Shown here one piece after another: positions 1-64,000 of a DNA stretch of 64,000 nt (position 1 is the first letter of the stretch; every line of letters starts with the position of its first letter). The notes beneath the pieces were generated by a model. That model ran no database searches. It was given only the letters and a program-made list of their open reading frames with translations, and had not been told where the DNA came from. Position numbers and translations under genes: made by a program. The stretch is from Jaminaea rosea (lineage: Eukaryota > Basidiomycota > Exobasidiomycetes > Microstromatales), in the NCBI RefSeq assembly GCF_003144245.1, contig NW_020289978.1, positions 434,001 to 498,000 on the forward strand, written 5' to 3'.

Positions 1-60
1 CGACAGAACTACGTCTCTTTGGGCAGCAAGGCTGATGGAACGTTCACTGTCACGGTGTGA
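1..60 (+). CDS. 3' end of an unidentified gene (partial)
   Basis: Frame 1 is open from the window edge and ends at a TGA at 58-60. The last residues read RQNYVSLGSKADGTFTVTV. A good donor (GTGAGT, 57-62) overlaps this stop, so the exon could instead end at 56 and splice onward into the region before 914. Too little is present to name a family. Which of the two readings is right cannot be decided from this window. Confidence 0.3.
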   Translation, partial: RQNYVSLGSKADGTFTVTV

Positions 61-913
61 GTACTCTTGAGGCTGGTAGCGGTCTCGACTCTTGAAGATG
101 TAAACCTGACTCGACTCAATCCGTGCGCCTGATTGGACGACGCAGATACATTAGTCCTCAACTCTTCGCTGGGCAGTAGGTGTTCGCGCGCCCACGCGTT
201 TTCCTTTCATAGCCAGATTGCCAAGGTTCGACGATGCTTTCTTCTACGATCACCTTCGCCAACATGTACACTCCGGTGAGCCCGCTTCTCCCCCCCCCCC
301 CCCCCAATCATCAACCTCACGCCTCGAAACTTCTCATCCCTTGCGTGGCGCACTCAAGATGACGACGCGCCGCCTTCGCCATCGCCATCGCCATCATTTA
401 CGCTTACTCCTGTAGGTTCACGCCCCGCCGCGCCACGATACCGTGCGCTTCGGTCCCAACACGCTCCTTTCACTCTGTTGTCTTTCTCGACCTCTTGTTA
501 GATTATCATCTCCTGCCTTCAGCGCTGGGCCTCCATGATGTTGTTTCATCGCGCTTCTTCCAGGACGCAGCCGCATCGTTCGCGTGTCTGTCTGAGACGC
601 TTCGGTATCATGCTCAATTCATAGCCATCCTGCCCCCTCCTTCTGAAGCTGATGGTCCTCGTGAGAGAGGTAAAGAGGAGGGAGAAGGAGAGTCTCGGCT
701 GAATAGAAAAGGCCGTGGCCTGAGCGTAAACTGACACGGATGCGGGGAGCTGCCTTCGAGGCGCAGTTGTCCACCCCCGCCCATCCTTGCTTTCCTTCCC
801 TTCACTCCTCACACCCTCACGGTCCACACTTTGCGTAGCATCTACTTGCAGCTACCAGCCACAGAAACGTGGCAACCTCTCCGCGCTGGCATGGTCGTTG
901 CGCTGGACCCTCG
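61..913. other. Intergenic region upstream of the MFS porter
   Basis: I see no convincing gene here. Reading frames are short and lack conserved motifs. The stretch is pyrimidine-rich on the plus strand, holds a C homopolymer at 290-305, and probably contains the promoter and 5' UTR of the transporter that starts at 914. If the gene at the left edge splices at 57, its last exon could lie here, with candidate acceptors near 410 and 500. Confidence 0.4.
290..305. repeat. C homopolymer (16 bases)
   Basis: An uninterrupted run of sixteen C lies in noncoding DNA. Its exact length is prone to sequencing or assembly error. Confidence 0.8.
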
Positions 914-3135
914 ATGAGCCTCACTTCGTCGAAGGACTCATCTCCCTCGGATCTTGATTCGATACCCTTGCAAGCTATTAACAACAGCAGACACGACGAG
1001 GGTCAGGGCATGCCCTCGAACCCACCCGACCATGGCGAGGCTGGTATGAGCCAAATGGGGAAGCACTCCAATGGCTTGAGTGCTCCCATGAACGGCCACG
1101 ACTCATCAGCACCCAAGCAGCAGACGATGACCTCGCACGAGGAAAGTGGCGCAGCATACATGGCAGAGGAGGAGGGGGAGGACGATGTTATCACTGCTGT
1201 TCTGCCGGAAGCGGCGCAAGGTATCCTCACGCCCTACCTCATCACCTCGTCCATCCTGGCTGGCTTCTCAGGGCTACTCTTTGGTTGGGACACGGGCCTG
1301 GCGGTGAGTCGCTTCCACCCTTCGATGCTGGGCCTCGCATCCTGACAGCGACTGACCGTATTCTTCCTACCAATCCCACCATTTGCGATACTGCGCAGGC
1401 TGGCATGCTCGTATCGATTCATTCAGACCTGAATGGCCAGCCGCTAACTGCAGGAGAGCAAGAGGCAGTCGTATCCGCGACGACTGCAGGTGCCATCTTG
1501 GGGTCCCTAGTCGCAGGCAGGGCAGCAGATCGTTTCGGCCGCAAGACGGTGATATTGGTTGCGGCTCTGTTGTTCCTGCTGGGGAGTCTGGAACAAGCTG
1601 CATCTCAGGATGTGCGGCAACTTGTTCTCGGGAGGGGGATCGTCGGCGTGGCCGTTGGGGGAAGCGCGATGGTGTGAGTGCTTCTGAGGAGGAGATTCTG
1701 GGGAGAGGAAGCGGCTGAACTCTAGTCCTCCATGCCCGTCCGCAGAGTACCCCTCTACCTAGCAGAAGTGGCTCCCACTTCCCTGCGAGGCCGCATCGTA
1801 GGCATGAATTCCCTTCTGGTAACGGCGGGCCAACTAGTTGCATACCTCGTCAACGCCCTTCTCTCCCCTCTTGCTCACTCATGGCGATGGATGGTCCTCG
1901 CTTCTGCCCTTCCCGCCGTCGTCCAGCTCATCGGGCTAGCCAAGCTAGACGAAAGTCCTCGCTGGCTGGTGGGCAGGGGCAGATACGTCGAGGCGAGGAG
2001 GGTCATCAAGAGGATATACCCAATGGCGTCCGAGGCCGAAGTGGAGGGAATGGTAGACAGGATGGAAAGTGGAGCAAGAGGCGGGTCAAGAGCAGCCATG
2101 ACGAGCGACGACATCGATGCGGAGCCTGGGTCATCACGGCGAGCTGCAAAACCCTCCCTGCGTTCCCAATGGCAGCATCTCCTTCAGAGCAAACGCGCGC
2201 TCATCCTCTCATGCGGCCTCCAATTCTTCCAACAAGCATCAGGCTTCAACGCCCTCATGTACTATTCGCCGCGCCTCCTCAGCATCGCAGGCTTCACCGC
2301 AAACCCAAACTCGTTTGCCACTCTGATCGCTGTAGCCAACTTCGGGGGTACCGTCGCGGCTATGCGGCTCGTGGATCGGCCGGAGTGGGGCCGAAGAAGG
2401 CTGTTGATGTGGACGACAGTGGGTATGGCGGCGTGCCTGTTGGGACTGGCGGGGGCGTTTGCGATGATACCGAACGCCGGGGACGTGACAGATGGGCCGA
2501 CGAAGGGGACACCAGAGCCAAAGCCAAGCAGCGTATTCGCGCCACCGTCGACGCCTCAGAAGGGCAACGATACGGCGATCAACGCAGTGCGAGCCCCTTC
2601 ATCCGTACTGGACGCCACTCTCACCTCACGGGCTACTTCAGTCCCACAGACCGGGTCTGTGGTCTGGCCCATCCTCTCCCTCCTCCTCATGATCCTCACC
2701 ACCCTGCTCTATGCCCTCGGACTTGGCATCATACCCTGGCTCGTTACCTCGGAGTCCTTCCACGGCCCCTCGCGCTCGCTAGGCATCGCGATATCATCGG
2801 GGTGTAATTGGACTACCAACCTGATCTGGAGCTCGACATACCTCAGTCTTGTGCAGGTCGTCGGTGGGCCCTCTGTGCTATTTGTGGTGTTTGCGGGTAT
2901 GGCAGGGGGATGTGCTGCGTTTGCTCGGGGAAGGCTGGTCGAATTGAGAGGCGTAGGGATTGAGGATGTGGGTGCAGCTTTCGGCGGTAGCGACCAGCGG
3001 CAGCAGCAGCAGCGAAGGGCGCATCAACAGGACGAGGGTGATGGCGAGGAAAGAGCAGGGCTGCTCGAGAGCGAGAGACGCGGCCAAATGAGGGCATCTG
3101 ACAGGGAGGAGGCAACCCCGTCCAATGCACCGTAA
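914..3135 (+). CDS. MFS sugar-porter family transporter (myo-inositol/polyol-type)
   Basis: Plasma-membrane proton symporter of the sugar-porter family, probably for inositol or another polyol. Exons are 914-1303, 1399-1673 and 1746-3135 (684 aa). Both introns are GTGAGT...CAG, and the joins rebuild family motifs across the splices. Visible motifs are FGWDTG in TM1, GRAADRFGRKT in the TM2-3 loop, VPLYLAEVAP after TM4, DESPRWLVG before the central loop and QQASGFNALMYY in TM7. The first in-frame ATG (914) gives a polar N-terminal tail of about 115 residues. Two oddities: a polar Pro/Ser/Thr-rich insertion of about 60 residues between late TM helices (encoded about 2475-2655), and a C-terminal PETKG signature reduced to VELRGVGIEDV. 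Inositol specificity is inferred only from the general likeness to Itr proteins. Confidence 0.85.
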
Positions 3136-3315
3136 GCGGGCAGGACAGGTGTACCGTCAGGCGCAGTCAGTCCAGCGTGATCATCAGCGTCGGCATCGCA
3201 TCATCTTTGCTCGTCTATGATTCTGATTTGGTCAAGTCATCCCAGCAGCCCATGCAAGGCCGTCAAGTGATGTGAAAACAAGCGAAGCTGATGGCTGAAG
3301 CGGTAGAGTCCATCC

Positions 3316-3316
<1 letters not shown>

Positions 3317-3349
<33 letters not shown>

Positions 3350-3373
3350 CTCCTCTTCCTCCTCCTCTCCCTC
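3317..3373. repeat. Pyrimidine microsatellite with a 12-bp unit
   Basis: Tandem copies of cttcctcctcct, three nearly perfect units plus partial units, lie just beyond the 3' end of the striatin gene. A short plus-strand frame through it reads as polyserine and is not considered a gene. Confidence 0.85.
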
Positions 3374-3405
3374 TGATCATTTCCCTCCCCTCCTCTGGCT
3401 CTCAT

Positions 3406-6132
3406 TTATCCGTAAATCCTCACCACCCCATCAGCCCCCGCGCTCCCAAAGAAAGGGAGGGTCGGGTGGAACTTGACAGCTAGCACACCCTCGCCTTCTG
3501 ACTTGGAGTGGTCCTGAATCTCTTGCGTGAGAACGATGCCTTCCTCCTCCTCCTCATCGTCTTCTTCCTCGCCGGCTGCTCTCGAATCCTCCTCCGACTC
3601 CCCCTGAGGAGCTGCTGCTTTCCTCTTTGACTTCTTTGACCCACCATCAGAAGACGCCTCTGATCCACTCTCGTCCAATTCTCCGCCAAGACGGCTGAGA
3701 TCCCACAACCTCGTCCAACCGTCATGACCGGCACTGAGCAACTTCAGCCCACTCGGGTCTACGTCGAGGCTAGTCACTCCCTCCTTGTGCGCATGACAGC
3801 TTCCCACTACACTGCCCGTGAACACATCAACGATGCGCAGCCACTTGTCCTCGTGCCCTGTAAAGAGCAGGGGAAGCGTAGGGTGCGAAGCAAGGCAGTT
3901 GATCTGGGTCGCGGGAGTTTGGTCGTAACTTCCACTGAGCCCTGCTTCGGGCGTTCCGCCCAACTTGGAGACTTCCTGCCCATCTGAGAGTCGGAAAGTC
4001 TTGACTACGCAGTTGGAGTAAGAGACGGCGCATTCCCTCAGCTTAGAGTGGACGCGCACGATTGATGTGGGAACGGGCAGACCGCCCGATTCTTGGCGGA
4101 GGGCTTCGCTTTCCTTCTCGCGATCTGCTGCGCTTGAAGGTGAGGGGGAGAGGCCGAAGTAATCCCAGGTGTGGAGCAGGTGTGGTCCCGAGGAGGCGGA
4201 AGCGGCGGCGTCGGTGGTGGCGTCGTCCGCAGTAGGATCGAGGGAGTAGAGGCGAACCATGCCATCTGCAGAAGCAGTTGCGAGCAATGAGTCGTCGCCT
4301 GCTGTTGATGGAAGGAGGGTGAGGGCCGTGATCTCCGAGTCGGTTTTGATTGAGGCGAGCGGCTGGACGACCAAAGGCTGCTGCTGCTCAGTCGAATCGT
4401 CCTCTGATCCCTCTTCTCTCCTGCCGTTGGCACTCTTAGCAGCAACATCAGGGATGGCCCAAACCTTGAGCGTCGAGTCGATTGACCCGCTGTAGATGCG
4501 TCGACGAGCTGAAGAGACGGTCACGCTAGTGACGAGGTTGCTGTGACCCTCCAGAGTGGCAACGACGCCCGCGTTCTGCTGTTGACCTCGCGGAGCGGCT
4601 CCTCCATGCATCATAGTTCTCTCCACTCTGGCGACCTTGATCGTCCTGTCACTCGACGCTGAGACCACTACGACAGCCTCGTCTCCTCCTGCGCCCTGAT
4701 CGAACGCGATAGCCTTGACAGCCCCACGGTGATGCGCCAGATGACGCTTCATACGCCAAAGCTGGCTTTCTTTGCTAGCTGCGTCCACTTCGTCGTCCAG
4801 CGAATCATCGCCGCCGCCCGTCGAGGAGGTAGATGAGAGGGACGAAGCTTCGCGAAGAAGACGCTTGGCTCGTTCAGAGGAGAGGGTCTCGGGTGCGCCA
4901 GTGTGATCGTCCTCCGACGATGAAGCGACAACACCTGATGCCTCTACTGCCGCTGCACCCACGCCTGCGCCGGCCGCAGCCGCTGCTGCTGCCTTCCGCT
5001 CATTCTCGCGCTTGAGCCTGCCCTCCTGGCCGGCTTGCTTGAGCTTCTCCCAGTCTTCGACACCGCCTGTTGATCTAAACATGGAAGGGGCTGATGAAGA
5101 GGGCTCGTCACTGGGCGCTGCGGTTGCCTCTTCAGCCGGGGCGACTGTGGCATCTAGTCCCTCGCCGGCAACGCTGCCGCTCTCTACGTCTTCCGTCGCT
5201 GCAGCTGGCGGTGGTGGAGGCTCATCGATGAGCGTCTTCTTTGGACGAGGTGGCCCGCCGACGAAGCTGGCAGCGCCGCTCATGGGTCTGTCCGGGAGTG
5301 GGTTGAGGGTCGTCGAGCTGGTGAGGTATGAGATCTCCTGCAGACATTGCTTGAGGTATTCACGACTCCTCTCCCGCGAACGGTAGTCCTTGGATGTGGC
5401 AGAGGATGTCGTGTTGGTGGAGAGCTGGCGATTTAGGAGGGAGGGTGCCATACTAATTGAGCCATTGAGGGTCGGGATGGTAGCTGCAGATGCTGCTGTA
5501 CCTGCTCGCGCATGGTGTTGTTGCTGCTCGCCAAAGTCAATGGGCGAGCTTCGTCCGCTGCCAGCGCTGCTGAGGGTCGACTCCTTCTCGAGGTTAGCTA
5601 CAGCGGGATGCTTTGCTACAGGAGCTGCTCCTGCCGCTGCTGCAGGTCCAGAGGCCCCTGCGAGATACTTTGATCTCTCTTGCTTGAGGGCGAATTCGAG
5701 CATCTTGACTCGACGCATGAGGTTCGTCTTGAGATTCTCTGCGCCGCGCTTCTCGCCTTCGAGAAGGGCGATGCGTGCCTGGGAGTGGGCGAAAAGAGCG
5801 ACAAGAATGCGTCAGTTGTCGGCTGGTTGGAGCAGAGCTTGAATGTCGCGCCTACTAACCCTCATCTCAGCTCTCTCAATCTCCCATTCATTTCTGTCCT
5901 TTTCGTATCTTCTCCACTCGGACTGAAGGTAATGCAGTACACCTGCGAGGGTATATTCCGGGGCCTGATTGGCGCTGCTAGCCGCATCTTGGCTGCCTCC
6001 TCCATTAGCTGCTACTCCGCCATGCTGCTGTTGCTGTTGTCCGATGCCATTATTGTTGGAACCCATTTGACCAAACTTGAGTCCTGCGCCGCCGCCTTGG
6101 CCAAGGGGCTGTTGGCCCTGCTGATGCATCAT
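3406..6132 (-). CDS. PRO11: Striatin, STRIPAK scaffold (Pro11/Far8 type)
   Basis: Scaffold subunit of the STRIPAK phosphatase-kinase complex, which in fungi controls cell fusion, development and septation signalling. Exons on the minus strand are 6132-5860 and 5778-3406, with an 81-nt intron; 881 aa. After a Gln/Gly-rich head, residues 60-115 carry the striatin N-terminal block, including YTLAGVLHYLQSEWRRYEKD and, across the splice, IERAEMRARIALLEGE. This is the caveolin-binding and coiled-coil dimerisation region. A long Ser/Ala/Glu-rich linker follows. The C-terminal half, from about residue 440 to the end, is a WD40 propeller; repeats with GH...W/Y ends are visible (EGHSNLVTSV, KVWAIPD, RLWDLSRL) and the last blade ends VVRIYG. 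The ATG at 6132 is followed by a second Met. Identification is firm from the N-terminal block combined with WD40 repeats. Confidence 0.93.
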
Positions 6133-6774
6133 TGCCGCTCTTTTCGTCGAAGAGCCCGACGTAGGTGACTGCAGGCAAGCCGCTGCGCGAAAATCGTAGT
6201 CGTTGTCGTTGTCGTCGTCGTCGTTGAGTGATTCGTCAGGTCGAGTTGAGGAAGTTGCGGCCTTGACTGACTGCCACGAGACTAGTCGTCAACGCAGCAA
6301 TGGACAGTCTTCAAGAGCGTCAATCGACGATGCTGAGCGGTCCGTCTATGCTGATCCGTGGTACACGAATGCGATGGATCAGGTTCGAAAACGCTCGAGC
6401 GAGATGATGATGGTGATGATGCTGGTTGTCGTCGAGGATCGAGAAGATGGTCACGATGAGATGGAGGGCGCGGCGTTGTGTCGATGCGGGCCCAAGCCAA
6501 CAGCACCCACCCAGCGCGACCGACAAAGCGGAGCGCCCCGACAGGGAAGCGCAAGCACCAAGCAAGCAAGATGACGATGTGTCGCGTGGCAGCCGACTGG
6601 TCCCCCAGCTCCGCCCGCTAGAGCCTCTCGACGCGCGCTGAAACAGAGTGACGGCTCACACGACCACGCTCTTGCCAGTCGGTGCAACGACATTCGTCCT
6701 TCTTTGCCCAGAAACCCATTGCAATTTTGTTTGTGAAGATGATGAAAATAATCTACGCGGATCCTCATCTACTA
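6133..6774. other. Intergenic region: striatin promoter and 3' flank of the fusion gene
   Basis: No gene is supported. It holds GTC/GTT-rich sequence at about 6200-6225 and a stretch rich in GATGATGATGG (about 6400-6425). Open frames here have no conserved content. It must contain the promoter of striatin (reading leftward) and the terminator of the gene ending at 6775. Confidence 0.4.
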
Positions 6775-9539
6775 TTACTTCTGCTCCACCCTTGACCAGC
6801 CCTGTCGCGCCTTGCCCTCGGTCCCCTCCAGCCACTCACCCAACTCCTCCAGGCCAGCCTTGGCGAACCTCTCCCCCTCGAAGTGATGCGTCTGCTCCCC
6901 AGTCTCGCCATTGACGTCCACGCTCGCACTGCGCAGCACCTTGACGTCACCCAATACGCTCAGTCCGCTCCCTCCTACGACGGTCTCGTGAACGGATGAG
7001 AAGTCAGGCAGGCGCTGCAGTGATTCGCGGGCCTCGGACACGACATTGTCCGGCGTGCCAGACGGGATGAGCGTGACTGCACAGCCTCCGCCGCCAGCTC
7101 CTGTAAGCTTGGTGGAGAGAGCGGGCGATACAGTGCTCAGGGCGTTGCGCACCTCCTCGAGAGAAGGGTGGGACACGCCAAGAGGGGACGCGAGAAGCTG
7201 GTGATTCTTCTTCATCAGCTCACCCAGCTTGACGTCCGCATCCTTGCCGCCCGAAGTGAGGAGCTGAGCCGCCTCGTCGGCGATCTTTTGGATCGTGTCG
7301 AAGGCGGCGTTGACTTGAGACGGGTCCTGGTCGAGGCGCTGCTGCACTCCCGCGACGAGAGCCTTTGTGTCGCGTGAGACACCCGTGTCCGTCAGCAGAA
7401 GACGCTTGGCGTGCACATTCGGTAGGAGCTTGAGCTCATTGCTCTTGTGCTGGTTGCGCGGGGCAGAGGGACGCGTGAAGGTAAGGCAGCCACCGTAGAC
7501 TGCGACCGAGTTGTCCACGCCCGAGGGGTTGCCGTGCAGTACACGCTCCGAAAGGAAGGCGTAGCTGTTCACAAGGTCAGCGTCCGCGCTTGAGATGGGG
7601 GACGAGGCCGAGGGGATGGAGATGACGCCGTTGGTGTAGAGGAGTGCAGAGGCCAGGCAGGCAGAGTAGGCTGCAGAGGATCCGAGGCCAGCAGAGATGG
7701 GCAGCAATGAGCGGAAGGTGAACGTCTGGCCCTGGTGAGACTTGGCGCCAAGCGTCATGAAGAGGTAGAGGAAGGCAACACAGCTTGCATGGTCGCGCTC
7801 GGCTGCGGCTGCCTTGCTCTCCACGGTCTGCACAATACGGCGGAGCAGTCTAGCGTCGAGCTCCGTTGGTGTCTCGGTGGCCTTGTTCAGCCCACCGACC
7901 TTGGACGGTACAGCATCCCAGGGAAGGTCTGCAATGATCCACTCATGGTTGACCTTGAGCTCGGGCAGCTCCAATTGCACTTTACCGTCTCCTCGTGGCT
8001 GGACGAGCGCATAGCATCGCAATCCTACCGAAGCGGCCAGCGCCGTGACGCCGTGGACCACCGCGTGCTCGCCGAAGAGGATGACCTTGCCCGGTGCAGA
8101 GACTACGATGGATTGCTGAGAGGCAGGGCTGGCTGCTGCTGCCGCAGGAGCTGACATGGAGCCATTGGCTGCCGTCGACGAGGCAGGCTTAGCACGCGTG
8201 AGTTGCCCATTGGCGTCCTTGTGCAGTGCTCCCGCAGCAAGGAAGGCGGCGTCCAGGTCGGCGATCAAGTCATCCGGGTCCTCGATTCCCACACACAGTC
8301 TAAGCAGGTTCTCAGGAAGGGCACGCGCCGCTCGAACTTTGGGGTCGATGGCTGCGTGCGACATGAGGCAGGGCATACTGATGAGGGAGTTGACGCTGCC
8401 GAATGAGACACTGACGCCCCAGAGACGCGTGGCGTTGACGACCATCTGGCTGAGCTGCGGGTCGTCAGTCTCGAAGGAAATGACGGCTCCTGCTCCCTTT
8501 GCCTGGGAGAAGTGCATGTCCCTCCCTGGGTGGCCCTTGAGGCCGGGGTAGTGCGTCTTAAAGCCCAATCCCTGGAGGTGCTCTGCGACGCGTTGCGCAC
8601 CCAATTGCTGGGCTGCCAGACGGATGTGCAGCGTCTTGAGACCACGCATGAGCAAGAAAGACTCAAACGGCGCGAGGGCATTGCCGACTGAATTGATGGT
8701 GAAGTGGTAGGTCTGGGCCAAATCATCGTTGTTCGTCGCGATTATTCCGGCCATGAGGTCGTGATGGCCTGAAAGGTACTTGGTAGCCGAATCATAGACG
8801 GCATCGACTCCGAGCTCTAGGGGGCGCATGAGGGCAGGGCTCATCATGGTGTTGTCCATGATGATGGGCGCGTCTTCGGCTGAGATGTACTTGCGGACCG
8901 ATTGGACGCAAGCGCGGATGTCAATGACCTTGAGCATAGGGTTCGTAGGCGTCTCGACAAGGACCTGAGTTGAACCAGCGTCATGGTTAGCACGAGGGAA
9001 ATGACACTTCGGGCTGAAGACGTCCTTGTACTCACCATGCCAAGCTTGGGCGCACCTGGCTGCTTGCCGTCCTCGACCAGCTGTCGCACCGTCTCGGCGA
9101 GAAGCTTCTGATCACTCATGTCGACGTGGACGACCTTGATGTTGTTGTTCTTCATGAGCATACCCAGCAAGCGATGTGTTCCTCCGTAGATGTCGTCACC
9201 CGCCAAGATGACCTCGTTGGGCTTCACAGACCTCGTGATGATGTCCAGACAAGCCATGCCTGTGGAGACGGCAAAGGAGTACTTGGCCCCTTGGATCTTG
9301 GATAGATGGTTTTGGAGGACACTACGGCTAGGGTTGGAGGACCTGGAATAGTCATAGGCTGTCTTCTTTGTACCTGGGAGTCCCTTGAAAGTGGTGCACT
9401 GGTATATGGGCGTTGATGAGCTGCCATACTGATCGAGGTGGTCCGGGTCGTAGATGGTTGCGCACAGCGTCTGAAAGGACCACGTCTTGGAGGGATGGTC
9501 TTCACCGATCCCAGCGCCTGCGGGGATGAGAGGAGCCAT
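6775..9539 (-). CDS. STR3-ERG12: Cystathionine beta-lyase fused in frame to mevalonate kinase
   Basis: One continuous coding frame joins two enzymes of unrelated pathways. Exons on the minus strand are 9539-9036 and 8964-6775 (63-nt intron); 897 aa. Residues 1 to about 410 are a PLP-dependent cystathionine beta-lyase (cystathionine to homocysteine, methionine synthesis): YDYSRSSNPSR, AGDDIYGGTHRLL, VETPTNPM across the splice, Schiff-base lysine 230 in YDSATKYLSGHHDLMAG, and SFGSVNSLISMPC. After an Ala/Ser linker, residues about 450-890 form a GHMP-type mevalonate kinase (mevalonate to 5-phosphomevalonate, sterol pathway): SAPGKVILFGEHAVVHG, PISAGLGSSAAYS, NPSGVDNSVAVYGG with the catalytic Asp, TDTGVSRDTKALV and LTGAGGGGCAV. 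Each half is about as long as the free enzyme. No stop separates them. An in-frame ATG at 8157 (residue 438) lies just before the kinase and could start a separate kinase product. Confidence 0.9.
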
Positions 9540-9836
9540 GCTTGGTGGTCAACTTGTGACAATGCGGGGTTGTTAGTCGTCGAGAGATGAGAAAGTGTGG
9601 GGTACGAGTAGTAATAGGAAGCTTAGCAGCGCACGACGGCACACTGTCGGCATCGGCTTGGAAAATCAAAGAGGCGGCGGCGCTCAAGCCATCCATCGAC
9701 TACATCCAGAGCGGACTGAGAGGCCTCAGGCGGAGCGCCGCGTCTCTTTCTAGCTTCCTTTTCGTTGGCCATCTCTCCACTCGTCTACTGCGACGTCTGC
9801 CTGCTGATCAATGGATCCTCGCTGCTGCCCCTCGAA

Positions 9837-11048
9837 ATGACAGCACCAGCTTCAGGAGGTGCACTCGCAGGTCCCTCACGGCAGCCAATGCAGTCGCTGC
9901 CGCTGCAGGCCATGGCGATGCTCAATCCACTCGCTTCCCCCTCCCAATGGGCACACACGCCTTCGAGAGCCGACGGCATCCCGCAGGACCTAGAGGATGA
10001 CTTACGAGCGTGGGGAGCTACTGTGATCCAGCGACTGGGAACACATCTAGAGCTGTGAGTCATGGCCGGTGATACGACCGAAAGCTCGGGCGTCCGATGA
10101 CTGACCATCCGCTGCCTCCCCATCGCTCCGTCGGTCGTAGTCCACAGCGCGTGACGGCTACTGCGCAGGTCATATTCCAGCGCTTCTGGTTCGTCACCTC
10201 TATGCGCCAGTTCTCGGTCGCAGACGTCAATGCAGCTTGTCTCTACCTGGCGACCAAAATCGAGGAGCATCCCGTGCCGGTCCGTAAGCTCATCAATGTT
10301 TTCGACTATACCCTGCAGCATGATCGATGGAGGATGCAAAGTTCTGACGAGTTACCGTGGAGAACAAGGGGAAAGTCGGGGAGGAGCAAGGATACGAGCA
10401 ACGGGCAGCAAGATACTACGTCGACGCCGACAAGGCAGCATGACGCCAACTTCCATTGGCAGCCACACTCGTATCAATCCTCCGTCTTCCACGACTACAA
10501 GGACTCCCTCGTCGTGCATGAGATGCAAATTCTCAAGCGGCTTGGCTTCCAGCTGGAGGCGCAGCTGCCTTATTCAACGCTCGTCAACTACCTGCAAATC
10601 CTTGGGCTGGGCAAAGACAAGGAAGTGGTAGAGCGATGCTGGGCTATCGTGACGGACATGTAAGCAGGCGAGCGATATGGTCGCACCATGCTCATATCTT
10701 ACTCACCCTCTTTCTGCCCGGCACTCCAGGCTGCAGACGCCACTCCCAGCTCTTCTGCCTCCTCACGTCTTGGCTGTTAGCTCCATTTATTACGTGTCCC
10801 TAGTACCCTCGCCACACCACAAGCCGCTCCTCCTGCCGCGCCAGCCGCAACCGTGGTGGCTCCTCTTCGACGTGACGCTCGACGAGGTCCGCACCGCCTG
10901 CGCGTGGCTTTGCCGCCTTTACGACGATCGACACGGAGGCATATCGTCACGAGTGAGGGCAGAATGGGGTGGCTGCGTCGAATTGGCGAAGAGAGAGGCG
11001 ATTAGAAGGTGGTTGGAGCAAGCAGAGGCCGTGGCCACGCCGGGCTGA
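9837..11048 (+). CDS. Cyclin L-like protein
   Basis: Cyclin of the L/K/T transcription-and-splicing group, which activates CDK11-type kinases in the nucleus. Exons are 9837-10054, 10141-10659 and 10730-11048; 351 aa. The first ATG in the conserved frame is at 9837. The first cyclin fold runs from about residue 45 (DLRAWGATVIQRLGTHLEL) through FQRFWFVTSMRQF and ACLYLATKIEEHPVPVRKLI. A polar insertion follows (about 155-190), then VHEMQILKRLGFQLE. The second fold is in exon 3, with AVSSIYYVSL and a WWLLFDVTLDEVRTACAWL block like the cyclin L WFLLF..TEEEI segment. The C-terminal RS region of animal cyclin L is absent. The 297-bp gap to the divergent lyase-kinase fusion probably holds both promoters. 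Cyclin K is the main alternative. Confidence 0.8.
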
Positions 11049-12170
11049 GGGATGATGTACACCAAGTAGGATGGCGTACGATTGAGGGCAGGCGCGGCCC
11101 ACCACATTGAGACTGGCGACCCGCGCCCAATCAGGGAGCGGGTGTGGACCGAATCCAGGTCAGGAGCCAGGAGCCGTGACGATACGGACACTGCTGCAGG
11201 CTGTGTTGCTCGTCAGCCTGATCTCGACGGGCCCCATGTCAATCACGCTGCATAGCAGGACAAGATGACGCTTCGATCCTCTCCTCGACTTCCACGGCTA
11301 CCTCCCCACCCCCGGCTCGACTGTACCGTCGTTGTCGAGAGTCGTGTTCGTATGAGTGCCCAGTGCACGCCTTTGAGCCGTGCTGGACCTTCCGCTACGT
11401 CCTGGACCGGAGATCTGGTCTATCTTGTCGCCCACAGCCGCGAATTCCAGATCGCGGCCATCTGACAGGTCAGCGACATCCGAATGGCGTTATTCATTCT
11501 CTAGATGTATACAATACCAGATTGAAAGCAGATGACCATTTCTCCTCCTCCTGCTCCATTATACTGCGCGTGTCAGTTGCAAAGGGCGGGCAGCGTGTAG
11601 CTCAATCTGCCTGTTCTCCTCACTATTGCTTGACTTTTCCTTCCCCCTCTGAGCGAGCTGCTCGGCGACGAGATATCAGATGTACGATGAGCTGGTGAAG
11701 TGCGCGAATGACGGTGTGGCACGGCACAGTGCAACACAGTTAAGCTCCTCGGCGACGACGACGCAACCTCGGCCACGCGGAGCGAAGCACTGGAGGGACA
11801 TCGACATACAGTCAGCCCGGGCTCCCGGGCTCAGGGCCAGTGCCCGCAAAATACGCTAGGCTAGGCCAGACCCCACTTTGCCTTTGGCCTTTTGGCCGCC
11901 GCCCGATCCTCCAACGCTAGCTTCATCTTGCACCACCACCACCACCATCATCATATACGACACACGACGACGAAGCAAAGGCCCTCGTTGCCATTCATCG
12001 AGCTAGCACCTCGCTCTACCTCATCTCTCCACTTCCACTCTTTTGACACAGGACACAGGCAATCGACTCGCCATTACGGTCTGGAAAAAGCTTCCGCCTT
12101 CGCCGCCACCCTCCTCTGCGAGCACAAGCACCTGCCTCGCTCGCACTCTGCAGCGCCGCTCGTCGTCGCC
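11049..12170. other. Long intergenic or 5' UTR region before the demethylase
   Basis: About 1.1 kb with no recognisable gene. Short frames at 11265-11700 have no conserved content. Near the 3' end there is a CAC/CAT run (11931-11954) and a GC-rich stretch with repeated ctaggct and ttttggcc motifs (about 11855-11900). The frame upstream of the ATG at 12171 stays open back to about 11892 but has no earlier ATG, so it is read as 5' UTR. Confidence 0.4.
11931..11954. repeat. CAC/CAT trinucleotide run
   Basis: Five CAC units followed by three CAT units lie in the presumed 5' leader of the demethylase gene. Confidence 0.8.
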
Positions 12171-15100
12171 ATGTCTGTGCCGGAGGCAATGGTGAAGTGC
12201 GAACAATCCGCTGGCCAAAGCTCTCATTCAGCTTCAACAATGACGACATCGTCTTCTTCCTCTTCATCGTCCACAACGTCAGCCTCTCAGCCTGCCAATG
12301 CCGCGATGCCGCCTCCTCGCCCGCCCTCCTGCGGTCCGGCCTCCCCTTCAGTGTCCACCGGCGGCAACGATGGCGATAGCACAGCAACCACTCAGCATCG
12401 AGAGTCATCTCGCAGCCAGACGCCACCCACCTCGCCATCCTCATGCGAAGGTGGGCAACGCGGCAAGGCCAAGACTGAAGAGCATGACCCGCACGCCAAT
12501 ATCAAGCCATCCTACTTCTACCCCATGGACCCCTCGGATCCCAACTCTCATCTCGACGAGTCTGCTATCCCAGTCTTTGAGCCTACGATGAGTCAATTTG
12601 CCGACTTCTACAAGTTCTGTGAAGCCATCAACGACTGGGGCATGAAGACGGGCATCGTCAAGATTGTGCCACCAAAGGAGTGGGTCGACTCGCTACCCTC
12701 CATCAGAGCTCCCGATGTGGCCCAGCAGGAGAAGGCTACCGGTGCCGCCGAAGGATCGCTTCCGACTCTCGAGGGAGTTCGCATTCGCTCCGCCATCGCC
12801 CAACACTTTGGCCCAGCATTCAAGCCAGGTCTCTGGCGCCAGACGAACATCACCCGACCAGCCAAGATTTGGAACGTCAAGCAATGGAGTGATGTATGCA
12901 GGGAGATGAGCGGCCCAACAATGAGTGACATCCACGAGCACATCAAGATCCGCAAGGAAATGGAATCTGGGTCGTCCAAGGACGACAAGAATGGCATTCG
13001 TACCAGAAGTGGGCGCGGCAGGCAGAGCGGCAGCAATCCCAGTGCAACTGCTGGACCTTCATCGAGTACAAAGAGGCGACGGAAGACGATCGAAAAGGCG
13101 GACAAGGCTGCGGCGACGGCAGCTGAAGAGGAGGCTGCAGTCTCCAGTCTGTCGCAGGAAAGCAGCAGCGCGAGTGTCGCCGCCGCGCCAGCCGAAGAGG
13201 ATGGCGTGCAGCCGGTGGCAACATCCTCTTCATCGTCGCAGCCCAAGGTCAAAGCAGCAGATTTGACGACGCCCGAGGAGTGGTCGCATTTTGATCAGCG
13301 TCTGGCTTGGCTGAAGGAGTGGATCAGCCCGGGCAAGAAAGGCGAAGAGGAAGGGAAGCATGAGCACAGCCTCAAACCAAGCGATTGGACACCAATGGCA
13401 TGCCGTGAGATTGAGGGCGAGTACTGGCGTGGCCTCAACTTTGGGAAGCCGCCGATGTACGGTGCAGATCTCAAGGTGAGTACGACACGGTGAGCTTGGG
13501 AGATAGGAGAGCTCATGCTGACCATTCATTGCTCCGCTATCGCAGGGCACGCTTTTCACGCCGGCGACCAAGTCGTGGAACGTCAACTCGCTCGACAATC
13601 TTCTCACCCGCCTCAAGCTGCGAAGAAAGATCGCAGGCGTTACGGATCCGTACCTCTACTTTGGCATGTGGCGAGCAACGTTTGCCTGGCATGTCGAGGA
13701 CATGGACCTGTACTCGATCAACTACATTCATTTCGGCGCGCCAAAGCAGTGGTACGCCATCCCGCAACGCGACCGTCTGCGCTTCGAAACAGCTCTCGCA
13801 TCGGCCTTTCCCGGAGACGCAAGGCGATGCTCGCAGTTTATGCGTCACAAGTCTTTCCTTGCCTCACCCACTTTCCTTGCCGCCAACAACATCCGCCCTC
13901 TCAAGCTGGTGCAGCATGCTCAAGAGTTCGTCATCACGTATCCCTTTGGCTATCATTCTGGCTACAATCTCGGATTCAACTGCGCAGAGTCGGTCAACTT
14001 CGCCCTTGACAGCTGGCTCGACATCGGTCGCAAAGCCAAGGCGTGCGAATGCGAGGATGCACAGCAGAGCGTCAAGATGGATGTGGACGCCCTTCTGCAA
14101 GAGAGCGAGGAGCTTGAGCAGGCAGAGAGGCGCAAGGAAGAGCGAGAGAGGGCTCGCCGCGAGCGAGAGGAGCTTGCCAGTGATGATCATCTGCGCAAAG
14201 AAGCAGCGAAGGCTCGTCGCGCCGAGAAGAAGAGACTCAAGGAGCAGAGGGCTGCCGAGGAGGGCGATGGTGATGACGAAGAAGGCTCGGAGCGCAAGCC
14301 TCAATCAGCAAAGCCCAAGGCAAAGCAAAGTGGTGGCTTGTCGATGGAACACCTGCCGTGCGTCTTCTGCCCCTCATCGCTCGCGTCAGACCTGGTGCCC
14401 ATTCCTGGAGAGAGTGGGCAGCCGTCCACACTCGCAGCGCACCGTTTCTGTGCCAACTCGGTCCCCGAGTGCTGGGTCGCAGAAGATGGCGCAGGCAACG
14501 ATGAGGTCAAGGGCTTCTACACGATTGCCAAGGCAAGGTGGGGTCTCAAGTGCTCCGTCTGCCCGCCGACCTCTGCCAAGTACGGCTGCTCCATCCAGTG
14601 CACCTTTGGCAATTGCACCAAGGCGGCCCACCCTACTTGCGCTGCGCACGACGTCAGCGGTTGGATGATGGACATGCTCCCCGCCAACGAGGCGGACAAG
14701 CTTGAAGGGCGAGGAGCGTACACGGCCAAGAGCAAGAAGAATGGCGCCAAGAAAAAGACCAGTGGTCCAGCTTCTTCCCCTCCTGCGGGCGGTGCGGAAG
14801 CGGCTGAGCACTCGCAGGCTTCATCGCCACCGCTCGCACCTGCTGAACTGCCAGACAGTAGCAGCGCACCCGAGCGCATGGTGGTCCTCTGCCGTGGTCA
14901 CAATCCGTCAGCCAAGCAAGCCGAACAGCTGCGCAAGGCTCGTCATCTGCGCGAGTGCGCCATGCGCCTGCTCCCGGGATCGCGTATCAAGGTCAAGAGC
15001 AACGGCGGCATCTGGGAAACGACGCTCGTTGCGCTCAAGGAGTCCTCTAACCCGCTCAGCGAGGGCGACGCACTCGTCGAGGACGCCAAGGGACCACGCC

Positions 15101-16686
15101 GCGTCATCAAGTGGAGCCGGATTGTGTTCGACGCGGAGATTGTGGCTGCGGCCTCACAGGCCACGGAGGAGTTCGAGAAGCAGGAGTCTCAACATTCGAA
15201 GCAGCAGCAACAAGCGACCTCGACCATCGACAGAGAAGGTGACAGTTGCATGGCCGCGCCGGCACCGCAATTGAACGCGCCCTTGCCTCCTCGCTCTCGC
15301 CTGCTCAACGATGCTGAGTTCGCCACGGCGAAAGCAGACCGCTCAACGAACGCCTCTGCCACCACCTCGGCGGGGCGGCTCCTGGGCGGGGCGGCTCCCA
15401 GCAGCGCTTCATCCACATCACATTGGTCGGCTGCGTACTACCCGCCTCGGCCCGCCGCACCCCAACATCCCCAGCGTCAAGCGCGCTCGCAGACGGCGCC
15501 TGCGGACGCTCACCTGTCGTCATCAAGGGTGATCGTCGGCAGCACAGCCCACTCGACGATCAATAGACCGGTGAAGGGCGCTACCCCTCGCCACCCTTAC
15601 GCCATGAGCAAGGGTGCAGGCTATGGGTACGGCGCGAGCTCGTTCGGCCACCACTCGCTCGCTCCTAAGCAGCTCAAGCGCCTGCCTGCTGTCTTGACGC
15701 CTCTTGCGAAGCCAGCTCCCACTGCAGCTCCCACTGCAGCTGCCGCACCTGTTGCGCCGAAACCGCTGACAGTACAGCCGCGTGCCGGCAACTCAGCCGC
15801 ATCCACCGGCAAGTCCCTCCCACCCATGTCGAGCTTCCTCTCTCAGCAGCAGTCAAGACCCGACCGACCCATCGCACCTATACCTCGGAGTGCCGTCGGG
15901 GGAACAGGAGCGTCAGGAGCACCACATCGCACCCAACCTCTTCCGCCAGCAGCAGCCCCATCGCAGCCGTGTCAGCCCCACCCCCCGCCTCACCATCCTT
16001 CCTACGGACCACCAAGCCACCCTTCTCCCTCCTACATGACCGCGCCCATGCACCCGAGCATGGCACCGAGCCCGAGCGCGGGCGCTCCCCAGGCGCCTCA
16101 GACCTACCACTACCCTCCGGCGCCGGCGCGATACGACGGGGCAAGGCTGTCCGGAAATCTTTATTACCATCACCAACATCCCCACGGAACAGGGACAGGA
16201 GTAGAGGGAGTGCCGCCTCAGAGTGCGCCGCCCTCTCTCCCTCTGACAAGCATGACTCGACCTTATTACACTGCTGGCCAGCCCAGCAGTGGCAGTAGCA
16301 GCGGCGGAATGCGCCCCTCGTATGACAGTGCCACGACTGCAGTGCCCTCGCCACTTCGTCAGCAAGCTCTGCCTCGCATCCGCGCTCGAGACGAAGGCCC
16401 AGCTTCAGCCCCTGGCTCCAGCAGTGGTAGCAAGCAATCCCTTGCTCCTTCGTACAGGCAAGCCCTGCCATCTCTGCCTCCTCCGTCACAAGGGTGGGGC
16501 TATGCACAGCACCATCAGCAGCAGCCGCAGGGCGGCTATGCTCACCCTTCGTACTTGCCGAGCGTAAGAGGAGGGGCGAGCGGCAATCCCTTGCCGCCTG
16601 GACCCGGTCTGCCCTATGCTCAGCCTTACCAGCCTGCGCCTTCGAATGAGCGCCACAGCTCTAACCCAGCGCAGAGGAGACCGTGA
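12171..16686 (+). CDS. KDM4/JHDM3-type histone lysine demethylase (JmjN, JmjC, ePHD)
   Basis: Fe(II)/2-oxoglutarate histone demethylase, expected to act on H3K9me3/H3K36me3. Exons are 12171-13475 and 13546-16686 (70-nt intron); 1481 aa. JmjN begins near residue 133 (IPVFEPTMSQFADFYKFCEA). JmjC runs from about 435 to 600. The iron ligands are H and E in FAWHVEDMDLYS and H in FGYHSGYNLGFNCAES. The KDM4 zinc site is intact (C and H in RRCSQFMRHK, plus CEC after the jelly roll). A charged helix follows, then an extended PHD finger at about 700-816 (CVFC...HRFCA...CSVC...HPTCAAH). A basic segment near 910-970 (GSRIKVKSNGGIWETTLVAL) may be Tudor-like; this is inference. The last 450 residues are Pro/Ser/Tyr-rich and disordered. 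The closing CCGTGAGTC contains a donor-like GTGAGT, so a further exon cannot be excluded. Confidence 0.9.
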
Positions 16687-17133
16687 GTCTGGACATGCAA
16701 GTTCCATCGAAGCTTTTCGTGGCGGGAATTCTGTAACATGTCACCACCGCGGCCGGCCCGATCCTCCACGAACCATCACGCTCTTGACGACGTGACGTTA
16801 CGATCCAGCTTTGAATGACGCGCCCCTTCCTTTGCTGCTTCCTTCTCCCGACCGCTATCCATCTTATCTCTCCGTGATCATTGGCCCTACAGTCCAGGCT
16901 ACGCTCAGCATCCTTGTCCTTCAAGACGTTTACCTTATCTAATATATGACGATGTGGACTTGGACGTCTTGTGATGCGACGCGAGTGAATTCAAGGATGC
17001 CAGACGATAGCGAGCGGGCGAGAGGCCCGGGCCCGTGCATCGAGCGCGCCGAAGTTGGACCAAGACTTTCGAGAACGAGCTGCCTTTCTTCCGCTTCCCT
17101 TCCATCCTTACTTTACCTTTGAGCTGCGACATC
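16687..17133. other. Intergenic region, demethylase 3' end to CDC37
   Basis: No gene seen. The stretch before 17134 is C/T-rich, as expected for a fungal promoter and leader. Confidence 0.4.
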
Positions 17134-18847
17134 ATGAGCAGGCTCAACTACAGCAAGGTGAGCTCTGCTCTCGAAAGTATCGCCATAGACCAGCTCGACT
17201 AACATTCTGTCCCCTTGGCACCGCAAAGTGGGACAATCTCGAGCTGTCCGACGACTCTGATGTCGAGGTCCACCCGAACGTGGACAAGAAGTCCTTCATC
17301 CGATGGAAGCAGAGGGATATCCATGAGAAGCGAGAGCAGAGGAAGATGCAGCTTGCCGGTCTGAGGGCCGAGAGGGAGACCAATGGTACGCTGGGCCCTA
17401 TGATTGATGAGGTGCGTGAGGAGCGATCAGAGCATCTCTCTCCCAGGATCTATTGGCGTCTGACCGGCACTCGTTCTTCGCTACTGCTCGCTCGCAGATC
17501 ATCAATTCAACCAAGAGTGAAGGGCATACCTTCTTCTCTCGTGAAGTGTCGCGCCTTACAGCCGACCGAGCTTCACGAGGCAACCAGGATGGCCCGAATG
17601 GTCCCACGCCGAACGACATGATCCTTTCGCTCTTGCTCCAAATCAACGAAGATCCCACTGTCAAGGGGAAGCAAGGGGCAGAGCTCGATGAAGCTCTCGC
17701 TGTTCAACTCAGAGGGCATCGAGTGAAACTGGATGAGAGAACCAAACAGATCGAGGCGGAGATCAAGACGATGGAGGAGGAGGACAAGAGAAAGATCACA
17801 TCGGATGGTCTAAGGGATGGGTTCAACACCGGCTACGTGGCTAAGCGCGAGGAGGAGGAGAAAGAGGAAGAGGAAGCAAAAACCAAGGAGAAGGCGAGCA
17901 AGGGCAAGGCCAAGTCCACGTCCTCAACTACGACCTACGAGACGATCAACGCGCCCGGTCCCTCTGCCTCAGCTGCTGGCCCATCCTCAACAACCCCAGA
18001 CTCGGACGCAGAAGAGTCGGATGACGAGTCGACTCCGGACCTCACGCCGGCGATGAAAGGCTTTGCTCTCCTTCCTAGCTGCATCCCTGCTACTATCCCT
18101 CTCAGCGCAGAGGCTCTCCCCGCCACCTTCACGCCCAAGGCCCTTTCCGGCCAACCCTTCAGCGCAGCTCTTGACTTCCTTTCCACCCACAAAGCACTAC
18201 TCCGCTCCAACAATCAGGGGAATGCAACTGACGCCATGCTCGTCGAAGCATTCCAAAGCCAGATGCGCGGCGAAAAGAAGAGGGCAAGGCAGTTTGTCGA
18301 GAAGGGTTTGATGCTACAGTATCTGGGCAAGTTGGGTCCAGATGGTGTGAACCTCTTCTTCCGGCGCATGGCGGGACAAGACGGTAAGGCGGTCTCTGTC
18401 TTCTTCAACGACGTCTTGAGCACGTACGTCAGGATCTCGAAGCGATGCGAGGCTATTCAGGCGGAGGAGGCCTCGAAGCCTGCTGGAGACGCAACATCCG
18501 GCGGTGCAGGGCAAGAGCAGATCCAGCTCGTCGCCGAGGATCCTTCTACCGTCATCGGCTTCGACGTGCCCGAGGGCCCCGCTCCGGACCACATAGAGCT
18601 CGAAGGCGAGGCGGCTGAGCAGCTCGGTGTGGAGCAGGTGCGCGCCTACCTTGACAGGCGATGGGAACTCTTCCAGGCTTTCCCAGAGGAGATGAAGGAG
18701 GCGCTGAAGACCAAGGAGTTGGAAAAAGTGAATGAGGTGCTGGGCAAGATGCAGGTCGACGTAGCGGAGGAACTGGTGGGCAAGCTGGACGAGGCTGGAA
18801 TTCTCAGCTTCAGCTCGAATGAGGTGAGGGACGAGACGGGCAAGTGA
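17134..18847 (+). CDS. CDC37: Cdc37, Hsp90 co-chaperone for kinases
   Basis: Recruits protein kinases to Hsp90 in the cytosol. Exons are 17134-17157 (8 codons), 17229-17411 and 17447-18847; 535 aa. The N-terminus MSRLNYSKWDNLELSDDSD rebuilds across intron 1 and matches the Cdc37 signature. It is followed by HPNVDKKSFIRWKQ. The Ser in ELSDDSD corresponds to the conserved CK2 phosphosite that activates Cdc37. Exon 3 opens with DLLASDRHSFF and carries GHTFFSREVSRL, typical of the N-domain. A Lys/Glu-rich coiled linker and an acidic Ser tract (about 235-250) precede the Hsp90-binding middle domain. The 34- and 70-nt introns are short, and the second is at the low end for this locus, but frame and family sequence support it. 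The gene converges with the GH5 gene (151-bp gap). Confidence 0.93.
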
Positions 18848-18998
18848 ACGCGCGGTAGCGAGGCGTGATCTTTTCTCCGCAATCTCATTTTCACTTGCTC
18901 TACAAATGCAGCTGCGAATGACGAATTGTGATACGGTCCCAAGCGATGCGCCGCTGCTATGTACCAAGATAGAGAGGCTACTCCTCATCATCTGCTTC

Positions 18999-21774
18999 TC
19001 ACAACTCTACGCTCCTTCCCTCTCGCTGCTGCGCCTGCACCCTCCCCATGAAGCTGATCGTCGCCACAATCAATCCGACGATTACAACGAAGACGGCCAG
19101 TAGCGCAAGCACGTCCGTTCCTGCCAAATCTAGTCCCACAAGCGCTCGTGTCACCCTCCCTCTCCTCTTTCTTGCGGCCCGCAGCATCGCCTCCTTGCGC
19201 TTTGCCTGATGCTCAGCAGGTACCGTGATTCTCAACGAATGTTTGGCACCCGGCGAACGATCTGAGGCCCACCAAAGGAGACGCTGTCGCTCTCGGTCCC
19301 AGCGGATGTGCCCGTCTGTCGTGACGACATCAGGCTGGTCGGGGCCGAATTGCAGGCCAGGGACGTAGATGATTGTCGCGTCGTCTTCGTTTTCGCTGGC
19401 AGGCGCAGAGTCGTTGACCATCGTCGTGAGCTGACCCGCCGCACCCTTGACAGGTGGCCTCTTTGCCCAATTGACGTACTGCAGCTCGTATCGTCCCTCT
19501 TTTCGATCCCAGCTCGATGTCATCGGCACTCCCGCCAGCCGCACGGCGTACGGCCTGACAATAGCACCAAGTGCCCGCCCCCTCGCTGCAGAGCGGCGTT
19601 GTGGGTGGCTGCCTCCGCTCACATTTGAGGAGACGAAGCTGAAATCCTCCCTATTCCAGTAGTCGCCCTCCCCAGGCACATTGTCCGGATTGTAGTTCCA
19701 CCAAGCCCACCCAGCTATCCCGCCTTTGGCACCTTCCATGGCATTGGCGAGAGAGTCGAGGAGCTCTTCGTGTAGAAGCCAGCGTGAGTCTTCTTGCTTG
19801 TCATCTTTATCACTCTCGACGCCTCCGTTGATGTCAAAGGGGATGCCTATCTCACCAATGATGACTGGGACCTCACCTAATGACATGCGAGCGAAGCGTG
19901 CAACGTTGCTCAGCTGCCCGAGATAATTGCGTCTTAGTCCCCCATGCCCAAGGAAGAGAGCCGTAGGCAGCAATGGTCCTCTGCTCAGTGCCTGGACGTC
20001 GACGCTGAACCACCCATTGAAGACCTTGCCGAACAGCACATTAAGGTCGTAGAAGTGCGGTGAGTAGACGATATTCTCTGGCCTAGACAATTGAGAGGAG
20101 GTCAGGTCCACTTGTGAAGCGTAGCGCTGCCCTGTGCTGGCGCGCGAGATCGCTGCGAGGTCTTCGCGTGCTTGAGCGTCCGAATCGGGGGCGAGTGCGA
20201 GGGATGCTGGGGGCCAAGGAGGGTGGTACTCGTTGGGAATGGGCTCGAACCAGACCTGAAGGGCGTCGCCGTGATTGCGACGCATGCGATCGGCGAAACG
20301 CCGCACAAAGGGGACGTAGCAGTCTCGGTACCACTCTACTGGCTGGCCCGCTGTGTCCGGAGCCATATCGCGTGGCCGTGGGTCATGGGTGAAGTAGTCG
20401 CGTCGCAGCACCTCCGCACGTCTCGAAGAAGCATTCCACTTCCAAGCGCCATGTCGCGCCCAAAGGCAGCCTGCTGGCTCGCTGTCGCGCGATGCAAGCC
20501 AGCACTTTCTCCCCTTGGGATCTACCTCAGACCAATGCGACCTCCTCGTCGGCCAAGGCCACGTCTTGACGTAGTAGGGCACCATCTGCTTGTGCCCCTC
20601 GCCCAAGGCCAGTGCCTGCAGTAACGAAGGATAATGCCCGATGTGAAGATCTGTCTCGTACTTCCAGCTATCCCAGCTGTGCAGCTCTATGAATCCTCGG
20701 TGCGGTTCGTTCTGGACCTCGAAGGCCAGTAGAGAGGGAATGCCGGCGAGCGCGTCAGCGAGCTTGCCGTACGCGTGGAGGTAGGAGGATTGGAGGAGAG
20801 CTTGGATCGGCGTGGTGGAGGAAGACGACTCGAGATGACCGTTGAGGATGTCCTGCGATGCTGCTGCTTCTGTGGGGTCGATCGACACCCGGTGCTTCCA
20901 CGCAAAGATATCGCCTCCCCAGAAGAGGGTCGCCATCGTAGCTGCCGCAAGTTTCTGGTAGCCAGACGGCCAGACAAAGGGCCCGCTGATCTCACGCGGA
21001 TCTCCTTTGCTGCCTCCTTCGTCATCATCGAGATTGTGCACATAAGCCGCCTTGGTCTCCATGAACTCTCTCACATCCAGCCCAGCAGCCTCAAACGTCC
21101 AACCGGGAGCGCCACTCCCACCGCAGAGGCGACTCCAGACGTCTTGATGCGCGGAGATGACGACCTTGATGCCGACGTCGGCAGCAGTGATCAGGAGGGA
21201 GCGGACATAGGCCACATATTCTTGGTCGATTGTGAATGGGCCGGAGTGGGCGAGGGCTTCCCAGGGCACGAGGAGACGGATGAAGGTATACCCCCAGGAT
21301 TGTATGCGGCTGAAATGGTAGGCAGCCTGGCGTAGGGTCGTGAGGGGTAGCAACATTAGCTTGCGCAAATGACAGCGATGGCGCCGAAGAGTTCACGCCT
21401 CACCTCGTCAAGTGGAAATGGTCGCCCTACAAAGCTGACGTTGCGGTGGTCGAACCACGTAGCTGAGTCCAATTTGGTGAGGCCGTCTGGGCTTGTGGGC
21501 TATTGGCGATCGTGAGCTTAGACGTTCTGATGCTGCCGTATCCCCCGCACAAACTTACCAGCTTACTCGCTGCGCTCACATTGAACCCTCTCAGACTTAC
21601 CACCCTTCCCTGATCGTCGACGAAATGCCGTCCTCGCTGGGAAAGACTGGTACCTTTGAGCGAGGCTGCTGGCGGGCTGGTGTGGGTCTTTGAGTTGTCG
21701 AGCAGTCTTTCCACCTGTTCGTCCTCTGCATTCCCCTGAAAAGTCTGACGATCGATGATCGCCGATGCCGCCAT
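18999..21774 (-). CDS. SGL1: GH5 glucosidase, steryl-beta-glucosidase/EGCrP2 (Sgl1) type
   Basis: Glycoside hydrolase family 5 enzyme of the fungal ergosteryl-beta-glucosidase/endoglycoceramidase-related group, which degrades steryl glucosides or glucosylceramide in vacuole or membranes. Exons on the minus strand are 21774-21559, 21499-21404 and 21326-18999; 879 aa. Exons 1 and 2 join to give LRGFNVSAASKLPTSPDGL, then WFDHRNVSFVGRPFPLDE, both family hallmarks. Also visible are RLLVPWEAL, SAHQDVWSRLCGGSGAPGW, the acid/base Glu in FEVQNEPHRGF (about residue 311), and the nucleophile Glu in VIIGEIGIPFD (about 580). A hydrophobic helix near the C-terminus (ALLAVFVVIVGLIVATISF) suggests a membrane anchor, which not all family members have. 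The start ATG lies 148 bp from the divergent RING gene. Steryl glucoside as substrate is inferred from family. Confidence 0.88.
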
Positions 21775-21922
21775 TGCTTTCGGGCACAAAGGAGCCAGAA
21801 GATTAAATGAAAGGAGCGGGGACGGAACGAGATCGACGGACGGAGGCGACGCTCGGACCAACGATCTCATGCGCAGCGGATTGGAGTCATTTTGACTTCG
21901 CTTTCCTCCCAACCACATTCTC

Positions 21923-23329
21923 ATGCAAGAGGAGGACAGCAGGGGGGTGGCAAGCCCTCTGTGCTCTTCCGAGGTAGTGAGGAGACAGCAGCAGGCTAGT
22001 GGCTCCTCTTCCTCAGGACCGGCTAGCGATAGCAAGGCAGCGGAACGCTCCCGCCATCATTCGCACCGATGTCGCCACCTCCCGGCTAGGGAGCGCTCAC
22101 CAATCAATTTGCCCATCGACGATAAAATGGACGTCCCATGCGCCACAGCAGCCGATCATGACTCCACGCCGCCCAACAACGACGACAATCAAGACGGCAG
22201 CATCCCCTCCACCCCTTCGTCGCCCATCGGCTGCCTCATCTGCCTCTCGTCTCCGACGTCCGTCGACGATCGGGCCATCCTCCCGCTCTGCCAGCACTCC
22301 CTCTTCTGTTTCCCCTGCATCCTTCAATGGACCGAACAAAAGCGTACCTGTCCGCTCTGCAATGCCGATGTGGGCCCGTACATCCTTCACAGGGTAAGGA
22401 GCGAGGTGGATTATGAGAGGCACTACTTGAGGCCGGTGAGCGGTGGACACAAGGCAGCGGTGGAGAGCACAGAGGAGACAAGGGAGATGGATGGAATGAT
22501 CGCGAGACAGAGCATGGCAACTGAGCGACTACGACGGCAACGCAGGCTGCTACGGCAAGCAAGAGAAGCTCGTCGCTCCCCCTTCTCCGGCACACCCTCC
22601 TCATCCAGCATCCTCCACGAACAGTCGCGCGCTCTGTCTATCCGCAAATACATCTACCGTCATAGCCTCTACGCGCTGCACATTGGCTCCAATCGACACA
22701 CAGGCTTTCGCCCTTGCCCCACTGCTGGCGAGCTCGCCTCCTTTCCTCACCTGGTCGCGCAGCTGCTGCCCTTTCTCCGCCGAGAGATCCAAGCTTTACC
22801 ACTGGGCCCGGGGGCGGACATTCCCTTTCTCGCTACGTACGTCGGAGAGGTGTTCAAAAGCCTGGAGGTGAGGAGCGAGGGGAGTGTCAGACTACTGGCG
22901 GATCTCTTTGGCGTGGAAGGTGCAGAGCGCCTTGCTGAGCATTTCTGTCATGAGGTGGCCACCTGGTTGCGCAGTGGGGCCAGAAGTTGCGCTGAATTTG
23001 ACCGAAGAGTGAGATATGACATGAGGGGAATGGCGACACGAAGGCAAGGCTCCTCTACGGCGCAGGCGTCGTCATGGCGTCTCGAGCGAGGTGGAGAGCG
23101 GGTGGACGCAAGGGTCGGAGAGAGCGCTGGCAAGTGGGTGCGGCGCCCTTCAGCCGTTGAAGAGCGCGTGGGGAGGGAGTATGTCGCGCCAAGCAACGTC
23201 GAAGACGATAGTGCGACGAGATCGTGCGAGGCTGCCCGCAGCAGCAACGATGATGCTGCCTCCAGGCGAAGCCGGCTGTTAGCTCGCCTGGCAAAGGAGA
23301 GGGAAGAGCTGGCGGCGCGTGTGGGGTGA
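21923..23329 (+). CDS. RING-finger protein, TOPORS-like E3 ligase candidate
   Basis: Intronless, 468 aa. A C3HC4 RING lies at about residues 103-147 (CLICL, LPLCQHSLFCFPCI, RTCPLCN). It is followed by IHR-like sequence and a helical region rich in Arg/Gln. Residues about 235-355 (RKYIYRHSLYALHIGSN, RPCPT, LLPFLRREIQALPL) resemble the conserved block after the RING in TOPORS/ICP0-like ligases, so ubiquitin ligase activity is plausible. The tail is low-complexity with a final coiled segment. ATG 21923 is the first in frame; a second at 22128 (MDVPCATAADHD) would remove a Ser-rich leader and cannot be excluded. Confidence 0.7.
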   Translation: MQEEDSRGVASPLCSSEVVRRQQQASGSSSSGPASDSKAAERSRHHSHRCRHLPARERSPINLPIDDKMDVPCATAADHDSTPPNNDDNQDGSIPSTPSSPIGCLICLSSPTSVDDRAILPLCQHSLFCFPCILQWTEQKRTCPLCNADVGPYILHRVRSEVDYERHYLRPVSGGHKAAVESTEETREMDGMIARQSMATERLRRQRRLLRQAREARRSPFSGTPSSSSILHEQSRALSIRKYIYRHSLYALHIGSNRHTGFRPCPTAGELASFPHLVAQLLPFLRREIQALPLGPGADIPFLATYVGEVFKSLEVRSEGSVRLLADLFGVEGAERLAEHFCHEVATWLRSGARSCAEFDRRVRYDMRGMATRRQGSSTAQASSWRLERGGERVDARVGESAGKWVRRPSAVEERVGREYVAPSNVEDDSATRSCEAARSSNDDAASRRSRLLARLAKEREELAARVG

Positions 23330-23641
23330 GAGGTTCGTTTGCCTGCAGCGAGGACGACGTCACAGACGATACAATATACCGAGAATCGAGCGCAGATCTA
23401 GTTGCACAAAACGTCGTGAGCGTGAGAATGGAGGGTGCCCCTGCCCCCAGCGGCACCGCGCCAAATACGGGCGAAACGCCTCGACTTTGAGCGGGCATTG
23501 CGGGGCCATCGCAGGGTCAATCTGGGCCCAGACTGGATGTACACGAGCTTTGTGTGACGCAGCATCAGTGAGGGGCAAAAAGAGGGACAGAACTGCAGAA
23601 CTCAGTGAGCTAGACGGTGGCAAAGAGCGGGCTCAAAAATT
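23330..23641. other. Intergenic region between RING gene and tRNA
   Basis: No gene is supported; frames covering it lack conserved content. It ends in the A5 run that is the tRNA terminator on the other strand. Confidence 0.4.
23635..23639 (-). terminator. RNA polymerase III terminator (T5)
   Basis: Five T residues on the minus strand start two bases past the tRNA 3' end, the standard pol III stop signal. Confidence 0.85.
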
Positions 23642-23750
23642 TTCCCAGTCCGGGAATCGAACCCGGGCCAGCCGCGTATTCAGGGAATCGAACAATTGCC
23701 GCTTGATTTCTCATGAGAGGCGGCGATCCTAACCACTGGACCAACTAGGA
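23642..23750 (-). tRNA. tRNA-Glu (anticodon CTC) with a 37-nt intron
   Basis: The minus strand folds as a 72-nt tRNA after removal of 23677-23713. The acceptor stem is TCCTAGT with ACTGGGA (one T-G wobble), with discriminator A at 23642. The D arm is GGTCCAGTGGTTAGGAT. The anticodon arm is GCCGC-CTCTCA-[intron]-C-GCGGC with CTC at 34-36, and the T arm is CCCGGGTTCGATTCCCGG. The intron sits at the canonical position 37/38, so it would be removed by the tRNA splicing endonuclease. The exonic sequence closely follows eukaryotic tRNA-Glu-CTC. The intron contains an 11-base copy of the T-loop sequence GTTCGATTCCC (plus-strand 23683-23693, mature copy 23652-23662). Confidence 0.93.
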
Positions 23751-23783
23751 GTGATGACAAAGCAGCCAATTTACCAATTAATA

Positions 23784-23832
23784 TACAGCCGCTTGATTAA
23801 CATGCAGCCGCGTGCCTGAATATACAGCCGTC
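23784..23832. repeat. Three degenerate about 20-bp repeats upstream of the tRNA
   Basis: The plus strand holds three loose copies of a motif centred on cagccg with flanking atatac or acatg. The segment gccgcttgatt (23788-23798) also occurs in the tRNA intron (23698-23708), and cagccgcgt (23805-23813) occurs in the tRNA (23669-23677). This suggests local duplication around the tRNA gene. Confidence 0.5.
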
Positions 23833-23968
23833 TGCATGTGTTGCTCTCCACTCGCCCCGGGCCAGTGTTGCTTTCATCCCCCTCATCACCAAGCAGGAAA
23901 GGCCGGGACCTGAATCAGCCTCACTCTCGGCCCGACGCATTGCCCTGACTCATCGTACACCCGCCGCC

Positions 23969-24900
23969 ATGTCTTTGCATCCACTCCTCCTGGTCCGACA
24001 GCCCTCTCCCCGCCTGTCCGAGGGGATCCTCACCCACCTCTCACCACGCACGGCCGACCCACCCACACTCGCTCGCTCTCTCGCACAGTGGAAGGCGTAT
24101 GTCGACGTCTTTCGGCAGCGGGGATGGGACGTGATTGAAGTAGAGGCAGCGGATGAGTGCCCTGATGGCGTCTTCATCGAGGATGCAGTGGTCGTCTTCC
24201 CTGGAGAGCCGGGCGTGGTCATGCTCGTCCGATCTGGTAGTGAGGAGCGCCGCAAAGAGTACGCGACGGCGAAGAGCGCGGTTGAGGAGCATTTGGTCAA
24301 GAAGCGCGGCTTCGAGCTTGTGGACTTTTACGATGACAAGGTAGACTCAACGGGACATGCCACGATGGACGGCGGCGATGTGCTCAAGGTCGCCAAGGAG
24401 AAGACGGTCTACGTGGGTTTGTCGGGAAGGACTAACAAGGAGGGCGTTGAAGTGATCAAGCGAGAGATGGGAATGAAACGCGGTTGGAAGGTCGTGACTG
24501 TCGACATGGGAGGCAAGGGCTGGCTGCACCTGAGTGAGTTCACACGTATGTCAGTCTACTGGACGACATTCTCACGCCTTGGCGCCCTACAGAGTCCGCG
24601 ACGACCGCTCTCCCCTGTGGCTCCCACTTCCTGCTCGCCGCCATGCAAGGTGGCGCATCTCGCCCGGACTCAAAGACACTGCGGATCAAGGAAGAAGGCG
24701 AGACGCCTTGGATCGAGGTGGCAGAAGACGAGGGCGTGGCAGTCGTGGAGCTTGGCGGCAAGGACGTGCTCCTCTCCTCTTCTGCGCCGCGTACCAAGGC
24801 TCAGCTCGAAGCGCAAGGCTGGAACGTCATCACGGCCGATGTGGCAGACTTTGAGGCTCTCGAGGGGTGCGTGACATGCCTAAGCGTGCGCGTCAGGTGA
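23969..24900 (+). CDS. DDAH: Dimethylargininase (DDAH), amidinotransferase fold
   Basis: Hydrolyses N-omega-methylated arginines to citrulline plus methylamines, in the cytosol. Exons are 23969-24533 and 24593-24900 (59-nt intron, phase 1); 290 aa, the usual DDAH length. Signature segments are LLVRQPSPRLSEG at the N-terminus, the acidic DECPDGVFIEDAVVVF, the glycine-rich ATMDGGDVLKV, and the catalytic His in LHLKSATTALPCGS, which is rebuilt exactly across the splice. The C-terminal EGCVTCLSVRVR carries the nucleophilic Cys. DDAH feeds on methylarginine released from proteins; fungi generally have protein arginine methyltransferases, so a catabolic role is plausible. An arginine deiminase-like enzyme is less likely given the length and C-terminus. 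Confidence 0.88.
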
Positions 24901-25005
24901 GATGGGATGGGGTATGCAAACCGTCGCATTTCGACGCAAGGCAATAGAGACATACAGAGTTGATGATGACAAGGAAAAGGAAAGAGTGTGGATGTTGAGT
25001 GACCT

Positions 25006-27678
25006 TCAAGTGTAGCCTTCGTCTGTCGCCGCAGCTGAAGATCCCGCATTTGCGCTCGTTGACGATGGCCCCGCGCCTTCACCTCCACCAACGCCGCCGC
25101 CTGACCCTTCTCCGCTGTGCCCACTCGCTTTCAACGCGCTGCTCCCACTCCCACCTGTCGTACCCGCGCTGCTACTAGCATTTGCGCTGCTACTCGACGA
25201 GGGCGGCTTGGAGATGAACCACGAGGGTACCCACAGCCTGGCCTGCGTCTCCAAACTGACCACGTAGCTCCAGTGATTGTATCGCTTGAAGACGCGTAGT
25301 CGGTGGTCACGCTTCAGCTCCACGTCGCCTCCCAGAGCCGCCATGGCTGACGGGGAGGCTGAACCTCCCTCAGCGCTGCTGCTGCCAGGAGTGAGCAAGT
25401 CCCCCGTACTACTTCCAGCGGTAGCGCCGGAGCTGCCATTTGTGTCCTTGACCGAGGCGGATGCGATCGCTGCGGCCGTATGCGCCGACGAGTAGTCCAT
25501 GAGCATGACCCCGGGCGTGGATGTCGACGTGATGAGGTGAGGTGGGATAGGCGCAGACGACTTCTTCTCTCGCGCGGTCCCTCCATCTCCTTCGGCCGCC
25601 GCTGCTGCAGCAAAGACCGGCGCGAGCGGCCTGGACGTCTCAATGAGACAGCCCGCAGGGACCCAGCCTGACTTGATCTCTTGAAGACCAGCCTGCGCTG
25701 CATCCCGCACATCGCCTTGCCCTGTGGCATCCGAGTCGCTCTGCACCACCCACCAACCCTTGGCCTTCGATAGCACGACAAAGGTGTCGCCTACGCTCAC
25801 GTCAAACTCGTCATCTCGCTCACAAACGTAGGGATAGATGGCAATGGCGTAGGTGCGGGCATCTGTGGGTGCCTTGGGCAGCTGAGCTGCAGGCCCAGTC
25901 AGAAGAATATCGCTGCCAGTGTTCCCAGCCGGGGCATGCCAGGCTACCGCTTCCTGTCCGCTCACGATCCTCGACGCGGGTGCCTTAGATGATGAGGCTA
26001 CGGGCTTGTTGTCGGTCGCGCTCCCTCGCCTCGCGGCAGCCTTTGCATTGGCAATCGTAATCGGAGACTTGACATCGCGTATATGCCTAAGCATAAAGAC
26101 GGGATTCTGCCTCGCCTCCTTGAGCTTCTGAAAGAGGAGCAACGGCTTCTCATCGTAGCTGAGACAGCGCTCTGTGGTTCCGTAGCAGATGAAGAGGGCG
26201 TAGAGACGCCAATCGTCGTTGATCTTGTACTTTTTCAGCGCAGCGGGCAAAACCTTGTAGCAGGGGTCTTCGAGGGTGACGCGGAAGGACTTGTAGGGGT
26301 TGTCTCCCGTACCCAGCGTTGTGGCTGTGCCGACAAAGTCGCGATTTGTGGACGAGGCGGACGAGGCGGGCGTAGTGCCAGACGTCGATGCAGTCGCTGG
26401 CGCGATGGCTGACCTGCCGGACGATGGGCCTGCGCTATGTCCCGCCGAAGGACCTGCACTAGAGCTGGCTGCCGCTGATTTCATCGTAGCTGACGTCGGT
26501 GACGCTCTTCCTGCGTGCCTGGGCGGAGGAGAAGCGGGACCGCGCATTCGAGTGGCACTTAAAGGTTGAGCGCTACTCGACGAATTGGGTGTCGCGGCTC
26601 GCAGCCACGAAGGATGAGTGCCACTGGTAGGCGTCGAGGCTCCTCCGGTCGATGGCGCCTTTGCAGGCGATCGCAGAGGGGCGCTGTCACTGCCGGCATA
26701 TGCGTCCATCGATACCATGCCACCTCCCGCCGCGAGACCACTACCTGTTGCATGCCCGGCTGACTGCGAGGCAGACCCAGCAGGTGACAGCGGCGGCTCT
26801 CCATGATCAGCCATCCCATTAGCGCTAGTAGGCGTACGAATGCGTTCCTCCGCATCATCGTGGTGCGAGTCCGACGTTCCCTGGGCATGCGTTCGGGGTA
26901 GCGAAGCCAGCGAATTCGCAGGCGACGGTATTGGCAAGCCAGTGACGTGGGGCGATGTGAGCCCGCCGCCGCCGGCCGCGCTCAGCTTGCGTCCAGGTCC
27001 AGGTAGAGACAATGACCCGGGAGCGCCTGGCACGAATGGCTGGAATGCATAGTCGGTAGTTGGTGCTCTGAGGCCTTGGTAGCGGCAGACGCCTGTGAAG
27101 TCGTATTGGAACTTGGCGAGAAAGACTGTCGTCCGTCTGAGCTCATGTTCGAGCCGAATGATGCGCTCATCTCGCTGCTTGAGGCAGGCAACGAGCTGGG
27201 CGACAGTGACCGGAGACGTTGATGATGAATCGGTCATGTTGAGGAATTCGACGCCGCTGTTGCCACTTGCGCCACTTGTTGGGATATCTTCGGACTGCGG
27301 TCGATAGTCGCCCTGGTCAATCTCGAGTCCCCATTGTTCCTTGAGCTTGTATATGCCGCCAAGAAGAGCCAATCTCTGTCCCACGGAATCAACGCCGAGA
27401 TCCTTGAGAGCGTCATTGTCGAGCTGAATGAGTACGTCGCCTACGATGCCTTGCTCAGCAAAGGACGCAGCGAGGGATGACAAGTTGAGCGATGCAAGCC
27501 ACGCAGCCACCTCATTGTCCTCCCATTCGACAACGGGTGTCGACGACGAGTGGCCCGCTGAAGTAGCAGCAGCACCACCACCACCACCTGCAGAAGCGGC
27601 GGGAGCAGTCGAAGAGGAATTGACTCCACCGCCATCGACCGCTGCTGCTGCTGCAATGGCCGGTCCGGCAGCCGCCAT
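25006..27678 (-). CDS. UBC2: Ubc2/Ste50-type MAPK adaptor (SAM, RA, SH3)
   Basis: Adaptor linking upstream signals to the MAPKKK of the pheromone/filamentation pathway. Single exon, 890 aa from the ATG at 27678; the frame stays open upstream but without a better start. A SAM domain at about residues 50-117 (VEWEDNEVAAWLASLNLSSL ... LGVDSVGQRLALLGGIYKL) is followed by a disordered Ser/Ala linker. A Ras-association domain at about 460-550 reads RVTLEDPCYKVLPAALKKY ... LLFQKLKEARQNP. An SH3 at about 605-680 has the AIYPYVCERDDEFDVSVGD, GWWVV and GWVPAGCL elements. Near 785-822 there is a second, degenerate SH3-like segment (VFKRYNHWSYVVS, WVPSWF). A C-terminal SH3 extension separates basidiomycete Ubc2 from ascomycete Ste50, which lacks it. 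Confidence 0.88.
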   Translation of the reverse strand: MAAAGPAIAAAAAVDGGGVNSSSTAPAASAGGGGGAAATSAGHSSSTPVVEWEDNEVAAWLASLNLSSLAASFAEQGIVGDVLIQLDNDALKDLGVDSVGQRLALLGGIYKLKEQWGLEIDQGDYRPQSEDIPTSGASGNSGVEFLNMTDSSSTSPVTVAQLVACLKQRDERIIRLEHELRRTTVFLAKFQYDFTGVCRYQGLRAPTTDYAFQPFVPGAPGSLSLPGPGRKLSAAGGGGLTSPHVTGLPIPSPANSLASLPRTHAQGTSDSHHDDAEERIRTPTSANGMADHGEPPLSPAGSASQSAGHATGSGLAAGGGMVSMDAYAGSDSAPLRSPAKAPSTGGASTPTSGTHPSWLRAATPNSSSSAQPLSATRMRGPASPPPRHAGRASPTSATMKSAAASSSAGPSAGHSAGPSSGRSAIAPATASTSGTTPASSASSTNRDFVGTATTLGTGDNPYKSFRVTLEDPCYKVLPAALKKYKINDDWRLYALFICYGTTERCLSYDEKPLLLFQKLKEARQNPVFMLRHIRDVKSPITIANAKAAARRGSATDNKPVASSSKAPASRIVSGQEAVAWHAPAGNTGSDILLTGPAAQLPKAPTDARTYAIAIYPYVCERDDEFDVSVGDTFVVLSKAKGWWVVQSDSDATGQGDVRDAAQAGLQEIKSGWVPAGCLIETSRPLAPVFAAAAAAEGDGGTAREKKSSAPIPPHLITSTSTPGVMLMDYSSAHTAAAIASASVKDTNGSSGATAGSSTGDLLTPGSSSAEGGSASPSAMAALGGDVELKRDHRLRVFKRYNHWSYVVSLETQARLWVPSWFISKPPSSSSSANASSSAGTTGGSGSSALKASGHSGEGSGGGVGGGEGAGPSSTSANAGSSAAATDEGYT

Positions 27679-28060
27679 GGCTGAGCCGAATACGAGTGGT
27701 GAGATGAAGCGATGCGAGGTAGGATGTTGACCGAGTAGAAAGCAAAAGCAAGATGCAGAGACCGGATGTCGACGAGCGGACGCGGAGAGGCGGGTGGGCG
27801 CGAGGGCCAGAGGCGAGGCGGAGGCGCCCATGGAGCCAAAGCGCCGATCTCCGTGTCCGTCTCGCGCCTCTCCGTGCGGCCAAAGACTCAACGACGACGA
27901 GGAAGCCCCTTCTCATTGGCGCGTCACCGTCGCCTCACGATGATCAGCGAGGGTCTTTACTGAAGGCCATGACGAGCATCTTTCGTAGCTAGGTATCAGT
28001 GCGTTGCGCTCTCACTCAATGCGGGCCAGGCAAGCAAAACAATGGATATCAATTCCCTAA
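27679..28060. other. Intergenic region between HEM14 and UBC2
   Basis: No gene seen. The genes run in tandem leftward, so this holds the UBC2 promoter and leader and the HEM14 3' flank. Confidence 0.4.
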
Positions 28061-30010
28061 TCAGTCCTCCGCCGCGAACGCCTCCAGCCCCGTCACCGCA
28101 ATAATGTCGCCGCCGCCATTAGCCTTCTCACGCTCCTCGGCTCTGGCGATTCTCTGCGCCGTCAACTTGGCCTCTCTGATCACATCATTGACGCTCACGC
28201 CCGTGTAGCTCGCCCCAGCGACGGCCACTCTCCCTCCACCCGCAGCGGTCGCCCTCGCCAGCTCCTCGCCCAAACTTCTCATCCGTGAGTAGTGCCCGGG
28301 CAGGTACGTAGGGATGCAATTGGCTTGCACGCGTGCTTGTACCAGACTGGATGAGTGCAACGATACGCTCTCTGGGATACTCAGGAAGCGGTCCAGCGCA
28401 CGTACTGCTCGGTTGAGACACTCATCCTCGCTGGGTAGTGTGGTCGCGTGAGCAAAGTGCGGGCCGCCCATCATTACCGTGAGCTTCGTTACACCTCCAT
28501 CAGCACCGTCTGGTGAATCCTGGTCCGGGATAGCGTCCGAGTCGAACACGACGCCGAGGATTCCGTCTGCATTGTTGGGCGTCTCTGTTCGCGGCACGAG
28601 GAAGCCGAATCCTTCATCGACTGGGAGGAGGCGATGCCGCCTGCCACCGGGCATCGCTGCTATGGCCTCCTGCGGTATAGCAAACGTGACGACGGCCACA
28701 TTCGTCGACGGGTTATGCCTGAGCAATGAGAGTACGGACGCTCCTCCCTCAAGCACCGGCTTCGCCCCCTCTATTGTGTTGGCCAGGATATCAGCGAGCT
28801 TGTACGACGACAGCGTAGAGATGACCCGCGAAACGGGTACATCTTCACCGTCTTGTGTTGTGACAAAGAGGCTCGCCCCATCCTTGGCCTCTGAGATGCC
28901 TTCTACACCGTCACCCAGCCGAACAGAGACGTTACGCCTTGCTGTTATCTCATCACTCATCGCAGTCACAATTTCGCCCAGCCCCTCTCTCAGACTATAC
29001 ACACTAGTCTTCTCCAGCTTCGCGGTCCACTCAGGCCCGACCTCGGCCTTCACAGCTGCAATCTCCTGCTCCTCCCTCGCTCGCGCCTCCTCTTCACCCT
29101 TCGTTGGCGGCCTGTATCGCTTGTTCCACTTGGGCGGCAGAATAGCCCGCAATAGAGAGCCGTGTCGCTGCTCCGTCTTCCAGAGCATGGAGAGTGTGCT
29201 GCGTACGCTAAGCTGTCGCGTATCTGCAGCGTAGATACCATGTAGCACTGCAGAGAGGACATTATTGAGGAGCTGAGAGCCGAACGAGTCGCCGAAGCGT
29301 CGACGGATGTAGGACTCGACGGACTCGTCGATGAGGTGCTCGCGGCTCCGTTGGCGGGCTACTTCGTCTGGGCTTTCTGACTTGGGACGAGCGAAGCGAG
29401 AAGGCCTGAAAGGCTCACGTAGTAAGCCTGACAGGGCTGAGGAGATGAGGGAGCGTAGCACTGGAAGGCGGAAGAGTGAGGCGAGAAAGGCAGGGAGGGA
29501 GGAGGGTAGCTTGTTGAGCTGCCCGCCATACCAGATGAAGCGATTCTTGGCCGACGGACTCGAGCTTGGCACGATGAGCAGCTGATTCAAGAGTCCGAGC
29601 GAATGTAGTGTCTCAATTGTGCTCCATCCGGAGACACCCTTTGGTCTTACACTGCGAGGTCCCGCCTCGAGGAGGACGCTCTGCTTGCCGCTGGGTAGCT
29701 GGAGGCGTTCGCTTTGGACCCATCCGCCTAGCCTTTGCGACGCCTCAAACAGGATGATGCGCCGATGTGGAAGGGCCCGTGAGAGGTATAGAGTCGTAGT
29801 GAGTCCGCTCAGCCCTGCGCCCAAGACTGCGATGGGAGGCTGCGTGGTTGGTGTTGGGGAGCGTTGACCAGCATCCGACTCGAGGGTCCGGACCTGAACG
29901 GCCGCTCTCGGCCTCGGCGGCCACGATAACGATGTGGACGGAATCAACCGCGCGCCACATAGTCTTCGTCCTGCTGAGGTCCGCCATGGACACGACTGCG
30001 TAGCTAGCAT
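28061..30010 (-). CDS. HEM14: Protoporphyrinogen oxidase, mitochondrial
   Basis: FAD enzyme of the inner mitochondrial membrane that oxidises protoporphyrinogen IX to protoporphyrin IX, the penultimate step of haem synthesis. Single exon; the first ATG in the conserved frame is at 30010 (649 aa). The N-terminus is Arg/Ser-rich with few acids (MLATQSCPWRTSAGRRLCGA), as for a mitochondrial presequence. The dinucleotide-binding motif is at 60-90 (IAVLGAGLSGLTTTLYLSRA, then IILFEASQRLGGW), followed by LLEAGPRSVRPKG, the PPOX substrate-side motif. The C-terminal FAD contact is RVAVAGASYTGVSVNDVI. The protein is longer than yeast Hem14 (about 540 aa), with extra loops. It diverges from PEX7 across a 220-bp promoter region. 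Confidence 0.93.
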   Translation of the reverse strand: MLATQSCPWRTSAGRRLCGARLIPSTSLSWPPRPRAAVQVRTLESDAGQRSPTPTTQPPIAVLGAGLSGLTTTLYLSRALPHRRIILFEASQRLGGWVQSERLQLPSGKQSVLLEAGPRSVRPKGVSGWSTIETLHSLGLLNQLLIVPSSSPSAKNRFIWYGGQLNKLPSSLPAFLASLFRLPVLRSLISSALSGLLREPFRPSRFARPKSESPDEVARQRSREHLIDESVESYIRRRFGDSFGSQLLNNVLSAVLHGIYAADTRQLSVRSTLSMLWKTEQRHGSLLRAILPPKWNKRYRPPTKGEEEARAREEQEIAAVKAEVGPEWTAKLEKTSVYSLREGLGEIVTAMSDEITARRNVSVRLGDGVEGISEAKDGASLFVTTQDGEDVPVSRVISTLSSYKLADILANTIEGAKPVLEGGASVLSLLRHNPSTNVAVVTFAIPQEAIAAMPGGRRHRLLPVDEGFGFLVPRTETPNNADGILGVVFDSDAIPDQDSPDGADGGVTKLTVMMGGPHFAHATTLPSEDECLNRAVRALDRFLSIPESVSLHSSSLVQARVQANCIPTYLPGHYSRMRSLGEELARATAAGGGRVAVAGASYTGVSVNDVIREAKLTAQRIARAEEREKANGGGDIIAVTGLEAFAAED

Positions 30011-30230
30011 ATAGCCTTGCCTTCCGTGAATGGGACGTTGCTCGAGATGGTATTGAAGCGAGGCTGATTCACCCGCCTCCCTTGGCGCCCAGTCCGCCCT
30101 CGCCTTTCGGAAGAAGCGCTTTCGGGGGTGGAGGCGGGCGGGCAAGACGAATGTCGAGGTGAGCCGGAACTTGGGCCTGCTTTGCCGCTCTTCTCTTTTC
30201 CTCCTCGACCACCTCCCTCGTTTCCCGGTA

Positions 30231-31499
30231 ATGCAACGTCGACCACCATCAGGCCCTCACTCGCGCCTGGACACGCCAGGTTTTGCCGGCCATAATGTGG
30301 CCTGGAGCCCATTCTACCCGGATAGACTGGCTGTTGCAGCCGCCGCGAATGTGAGAAGGACGGACGAGTGGACGTGGAAAGATGCATACACGAAGCCTGA
30401 CACATCTGCACCCTTCATTGCTCGCAGTACGGTCTGGTGGGCAATGGCAGGCTTCATTTGGTAGGCGTGCAAGACGCACCTGGGGGCGCCCTGCCGCAGC
30501 TGGGAGTGCAAAAAGTGTGAGAGCCAGCCGAAACTCTTCTTGCCAAGTTGCACCAACTCACGCCTGCATCCTGTTCGAAGCTTCGATACGCAAGACGGTC
30601 TCTACGATGTTGCTTGGTCAGAGATCAACGAGAATCAACTAGCGACTGCGTCAGGGGATGGCAGCATCAAGCTGTGGGATGCTACGCTCAACGACTACCC
30701 GATACGCAATTGGCACGAGCATACAAGAGAGGTCTTTTCGGTCGACTGGAACAACATCAAAAAGGACATCTTTCTCTCTAGTAGCTGGGATGCTAGTGTC
30801 AAAGTGTGGCACCCAGACCAGCCACGCAGCCTCACGACCATGACTGCGCATACAGCCTGCGTCTATGCGGCAATTTGGTCCCCACATTCACCCGATGTGC
30901 TCGCAACAGCTTGCGGAGACGGTCATGCTCGCCTCTTTGACCTGAGAGCCAACCCTGCCCCTACGGCAGGAAACCCAGGTGCCGTAGCAGGGGCACAGCC
31001 AATAGCTACAGTTCCCGTCGGTGGAGAAGTCCTGACGCTGGACTGGAACAAGTACCGTACCTTCAACCTCGCGACTGGGAGCACAGACAAGGCTGTCAAG
31101 GTCTGGGATCTGCGCAGCGTTTCGTCATCCGCAGGGTCGATGGCACGGCCCCCTCCAGGCGCACCAGCTGGGGCAGGCGGTGGTCTAGGCCAAGTGACCG
31201 CAATCTGCACAGGCCACGAGTACGCGGTCCGCAAAGTCGCTTTCTCGCCTCACTCGCCCTCGCTTCTCGCATCTGCCTCGTACGACATGACGGCGCGCGT
31301 GTGGGATGTGGACCACCCATCAGCATCGCTCGCCTCGGTGGCTAGTAGATTGGGTCAGGCGGGCGGTGGGCCGGGAGCGATGAGAAGTCTACATGATGGG
31401 CATACCGAGTTCGTCGTGGGACTGGGTTGGAGCTTGTTCCAGGAGGGACTCGTCGCAAGCACGGCTTGGGACATGAGTGTACATCTTTGGAGGGCGTGA
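30231..31499 (+). CDS. PEX7: Pex7, receptor for PTS2 peroxisomal proteins
   Basis: Cytosolic WD40 receptor that carries PTS2-bearing proteins to peroxisomes. Exons are 30231-30350, 30428-30516 and 30581-31499; 375 aa. Exon 1 holds HSRLDTPGFAGHNVAWSPF. Exon 2, an 89-nt exon, encodes YGLVGNGRLHLVGV. The next join gives FDTQDGLYDVAWSE, typical of Pex7. Six WD units are seen, for example LWDATLNDYPIRNWHEHTRE, SWDASVKVWHPDQP, GDGHARLFDLR, STDKAVKVWDLRS, and the last ends DMSVHLWRA. A Gly/Pro/Ala insert (around residue 245) sits between blades 4 and 5. Confidence 0.95.
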
Positions 31500-31597
31500 G
31501 GCGATGAAAGGAATGACCATGGACACACAAACAGCATCGCAAAAGGGTATCATATCATTGAGAGCAAGCAACATGCAACCGCTACTTCGTCCTCGCC

Positions 31598-34500
31598 TCA
31601 CGCGGACCCCTCGAACAGGTCCGCAAGCACATCACGATCCAGAGCCGCCCAATTCATATCGCCCTTGGCAGCACCGGCAATACTGCGCTGGAAGCTAGTA
31701 CTGCTTGCCAGGCGCAGGAAGGGCACGAGATCGCGAAGCCCGCTCAACCTTCGCACGCCCGTCAGCAGAGGCTCGCGTACGCCGCCTCTGCTCTTGCTTC
31801 GGAGCGACGATGGCGCCGCCGCCACAGAAGCAGCTCCTTTACCGCCACCGGACCCAGCTGCTCCACTCGCCTCGATCGCCTCTGCCAAACGGTCGAACAA
31901 ACCCTCCTCCAAGCCAAACTCATCCCCTCCCAAATCAGAGTCATTGACGAACAGCCACTGATGTACCTGAAACTCTGGCGTCCTCAAGCAGAGCAGCGCG
32001 TCGACGAACTTGCACGCTGCCACGAGCAGATGCACTCCATCGGACCCATCGGCAGGCAAATGCTGCGTAGCCGTGCCCCCTTCCTCTCCTCCGCTTGCAT
32101 AACTTTCAAACAGGCGGACGAGCTCCGTGATGATGATCGGCCAGAGAGTCGTCAGATGCCTGCTTTGAAAGCGAAGCAGCATTACTCGCAGGCATAGATA
32201 CGCCTCAGCTGCCACACGATCCGGTATAGGGTGGCTGCGCAGCATCTCGACGAGCTTTTCCTGCACCTGGGGCAATTGCGCGAGGAACTGGTCCTTGGCA
32301 CCAGAGAAGAGGACGAAGGTCAATCTCCTCAAACTGAGCGACCGCGCCACAACCTCTGCCTCGCGATTGGTAAAGATGTTCGCCGACGCCGTCGCGCTGA
32401 TCCGACCCAGCACCTCGCCTACGAAGTAGCGATCCCTATCCGTTGCATAGAGCAATACGATCGGGCCACGCCACCTTTTGCCCGCTGTAGCGCTCATCTT
32501 GAAGAAACGTCCGTCCATGAAGGCGTCGCTGACAGGGCCGCGCAATGTCTTCAATGAAAGAGGCACAGTGCGGCCGATCTCGGTCGCCAGAGCTAAGATG
32601 GAAGGGTCGATGTGCTCGAAGGAGCGATGCGCGTTCTTGATGCGGAGAGGCGGGGAGAGGATGTAATAGATGGCGTTGTTGCAACACGAGGAGACTTTGT
32701 CCTGGTCTGAGGCGATCTTGCGGAGTGCGGGAAGTGCGGTGCTGCTTAAGTAGTCGACGAGGGCCGAGGAGGAGAAGTCGCTGAGCGAAGCGATGGAGCC
32801 GCTCATCGCAGCCTTCTCGTCGCCGAAGTCGGTGCGTGCCGGGATCATCCAGTTGGCCGTAGCAGCCTCGAATGAACGGCCGGCGATCAGGACGCAGAGG
32901 TCGAAGAGCTTGACATAAACTTCTTGCATCTCGCGGCGCATCCTGCGGTCCTCAGGAGGTGGCGCAACAGCAGCTGCCGTCATCGTGGACGTGCTTGACG
33001 CCGCGGCAGACGACGCCAGCAGCTTCTCTCCGAGCACAGTCAAACAGCGCAGCGCAGGAGGAAGATAACCCTTGTAGGCCGTGCTATTTGCGATGAGATC
33101 CTTGACGAGTACCACGATGATGGGCCAAACGCCTTGAGCCGCAGCAGGCGACTCCAGTCGCGTCACATACACTTCGAGGAAGCTCATAAGCATGCCCTCT
33201 GATACTAGCTGATTGGGCGTCCAGTTTGGCCTCGATGTGCCTGGCGAGGGCAGGCGCTGCGCGAGCAGGTCGCACAGGAAGGTGACGACCATTTTGTGGC
33301 CTGCGACGAGGAGGTTGACAATCTCAAAGATGCTCTCTGCCTGTATCTTGCCTGCTGTCCCGGCACCTGCTCGACCCCAGCAATCGACCAGCGTCTCAAG
33401 CGTAGCGGCAGGCTGAACTTTGTAGAGTCGCTCAAAGCAGCGTCTGACACGCTGACGGACTTTACCGCTCATCACGGCGAACGTGGTTGCCCGCTGGTCG
33501 TCATCGCGCGGCGCCTGCTCATCACTCAATCCGACCCAGAGGGAGTGGAGCGTACGCAGGCAGAGCTGGAGAGCCAAGATGGACGGGCTGGTAGGAGGCG
33601 TGCCAAGCTGCGGTGTCCCGTTGCCTGGCGTCGACTCACCACCGAAGATGCCGGTCACGTAGCCGAAGATGCCTACGCCGCTTCCTGCCGCAGGCACGTC
33701 ATTTGACACTTGCTGGTGGGGATACTGCTGCTGCTGCGATGAATTCTCCTCAATCGTGGGATTGCCTGAAGCCGTCTTCTTTGACGAGGGTGTAGCTGCT
33801 TGTAGAACGGCAGGGGGCGGCTGAGCAATTCCACTTCCTGATGCCGAGTGACCTGTCTCCTGATGTCTATGACTTTCCGACTTGTGTTGATTGCCGCCGT
33901 CATCCTCGAGGCATAGCAAGACGATGCGCTCGGAAACGTTGATCAGTGTCACAAAGTCGTCCTCTCGCATTGATAAAGAAAGCGAAGGCAAGGACGATGT
34001 GGTCCGTTGAACCTCCGGCAATGGGCCGTGGAAGACGTCATGTATCTCTGCCTCTGCCTCAACGATCGTCTTGCACACGCTTGTGTGGAGAGGGACGAGC
34101 AGTGACGCCATGCAGCGGCGGTACTGCGGCAGCGTCATCAGGACAAAGTCTGCCCAGTGCGGGAGCAATGAGTAGCGGCCAGGCTGGGCCAGGCCGGCGC
34201 GAAGCGTGCGAAGGAGCAGGGGATGTGGGTTGAACGCAGTAGACGGGGAGGACCCGCTGCTGCTGCCATTGCTGCCATCGCCGCCGGATACATCGCGCTG
34301 CCGAGCGTGGAAACCAGCTTTGGACGATATGACTGTGTGAAGCGCCAAAAGAAGTCGGTGCTGATTCAGCCCTGAAGGCCCCTCAATGCCGACGAGGAGC
34401 CGCTCCAGCAGCAAAGTCTCAATGTCGGCGAGCTGCGATGTAGTGAAGCCATTCTTCGAGGCCGCAAGTTGCAGAAAATCAGCGCAATGGGTATGCGTGG

Positions 34501-37500
34501 TCGCGTCGAGGTCACTATACGAGGCTCGGCGCGATGTCCGAAGAAGGCGGAGCAAGATGGCCAGGCATTCCTCCATGTAGGTTGGCCCTGTCGAAGGTGA
34601 TGGCGACGTCGTCGTCGCTGCTCGTACGAATCCAGCTCCGCCGTACCTCGCGATGGCCAACAGGACAGATAGCCAGTGATTGAGCAGTCTGTGGTCGAAG
34701 GGATGTGTATAGACCAGCGTCTTGACATCGGTGCCCTCAGCGCATCTGATGGTACAGTGCGCCATGCTCCCCGAACCAGTTGCGCGTCGGAATGACCCTA
34801 GTATGAGGTTGAAGATAGGAGCATAGGATCGAACGTTCACCCGCAGCCAAGTCTCCACAGCTTGGCGACGTCTTTGATCCGGCGATTGCAAGAGGTCAAG
34901 GAAATGCCCAAGCGGAGCAGCACATGCTGGTGAGGAGAGCTTAGCTGGGTCCGACAACCTCCATATTACGCCGAACGCGAGCAGAAACTGGTCCATGCGT
35001 CGCTCAGAGAGGATCTCAGCGCACGATAAGGTCTGGAGCAAGCCTTCCTTTGCCGTGTGCGAATCGAGAAGCCAGAAAAGGTCGACTGCTCGGCCGTGAA
35101 ACATGACTGCGTCTGGCAGAAGGAATTGACGGACGTTGGCGTACACGGCGCATGTTTGCCGCTTCGATTCGTTGGAAAGAAGATCCAGTCTCGGAACGAG
35201 CAAAGGGCAGCTGATTACCGCGTCGATGGTGAACAGAGCGGACTCAAGCTCGGAAAAGCTCGTGGCTTTGCCCGCCTTCCCGAGGAGTAGATGAGTCCAA
35301 CCAAGCGGGAGGCTAAGAGAGCATTGCGAAGTCTCGTTGGCCGCGTCTGCGGATGAAGCCACCGCAGCTGTGCCTGCTGAGATCTTGCGAAAGAGAGCAG
35401 TGCAGAGGTTCAAGCTGGCCTCGGAGATGATCAGAGATTGTCGCTCCTGCCTATCCCGGCCCACTGTCGATTCAGCCTGCTGAAAGAGACTTGCACAGCA
35501 CTGAAGCAAAGCCTGCTGAACGGCGTGGCTTCGGAAGTCGATTGGAACCTTGTCCGTGCTCTGCGAGCTGTAGAAGGCTTTCAGCGTAGCGACAGAGTCC
35601 GATGTTGCGCTGCCCTCTGCCTCTAATCTCTGTACCGCGGGTAGGTCGATAAGGTCGAGCAGCGCTTTGCATGCTTTGATGGCTTCTTGAAGTAACAGAA
35701 ATGTCTTCTGCTTGTCCAACGACGCCTGCTTCAGGGCACGCTCCGCTTGCTCAATCAGCAGTAGAAGTAGATGCGGCAGATGGATGGCGCGGGAGAGATC
35801 ATCCTTGAAGCTGAAATGCTCCACGATGAACAGTAAGAGACCCACAGTCTCCGGCGAGCCTTGGGTGAAGTCGGCCGCAATTCCCTCGACAAGCTTACGC
35901 GTGAGGATGGACTTGTCAACCGCGTCAAAGAGCATGGTTGCCGTCGTCATCAGATCCTTTGTTGCGTCTGCCCCATACCGGATATGGATCGTCCGTAGAG
36001 AAGCCCAGACATCCAGAACCGCTGAGTCCGTCAGGGCGGCACCTACGCTCCACTTGTCGAGGAGAGCTAGGAAGACGCGAAGAGGTCGCTGGGCCGCAGT
36101 CAACTTGCGTTGAGCATCCTGCTCGTCTTGATGAGGGTCCTCATCTTCGCTCTCTGAGTCGTTGCTAGCACACCCACTCTTTGTAGGTTCGTAGCTGCAA
36201 GCGCGTACATCGAAGAGAACAGCTTCTCGCAGATCGTCAAGGCCGAAGCTTTGCAAGTAGAGAAGCTCTTGCTCTTCGCTATCTAGGGTCTCATCCCGCG
36301 AGCGGAGGGATGCAGACGCAGAACTTTGCCGTACAGCTGCAGCATGAGCCGCGCTTCGTCCTGTACCTCCCAGCCAGGACCACAGCCGTCTATTGAGGCT
36401 CAACTCTCTCCTTCTTACAACGCCGATAGCGCTCTGCATGAGCTCCAAGCGATCCTCGCTAGGCATCGAGTGGTAGAAGACAGTGTCGAGAGGTAGCAGC
36501 TGAAGGAGCAAGTCGAGCCCACCTCGAATGGTCAGGAGCTCTTGTGATGATAGCAGAGCAGAAAGGGCCCTGGGCATCAATACGAGATGCGCCAACAGTG
36601 GCTGCTTCTGCTGCCTTCCGTCGCTGAGACCAGCTGCATTCGCTTCTGAAGTAGTCTTGAGTTGCTGCGGTATGGGCGGGGACCTCTTATGGAGGAAGTG
36701 CACCGCCGCCTGTCCAATTGCTGGATTGCCGATGACTGTAGCCCACAGGCAACGCCAAAAGAGGTCCTTATCCACACACTTCTCCAGCCCATCCAACAGC
36801 TTGAGCGTCCTATCAAAATTTTCCGCTCCTTCCTCCTCCAAGCCCGGCAAGACGGCTAGCAAGAATGGGCGAGTAATCGGTTTGAGATCCTCCTTCAGTG
36901 GCAGAAAGAAGTCCTCCAACAGCCCCAAAATGGCTGGGCGCGTACTGGTATTGGATCGCTCGAAGAAGGGAAGCAAAGCGGGCGACCAGATGGTCAAGTC
37001 GCGGCGGAGCCCGTCTAAGGAGAGGAAGAGGAAGATTTGCCTGTAGACGGAGAGGGCGCGATGGTGTACTCCAGAGGGAAGGGCAGGGTTGAGACATTGA
37101 GAGAGGCGTTTTGCTAGGAGGAGGGCGTTTGGGATGAGGGAGGTGGGTAGGGGCGGAGGGGCAGCGAATATCTGCGAGGACAGCGAGGATCAAGAGGGGT
37201 CAGCAAGTTTCCAGCATACAGTTGATCTCATAACCAGCTCTGTTGGTCCTGCTCACCTTCTCTAGCCTTGCTAGCGCGCCCACAAAGTCTGCCCACTCAT
37301 TGACGGCCTCAAAGGACGCCAAAGCCCTGTCCACCGTAGCCGCATACTTCCGGAAGCGTGGATCAGAAGCCAAGGTTTTCTCGCTTTGACGCTTCCACTT
37401 CCTTTCTGCCTTTCTGGCTGCGGGACTCTTCCATATCCTCTCCTCTTCGGCGGGAGTCAGCGAGACTGCAACGGTCGTCGCTGGCGTGTTGCCGGCGCCG

Positions 37501-37793
37501 CTGTTGGTAGCCGCCATGGCAGCCGGCGCCGCTGCTACTGAAGGTGAGGCGGGCCTGATTATTGAGGTCGGTCTGCGAGCAGTGGAGGCGGACGACGAGG
37601 CTGAAGATGCTGCTGCGAGGGAGGAGTTAGACTTGTGGTGCTTGATGACGCGAGGCGCAGCCGTAGACGACGACGACGACGATGCTGCAGCTGCTGCAGC
37701 TAGGTGGTGAGAAAGGGATGATGTAGCTGGAGTTGAGGCGGAGGGAGCCGGAGATGCTCGACCACCACCATTGCTTGGTGGAGACGGAGGCAT
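31598..37793 (-). CDS. DOP1: Dopey family protein Dop1
   Basis: Very large peripheral Golgi/endosome protein that, with Mon2 and Neo1, supports membrane traffic. Exons on the minus strand are 37793-37257 and 37171-31598 (85-nt intron); 2036 aa, comparable with other Dopey proteins. The first 120 residues are Ser/Ala-rich. The Dopey N-terminal domain then begins: DPRFRKYAATVDRALASFEA and NEWADFVGALARLEK in exon 1, and AKRLSQCLNPALPSGVHHRA, FLSLDGLRRDLTIWSPALLP and LLEDFFLPL in exon 2. The remainder is alpha-helical and rich in Leu, with conserved C-terminal blocks near FQVHQWLFVNDSD. Acidic and polyserine loops interrupt it. The 281-bp gap to ABD1 is a shared divergent promoter region. Confidence 0.92.
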
Positions 37794-38074
37794 GAGGCAA
37801 AGGGTCCAAGCGCCGAGTGTCGGTTGCTATTGCAAAGTCAACCAACACACTCAACAAAGCGTGGAGCAGCGTGGCGCTCAGTGCTCAGTCCACCGATTGA
37901 CCTGCATTCAGAGAGCCACGAGCCTCAGTCGACTCGACTCCAAGTCCGAGTCCGCGATTCCGCCTCGCAGTCGACTTGCAAGTCTCTGTCCGTCTCACCA
38001 TCTCGAGTCGTCCCTCGTTTCGCATCCTCGTCCAACCTCCTCCTGCCCCAGCATATGGGTGCGACCGCAACAGC

Positions 38075-41000
38075 ATGGCACCCTTTGACCCCATCAGAGA
38101 CTCGACTGCATCGTCGAATCCAGCTGCGTCTCCTACCATGCCGAGGACCAATTCTTCGTCTTCGTTCGGCGCAGACGAAGATGGCAACGAAGAGGGACAC
38201 TATCGAAGGCCCTCGCGCTCTGCCAGCATCATGAGCATCCTCAACCCGACACCATCCTCGCCCGTCGGTGGTGAGCGTCCCTCAAGCTCGGCATCACGAC
38301 ATGCTTCCCCGCCTTTGCGCCCATCGCGAATGTCGATCCACGGCCTCGTCACGCCATCGAGCCCGCACGGCCAGCCTACGCCCCCGCCCGCCGCCCAGCA
38401 TACATCCTCGCGATCGCCGTCGCTACCCATTGCGAATGTGCTGAACCCATCACCGATGATTCGAGGCAGTGCCAGGCCGTCTTTTTCATCGACGTCACAG
38501 CATCTGTACGAGGGCGGCCGGCCTTCTTCCTCGTCCTCATCGTCCTCTGAGTACTTTCATCCTCGCCCTCTTCCCCTTCAGGTCGACCCGCGAAGCCCAC
38601 CCGTCCCAGGCTCGATACCTCAATTTGCCTCTCGTTGGGCCACCTCGCCCACCGAAGCAGTCCCGCCTCCGCCACCTCAGCAGTATTACGAGTCACCGAC
38701 GGGTGGCAGCGTCGTGCCTCTACCTCCGCATCACCATGCAGCCGCCTACCCTACGTATGACCAGCACCCGCGGGGTCGAGACGGCTTTCGCGTCCCTTCT
38801 TTGCCATCTCATCGCTCTCCGGATCTTGTCAAGGCTACTCTACCGCCCTTGACACCGGGTGGCTCTGCATCCAATTACCATCAACCTTACGCCTACTCAC
38901 CAGCATCGACTCCCGGCGGGTACGGATCTGTGCCTCCGCCTAATGAGTTCTATCCGCCCACCACGCCAGGAGCTGGTGGTAGCGGCAGTAGCTACGGTGG
39001 GCCGATCAGCGCTCATCCGCCGCCGCTTACTCCAGGTGTACCGCTCACGCCTGGAGGGAGCGGGGAGCCTCGAGAGGGATATTATGCGTGGCCACCCGTG
39101 CGACGGGATGGGCCAGAGGAGGTAGCCGTGCGCGAAAGGACATCATCGTACACATCCGGACAAGGCTCGGTGGGCGGCAAGCCCGGATCAGCTGATGATG
39201 TACGGCAGGAGGAGGCTGAAGATGCAGCGCCCAAGTCAGCTGAGAAGCCGCCCGCAAAGAAGAAGGCAAAGCGTCCGTCAGCATCCTCCTCGTCCTCAAA
39301 GGGGCCGGCTGAGAAGGGTGATCATGGCGAGGATCTGAAAGCAACCAAGACTGCCTCGCCGACAACGGCGCAGCGTCGTACCTCAAAGCCTAAGATCGAC
39401 CCTGTCTTCCCGGGCACGGTCATACCAGCAGCTGAAGTGTCGGCCGGCAGCGAAATCGCCTCCAGCGGGCTTCCCAGCGCCTCAAGCATGCCATCGCCCT
39501 CTCCATCTTCAGCAACGCCCAGCACTAGCACTTCGGCCTCGGCGACGACAGTGCCGAGGAAGGTGAAAGCGCTCGACCTTGAGGAGATGGAGCAACTTGC
39601 AAATAGGGACGGGCCGATGGGAAAGAAGAGGAAGAGTTCGACGGCAAATGCTGCCACTGATACGATAGAGGCGGAGAGCGGTGCAACGGCAGCGTCAAGC
39701 GTGGAAGCGACCGCAGCGAAGAAGCCGCGCTTGCCTCTGCCGCCAAGACCTGCTACGGCCGGCGCTGGGGAAGATGACGGAATGCAAGATCGCAAGCCAT
39801 CACCATCGGTCGTCAATGGGGTGGCCGCCAGTATCAAGCAAGAACCATCCGCGTCTATCTCCTCCTCCACCACCTCCTCGCCTTTGCCAGTCTCCACCAG
39901 CAGCAGGACTGCTCCACCCGCTCCTCTTCTTTCATCCTTACCTTCTTCATCATCCACCATCGCCTACCAACCGACTCGCCGCGTCTCTCGCGCAGACGGC
40001 GTTATGCGCCCGATGTCGCGTGATCAGCTCATTCATCTGCATGAGGTGATCGAGATGCGTGGCTCCAACAAGCTGCGCGAAGTTTGGCGACGTAAGCAGC
40101 GTGAGATGGGTAGAGATGACAGGGACGGGTTTTGGGAGATTCTGGTGCCAGGCTGGGGGTCAGCCTCAAGCGTCGGCCACAATACCGGCAGCGGTGGAAA
40201 CAGCAATGGGGCTGCTGTTACAAGAGGCCACGGCAATGGCATAGTCACTCCAGCTGGCAGCATCAAATACGAGAACGCGCCAGACGAGGTCGCGCGTCAC
40301 TACAATAATCGTCAAGAGGTGGGCATGCAGGCGCGCGATCAAAGCCCGATTCTTGCATTGAAGAACTTCAACAACTGGTGAGTACCGCAGCAAACGAGGC
40401 GGCAGTCTTCACCGCACAGTGACTGATAAGCCAATTTTCGCCTTCCTGTTCTGCTTGTGCAGGGTCAAGTCGATCCTTATTGGCACGAATGGCACCCGTG
40501 GAGGTCGAGCAATGGACCTCGGGGGAGGTAAGGGCGGAGACCTTGCGAAATGGGACAAGCTCGGCATACGCGACCTCCTGCTGGCTGATATAGCCGCCAC
40601 CTCCGTGGAACAAGCAGAAGCTCGCTATCGTGAGCGTAGCTACCGCTTTTCTGCGTCTTTCCATGCGCTGGACTGTTTTGGGGAGAGCTTGGCGGATAAA
40701 TTGCCGCCTGAGGTGCTGAGAGAGCCCTTCGACATAGTGAGCTTGCAGTTCTGTATGCATTATGGGTGGTCCAGCCCGCAGAAGTCTAGGCAGGTGTTGG
40801 AGAATGTCAGCAGGTGGTTGGCCAGGGGAGGGACCTTTGTCGGCACGATCCCGAATCAGGAGGAGTGAGTGGACGCCATGGCGAGAGGGAGAGTAGGACC
40901 CCGGGAGCCGAAGAAGCTGACATCCTACACCTCTCTCATCCCTACTTCAGGCTCTACAGTCGGCTCGATGCCTTACCCCCAGGCGAGCTCACTTTCGGTA

Positions 41001-41347
41001 ACTCGAAGTACCACGTCACCTTCTCCAACCCTGGGCCGCGCAAACCCTTTGGCGACGAGTACACCTTCTACCTCACAGATGCAGTCGACTCGGTGCCCGA
41101 GTACGTGGTGGACTGGTCCTCCTTTGTTTCCCTCGCGGCGGAATATGGCCTCGAGCTAATCCTCAAGGCCACTATGGCTGAGATGTGGGATAGATTCAGG
41201 GTTGATCAGCGCCACGGCGATTTGGCCAGGAGGATGAAGGTCAGTCGACGGCCGGCGCAAGAGAGGGGAGGGAAGCCGGAGGAAATGGACCCCGAGCTTT
41301 GGGAGGCCACGACTGTCTATCAGGCATTTGCCTTCAGAAAGAGATGA
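38075..41347 (+). CDS. ABD1: mRNA cap guanine-N7 methyltransferase with long disordered N-terminus
   Basis: Transfers methyl from S-adenosylmethionine to the N7 of the mRNA cap guanine, in the nucleus. Exons are 38075-40377, 40463-40864 and 40951-41347; 1033 aa. The catalytic domain starts near residue 738 with VARHYNNRQEVGMQARDQ and SPILALKNFNNWVKSILI, the latter across intron 1. It continues with AMDLGGGKGGDLAKW (SAM site), FDIVSLQFCMHYGWSS and FVGTIPNQEE. Intron 2 interrupts the domain before LYSRLDALP, then FSNPGPRKPFGDEYTFYL follows. About 740 residues precede it: a Ser/Pro/Ala-rich disordered tail with a charged conserved-looking block (residues about 640-690, QPTRRVSRADGVMRPMSRDQ). Yeast Abd1 is 436 aa, so the extension is unusually long. 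Confidence 0.92.
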
Positions 41348-41463
41348 TGCCGGAATGGGGGATGACGGATGGCACACAGCATGCGCTGAAGCTGTGTTGT
41401 ACAATGTATTCTTGATGCTCTATCCAAACGATGCGATGCGTCGTGGCACGTCCTGCCCTCTCG

Positions 41464-42695
41464 TCATTCCTCCGCCCCTTGACTCTCCCATTGCCAGTTA
41501 CACCAGGCTCCAAACTCATTGCTCAACCTGCCGCCCTCGTGCTCGACAACAAGCGGCGTACGCTGCAATGGCTTGCCCTTCTCCCCACTCGGCGCAGACA
41601 GAGGGTACACCTGTCGCGCATACCCGCTGATACTGTCACCCGTCAACAGCAGTATCGAGGCCTCTCCTTTCCCAGAAAGCGGTGACGCCTTCAAAAGGTG
41701 ATGCACCGACGTTGCAACGCGATCCGTCGTCTTCTCATTGAGGAAGGGCGGGTCGATCACCACCATGTCTACACCTTGCTGCCCCTCTTCGACCAGCGGA
41801 GCGAGCCCTTTGAGAGGTACGTTGAAGTCGTATCGAACAAAGCCGCCGTGGCGGGCGGCAATGGCGAAGCGTTCATCGATCTCCAAGAGCCACATGTCGC
41901 GGCCACTCTTCCAGCGGCGTACTGATGCGGCGGCATCGTTGCTGTGGTTGCTGGCGGAGGAGGTGGAGCGCTCGCCGTAGAGATCCTGAAAAGCGACGAA
42001 GGCCGTGGGCGAGCAGACGAAGGCGATTCGCGGAGTTCGACCCAGCAGAGAGGCGAGACGTTGCAGTCTGGCGTAGATGACACGGGCTAATGAATAGGCG
42101 AATGGCGATGAATACCAGAATTGACTTTGTTGATAGTCCTGCCGGGAGATAGCGGACGCCGATGGTTAGCTCGCTGATGCAGGGAGGCAATCGGATCACT
42201 AGGCTAGTCTTGCAGCGTACTTACCTCTGAGACCAACGAGCGCCAACCGTCCACCGTCATGATGCCATCTTCATCATTGTCATCGTCATTGCCTCCATCT
42301 GTCATTTCACTCGGCCCTTCGTCGTCACTCAGTACCTCTCCTGCCTCAATCTTGGCCAGTCTTTCCAGATCGCCCCATGCCTCACTCTCCGCGAAGCCTT
42401 GCTCCTCATCGTCCTCGTCCTCGTCCTCGTTCACCTTCCCGCCATTCTTGCGCGCCTGTTCCTCGCGTTTTGCCTTTGCTTCTAGCCGCGCAAACTTGGC
42501 CTGCTGCTTGGCCTTTTGAGATCTGAATTGGGAGAGGAGAGCGAGAGAATCGGTATCAAGGTTTGGGGGAGGCGAGTTGGTGGAGGAGACTGAGCGCAGA
42601 GAGCGAGGAGACGAGCGGCGCCCGTTGCTATGATTCTGGGCGGCCGAAATCGAAGCCGACCATGAGGCCGTGGGGATCGAGACTGGCTCTGACAT
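41464..42695 (-). CDS. EFM5: Efm5/EEF1AKMT1-type protein lysine methyltransferase
   Basis: SAM-dependent methyltransferase that in yeast and human methylates an N-terminal lysine of elongation factor 1A. Exons on the minus strand are 42695-42225 and 42138-41464 (86-nt intron); 381 aa. Exon 1 holds the family's leading helix LDTDSLALLSQFRSQKAKQQ and an acidic insert. Exon 2 starts with the hallmark DYQQSQFWYSSPFAYSLARV, then RIAFVCSPTAFVAF, and ends with the catalytic MVVIDPPFLNEKT motif plus a C-terminal domain. The family used to be called N6AMT2 because of the (N/D)PP(Y/F) motif. An in-frame ATG at 42878 would add 61 low-complexity residues; 42695 is preferred as it begins near the conserved helix. 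The gene converges with ABD1 (116-bp gap). Confidence 0.88.
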
Positions 42696-42950
42696 GTTGA
42701 GTTCAGTGAGGTAGAGAGTGAGAAGAATTGAATGCGAAGCTCCTCCAGTTCCGGCAAAATCTGTGCTCGATTCGCGGGCCGGAGAGGGCGGACTGAGCGC
42801 AAAAGAGCCGCGGCTGGTGCTCCTCTCGCTGGTGGTAGCGGACGCACTTCTCTCGCTGGCGATGACGGTTATGAACATTCAGTGGAAGTGATGCTGAGCG
42901 TTGCTCTTTTGTGCTTGGTAGTACATGTAATGCTGAGGGTTCGGCCTGAC

Positions 42951-44533
42951 TCAAATCTTGCCCCACGGCTTCCAGCTCTTCAATGCTAGCTGCCTGGCCA
43001 CGGTGATGCTCACACATCCTCCTACTACCATCGCCCCCGCATAGCCCATCGTCTTCCACCACTCGGCATCTCCCTGACCATCCCCGAGAATGGCCCCAGA
43101 AATGGGGGTGCCTAGCAAACCACCAATGCTCATGGCCATGAACAGCATCCCCAAGCGCGTCCCGTACGAGGCTGTTGGGCCCAGTTGAGCCACCGAGGCA
43201 GGGATGAGCGATACGTATGCCCCCGTGGAGAACCCAAAAAGGATCGAGAAGACGATCAGTGCTCCAATGGAGTCACAGAGCGGGAAAATGAAGACGAAAA
43301 CTGCGCTGAGCCACAGCATGGGCAGGAGGCAGTTCATTCGTCCAATATGGTCGGCGAGGATTCCTGGAATGATACGTCCAAAGATGCTCGCCGCATTAAG
43401 GATCGAGAGATAGTAGCCAGGGATTGGCAGGGAGCGTCGGCTCGTCCAGATGTCGATGTAGGTGAAGGGAGTGTAGAGTCCGAAAAGAACCAGCGTGGAG
43501 CCGAGGCAGAAGAAGGTGAAGGCCGGCATCTTGAAAGCGGCCGGGTCGAAGAATCGGACGTTCTTCCATCCAACAGCCTTCACGTCTATGCTAGGCGGCA
43601 GGCGGGTCTTGAGCGTGAACCAGGAGAATGTCAACATCCCGACTCCAATGAATCCGACAATCCTCATAGTCCATCCAAAGCCCACTTGAGGGAGAAGCTT
43701 ATTAATCATAATGGGGAAGATGACGCCCCCCATGCTCGATCCCGTTGCCAGGATACCAAAGGCGGTCGCGCGCCGCCGTGAGAACCATTGCGCGGGAACG
43801 GCCACGGAGAGGGAGAAGACGATCCCGAAGGAGATGCCTAGGCCGAAACCTTGGGCGAGGATGAACTGCCAGTACTCTTTGCATAGGGAGGTCATCATCT
43901 GAGTGAAGACCCAGAGGACCATTCCCACGAGGATGGTGGGCCGGAAGTAGCCCATGTCAAAGAGGCGACCCTGGGCGCGAAAAGAGAGGCAAAGTATGTC
44001 AGTTGACGCTGGCCTTCTACTCGCTCTCGTCTCGCGCGACGACTCACCGTAAACAACCCAACCGCGAAGATCAGACAGTACTGCAACGAGCTAATCCACG
44101 CCACTTCGGAACTAGTTTTGTCTGCCAAAATTGTCCGCAGGTAGTACTCGGCCAGCACACCAAAGGCATTGACGTAGCCCCAGGAAACAAAGGAGCAAGA
44201 CCAAGCTCCGGCAACTACCAGCCACGCCTCGCGTCCTCCGTCGGGGAAGTCGATCTGTTTTGCCTCTTCCGCCTCGATGGTCACCATGCGTTCTACTTCG
44301 TGGCCGTCCTGGAAGCCGGCTGGTTCCCCATGCTCACCAGCGATCGTTTCGCCTTCTTCCACTTTGGAATGACCTTGAGAGGAGGGACCCGAAGAGTCGG
44401 CTGCCCTTTGCTGTTGCTGCGAGCGCTCCGCCTGCTTTTCGATGTCTCCCCTGTCGTCCTGCTTCGTCTCCAGGGAGGAGGCCTTAGTCCCATGCGAGGG
44501 GCGACGGTCGAATTCGTTGCTACTGGCGGGCAT
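42951..44533 (-). CDS. MFS transporter, monocarboxylate-porter-like
   Basis: Membrane transporter of the fungal MCT-like MFS family; substrate unknown. Exons on the minus strand are 44533-44048 and 43970-42951 (77-nt intron); 501 aa. The N-terminal 100 residues are polar and charged. TM1 follows DFPDGGREAWLVVAGAWSC, the classic start of fungal MCT-like proteins (PDGG.AW), with FGVLAEYYL after TM1. Intron 1 lies after TM2 (VGLFT|GRLFDMGYFRP). QGFGLGISFGIVFS, QWFSRRRATAFGILATGSSMG, GWKNVRFFDP, PGILADHIGRMNCLLP and GTPISGAILGD are all visible. About 12 hydrophobic segments are seen. The final residues are LKSWKPWGKI. Confidence 0.85.
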
Positions 44534-45329
44534 GTTGGTGCTGTAAGGCGGTGCTCAAGAGAATGTGGGATGGGGAAAGAGAATGCTGTACCGCGTTGCA
44601 GCAGGAGTAGTTTCCGTGGGAGTAGATGGGGGCGAATCCGCAGCGAGGTAAAAGGGGATTACAAATGGCGGTCGCTCTAGGCGAGTAGAGGTCGAAGGCC
44701 GTGTTAAATGAAGTGTGTTGCTACCTTTGCGCTTTGCTATTACCCCTCCCGATATGATGGCGGCAGACCGCTTGGTGCCTGATTGAGGCCGAAAGCGAGA
44801 GTGCGAGGGCCGGCTTTCGGTGGGAACACGCGTAGAAAGCTGCTAACGGCCGAAAGTCAGACCGCAGACGAGGGCGACGGTGTGCTTCAGCTCGAGATGA
44901 AGAGCGAAGCGTGATGAGAAACAGAGGCGACGAGAAGCTCGACTGAGCTGAAAGATGATGAGGATGGTAAAGAAAGCAAAGAGAGTTGGTCATGACCACC
45001 CTCCGTGACTCTCTTGCTGCACTGCAGCCTGCAGACCAAAAAGCCGCCCTGGCCCTCGCAGCCCATCTCGCCTGCCTGTTCACCGGTCGGCACGCTCGGT
45101 CGGCGCTTTTCGACCGCGTGAGCCCGATCAACTTTTAGCCGCGCGTGTGGCGGATATCGAGGATCAAGTGAGCCAAGCCAACAAAGGGAAGAAGAGCAGG
45201 AGTTGGGCGGCGCCAAGTTGGCTTCGGGGATAGCGATTAGAGGTCGACAGATGTCTATGATGGAGAACACTACTGTACAGTCGGGTAGCATGGTAGTTGC
45301 GAGACGTGAGTCAGGGCCAGCGTGCGCCT
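44534..45329. other. Promoter region of the MCT-like transporter / FES1 3' flank
   Basis: About 800 bp without a supported gene. It contains an inverted repeat (ccgaaagc at 44789-44796, gctttcgg at 44813-44820) and a third ccgaaag at 44850-44856. It also has a repeated cagaccgc at about 44764 and 44859. These could be binding sites for a transcription factor that regulates the transporter. Confidence 0.4.
44789..44856. promoter_or_regulatory. Inverted plus direct ccgaaag motifs upstream of the MCT-like gene
   Basis: An 8-bp perfect inverted repeat with a 16-bp spacer is followed 29 bp later by a third half-site, about 255 to 325 bp before the start of the transporter at 44533. Palindromic spaced half-sites beginning with CCG are typical of Zn2Cys6 regulators, but no particular factor can be named. 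Confidence 0.3.
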
Positions 45330-46571
45330 TTACGCCGCCATCCTCTCGACGCCCTCAACGAATCGCTCCCACTCCTCCTGATCCAAGTTCAGCCTCTTCC
45401 AATCCCACATCCCCTTCCCATCCTCGCTCATTTCGCCCTGGAGAGCCTTGAGAGCCTGCTTGCTGTCCGCATCGAGGCCCGCGTTCGCTCCTCCCTTTGC
45501 GACAAAGACAGCCACAGCCCTGAGTGCCTTCTCGGCATAATCTTCATCCGCCCTCGCCTCCTGCGCATCCCCATCAGGTCCTAGCTCGGCAGGGTGAGCA
45601 TCCTGCGTGAAATTTGCTGGTACAGAGTCCGAGGGAAGAATCGAGGCGAGGAGTAGCTGAAGGAGACCGGAGCGGATGAGCGCGGTCGGGATTGAGGGAT
45701 GTACCACGCCTGAGGCTGCGGTTGATGTGACAGGGGGCTTCTCATATGGTGCGGGGCCGGTCGATGAAGGGGCGGCACTGTTGGGAGCTGGGGCGAGACC
45801 CGTTGCTCTTGAGACTGGAGCTGCGGCTGGAGCGGGTGATGGTGCTGAGCCTGGCGCAGGCCCACCGATCATCAAGGGTCTGCTCGCCTCCCTCTGTACC
45901 TCAGAGTCATCCTGATTCAGCAGCGCCGTAATGAAGAAGGCAGCCTTGCGTCTCAGGTTGATGCTAGGATCGCACAAAGCGCTCTTGAGTGCCTCGCAGC
46001 CCCCTCTCGCTTCAAACTCCTTGACTGCGCGTGGGTGGTGTCCCAGCAAGCCGGAGATGGCGTACATTGCCTTTGCGCGCACCCCCATGTCTGGGCTGTT
46101 GCGGAGTAGAGACAGAATGGTGTCGAGAGAGTGCTCCTGCCCTGGCCCGCTGGCGTTGAGGAGAGCGTCCTGCGCCGCCGGATTGTTCTGAACCGCCGTT
46201 CCCAAGATCCACAGCGTAGCCAATTGCAGCCTGGGCTCATCCTCAGTTGCCAGCAAGCCCAGAAGTGGTTGCCACATCTTCATAGTGCTGATAAGGTTGG
46301 CATTGTCGATGCTTTCGATGAGCATCTCAAAGTTGTCCAAAGCCGTCTCTCTGTCGTCTACTGATCGTGAGGTGTCGAGCGCAGATCGAAGCTCTTCTGT
46401 CATCATCTGCGCTTCACTTTTTCCCATCATTGCCTCGAGCACCTTGGGGTCCAGGTCGGGCCGCTTCCCTGCTTGCACGTCCGAGACGATCTCGGCGGCT
46501 GATGGGCCCGACTCATTTGAGTTCTCGACCGACCATTTGAGGAGGGCATCCATCTGCGGGTTGGAAGCCAT
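45330..46571 (-). CDS. FES1: Fes1, Hsp70 nucleotide-exchange factor
   Basis: Armadillo-type exchange factor that releases ADP from cytosolic Hsp70. Single exon; ATG 46571 gives 413 aa. The start has the Fes1 signature (MDALLKWSVENSN), followed by DPKVLEAMMGKSEAQMM. Armadillo repeats follow: ALDNFEMLIESIDNANL, LWILGTAVQNNPAAQDALL and VRAKAMYAISGLLGHHP. Residues about 230-300 are an Ala/Pro-rich insertion not expected in the compact family (about 290 aa in yeast). Sequence resumes with PTALIRSGLLQLLLASILP and ends with a Trp-containing helix. The ALG7 start lies 249 bp away on the other strand. Confidence 0.9.
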   Translation of the reverse strand: MASNPQMDALLKWSVENSNESGPSAAEIVSDVQAGKRPDLDPKVLEAMMGKSEAQMMTEELRSALDTSRSVDDRETALDNFEMLIESIDNANLISTMKMWQPLLGLLATEDEPRLQLATLWILGTAVQNNPAAQDALLNASGPGQEHSLDTILSLLRNSPDMGVRAKAMYAISGLLGHHPRAVKEFEARGGCEALKSALCDPSINLRRKAAFFITALLNQDDSEVQREASRPLMIGGPAPGSAPSPAPAAAPVSRATGLAPAPNSAAPSSTGPAPYEKPPVTSTAASGVVHPSIPTALIRSGLLQLLLASILPSDSVPANFTQDAHPAELGPDGDAQEARADEDYAEKALRAVAVFVAKGGANAGLDADSKQALKALQGEMSEDGKGMWDWKRLNLDQEEWERFVEGVERMAA

Positions 46572-46820
46572 GTCGATGTGAAGTGAGAGACGGGAGTGGT
46601 TGGATTGGTGTGTTTGGCTGGTCGTTAGCGGTGACAAGGGAAAGAAGTGATTTCAATTGGTCAGTCCGCTTTGCTTGTCCCACTTTCATTTGGCTTCGCG
46701 AACGACTCCACTTCGGAGTCGAAGTCGGTCGCTGTGCCGCGTGGTTGCCTGTCCGCTGCTGCATCCTCGGATCCTCAATTCTCTACACCTCATCACCTCG
46801 ACGGCAGCAGCGGACGGGTG

Positions 46821-48674
46821 ATGGCTCGCTCCCCGCCTACGCAGTCGCTGGGTCTCTCAGCAGCGGCTTTGATACCCGCGACATTCTCTTTGGTGGCCAT
46901 CTCCCCCGCAGTGCAATGGGGCTGGTTGGATGCCTCGCACTCCAAGTCCCTGCAGGCCGTGCTGCGAATGGACGACCTCTTTCCAGGGCTGCTGCCTAGC
47001 ATCGGCTTCTCCATTGCGGCCTACTTTGCGACCGTGGTGGCTGTAGGCGCGTGTAGAGAGACGTTCGGGCAGAGAGGGTTTCAGGGGAGAGATTTGCTCA
47101 AGCCCAAGGTCAAGGAGGCGATGTGAGTTGGAGGCGACAACGACTAGATGCTGCGATGCCCAGGCTCAACGACTCACGGCCCTTTACGTGCTGCTCAGAC
47201 CTGAGACTTTGGGCCTACCAGCCTCCTGCATTTACCTTCTCGTCCTCTTCCTCTTCATTCCATTTCGCTATTACGTGGTCCCCGAGGGCGTTGGTGGCTT
47301 GAATCCACGAACAACAAACGATGGCGGCTGGTTCGGCGATTTGGGTGGGCGCCGCGGCTTTCCCCATCACGAGGTGAGCTCTGCAACGCCCTCACCCACT
47401 TCACAACAGTCTGTCATGCTAAGCTCACATCGCCCTCCCAGCTCGCCGTCTACCTGTCTGCCCTTCTCTCGCTGCTCAGCTCCCTTGTTCTGGGCTTCTG
47501 CGACGACGTCTTTGACATTCGATGGCGCTTCAAGATGCCAATACCCATCGTGGCGTCAATACCTATGCTGCTCGTCTACTACGCTGGGCAGGGTGGCACA
47601 GGGCTTGTAGTGCCTGGCTGGCCGGCATGGCTGCGGACTGCCGTGGGAGCCAACGTTGTTGACCTCGGTGAGCGCAGTGCGAATCGCGTCTGCCCCAGTA
47701 TCGCTCAATTGACTTGTTGCCCTTCCGGCTCATCGGCAGGCCTCCTCTACTACCTCTTCATTTCCCTCCTCTCGACCTTTTGCACACACAGCATCAACAT
47801 CCTCGCTGGAATAAACGGCGTGGAAGTAGGCCAAGCCCTGATAATCGCTTCCTCTCTCTGCCTAAACGACTTCCTCTACCTGCCCATCCGTCTTGCCTTG
47901 TCGGAACACTACCTTTCGCCCTCTCATCCAATCGCGTCGCCCTCCTCCCTACAAAGCGAGCTAGTCGGCCGCCACCTGTTTAGCTTGAGCCTCATGCTCC
48001 CCCTTGTGGGAACTTGCGCAGGCCTTCTCGCGTGGAATCGCCATCCCGCCCTGGTCTTCGTGGGGGACACCTTTTGCTATTTTGCAGGTCAAGCATTAGC
48101 ATGCGCAGGCGTTCTCGGCCACTTTTCCAAGACGCTGTTGCTCTTCTTCTTGCCGCAGGTCTTCAACTTCTTATTGAGCTGCCCACAGCTCTTCGGCTTT
48201 GTCCCTTGCCCGCGGCATAGGGTTCCCAAGGTGCATAGCGAGACTATGGCCCTTTATCCTTCGCTGGTCGTCTTCCCGCGAGGTAGCAAGCGACCGCTAA
48301 AGATGATGGGCAAAGGCATGCTGCTCATTCTCGAGACGCTGCGATTCATCAAGATCTACAGGGCACGCGACCTTGGTGCTGGCGCTGAGAGTGGGCGCGA
48401 CGGAAATGACATCGTCGCCGCAACGAACTTGACCCTCCTCAATACGATCCTCGTTGTCGCCGGCGTCCAGGTCCCCCTCGAGGATGTCAAATGGCGTTTA
48501 GCCAGCGAATCGTTAGCTTCGCCCGTCGAACAGCCATCAATACCCTCGCCTCAAGGCCCATACATCGACGAGGCCCGACTGTGGCGGATGACCATGGGCG
48601 TTCAGCTCCTGGGGAGCGCTGTGGCCTTTGGTGTACGGTACTGGGCCGCCGCTATCGTTTTTCCGCAAACCTAG
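46821..48674 (+). CDS. ALG7: Alg7, UDP-GlcNAc:dolichyl-phosphate GlcNAc-1-P transferase
   Basis: ER membrane enzyme that makes dolichyl-PP-GlcNAc, the first step of N-glycan precursor assembly and the target of tunicamycin. Exons are 46821-47122, 47199-47373, 47442-47667 and 47740-48674; 545 aa. Motifs follow DPAGT1/Alg7: IPETLGLPASCIYLL with FIPFRYY, FPHHE|LAVYLS across intron 2, the catalytic LGFCDDVFDIRWRFK, DLGLLYYLF across intron 3, and INILAGINGVEVGQ. Multiple TM segments alternate with short loops. The C-terminal half contains a charged loop with FVPCPRHRVPKV and NLTLLNTILVVAGV, matching the family. The start could be slightly upstream, but 46821 gives a normal Alg7 N-terminus with a TM helix beginning near residue 12. 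Confidence 0.93.
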
Positions 48675-48724
48675 AAGAGTATAGTCACGGTCATGCTAAT
48701 GTTACATTTTGATTGCCATGTCCA

Positions 48725-49642
48725 TTACATCTCTCCGCATTCTGAGTGAGAAGGAGGTCAAGGACGGTGGTTAGCGGGCTGCTTGGCGCGGCCTTGCGGC
48801 AAAAGTGAGGCTCACCTGTGATCCTGACGCTCAGCCGCGGACGATTATTGGGCCCTACGATAGGAGTTCGACGTCAGATGAGGGCCACATTGTAGCCATC
48901 CGCCGCGCCGACTTACCTGTCTGTACTTGCTCGATCTTCCTGAGCGTCAAGAGACCCTCGACTACCTTGCCGAAGACTGTATGCTTGCCATCGAGGACTG
49001 CAGGCGCGAGTTGAGGATACTGGTCAGCATGAGCTGGAAGCAAGCTCTGGACGCTCGGGCTGCTCACACTCAGCAGGTGCGCAAGTGATGAAGAACTGTC
49101 ACGAAGCGATGAAGATCAGCACCTTGGCTCTCCACGGTCCCTTCAGCAAACCCGACGCCGCACTCACTTGGCACCCATTAGTGTTGGGCCCCGAGTTGGC
49201 CATACTGAGCAAGCCCGGCTGATCATGGCCCAACTTGAAATTTTCATCCTTGAAATTATCGCCATAGATGCTAAAGGACCCTGACCCATCGGCGTTGAGG
49301 AAGTCTCCTCCTTGGGCCATAAAGCCGGAGATGACGCGGTGGAAGAGAGAGCCCTTGTAGCCCATGGGCTTGTGGTTCACGCGGTGTTGACCTGTGCAGA
49401 GCTGACGGAAATTTTCAGCGGTTCTGCGAGCGGTGATCAGGGGATGGCTTGTGGGTAAGTGAGGAAAAGAAGGGGATAGTCAAGTTGGGTAGGTTGTGAC
49501 GGCAGACGCACCTCGGACAGACATCGCTGAAGAGCTCCATCTTGATCCGCCCAGCTGGATTGTCGCCGATGGAGATGTCGAAGAAGACGATTGGGCGACC
49601 GTCTGTTCCTGCGCCTGGCAGCGTCTTTGCTGCCGCTGACAT
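48725..49642 (-). CDS. PPIH: Cyclophilin H (PPIH), spliceosomal peptidyl-prolyl isomerase
   Basis: Peptidyl-prolyl cis-trans isomerase of the U4/U6.U5 snRNP. Six exons on the minus strand: 49642-49512, 49423-49168, 49095-49068, 48997-48917, 48854-48816 and 48741-48725; 183 aa. Phases and sequence agree at all five joins. Motifs are [95 protein letters not shown] and ECGEM. NGCQFFITC and the C-terminus (TGPNN.P.L...CGEM in human PPIH) separate it from CypA-type cyclophilins. Active-site Arg (FHRV), Phe and the MANSGP loop are intact. Exons of 28, 39 and 17 nt are very small. PRP40 starts 293 bp away on the other strand. Confidence 0.94.
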
Positions 49643-49935
49643 TGTGTCTCTCTGTTGCGAATGAGAGGAGGCTGAGAAGATGGAGGTGGACTGAGCGCTG
49701 CGAGAATGAACCTCGCGTGTCCAGTTCCGCCTTGCTCGAGCGGATGGAGAAGATCGTGTGAAGTCAACGGACGGGAGGCGAGGACTGGAATCCTCCTGCC
49801 TTCGTTCCTATCGCTTCACTTGCTCCATGGTGAGTGAAGACGGCTAGCCGACTAGCTGACGAGTCCTTCTCTGACAAACACGTTTCTCCGCACCGCCCTC
49901 ACCAGTCAGCGTCCCCCGCCCCCTCGGGCGACAGA

Positions 49936-52273
49936 ATGGCCTCGACATCTGCGTCGCCATGGAAGTGAGTTTGCATTCCATTTCCCCCTGTTCATCTTCG
50001 CGGGCCAACTGACCGCTCCCTTTCCTCGCCACAGAGAGTACAAGAATGCGGAAGGACGCTCCTACTGGTTCCACACCGAGGACAAGCACAGCGTCTGGGA
50101 GAAGCCAGACGAGCTCAAGACGCCCCGCGAGAGGGCTATTGCGGCCACTCGATGGAAGGAATACAAGAGCGGCGAGAGGAGCTACTATGTGCATTCAGAT
50201 ACCAAGGAGACGACTTGGTCGGTGCCAAAAGAGCTGCAAGACGCCTTCGACCGACTCGAGGGTAAGACTGCATCGCCTGCACCAGGCCCACCTCCTGGTC
50301 CACCTCCTGTCGCTCCTGCTAGCAAGCTCAACGCCGTCGCCGGCGGACCTCCTCGTCCCATCTACAGCGGGCCTCCTCCAGGCTTCGGCTCTTCGACACC
50401 TGGGTCCGCTCCTGGACCTCCGCCAGGTCCACCACCCATTGCACCCGGCCAAGCACCTGTTCGACCACCTCCAGCTCAAACCCCTGCCCGACCCCCTGCC
50501 TCAGCTCCCACCGGTCCTGCGGCTGGCACTTCTGCTGGCCCTCCTATCCCACTGGGACCCAACCTCGACGCTCCCTTCAACCCCTATGATGCTTTTAAGG
50601 GTCTTCTCCGCGACAAAGGCGTCGGCCTCGACTGGACATGGGAGCAAACAATGCGCGCAGTTGTCACAGAGCCACTCTACAAGGTGCTCAAGTCCATCTC
50701 GGAGCGCAAGGCTGCCTTTGCCGATTTTCAGGCCGAGCTGCGCAGACAGAGAGACGAAGCTGTAGCCGAGAAGAAGGCCCAAGTCAAGCCAACACTCGTG
50801 ACATTGCTCAGTGGCAGCGAGAAATTAAAGGCGTACTCTTCGTGGGGCAGTGTGATGAAGCATCATTCGCAGTCAAAAGAGGTCAAGGCGGCCATCGAGG
50901 CAGTAGGCGAAGAAGCGAGCAAGACGATTTGGGAGGAGGTCCGTAGGGAGAAGCAAAAGGCTGCGGAGGCATCGACTGTCGAGCTTCGTCACCGCAACAT
51001 GGACCTGCTGATGTCCCTGCTGCGCACCTTCGAAGCAGACGTCACTACTCGCTGGCGCGATGCCCAACGCTCCGTCGTTGAGTCATCTGAATGGAAACAG
51101 GACTCTCAGCTGGCGAGCATGGACATGAGCGATATGCTTGCTGTCTTCGATGAGTATATCAGGAGCATCGAGAGGGAGGAAGGGGAGAGGAGAAACAGTG
51201 AAGACAAGGAGCGCATCCGCACAGAGAGGAGGAACAGGGCTGCTTTCCGCGCTTTAATGGCGCAGGGGGTAGACGAGGGCTGGGTGAAGGCGGGAAGCAG
51301 CTGGCCCGAGGTATATCACAGGGTCAAGGACGATGCTCGCTACACAAACATGTTGGGCCAACGCGGCTCTTCACCCCTCGACCTCTTCTTCGACGCTGTA
51401 GACTCCTGCGAGCAAAAGGTTGAGCTACGTACTGCCACTGTCGTGGATCTGATCAAGATTGGCGAACCCAGCTGGAAAGGCGTCCCAGAGGATGCGGAGT
51501 GGCCCTCATTCCTCACTCAGGTCCAAAGTGGCTTGGCAGCAAGCGACAAGTCCGAGCACTGGGTCACCGCAGCTCGCGAAGACGTCGAGTTACGTTCCGT
51601 CTTCGATCACTTGCGCGAGGAAGCCGCACGCAACAAGAGGCGACACGAGCGCAAAGTGCGGACTCTCATTGATGATGCTAAATACGGGCTCAAGAAGGAC
51701 CTCGACGACGAGCTCTTCGCCCAAGCAGAGGAGCAGATAGCGTACGATGAGGTCAAAGAGCGGGTCGAGGCGCTGCGCATCAAGGAGTGGAGGGCCATTG
51801 ATGTTGAGCTCGGACGTGACGGCTGTAGCGAGCAGGAGAGGGATGAGATCAAGAGGAAGACGTGGGACAAGTTCTGTAGGAGACAGAAGGAGAAGGCAGA
51901 GGAACGTGCCGCTGCTGCTGCTGCGGCTGCTAGCAACAGTCGTAAGCGCAAGAGCGACGCGGCATCTGGGCTGCTGACTGGAGAGGACGAGAAGCGCTCG
52001 AGGCGCAGGGAGGATAGGGACTCGCGTCGTAGGGGCAGCGCTGGTGCTGAGCGTGGGGCAGGCGAGGATAGAGATAGAAGGCGAGCAGGAAGGGATGAGG
52101 AAATGACCGACCTTCCCGCCTCTTCGTCATCGGGGAAAGACGGCTCGCCGGGCTACGGCTCCAAGAAGAAGAGGAGCGAAGGAGCTGCCTCGCCTCAGCC
52201 GCAAGCCTCGCGCCGGGCCGTCGTGTCGCAGAATGCTGCTGATGATGGGGACAAAGAGGAGGGCGAGGTCTAA
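49936..52273 (+). CDS. PRP40: Prp40, U1 snRNP splicing factor with WW and FF domains
   Basis: U1 snRNP protein that bridges the 5' splice site, branch-point factors and RNA polymerase II. Exons are 49936-49964 and 50035-52273; 755 aa. The short first exon ends inside the first WW domain: SPWKEYKNAEGRSYWFH with its WEKP end at residues 8-35. The second WW is WKEYKSGERSYYVHSDTKE with TTWSVP (about residues 50-75). A Pro/Gly-rich linker (PGPPPGPPP) follows. Helical FF domains begin near residue 215 (DAFKGLLRDKGVGLDWTWEQ). Several follow, with FRALMAQGVDEGWVKAGSSW as a clear FF start. The C-terminal part is Arg/Ser/Asp-rich. The frame is open through GTG 50189 with no stop, so exon 2 is continuous. 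Confidence 0.94.
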
Positions 52274-52426
52274 CACCGCGGAATGTGAATGCTATACAAC
52301 ACGCGTGGCAGACAAGGTCGAGAGAATGCGTGACAGACTCATGCGAGAAAGGTGACTGAATTTCGATTGCCGCGACGCTATCGCGGACGAAGTTGTAAGG
52401 GAGAAGCGGTTTGAAAGGCAAGCTTT

Positions 52427-53044
52427 CTAGTAGTTGCACGACGAGAAGCTGTTGTCCGAGCTGGCGTGGTAGATTGCGCTATGGGGAGAGTAGACGATCG
52501 GGTGTCAGTTGGATAGCTCTTCTTGCCAATCTGCACGCCATGTGAGCTCACCCGCAGAACGCGCCAGAGGACTGGCCCGTGATGACACGGTATGCGCCGG
52601 GGGAGCCGCTACAAGACGAGGGAGTGGGGAACGTGTGTCTGGTGAGCAGGCTGAGCATTCGCTGATTACTGTGCATCGCAGGAAGCTCACCCAGTGTACT
52701 GTCAGTCGCGGAGAAGGCGAGGATGCAGAGGGAAGACGCGATCGTGTCAGAGGAGAGTAGAACTCATTGACGGTCCACCCCGTACTCACACCACCCGAAG
52801 TCAACGGGAACTCCTCATAGCGCGAGTCGGAGCAGTAGTCCGAGAAGTCGAATCCCTCGTAATTGTTGTACTGGTGAGGGTACGAGCTCGAGGGCGCTGC
52901 GTCGCTGTTAGAGTTCTGGACGGCCTTGTTCACCTGGCTGGAGGTAAAGGAGCGACCACCGCAGGAGACGGAGGGGGCACGCTTCTCGATGGGAGCGGCG
53001 AGAGTGAGGAGGGCAAGGAAGGGGATCAGGGTGAGGAAGTGCAT
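52427..53044 (-). CDS. Secreted guanyl-specific ribonuclease, T1/N1 family
   Basis: Small extracellular RNase of the T1 family. Four exons on the minus strand: 53044-52790, 52698-52691 (8 nt), 52608-52552 and 52478-52427; 123 aa. Signal peptide MHFLTLIPFLALLTLAAP is followed by a Kex2-like KR. The mature part has YPHQYNNYEGFDFS (His40 and neighbours of T1), YEEFPLTSGG (Glu58), YTGGSPGAYRVI with Arg77 across two splices, and AIYHASSDNSF (His92). Four Cys (CGG, DYC, FCG, SCNY) could form two disulfides. The 8-nt exon supplies TAC ACT GG and is required by phase: without it the frame breaks and the YTGGSPG signature is lost. Substrate preference for G is inferred from family. The intact sequence suggests a working secreted enzyme. 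Confidence 0.85.
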
Positions 53045-53785
53045 CGTGAGAGGGTGATCGGAGGAGGACGAGAGGAGAAGGGGAAGAGAGAGGGAAGGAA
53101 AGGGCAGAGAGGGGAGATGGAGTGATGGACAGGAGGCGTGCCGTCACGCTCGACCCTCCTCCCTTCTTATCGTCTTTTGTCGACCTGAGCCTCGATGAGC
53201 TTCGCACGTTGGTCTCAGGTGCTGTTCGGAAGCCCTGCAGATATTGGATCAATGCTCGGCATAGGTCGGCTAGCCGGACGGTGTCGGAAACGTGCCATCC
53301 AGCAAGCTCAAGCTGCTGATGCTCTGTTCTGTACCTGCTTTTACCTCGCTCGCTCTCTCGGCCTCGGTAGACCTGGGTTGGATGCAGTCTCGACGTGAGG
53401 CCTTCCTGAAAGAGGACGGCCAGACATGTACCCCTTGCTCTCATTGACTTCGCTCAAGCTCATACTCTTGCTCTCTTCTGCACCTGCTCCGGCGGAGGAA
53501 GAAGTCGAACGTAAACGAGCTTCGCTTTGAGTTGCCCAGAACGGCGATAACGACGACAAGGAGCCAGGCTCGCAATGTCCGGACGGGCTGGCGAGCGGCG
53601 AACGTGTCTGGGTGTGTTGGAGTGCGGGGAAACAGGTGCGAGAGCAGCGAAGCGGGCGTGCGTCGTGGGAGCGATGGATTAAGAAGAAAGCTCGGCCACG
53701 CTCGAGTCGAATGAGGAGGGTCTGATGAACGCCAAGTTTTACTTGCGTGCGACGCATTGGCTCTATTGCTAGTCTACCTCGATGT
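53045..53785. other. Intergenic region between TSR3 and the ribonuclease
   Basis: About 740 bp with no recognised gene. The minus strand has open frames (for example 53341-53757) with a hydrophobic stretch and a Ser/Gly-rich end in different frames, but no family likeness. It should contain the promoter of the ribonuclease. Confidence 0.35.
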
Positions 53786-54887
53786 TCATACTACTCTTAC
53801 CACCCTAGTGAGACCATCCGCTATTGAGTCTGCCTCGTCCGCCTCCTCCTCTTCCCCGTCCTCTGCCGCTGCCGCGTCGGCCTCGTCTGCATCCTCATGC
53901 TCGCCCTCCTCTTTGGCCTCCATCTCGCCCAAAATATCCCTCGTCCCCCTCTCCCTCCTCTCCCTATCGTTCTCCTCCGCCATGCCGGCCGCAACTGCCT
54001 TGATTTCTCCTTCGTCCTTGCAATGCCTGTACTTCTCAATCAGCTCTTCATTGACATCAGGGAAGGCATGACCCCACCCGAACCTGCTGAGGAGCGTCTC
54101 TGCGAGTCTAGGGAGAGAGCAAACGTAAAGGGCGGCAGCCATTGCTTCCACACAGTTGAGCTTGGAGACCTTGCCGTAGTTGACTGGATTGGTTGCTACG
54201 AGCTCGGGGAGGAGTCGCTCGTGTGGAGACTGGATGCGCTTGAATGGAATCTCGTCTAGGCGCGCCCATGAGCATTCTACTACGGCCAGGCCGTGCTCTG
54301 CCACGATTGGGGCGTCTGCGGGAGAGAGGATTTGTGTTGCGTTTGGACTGCGGGTGCCGGGCAGGTGAGATGCTTAGCAGAAGTCGAGAACAGGGGACCT
54401 CGCACACTCACGTAAGGACCACGCCTCGGAATCTTTGTCCGACTTTGAGCTCTGTGACGTAGCCTAGTCTTGCGAGCTTCTTTCCACTACATCGTTTTGG
54501 ATCGCAGTGGTTGAAGTCCCACATCGCCAAGGGAAGCTCAACCTCGTCCGGTGGCAGAGCTGCGTGGCCAAAGGCAATGCTGCGAGAGCCATGCGCCTGA
54601 TCAACCTCTTCCCCTTCTTGTTCGCTGTGATCCGTCAGCCTTGACGAGCCTGCTTGACTGCTCTCATCCCCTGAGCCCTCCTCTTCGCCATCGCTGTTTG
54701 GTACCTCGTCGACAGCGCTGGCAGGCCGCCAGCCATCGGTGAAGACTTCTGAGCCTCCTCCCCTCATCCGGGGACCACGCGTACGATTCTTGCCTCCCCT
54801 TGCACCTCCGCCCATGCCTCTTCCTCCCGGTCCAAGTCCGCCATGCTTGGCTGATGAGTTGGAATGCTTTGACTTTGGCTTGCCCAT
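53786..54887 (-). CDS. TSR3: Tsr3, 18S rRNA aminocarboxypropyltransferase
   Basis: Transfers the aminocarboxypropyl group from S-adenosylmethionine to the hypermodified pseudouridine of 18S rRNA, a late cytoplasmic step of 40S maturation. Exons on the minus strand are 54887-54412 and 54347-53786 (64-nt intron); 345 aa. A Gly/Arg/Ser-rich N-terminus is followed by LAMWDFNHCDPKRCSGKKLA and VGQRFRGVVLTPNATQILSP (across the splice). Then come GLAVVECSWARLDEIPF, HERLLPELVATNPVNYG, KLNCVEAMAAALYVC and FGWGHAFPDVNEEL. These are the ordered motifs of the family. The tail is strongly acidic. It diverges from MPS1 (297 bp). Confidence 0.94.
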
Positions 54888-55079
54888 GCCGATGGATGAT
54901 TAAGATGTGTGGAGTGGGCAGGATTGAGGGCTCAACGGAAGTAGCAGCTGATCGTTGCAGTTGGACGGACAGAGACACGTGACGGACGGCAGCCACGCCA
55001 GAGGGCCGTGTTTGGACGATCCAACACTTTCAGCCGCACGCACGCCGAACAATGTCACAGCTCGACCAGCATCCTCGAC

Positions 55080-55106
55080 ATCATCATCATCATCATCATC
55101 ATCATC
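55080..55106. repeat. (ATC)9 microsatellite
   Basis: Nine perfect ATC units lie in the TSR3/MPS1 intergenic region, about 80 bp before the MPS1 start. Confidence 0.9.
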
Positions 55107-55184
55107 CTCACTCGCCGGGCATCAGCATAGCTGCGCAAGACTGTAGGCCGTCAGCGCCAGTCAATCACCAGCTCGCTCACCAAT

Positions 55185-58100
55185 ATGTCCGTCTCAACTA
55201 GGAGCAGGGCGGCTATGGCAACAGCGGCGCCGGCAACAGAGCACTCAACAGTCCCCTTCACGCCCCTCTCCAAGCATCGTACATATATGCACTCATCATC
55301 ACCACTTCTTGATGCCCCACTTGCAACGCCACTCGCCAACTCATCCCTACTCGAAAATGATTCGCCCCTGCCTTCCCCACCAAGCATCTCAAAACCAAAA
55401 GATACCCACCGAGCAGGACACACTTTCAGCGACTTGGGCCATCCAGAGAGCGCGGCGCACGCTGCGAACACACATGACGACAATGATGACCTTCATCACC
55501 GCGAGACTTCTGCGCAAAGGCAAGGCAGCCCAACACCTGCACCGGGGGCATATCGCAATGGAAGGCGAAGCAGATCAAAGGAGCGCGCAGCAGAAGCTCT
55601 GGATGTTGCCGCTTCTTCCGCCAAGACGTCGTCAGCCGTGTCCGAATCAATCGACATAGCAACAGTAACAGCAGCATCTCGGCCACAGCACGAGGCCAGA
55701 CTGGGTGTCAGGCCGTCTTCGTCCGCTGCTGTCATGCGAACTGGAGCGAGCTCAAATGGGGCAAGATCAGTCAGCCACGGCGCTCCTCCCAAATCCAACG
55801 AGCCGCTGCGGAATATTGTCAGCCTCGCGCGGTCTCATGCCAGGACAGAAAGCGGTGACAGTAGGAGTGCTGCTGGATCAGAAGGAGCATCCTCTCGTCC
55901 GGCTTCGTCACAAGCCAGAAGAAGCAAAGAAGCGGTCACCGACATCGGCGAACCCCGGCGGCCCGCATCAGCCGCTGAAGAAGTGTATCCTCGTCGCAGA
56001 AGATCAGACGAGAGGGATAGTGTCGAGAATGAGTACAATGGCAAACTCAGCGGCGGGTCAGACGGCAGCAACCGTACAGCGTCAAAGGGTTCCTCATCGC
56101 CCGTTCCGCGCGACACTCTCAAGCCCATGGGTTACTCGACGCCTGCCCTGCCATCTGGAGCTCGCAGCCTGCGGTCCAGTCAGACGGCAACCGTGGGCAG
56201 AAGTGCAGCAAGGACACTCAAGCGCTACGGCCCGGGGGAGGCTCGCCCAAACCACGTCAGGCCAGCGCGTGTGATGCTCACACAAGGCGCAGACGAGAGC
56301 GACGGAGAGGATGACGAAGAGCCTGGTGTCGGTGTGGGAGCATCGCAAGCAGCGACAGAGAAGGGGAAGACGCCCTCCCCAGTGGCAGATCGCCCCGCCT
56401 CTCGCGACAATAGCGGTAGCAGCCGGCGGGATACCCCGCCTATGCAGCCTGCATCCAAGTACCTTGATGGCCTCTCTCTGCAAGCTACGCGAGGTCAGGA
56501 GACGCCAAGAGGCACCAACGCCAGTAGTGGGGACAAGGAAGGGACCACCGCAGCAGAGAGGCGCTCCTCGCCCGCCGCTCTCCCTCGCGTCAAGGCAGAC
56601 GGTCTTCCAGGCACGCAAATTGGCGCGGACGACGAAGACGACGTGGATGCAGAAGAGGGTGCCCTGGCGGCGGGTCGAAGAAGGGCTGCAGCGAGGCGCG
56701 ATGGAGACAAGGAGAATGCAGGTGGCGAGGCAAAGGGTCAAGCATTGCGTCAGGCCATGGGAGAGGTCATGAAAGCCAAGGTACCCGCGCCGCACGAGCC
56801 TGGCTACCCGTCGGCGGCGCGAAGAGCGCCTCCCCCGCCTTCAGCCGCGCCAGAACGTCCGCTGCAGCCATCAAAACTCAATGGCAACCTCAGATCCGAG
56901 CCTGCAGCCACAGCTGCGAAATCTGCTCTAGCACAAGTCACCACGCCACAGGCTCCTGCTCCCGTCGACGAGACCTCCTCATCCTCTTCGCTCGACCCCC
57001 GCCTCGCCGCTGAAAAGAAGCGTCTCCTGGACCTCAACGGCTGGGACCCTTACGTGCGCGCCGCCCTCGACGAAGCAGAGCGACAGCGTCGCAACGGCTG
57101 TGACTTTGGCACGCACATGGTAGGCAAGCCATTGAGCAACCGGAAGGAGACCAAGTTCCGAGGCGCCAAGTACCTCAAGGTCTCGCGCGCCGGCGAAGGA
57201 GGCTTCTCTACCGTCTTCCAAGTCTTTGGACCCACAAGCATCCCCACGCTGGACGGTGGTTGCGAAAGCGTGCCCCTTGAGCTGCAAGCCCACTTCGCAA
57301 TGAAGCAGGTCAGCCTCAAGCGTCTCGAACAGAGCAGCCGCGATGAGCTACTGCAAGAAGCCGAGCTCCTCGAATCCCTCGCCGAGCAGCCGGAGAGCGA
57401 CAAGTTTGTACTGCGCTACTTCGGACACAAGCATTCTGGCGACACGCTCAAGATTCTCATGGAGCTGGGCGAGATGGATTTCAACACACTTCTCCGTACT
57501 CAACACCCCTTGCCTCGCGCGGCGTTGAGCGAGTACTGGCGGCAGATGCTCGAGAGCGTCGACTTTGTCCATGAGGCGAAGCTGGTACATACGGACTTGA
57601 AGCCTGCAAACTTCTTGCTCGTCAAGGGAAGGATCAAGCTCATCGACTTTGGGATTGCGCAGAAGATTCCATTGGGGACGATCCACATTTCTCGAGATGT
57701 GATTGTGGGCACGCCAAACTACATGGCTCCCGAAGCGATTCAGAAGGCAAGAAGAAGCGCAGGGGGTGCTGCTGGCGGAGGTGGTGGTGTGGGAGCAGCA
57801 GTGTACAAGGCGGGCAAGCCAAGCGATGTCTGGTCTCTGGGTTGCATCCTCTACCAGATGGTGTACGGTCGCACACCCTTTGCTCACATCTCGGGGGACC
57901 GCAAATTGGAGGTCATCACCGATCCAAAGCACCAGATCGCTTTTCCCGCCAAGCGCACACTCGATGAGCAACGTCTTCGCGAAGCCGAAGAGGCGGAGCG
58001 TTCCTCGCCTCCCTCCTCGCCCCCGGCGCAGCCCGCTCTGGAAGAGCTCGACGACATTCTGCTAGACTGCATGCGCGCCTCACTCCTCTATGGGGCCTCG

Positions 58101-58325
58101 TCTCGCGCAACCATCCCTCAACTTCTCTCTCACCCATTCGTCCGCGATGACGTGACGCTGAGCAGGGGAAAATTGAGGCAGATTGTAATGAGGATTCAGG
58201 CGTACATGCAGCAAGGAGGGCTGACGGAGGAGAATGTTGGGGAGATGGCCGAGAGGCTGATGACTAATTTGCAGTTGGACGCTTGGACGCCCTTTGTTGG
58301 TGGTGGGGAGGATTCGCGAAAGTGA
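55185..58325 (+). CDS. MPS1: Mps1/TTK dual-specificity kinase
   Basis: Spindle-assembly-checkpoint and spindle-pole-duplication kinase. Single uninterrupted exon, 1046 aa. About 650 disordered Ser/Arg/Pro-rich residues precede the kinase domain at about 660-990. The P-loop is GEGGFSTVFQV, the ATP Lys is in FAMKQVSLK, the catalytic loop is LVHTDLKPANFLLV (T replacing R of HRD, as in the TTK-type HSDLKPANF), and the metal motif is LIDFGIAQKI. GTPNYMAPEAIQ and SDVWSLGCILYQMVYGRTPF are very close to TTK. A Gly-rich insertion follows APE. The C-terminal kinase residues are HPFVRDDV. No intron is needed, in contrast to most genes here. An upstream (ATC)9 repeat is in the promoter. Confidence 0.93.
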   Translation: MSVSTRSRAAMATAAPATEHSTVPFTPLSKHRTYMHSSSPLLDAPLATPLANSSLLENDSPLPSPPSISKPKDTHRAGHTFSDLGHPESAAHAANTHDDNDDLHHRETSAQRQGSPTPAPGAYRNGRRSRSKERAAEALDVAASSAKTSSAVSESIDIATVTAASRPQHEARLGVRPSSSAAVMRTGASSNGARSVSHGAPPKSNEPLRNIVSLARSHARTESGDSRSAAGSEGASSRPASSQARRSKEAVTDIGEPRRPASAAEEVYPRRRRSDERDSVENEYNGKLSGGSDGSNRTASKGSSSPVPRDTLKPMGYSTPALPSGARSLRSSQTATVGRSAARTLKRYGPGEARPNHVRPARVMLTQGADESDGEDDEEPGVGVGASQAATEKGKTPSPVADRPASRDNSGSSRRDTPPMQPASKYLDGLSLQATRGQETPRGTNASSGDKEGTTAAERRSSPAALPRVKADGLPGTQIGADDEDDVDAEEGALAAGRRRAAARRDGDKENAGGEAKGQALRQAMGEVMKAKVPAPHEPGYPSAARRAPPPPSAAPERPLQPSKLNGNLRSEPAATAAKSALAQVTTPQAPAPVDETSSSSSLDPRLAAEKKRLLDLNGWDPYVRAALDEAERQRRNGCDFGTHMVGKPLSNRKETKFRGAKYLKVSRAGEGGFSTVFQVFGPTSIPTLDGGCESVPLELQAHFAMKQVSLKRLEQSSRDELLQEAELLESLAEQPESDKFVLRYFGHKHSGDTLKILMELGEMDFNTLLRTQHPLPRAALSEYWRQMLESVDFVHEAKLVHTDLKPANFLLVKGRIKLIDFGIAQKIPLGTIHISRDVIVGTPNYMAPEAIQKARRSAGGAAGGGGGVGAAVYKAGKPSDVWSLGCILYQMVYGRTPFAHISGDRKLEVITDPKHQIAFPAKRTLDEQRLREAEEAERSSPPSSPPAQPALEELDDILLDCMRASLLYGASSRATIPQLLSHPFVRDDVTLSRGKLRQIVMRIQAYMQQGGLTEENVGEMAERLMTNLQLDAWTPFVGGGEDSRK

Positions 58326-58603
58326 ATAGGGGTAGGCTTTTGGAGCCTGCACTTGTCCTGATTTATGTTCCTTGGATACCAGACATTTACACTTCAATCT
58401 AGCATCGCATTGAGAAGAACCGGGTGGCTTGTGCGTCTGCCCGATTCGCCTCGCCTTGTGGAGGATGACACCCGATTCGCGTCTTCTTCTTCCTCTTCTC
58501 GTCATCCTCTCACTTCCCCTCAGCTCGCACGCAGCTCTTAAGATCGATTTTCAGAGCTTAGAACGTCTTGACCGAGGACACTTGATACATTCAGCGCGCC
58601 GCC

Positions 58604-59438
58604 ATGTCAGCTACATCAGACTACAAAGTCATCCTAGCCTCCGATGCCCACCTGCTGCGCGAGGCGTTGCGCATCCGTACGGAGGTCTTCCACAAGGAGC
58701 AGGGTGAGCTGCGCAACTCTGACTTTCCCTCCTGATTCCCAGCTGATCGTCTCTTTGTTCCATGCAGGATTCTCCATGGACTGTGAAATAGACAGTTACG
58801 ACCCAATCTCGGCTCACTTCGTGCTGGTCCCCTCCTCGTACTCTCCCTCAACAGCAGAGTCTGAAGTCAAAGCCCTGGGAACTCTGCGCTGGGTCCCTTA
58901 TCCACCACCTGCGACCACCCCTGCCTCCAGTGAGACTGTCTCCTCCCTTCTCCCACTTGGTCGTCCCCCCGCGAGCGAAGGGAGCATCGCAGCTACTTTT
59001 GCCTCTGAAAAGGGCGCGGGGGCCAAGTTGGGTAGGCTGGCGTTGGACAAGTCACTCAGGGGAAAGAAGTTGGGCGCCTTCTTGGTAAAGGAAAGCGAGA
59101 GGTGGGTCACAGAAGCTATCAAGCAGAGGCTGGCCAAGGCGAATGAAGGGCAAGCGACGGCGACTGCGGGGGACGGGCACGGGCTTGGAGACGACCAGCA
59201 AGGGGCGACCGCGCCTAAGAGGCTGGATGTGCAGTTTAGGTTGCATAGCCAGATGCCCGTGATTGACGTGAGTCAGCTGCTCGCTAGTTTCAGAAGGCGA
59301 GCATGATGCTGACAGGCTCATATGACTTCTCGCCCGCAGTTCTACAAAGGACTCGGCTACCACACTGAAGGCGACGAGTTTGACGAGGACGGTGCGCCTC
59401 ACATGCTATGCGTCAAGACGGTCACGGTCGAGGCGTGA
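58604..59438 (+). CDS. GNAT-family N-acetyltransferase (ElaA/YjcF-like)
   Basis: Acyl-CoA-dependent acetyltransferase of unknown substrate. Exons are 58604-58703, 58768-59267 and 59340-59438; 232 aa. The start reads MSATSDYKVILASDAHLLRE, then IRTEVFHKEQGFSMDCEID (across intron 1), the usual N-terminus of this GNAT group. SAHFVLVP and LGTLRWVPYP are the first beta strands. GRLALDKSLRGKKLGAFLVK is the acetyl-CoA-binding motif A. LHSQMPVID|FYKGLGYHTEGDEFDEDG and PHMLCVKTV close the fold, the join being phase 0. A Ser/Pro insertion (around residues 75-105) is not conserved. An overlapping out-of-frame ATG frame starts upstream at 58465. Confidence 0.85.
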
Positions 59439-59499
59439 GGTGCAAAGGATGGGACAGGGATCAAAAGAGCATGCAGGAAATGCAATTGCGTGGCCTTTC

Positions 59500-61062
59500 C
59501 TACGTGGTATCAGCGTCGCGGTAGTCCCGCGACTGAAAGTCTTGCAGCACAACGTGCAGTGCAAAGTCCTCGCCATCGAGCTCTTCGTCCTCCGCCCAGG
59601 CGTACTGCCACTGTTCATCCGCTCCCTGCTCCTCATCAACTTCCATCTTCTGCCCATCCCTATCGCCCTGACCCTTCACTCTCCTTTCCACATCAAATAT
59701 GGTGCCCCCCACCCCCCTCGCCGGCGCAGGTGCTCCTACAAGAGTCCAAAGGTCTATCTCACCTCCCTCCTCTTCATCATTCTCCCTCCTACGTCTCTCC
59801 TCCTCCTCATCTTCCAAATCAAACTCATCTTCGCCCTCTTCATACTCGACGTTCTCCTCCAACTCCTCGAAGCCAGGCGCGTACGCTGACCAATTCTCTG
59901 CATTCGGCGTGAACCAGACGTTGAGTGAGCCACTGACGTTGACGGATAGGATGAGGGGGCGAACTGGGTGCCAATCGGCATCTACTAGTGGCTCGCGGGG
60001 GCCTTCGAGGATCTTGTCCAGGATACCGGAGCCCCGATCCCATATGTAGACGTTGTGCGCTGCTTGGTGAGCAGCGCCTGCATAGATGTATTCGCCGTCG
60101 CCGCTGAAGCCAACGCCGTTCCAAGGGGTGCGATTGACTAGGTCTTGGAAGCGATGCACTGTTGAGATGGAGACTACGGCATCTGGCGAGGAGGGAGGAG
60201 CTTTGTTGATGGGAGAAAGGGGTGGGACCTCGATTGCTATGACGCGGATAGAGCGGTCGTTGGAGTTGACGACTATGCTGCGTCCTGAGCGGTCCAGAGC
60301 CATCTCACGAATGGCAGAGGAGCCGGAGATGTTGGAACGGGCTATCAAGCGGCAAGTGGCGGACGAGGAAGAAGGCGAGGGAGAGTCTTGGAACGAGAAG
60401 GCCAAGATTTCCCCTCGCGTGGTGCCTGCAAAGATGTAAGCGCCCGAGGGATGAAAGAGGGCAGCAGTGATGGGGGGCAGGCCAGCATCGTCCTCGCCCG
60501 ACTCCTCAGCATGTCTTTGTGCCAGATCAATCTTGAGCTCCATTGTCTGCCATTTGGACGGCCCCGCCTGCCCGCTCGAAGCCTCGCTCGGTATTGCCAT
60601 CCTCCGTCTCTTCTTCCTACGCAGGTCGACGACAATAGCCTGCTGCGATTCCAGCACTACCAGCAATACCCTGCTTGTGCCCGGCGCAAATGTGACCTGA
60701 CTGACAGGTGCATCAAATCGGATCGTCCTTGTCCTGGCACCTCCCTCGCGCTTCTTCAGATCCCATACAACTACGTTCCAATCCATGCTGCCGCTCACCA
60801 GGAACCTGCCCGTGGAGCTCCAATCCAAGCTAGTGACCGGGCGAACATGACCCTCCAGGAATCGGACGAGGGAGCGTGTCTCCAAGTCATAGATGGCGAC
60901 AGCGCAGTCTGCTCTGGCGGCTGCTATGTACTGTCCAGCGAAGAGGCCGCGAGGATTGAAGCGCGCACAGAGGCAGGCTGTTTCGGTCTGAGGGGCGAGG
61001 ACTTGATGTACTGACTCTGGGATGGCGGGAGTGGCAAAGGGATTGAGTAAAGATTGGTTCAT
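59500..61062 (-). CDS. SWD1: Swd1/RbBP5, COMPASS H3K4 methyltransferase subunit
   Basis: WD40 core subunit of COMPASS (Set1 complex). Single exon, 520 aa. The N-terminus MNQSLLNPFA matches the Swd1 type (yeast begins MNILLQDPFA). The propeller includes CARFNPRGLFAGQYIAAARA, VAIYDLETRSLVRFLEGHVR, VTSLDWSSTGRFLVSGSMDW, NVVVWDLKKREGG and IRFDAPVSQVTFAPG, all in the RbBP5 order. Basic KKRRRM follows at the IVVDL strand. Later blades include YIFAGTTRGEILAFSFQD and WNGVGFSGDGEYIYAGAAHQ, then NVYIWDRGSGILDKILEGPR. The acidic C-terminal tail (about 410-460) parallels the acidic hinge after the propeller that contacts Ash2. The gene ends only 61 bp from the GNAT stop (convergent). Confidence 0.92.
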   Translation of the reverse strand: MNQSLLNPFATPAIPESVHQVLAPQTETACLCARFNPRGLFAGQYIAAARADCAVAIYDLETRSLVRFLEGHVRPVTSLDWSSTGRFLVSGSMDWNVVVWDLKKREGGARTRTIRFDAPVSQVTFAPGTSRVLLVVLESQQAIVVDLRRKKRRRMAIPSEASSGQAGPSKWQTMELKIDLAQRHAEESGEDDAGLPPITAALFHPSGAYIFAGTTRGEILAFSFQDSPSPSSSSATCRLIARSNISGSSAIREMALDRSGRSIVVNSNDRSIRVIAIEVPPLSPINKAPPSSPDAVVSISTVHRFQDLVNRTPWNGVGFSGDGEYIYAGAAHQAAHNVYIWDRGSGILDKILEGPREPLVDADWHPVRPLILSVNVSGSLNVWFTPNAENWSAYAPGFEELEENVEYEEGEDEFDLEDEEEERRRRENDEEEGGEIDLWTLVGAPAPARGVGGTIFDVERRVKGQGDRDGQKMEVDEEQGADEQWQYAWAEDEELDGEDFALHVVLQDFQSRDYRDADTT

Positions 61063-61409
61063 GCTGGTGAGTGAATATGCCCCAAAGGGGGCAGGGAAAG
61101 GTGTGAAGGAAAGAGTAGAGGAGAAGGAACTCGAGCATCCAACACGACGTTGAACGAGGCCCGTCGCGTGCCCAAATTGGCGTCGAGGGCGGACTGGGCC
61201 GTCCAGTCGACGTGCAGCGCTGCACCTCAGCCTACGCCGCTCAGATCAGCTCCCCTCCTCTCCTCATCGCCATACCACCTCACATCGATCCATTGCACCT
61301 CTAGCCCAAATCCAGTCTTCACTTGACGGCATCGTCTGCAGCAAAGAGACACTGCAGCGTAACCAGCGCCCATCAAGGTACTATCTAATCACCCCTCTAC
61401 ACACGCAAC
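61063..61409. promoter_or_regulatory. Divergent promoter region of SWD1 and the DUF1748 gene
   Basis: A 347-bp interval between two outward-reading starts. No further gene is seen; specific factor sites cannot be assigned from sequence alone. Confidence 0.4.
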
Positions 61410-61807
61410 ATGTTTGGTCGCCTCTTCCACATCGCAGTCGACGCTGTCCTCCTCTCCATGTGCTTGGCCGGCATCAAGCGCAACACTGGGCTTACACCCG
61501 CAGTGAGAAGGGTACCAAACAAGGACGTGAGGAACGTGCTCAAGCTGTGGCTTGAGACTGGGGAATGGGTGGGTGCTGCTGGCGATGGCGAGGGGATAGA
61601 CTGATGAGCTGACTTACCCCTTCGCCTGATCCCCTTCCACGCTTCGCCCATTCTCACCTAGCTCATGGACTTCACGGTGAGAACCATCATCTGTTGACTT
61701 CAAGTCGTCCATCACATCCGCGCTCACACGACATCCTCTTTTCTTCTGCCCCTTATCCGCAGATCGTCTTCCTTGGTCGCTCATCGACGTTCGAGCGTAT
61801 CCGCTAA
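61410..61807 (+). CDS. Small DUF1748 protein (Min8-like, probably mitochondrial)
   Basis: Fungal DUF1748 family; function not well defined, with yeast members reported in mitochondria. Three exons: 61410-61568, 61662-61676 (15 nt) and 61763-61807; 72 aa. MFGRLFHIAVDAVLLSMCLA is the family's N-terminal hydrophobic segment, followed by GIKRNTGLTP and KDVRNVLKLWLETGEW. The 15-nt exon adds LMDFT, and the last exon IVFLGRSSTFERIR, which is the conserved C-terminus. All three joins are phase 0, and the first donor is GTGGGT rather than GTGAGT. Without the microexon the protein would lack five conserved residues but remain in frame, so exon skipping would still give a readable product. Confidence 0.85.
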
Positions 61808-62132
61808 GACGTTATCAAGGCCAAAAGCGATAGCATATACCCCGTCTCGCCCTTTCTGCTCCTCTGACCTCTCACCGGTAATGAAGGAGGCAGCTCAGCC
61901 CTGTCTCAGGTTGATCAGTTGGCCGCGCCTACGCCTATTGGCCTCCTTGCCCCTCACATTGTAATTTTACCATCACATTCACATCCACTCAAGAGGTCGG
62001 GCAGACTGCAACGGGGAGACTAGAAGCTGATGACGATTGCGAGCATGGGTGTATGTGCGTACATGTGGCAGAGCAAAAGGCGAGGTAGAAGAGACTGCGG
62101 CCGCGTCGGTCCTTTCCCCTCCTGCGATCACC
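61808..62132. other. Intergenic region between convergent DUF1748 and PCNA genes
   Basis: No gene seen. The interval should contain the two 3' UTRs; short frames here are not conserved. Confidence 0.4.
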
Positions 62133-63289
62133 TTAGTCGTCATCATCCGACAACTTGGGAGCCAAGTAGAACCTCACGTGACCCGCCTCGAATCCATATT
62201 CGACCAGGAGAGGCACCTCATTGCTCATGTGCAGCGCAACGGTGCCCGTCAGGCTGCCTGCCTTGGAGAAGTTGCTGAGGTACTTGTGCGAGAAGGTGAG
62301 ACTGACGGCCTGCTGCAGCTCGATGGTGACGGGGATCGTCTCTCCGTCCCCACCCCCACTTCCTCCGGCTTTCCTCTTCCTCTTGCCGCTCGAGACCTTG
62401 CTGTCCTCATCATCATCCTCATCCTCATCCACCGGTGCAGCAGCCGACCCGCTACCCTGCTTGAGTGTCAGCTTCGCGCTACCGATCTCGCCGTCTGTGC
62501 TGAAGTTGACTCCCTCCTTGGAGACCTCGATCTTGACTGATTCGCCCAAGGTGCCGAGGTCGCGGCAGATGCGCGAGAATTCAGCGGAGGACATACGAAC
62601 CACAGCCTCGTATTGCGTGTCAGGGATGCCCAGGTGCTCAGAGTCGATGTCCAGAAGCTTCATGTCGTATTCGGCTACTCGGTCGCTGTCTGTGGGCAAG
62701 GGAGAGCGCGGGAGAATGACCGGCAGCTGTCAGCGATGAGGGTCTCTTTTCATCCGTTGGCCCTGGCAGCGCTCACTCTTTGCCTCAAACACCAAGTTGA
62801 GATTGTCTCCGTCATCATCCTTCTTGAGCGTGACCACATCGTCGTTGCCCGCGGTGCGCACGATCTTCTGAAGCGAGTCGAGCTTGACACCGATTGACAT
62901 GGGGCGGTCACATCTGAAGAGGGTGAAGGCGTCGGTACGCAGCTCGACGGAAGAAAGAGCGACGTGCGAGTTGTCCATTGCTTGAAGGCGCTGTGGGGGC
63001 GAGCGTGCGAGTTGGAGGGAAGCGTTAGAGGATGAGATGAGACGAGGGTGAGCCTGAGTGTGGTGTCGCAGCACTCACAATGCCATCCTCGCTGCAGTCG
63101 AAATTCGCCTCGGTCACAAGCTCCTTCACGGCCTCGAGGACCTTCTTGAGCTGTCGACGCCCAGGAGAGAAGGTGTCAGCGCAGCTTCATCTCACGACCG
63201 GCTCGCCTTCTCGAACCCTGCTGTTCAGCAGAGCTCAAGTCACCGCCAATGCTCACCAGCACCGCCTGTTGGAGCCTAGCCTCAAGCAT
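62133..63289 (-). CDS. PCNA: PCNA, DNA sliding clamp, with a charged insertion
   Basis: Trimeric sliding clamp for DNA polymerase delta and repair factors. Exons on the minus strand are 63289-63257, 63150-63079, 62990-62777 and 62689-62133; 291 aa against about 258-261 in most eukaryotes. MLEARLQQAVL|LKKVLEAVKE, EDGI|RLQAMDNSHVALSS, FRCDRPMSIGVKLDS, FEAK|NSDRVAEYDMKLLD, RICRDLG, LVEYGF and FYLAPKL follow the family in order. Lys164, the ubiquitin/SUMO site, is in EVSKEGVNFS. The extra length sits at about residues 185-222: a Gly/Ala lead, an acidic run VDEDEDDDED, a basic KVSSGKRKRKAG and a GGSGGGDGE tail, in the loop where human PCNA has only NVDKEEEA. The insertion lies inside the last exon and has no splice-like borders. 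Confidence 0.95.
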
Positions 63290-63690
63290 GATATCTAGCT
63301 TTGATGCGTGGTGGAGAGAGAGCGGGAGCGAGTAGGGGAGTTGTCGGGGAGAGAAGGAGAACAACACGTCAGGACACGTCTCGAGTCGTTAAGTCACTCT
63401 GACCCGCTTTCTCAACCAATGTCCAACGCGGCCTGCCTGCGCGCCTCTTTCTCAAGCCGCGTGTCGCGTCGATCAGGCGGAACGGGGGCTGAAGCAACGG
63501 CGCGAAGCCTCACCTGAAGAACGATGAAATCCAACGAGGAGGAGGACCACCATCTTAAGGCAACGACGACTTCAAGAGTAGAGCAGAGCACAGTAACAGA
63601 AGCAGTGCATCAGTGATGCGATGCAATTACACGATTGCCGTACAAGACCTCTACCATGGCGTCTTGTCCCCAGCTCATCACAGCTCATGC
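63290..63690. other. PCNA promoter region
   Basis: No gene seen. It contains two direct acacgtc motifs 10 bp apart (63364-63370, 63374-63380) and a ccaat on the plus strand near 63415. An exact MluI box (acgcgt), common before replication genes in yeasts, was not found. Confidence 0.4.
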
Positions 63691-64000
63691 CTAAGCGTCC
63701 ACCTTCCACCAGATAGCCATGCTGACCGTCCCCGCCGAGATGCGCTCTTCGACGTGCACCCCCTTCTTCTCCTTGCCTTGCGAGCCGTCCTCTTTGCGAG
63801 GGCCACGAGTATTCGACTTGGTCGTTGAGGCAAGTTGAAGGCGATTGTGCTGGCGACAGGCAGAGAAGCAGGAAAAGGTAGTGTCAGCAGATGCAGGCCT
63901 CTTTTCTCTCGCCGTCTCGAGGTGCTCACCGGCATATGCGTCAACGCTCCAGAGTTAAGATCCGCCTCGACCAGCTTGTTCCTCTCGGAACTCAATGCAG
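63691..64000 (-). CDS. 3' end of an unidentified gene (partial)
   Basis: A gene reading leftward continues beyond the right edge. The visible exons are 64000-63930 and 63849-63691. The first reads ALSSERNKLVEADLNSGALT then HMP, with a GTGAGC donor. After an 80-nt intron the second gives HNRLQLASTTKSNTRG, a Lys/Gly-rich stretch, EERISAGTVSMAIWWKVDA and a stop. The phase-0 join favours this frame, but the family is not recognised. The GTGGACGC overlapping the last codons is a weak alternative donor, so the true 3' end is uncertain. Confidence 0.4.

Follow-up and report, generated by a model that had tools for sequence, protein, structure and literature searches.

Can one fungal reading frame encode both an enzyme of methionine synthesis and an enzyme of sterol synthesis, and is such a gene new? 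The question is raised by a locus of the basidiomycete Jaminaea rosea, lying in a 64,000-nucleotide stretch of contig NW_020289978.1 (positions 434,001–498,000) that was analyzed as a whole and is called the window here. An initial annotation of the window described a cystathionine beta-lyase joined to a mevalonate kinase. The gene is almost certainly a basidiomycete Str3/metC–mevalonate kinase fusion, predicted to yield a bifunctional protein.

The fusion gene occupies window positions 9539–6775 on the minus strand, has one intron, and gives a spliced product of 897 residues; the initial annotation had placed it correctly. Exon 1 (9036–9539, minus strand, 168 codons) encodes the start ATG and the first third of the lyase domain. 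The main ATG at 9539 is flanked by A (−3) and G (+4). The predicted intron (8965–9035, minus strand) is 71 nt long and in phase 0; its donor is GTGAGT and its acceptor CAG, and CTAAC at 8990 resembles a branch site. Its splice sites are predictions from sequence rather than derived from RNA. Exon 2 (6775–8964, minus strand) encodes the remaining lyase domain, a linker, a complete mevalonate kinase, a C-terminal tail, and a TAA stop. It lies within a stop-to-stop frame of 778 codons (6775–9111) and contains no internal stop. Frame and domain matches together confirm the claim that exon 2 is open throughout, with lyase followed by kinase. Exons 1 and 2 are in different genomic frames and form a single reading frame only once spliced.

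Genes on both sides of the fusion were identified by profile matches. A Cyclin N-terminal domain (PF00134; 10073–10663, plus strand) is encoded upstream on the opposite strand, and 533 bases separate the fusion ATG from the start of the stop-to-stop frame that holds the cyclin domain. Three ATGs (9696, 9692, and 9653, minus strand) are found in the 161 nt upstream of the fusion start and, if transcribed, could form short upstream reading frames. A striatin-family WD40 protein (PF08232 and WD40; 3406–5811, minus strand) is encoded downstream. Because the match covers the profile only from position 31 onward, a further exon probably lies upstream. Farther along the window, an Rfam tRNA match (23642–23750, minus strand) spans 109 bases, is longer than a plain tRNA, and perhaps bears an intron; ARAGORN made no call there with the bacterial code. 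A neighboring open reading frame (23801–24874, plus strand) has a partial match to eukaryotic dimethylarginine dimethylaminohydrolase (PF19420 positions 26–178 of 291), and the similarity ends in the middle of the frame, perhaps at an intron. A Dopey/DOP1 open reading frame of 1863 codons (31598–37189, minus strand) encodes N-terminal, middle, and C-terminal domains.

The N-terminal half of the fusion protein is identified as a lyase by Pfam, NCBIfam, and structural matches. Cys_Met_Meta_PP is matched by exon 1 (E 1.3e-25) and by exon 2 (E 5.5e-83). Among the best 25 of 52 matched NCBIfam families, the top model is TIGR01329, eukaryotic cystathionine beta-lyase, which covers residues 34–413 (8230–9440, minus strand, with the intron inside these coordinates) and model positions 11–382 of 383. 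Its score of 467.3 bits is below the curated cut-off of 487.5, a point against the bifunctional reading. Because the score misses this cut-off, the half is assigned by its sequence to the lyase part of the metC-MVK fusion and not to TIGR01329 in the strict sense. When residues 1–473 are compared with solved structures, Arabidopsis cystathionine beta-lyase 1IBJ ranks first (E 1.8e-95, residues 33–410). A SATK motif is present at Lys230, aligned with the same motif in 1IBJ, and we take Lys230 to be the PLP-binding lysine, in agreement with the earlier claim that it is kept.

The C-terminal half matches mevalonate kinase along its full length. TIGR00549 clears its cut-off of 163.05 bits with a score of 215.8 and is covered from position 1 to 276 of 276 by residues 458–800 (7069–8097, minus strand). 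Exon 2 also matches GHMP_kinases_N (29.2 bits, cut-off 22.3) and GHMP_kinases_C (36.8 bits, cut-off 21), and a galactokinase signature at the start of the kinase barely passes (24 vs 23.1). Among the best 60 of 107 structural matches for exon 2, human (2R3V) and rat (1KVK) mevalonate kinases lead. The human alignment extends over exon 2 residues 285–671, which are protein residues 453–839 (E 1.8e-59). As had been described, the GLGSS and GAGGGGCA motifs are retained. Lys461, the GLGSS serines, Glu641, and Asp652 are present and identical in the human alignment, and presumably they are the catalytic residues.

The two domains are joined by an Ala/Ser-rich linker of 40 residues (413–452 as cut in our script; 8113–8232, minus strand). 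Taken alone, the absence of a stop in these 40 codons is weak evidence. With off-frame stops occurring at a rate of 0.0245, a stop-free linker arises by chance with p of about 0.37, or about 0.12 when the frame match is counted. Codon bias is 0.079 in the linker vs 0.154 and 0.177 in the two domains, and GC3 is 0.55 vs 0.735 and 0.755. Across the linker, the coding frame has a lower codon-bias score than the two alternative forward frames and than two of the three reverse frames. Codon bias, compared with the domains and with other frames, thus gives no support for a coding linker, which counts against the bifunctional fusion. Both the chance value and the low bias are what an assembly or sequencing error that merged two adjacent genes could also leave. 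Because the linker by itself proves little, the case rests on complete domains and published reports. Two complete domains in one frame, in the order and of the size published for other fungi, make the fusion compelling.

The published reports also answer whether the gene is new. Liu et al. in 2012 described "metC-MVK" in 12 basidiomycetes, with a mean length of about 886 aa and with Laccaria bicolor as an exception (PMC3342255). In the available text of that paper, metC-MVK is the sole MVK homologue and the sole best metC match of the basidiomycetes analyzed; outside basidiomycetes no metC-MVK protein is reported within their set, and an origin in the ancestor of Basidiomycota is suggested (PMC3342255). 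Wilson et al. in 2012 reported that the STR3 orthologue carries about 450 aa of kinase sequence at its C terminus in all Basidiomycota examined but Postia placenta, and basidiomycetes in their set are described as having no stand-alone kinase (PMC3468542). These exceptions, Laccaria bicolor in one paper and Postia placenta in the other, count against the bifunctional reading. The Lignosus rhinocerotis member has 918 aa and is given as the only gene there that matches mevalonate kinase (PMC4129116). A mycelial unigene of Pleurocybella porrigens carries both domains, which supports expression as a fusion in that species (PMC3720577). The enzyme identities and the fusion proposed in the initial annotation are therefore upheld by domain matches, but the novelty implied by its remark of knowing no such fusion, made before any search, does not hold: the fusion was published in 2012 as a general basidiomycete feature (PMC3342255, PMC3468542). 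The gene is a member of a known family, an outcome that the annotation itself had named as a refutation. Conservation of the fusion is taken here from the papers and not from sequence comparison.

The same reports decide the question of an artefact. Ascomycetes are reported to have stand-alone lyase and kinase genes that are apparently unclustered (PMC3468542), which counts against an erroneous joining of two neighboring genes. Four papers, one of them on a unigene, report a fusion of the same order and similar size in other basidiomycetes, and an assembly error was rejected on this ground; its probability is negligible. A protein search of viral contigs returned three stretches that matched a pattern, none of which was a relative, and all 20 stretches from bacterial and archaeal genome contigs were likewise not relatives. 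This lack of relatives might be held against the bifunctional fusion, but it is expected for a fungal gene. A single-protein query reaches close relatives only, and these collections are uninformative on fungi and weak on bacteria.

A separate kinase could be made in addition to the fusion. The initial annotation proposed this for an in-frame ATG at 8155–8157 (minus strand, residue 438), which lies 20 residues ahead of the kinase model start. Such a product might come from an internal transcript or from alternative splicing, and a donor-like GTGTGT at 8296 is close to the end of the lyase. A second GTGAGT within the fusion gene is found at 6839. Twenty-six ATGs precede 8157 (main start included); of these, 17 are in frame and 13 have a purine at −3. 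ATG 8157 is flanked by T at both −3 and +4, a weak context against the strong one of the main ATG. Because of the 26 earlier ATGs and the weak context, a kinase made by leaky scanning to 8157 is unlikely, and so, from sequence features, is internal translation from this ATG. No AATAAA, ATTAAA, or TATAA was found between 6775 and 9700. Overall, an additional separate kinase is improbable and the proposal is disfavored.

In the preferred reading, one spliced mRNA would be translated into one bifunctional protein. The PLP domain at the N terminus would convert cystathionine to homocysteine for methionine synthesis, and the GHMP domain at the C terminus would convert mevalonate to phosphomevalonate in the sterol/isoprenoid pathway. 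Each half would have its own active site and work independently, with a flexible linker between them. The fusion would force equal output of both enzymes, because they share one reading frame. The lyase and kinase steps share no metabolite, so direct channelling between the halves is unlikely. This lack of a shared metabolite also argues against a regulatory purpose for the fusion. The fusion may date from a basidiomycete ancestor in which no other gene supplied either activity, after which it would have been hard to lose. Its long persistence would follow if no second gene for either enzyme exists, a situation that the papers describe for other species, and such a lock-in is probably the reason that the fusion persists. 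What we infer is that both activities are present, that the Jaminaea rosea genome has no other copy, that the linker is flexible, and why the fusion persists. If no other copy is present in this genome, as in the published ones, the gene should be required for both methionine and sterols. The literature on the fusion examined, mostly papers available without subscription, reports in its available text no enzyme activity of any member and no experimental test of the reason for the fusion or of sulfur–sterol coupling.

A different reason for persistence is that the fusion is a regulatory device, which puts an enzyme for methionine (hence SAM) under sterol control or lets one domain tune the other, so linking the supply of SAM to isoprenoid output as the initial annotation had suggested. 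Such a role does not conflict with bifunctionality, and the only idea it rivals is lock-in as the reason. In Ganoderma lingzhi, g3941, annotated as mevalonate kinase, is described as an SREBP target that is up on SREBP overexpression (PMC9810662). If g3941 is fused, sterol signals would move the lyase too; the available text mentions no fusion of g3941 and does not contain the word cystathionine (PMC9810662). Reported phylum-wide conservation fits selection for linkage (PMC3342255, PMC3468542), but sole-copy lock-in explains it equally well, and the lack of a test of coupling in that literature also weighs against the proposal. A regulatory role of some kind is unlikely. Still a little less likely is the broader version, a coupler selected phylum-wide, in which sterol-sensing control sets both the supply of SAM precursor and the use of mevalonate; were it true, separating the two halves would upset the balance of sterol methylation. 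Lock-in thus stays the preferred reason. The family raises the neglected question of why a whole phylum keeps two metabolically unrelated enzymes in a single polypeptide.

Fusion may also explain why mevalonate kinase is missed by automatic annotation in such fungi. Ustilago maydis Mvk1 (UMAG_05496) is reported as the one enzyme of the pathway that KEGG does not predict (PMC7396576). This gap would be consistent with a fused gene catalogued by its lyase part. The fusion state of UMAG_05496 is not stated in the available text, in which the word cystathionine is absent (PMC7396576). Xanthophyllomyces papers give ERG12 as mevalonate kinase, and one of them describes it as cytoplasmic; their available text makes no mention of fusion to a lyase. 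A Ganoderma lucidum transcriptome is reported to contain two unigenes for the kinase, one of 987 nt and one of 1144 nt, and each is too short for the fusion.

The Jaminaea rosea gene adds one more sequence to the published family. Like metC-MVK as reported, it has the lyase placed before the kinase, and its 897 aa are close to the mean of about 886 aa (PMC3342255, PMC3468542); the Lignosus rhinocerotis member is longer, at 918 aa. No difference from the published family was established. A 16-aa kinase insert is reported in seven of the 12 metC-MVK members (7/13 in the figure legend) and so does not define the family (PMC3342255). It is not evident in the Jaminaea rosea protein, in which the largest mid-kinase insert relative to the human kinase is 7 residues, with 3 more nearby, as judged by alignment without the letters of the published insert. 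Ustilago maydis Mvk1, a further close comparison, is the mevalonate kinase of a smut fungus. Compared with stand-alone cystathionine beta-lyase (Arabidopsis 1IBJ, fungal Str3), the aligned lyase region and PLP-lysine motif are kept, but a linker and a kinase are appended. Compared with stand-alone mevalonate kinase (human 2R3V, rat 1KVK, yeast Erg12), the motifs are kept in the human alignment, but the Jaminaea rosea kinase has a lyase in front and 58 residues past the human-aligned part.
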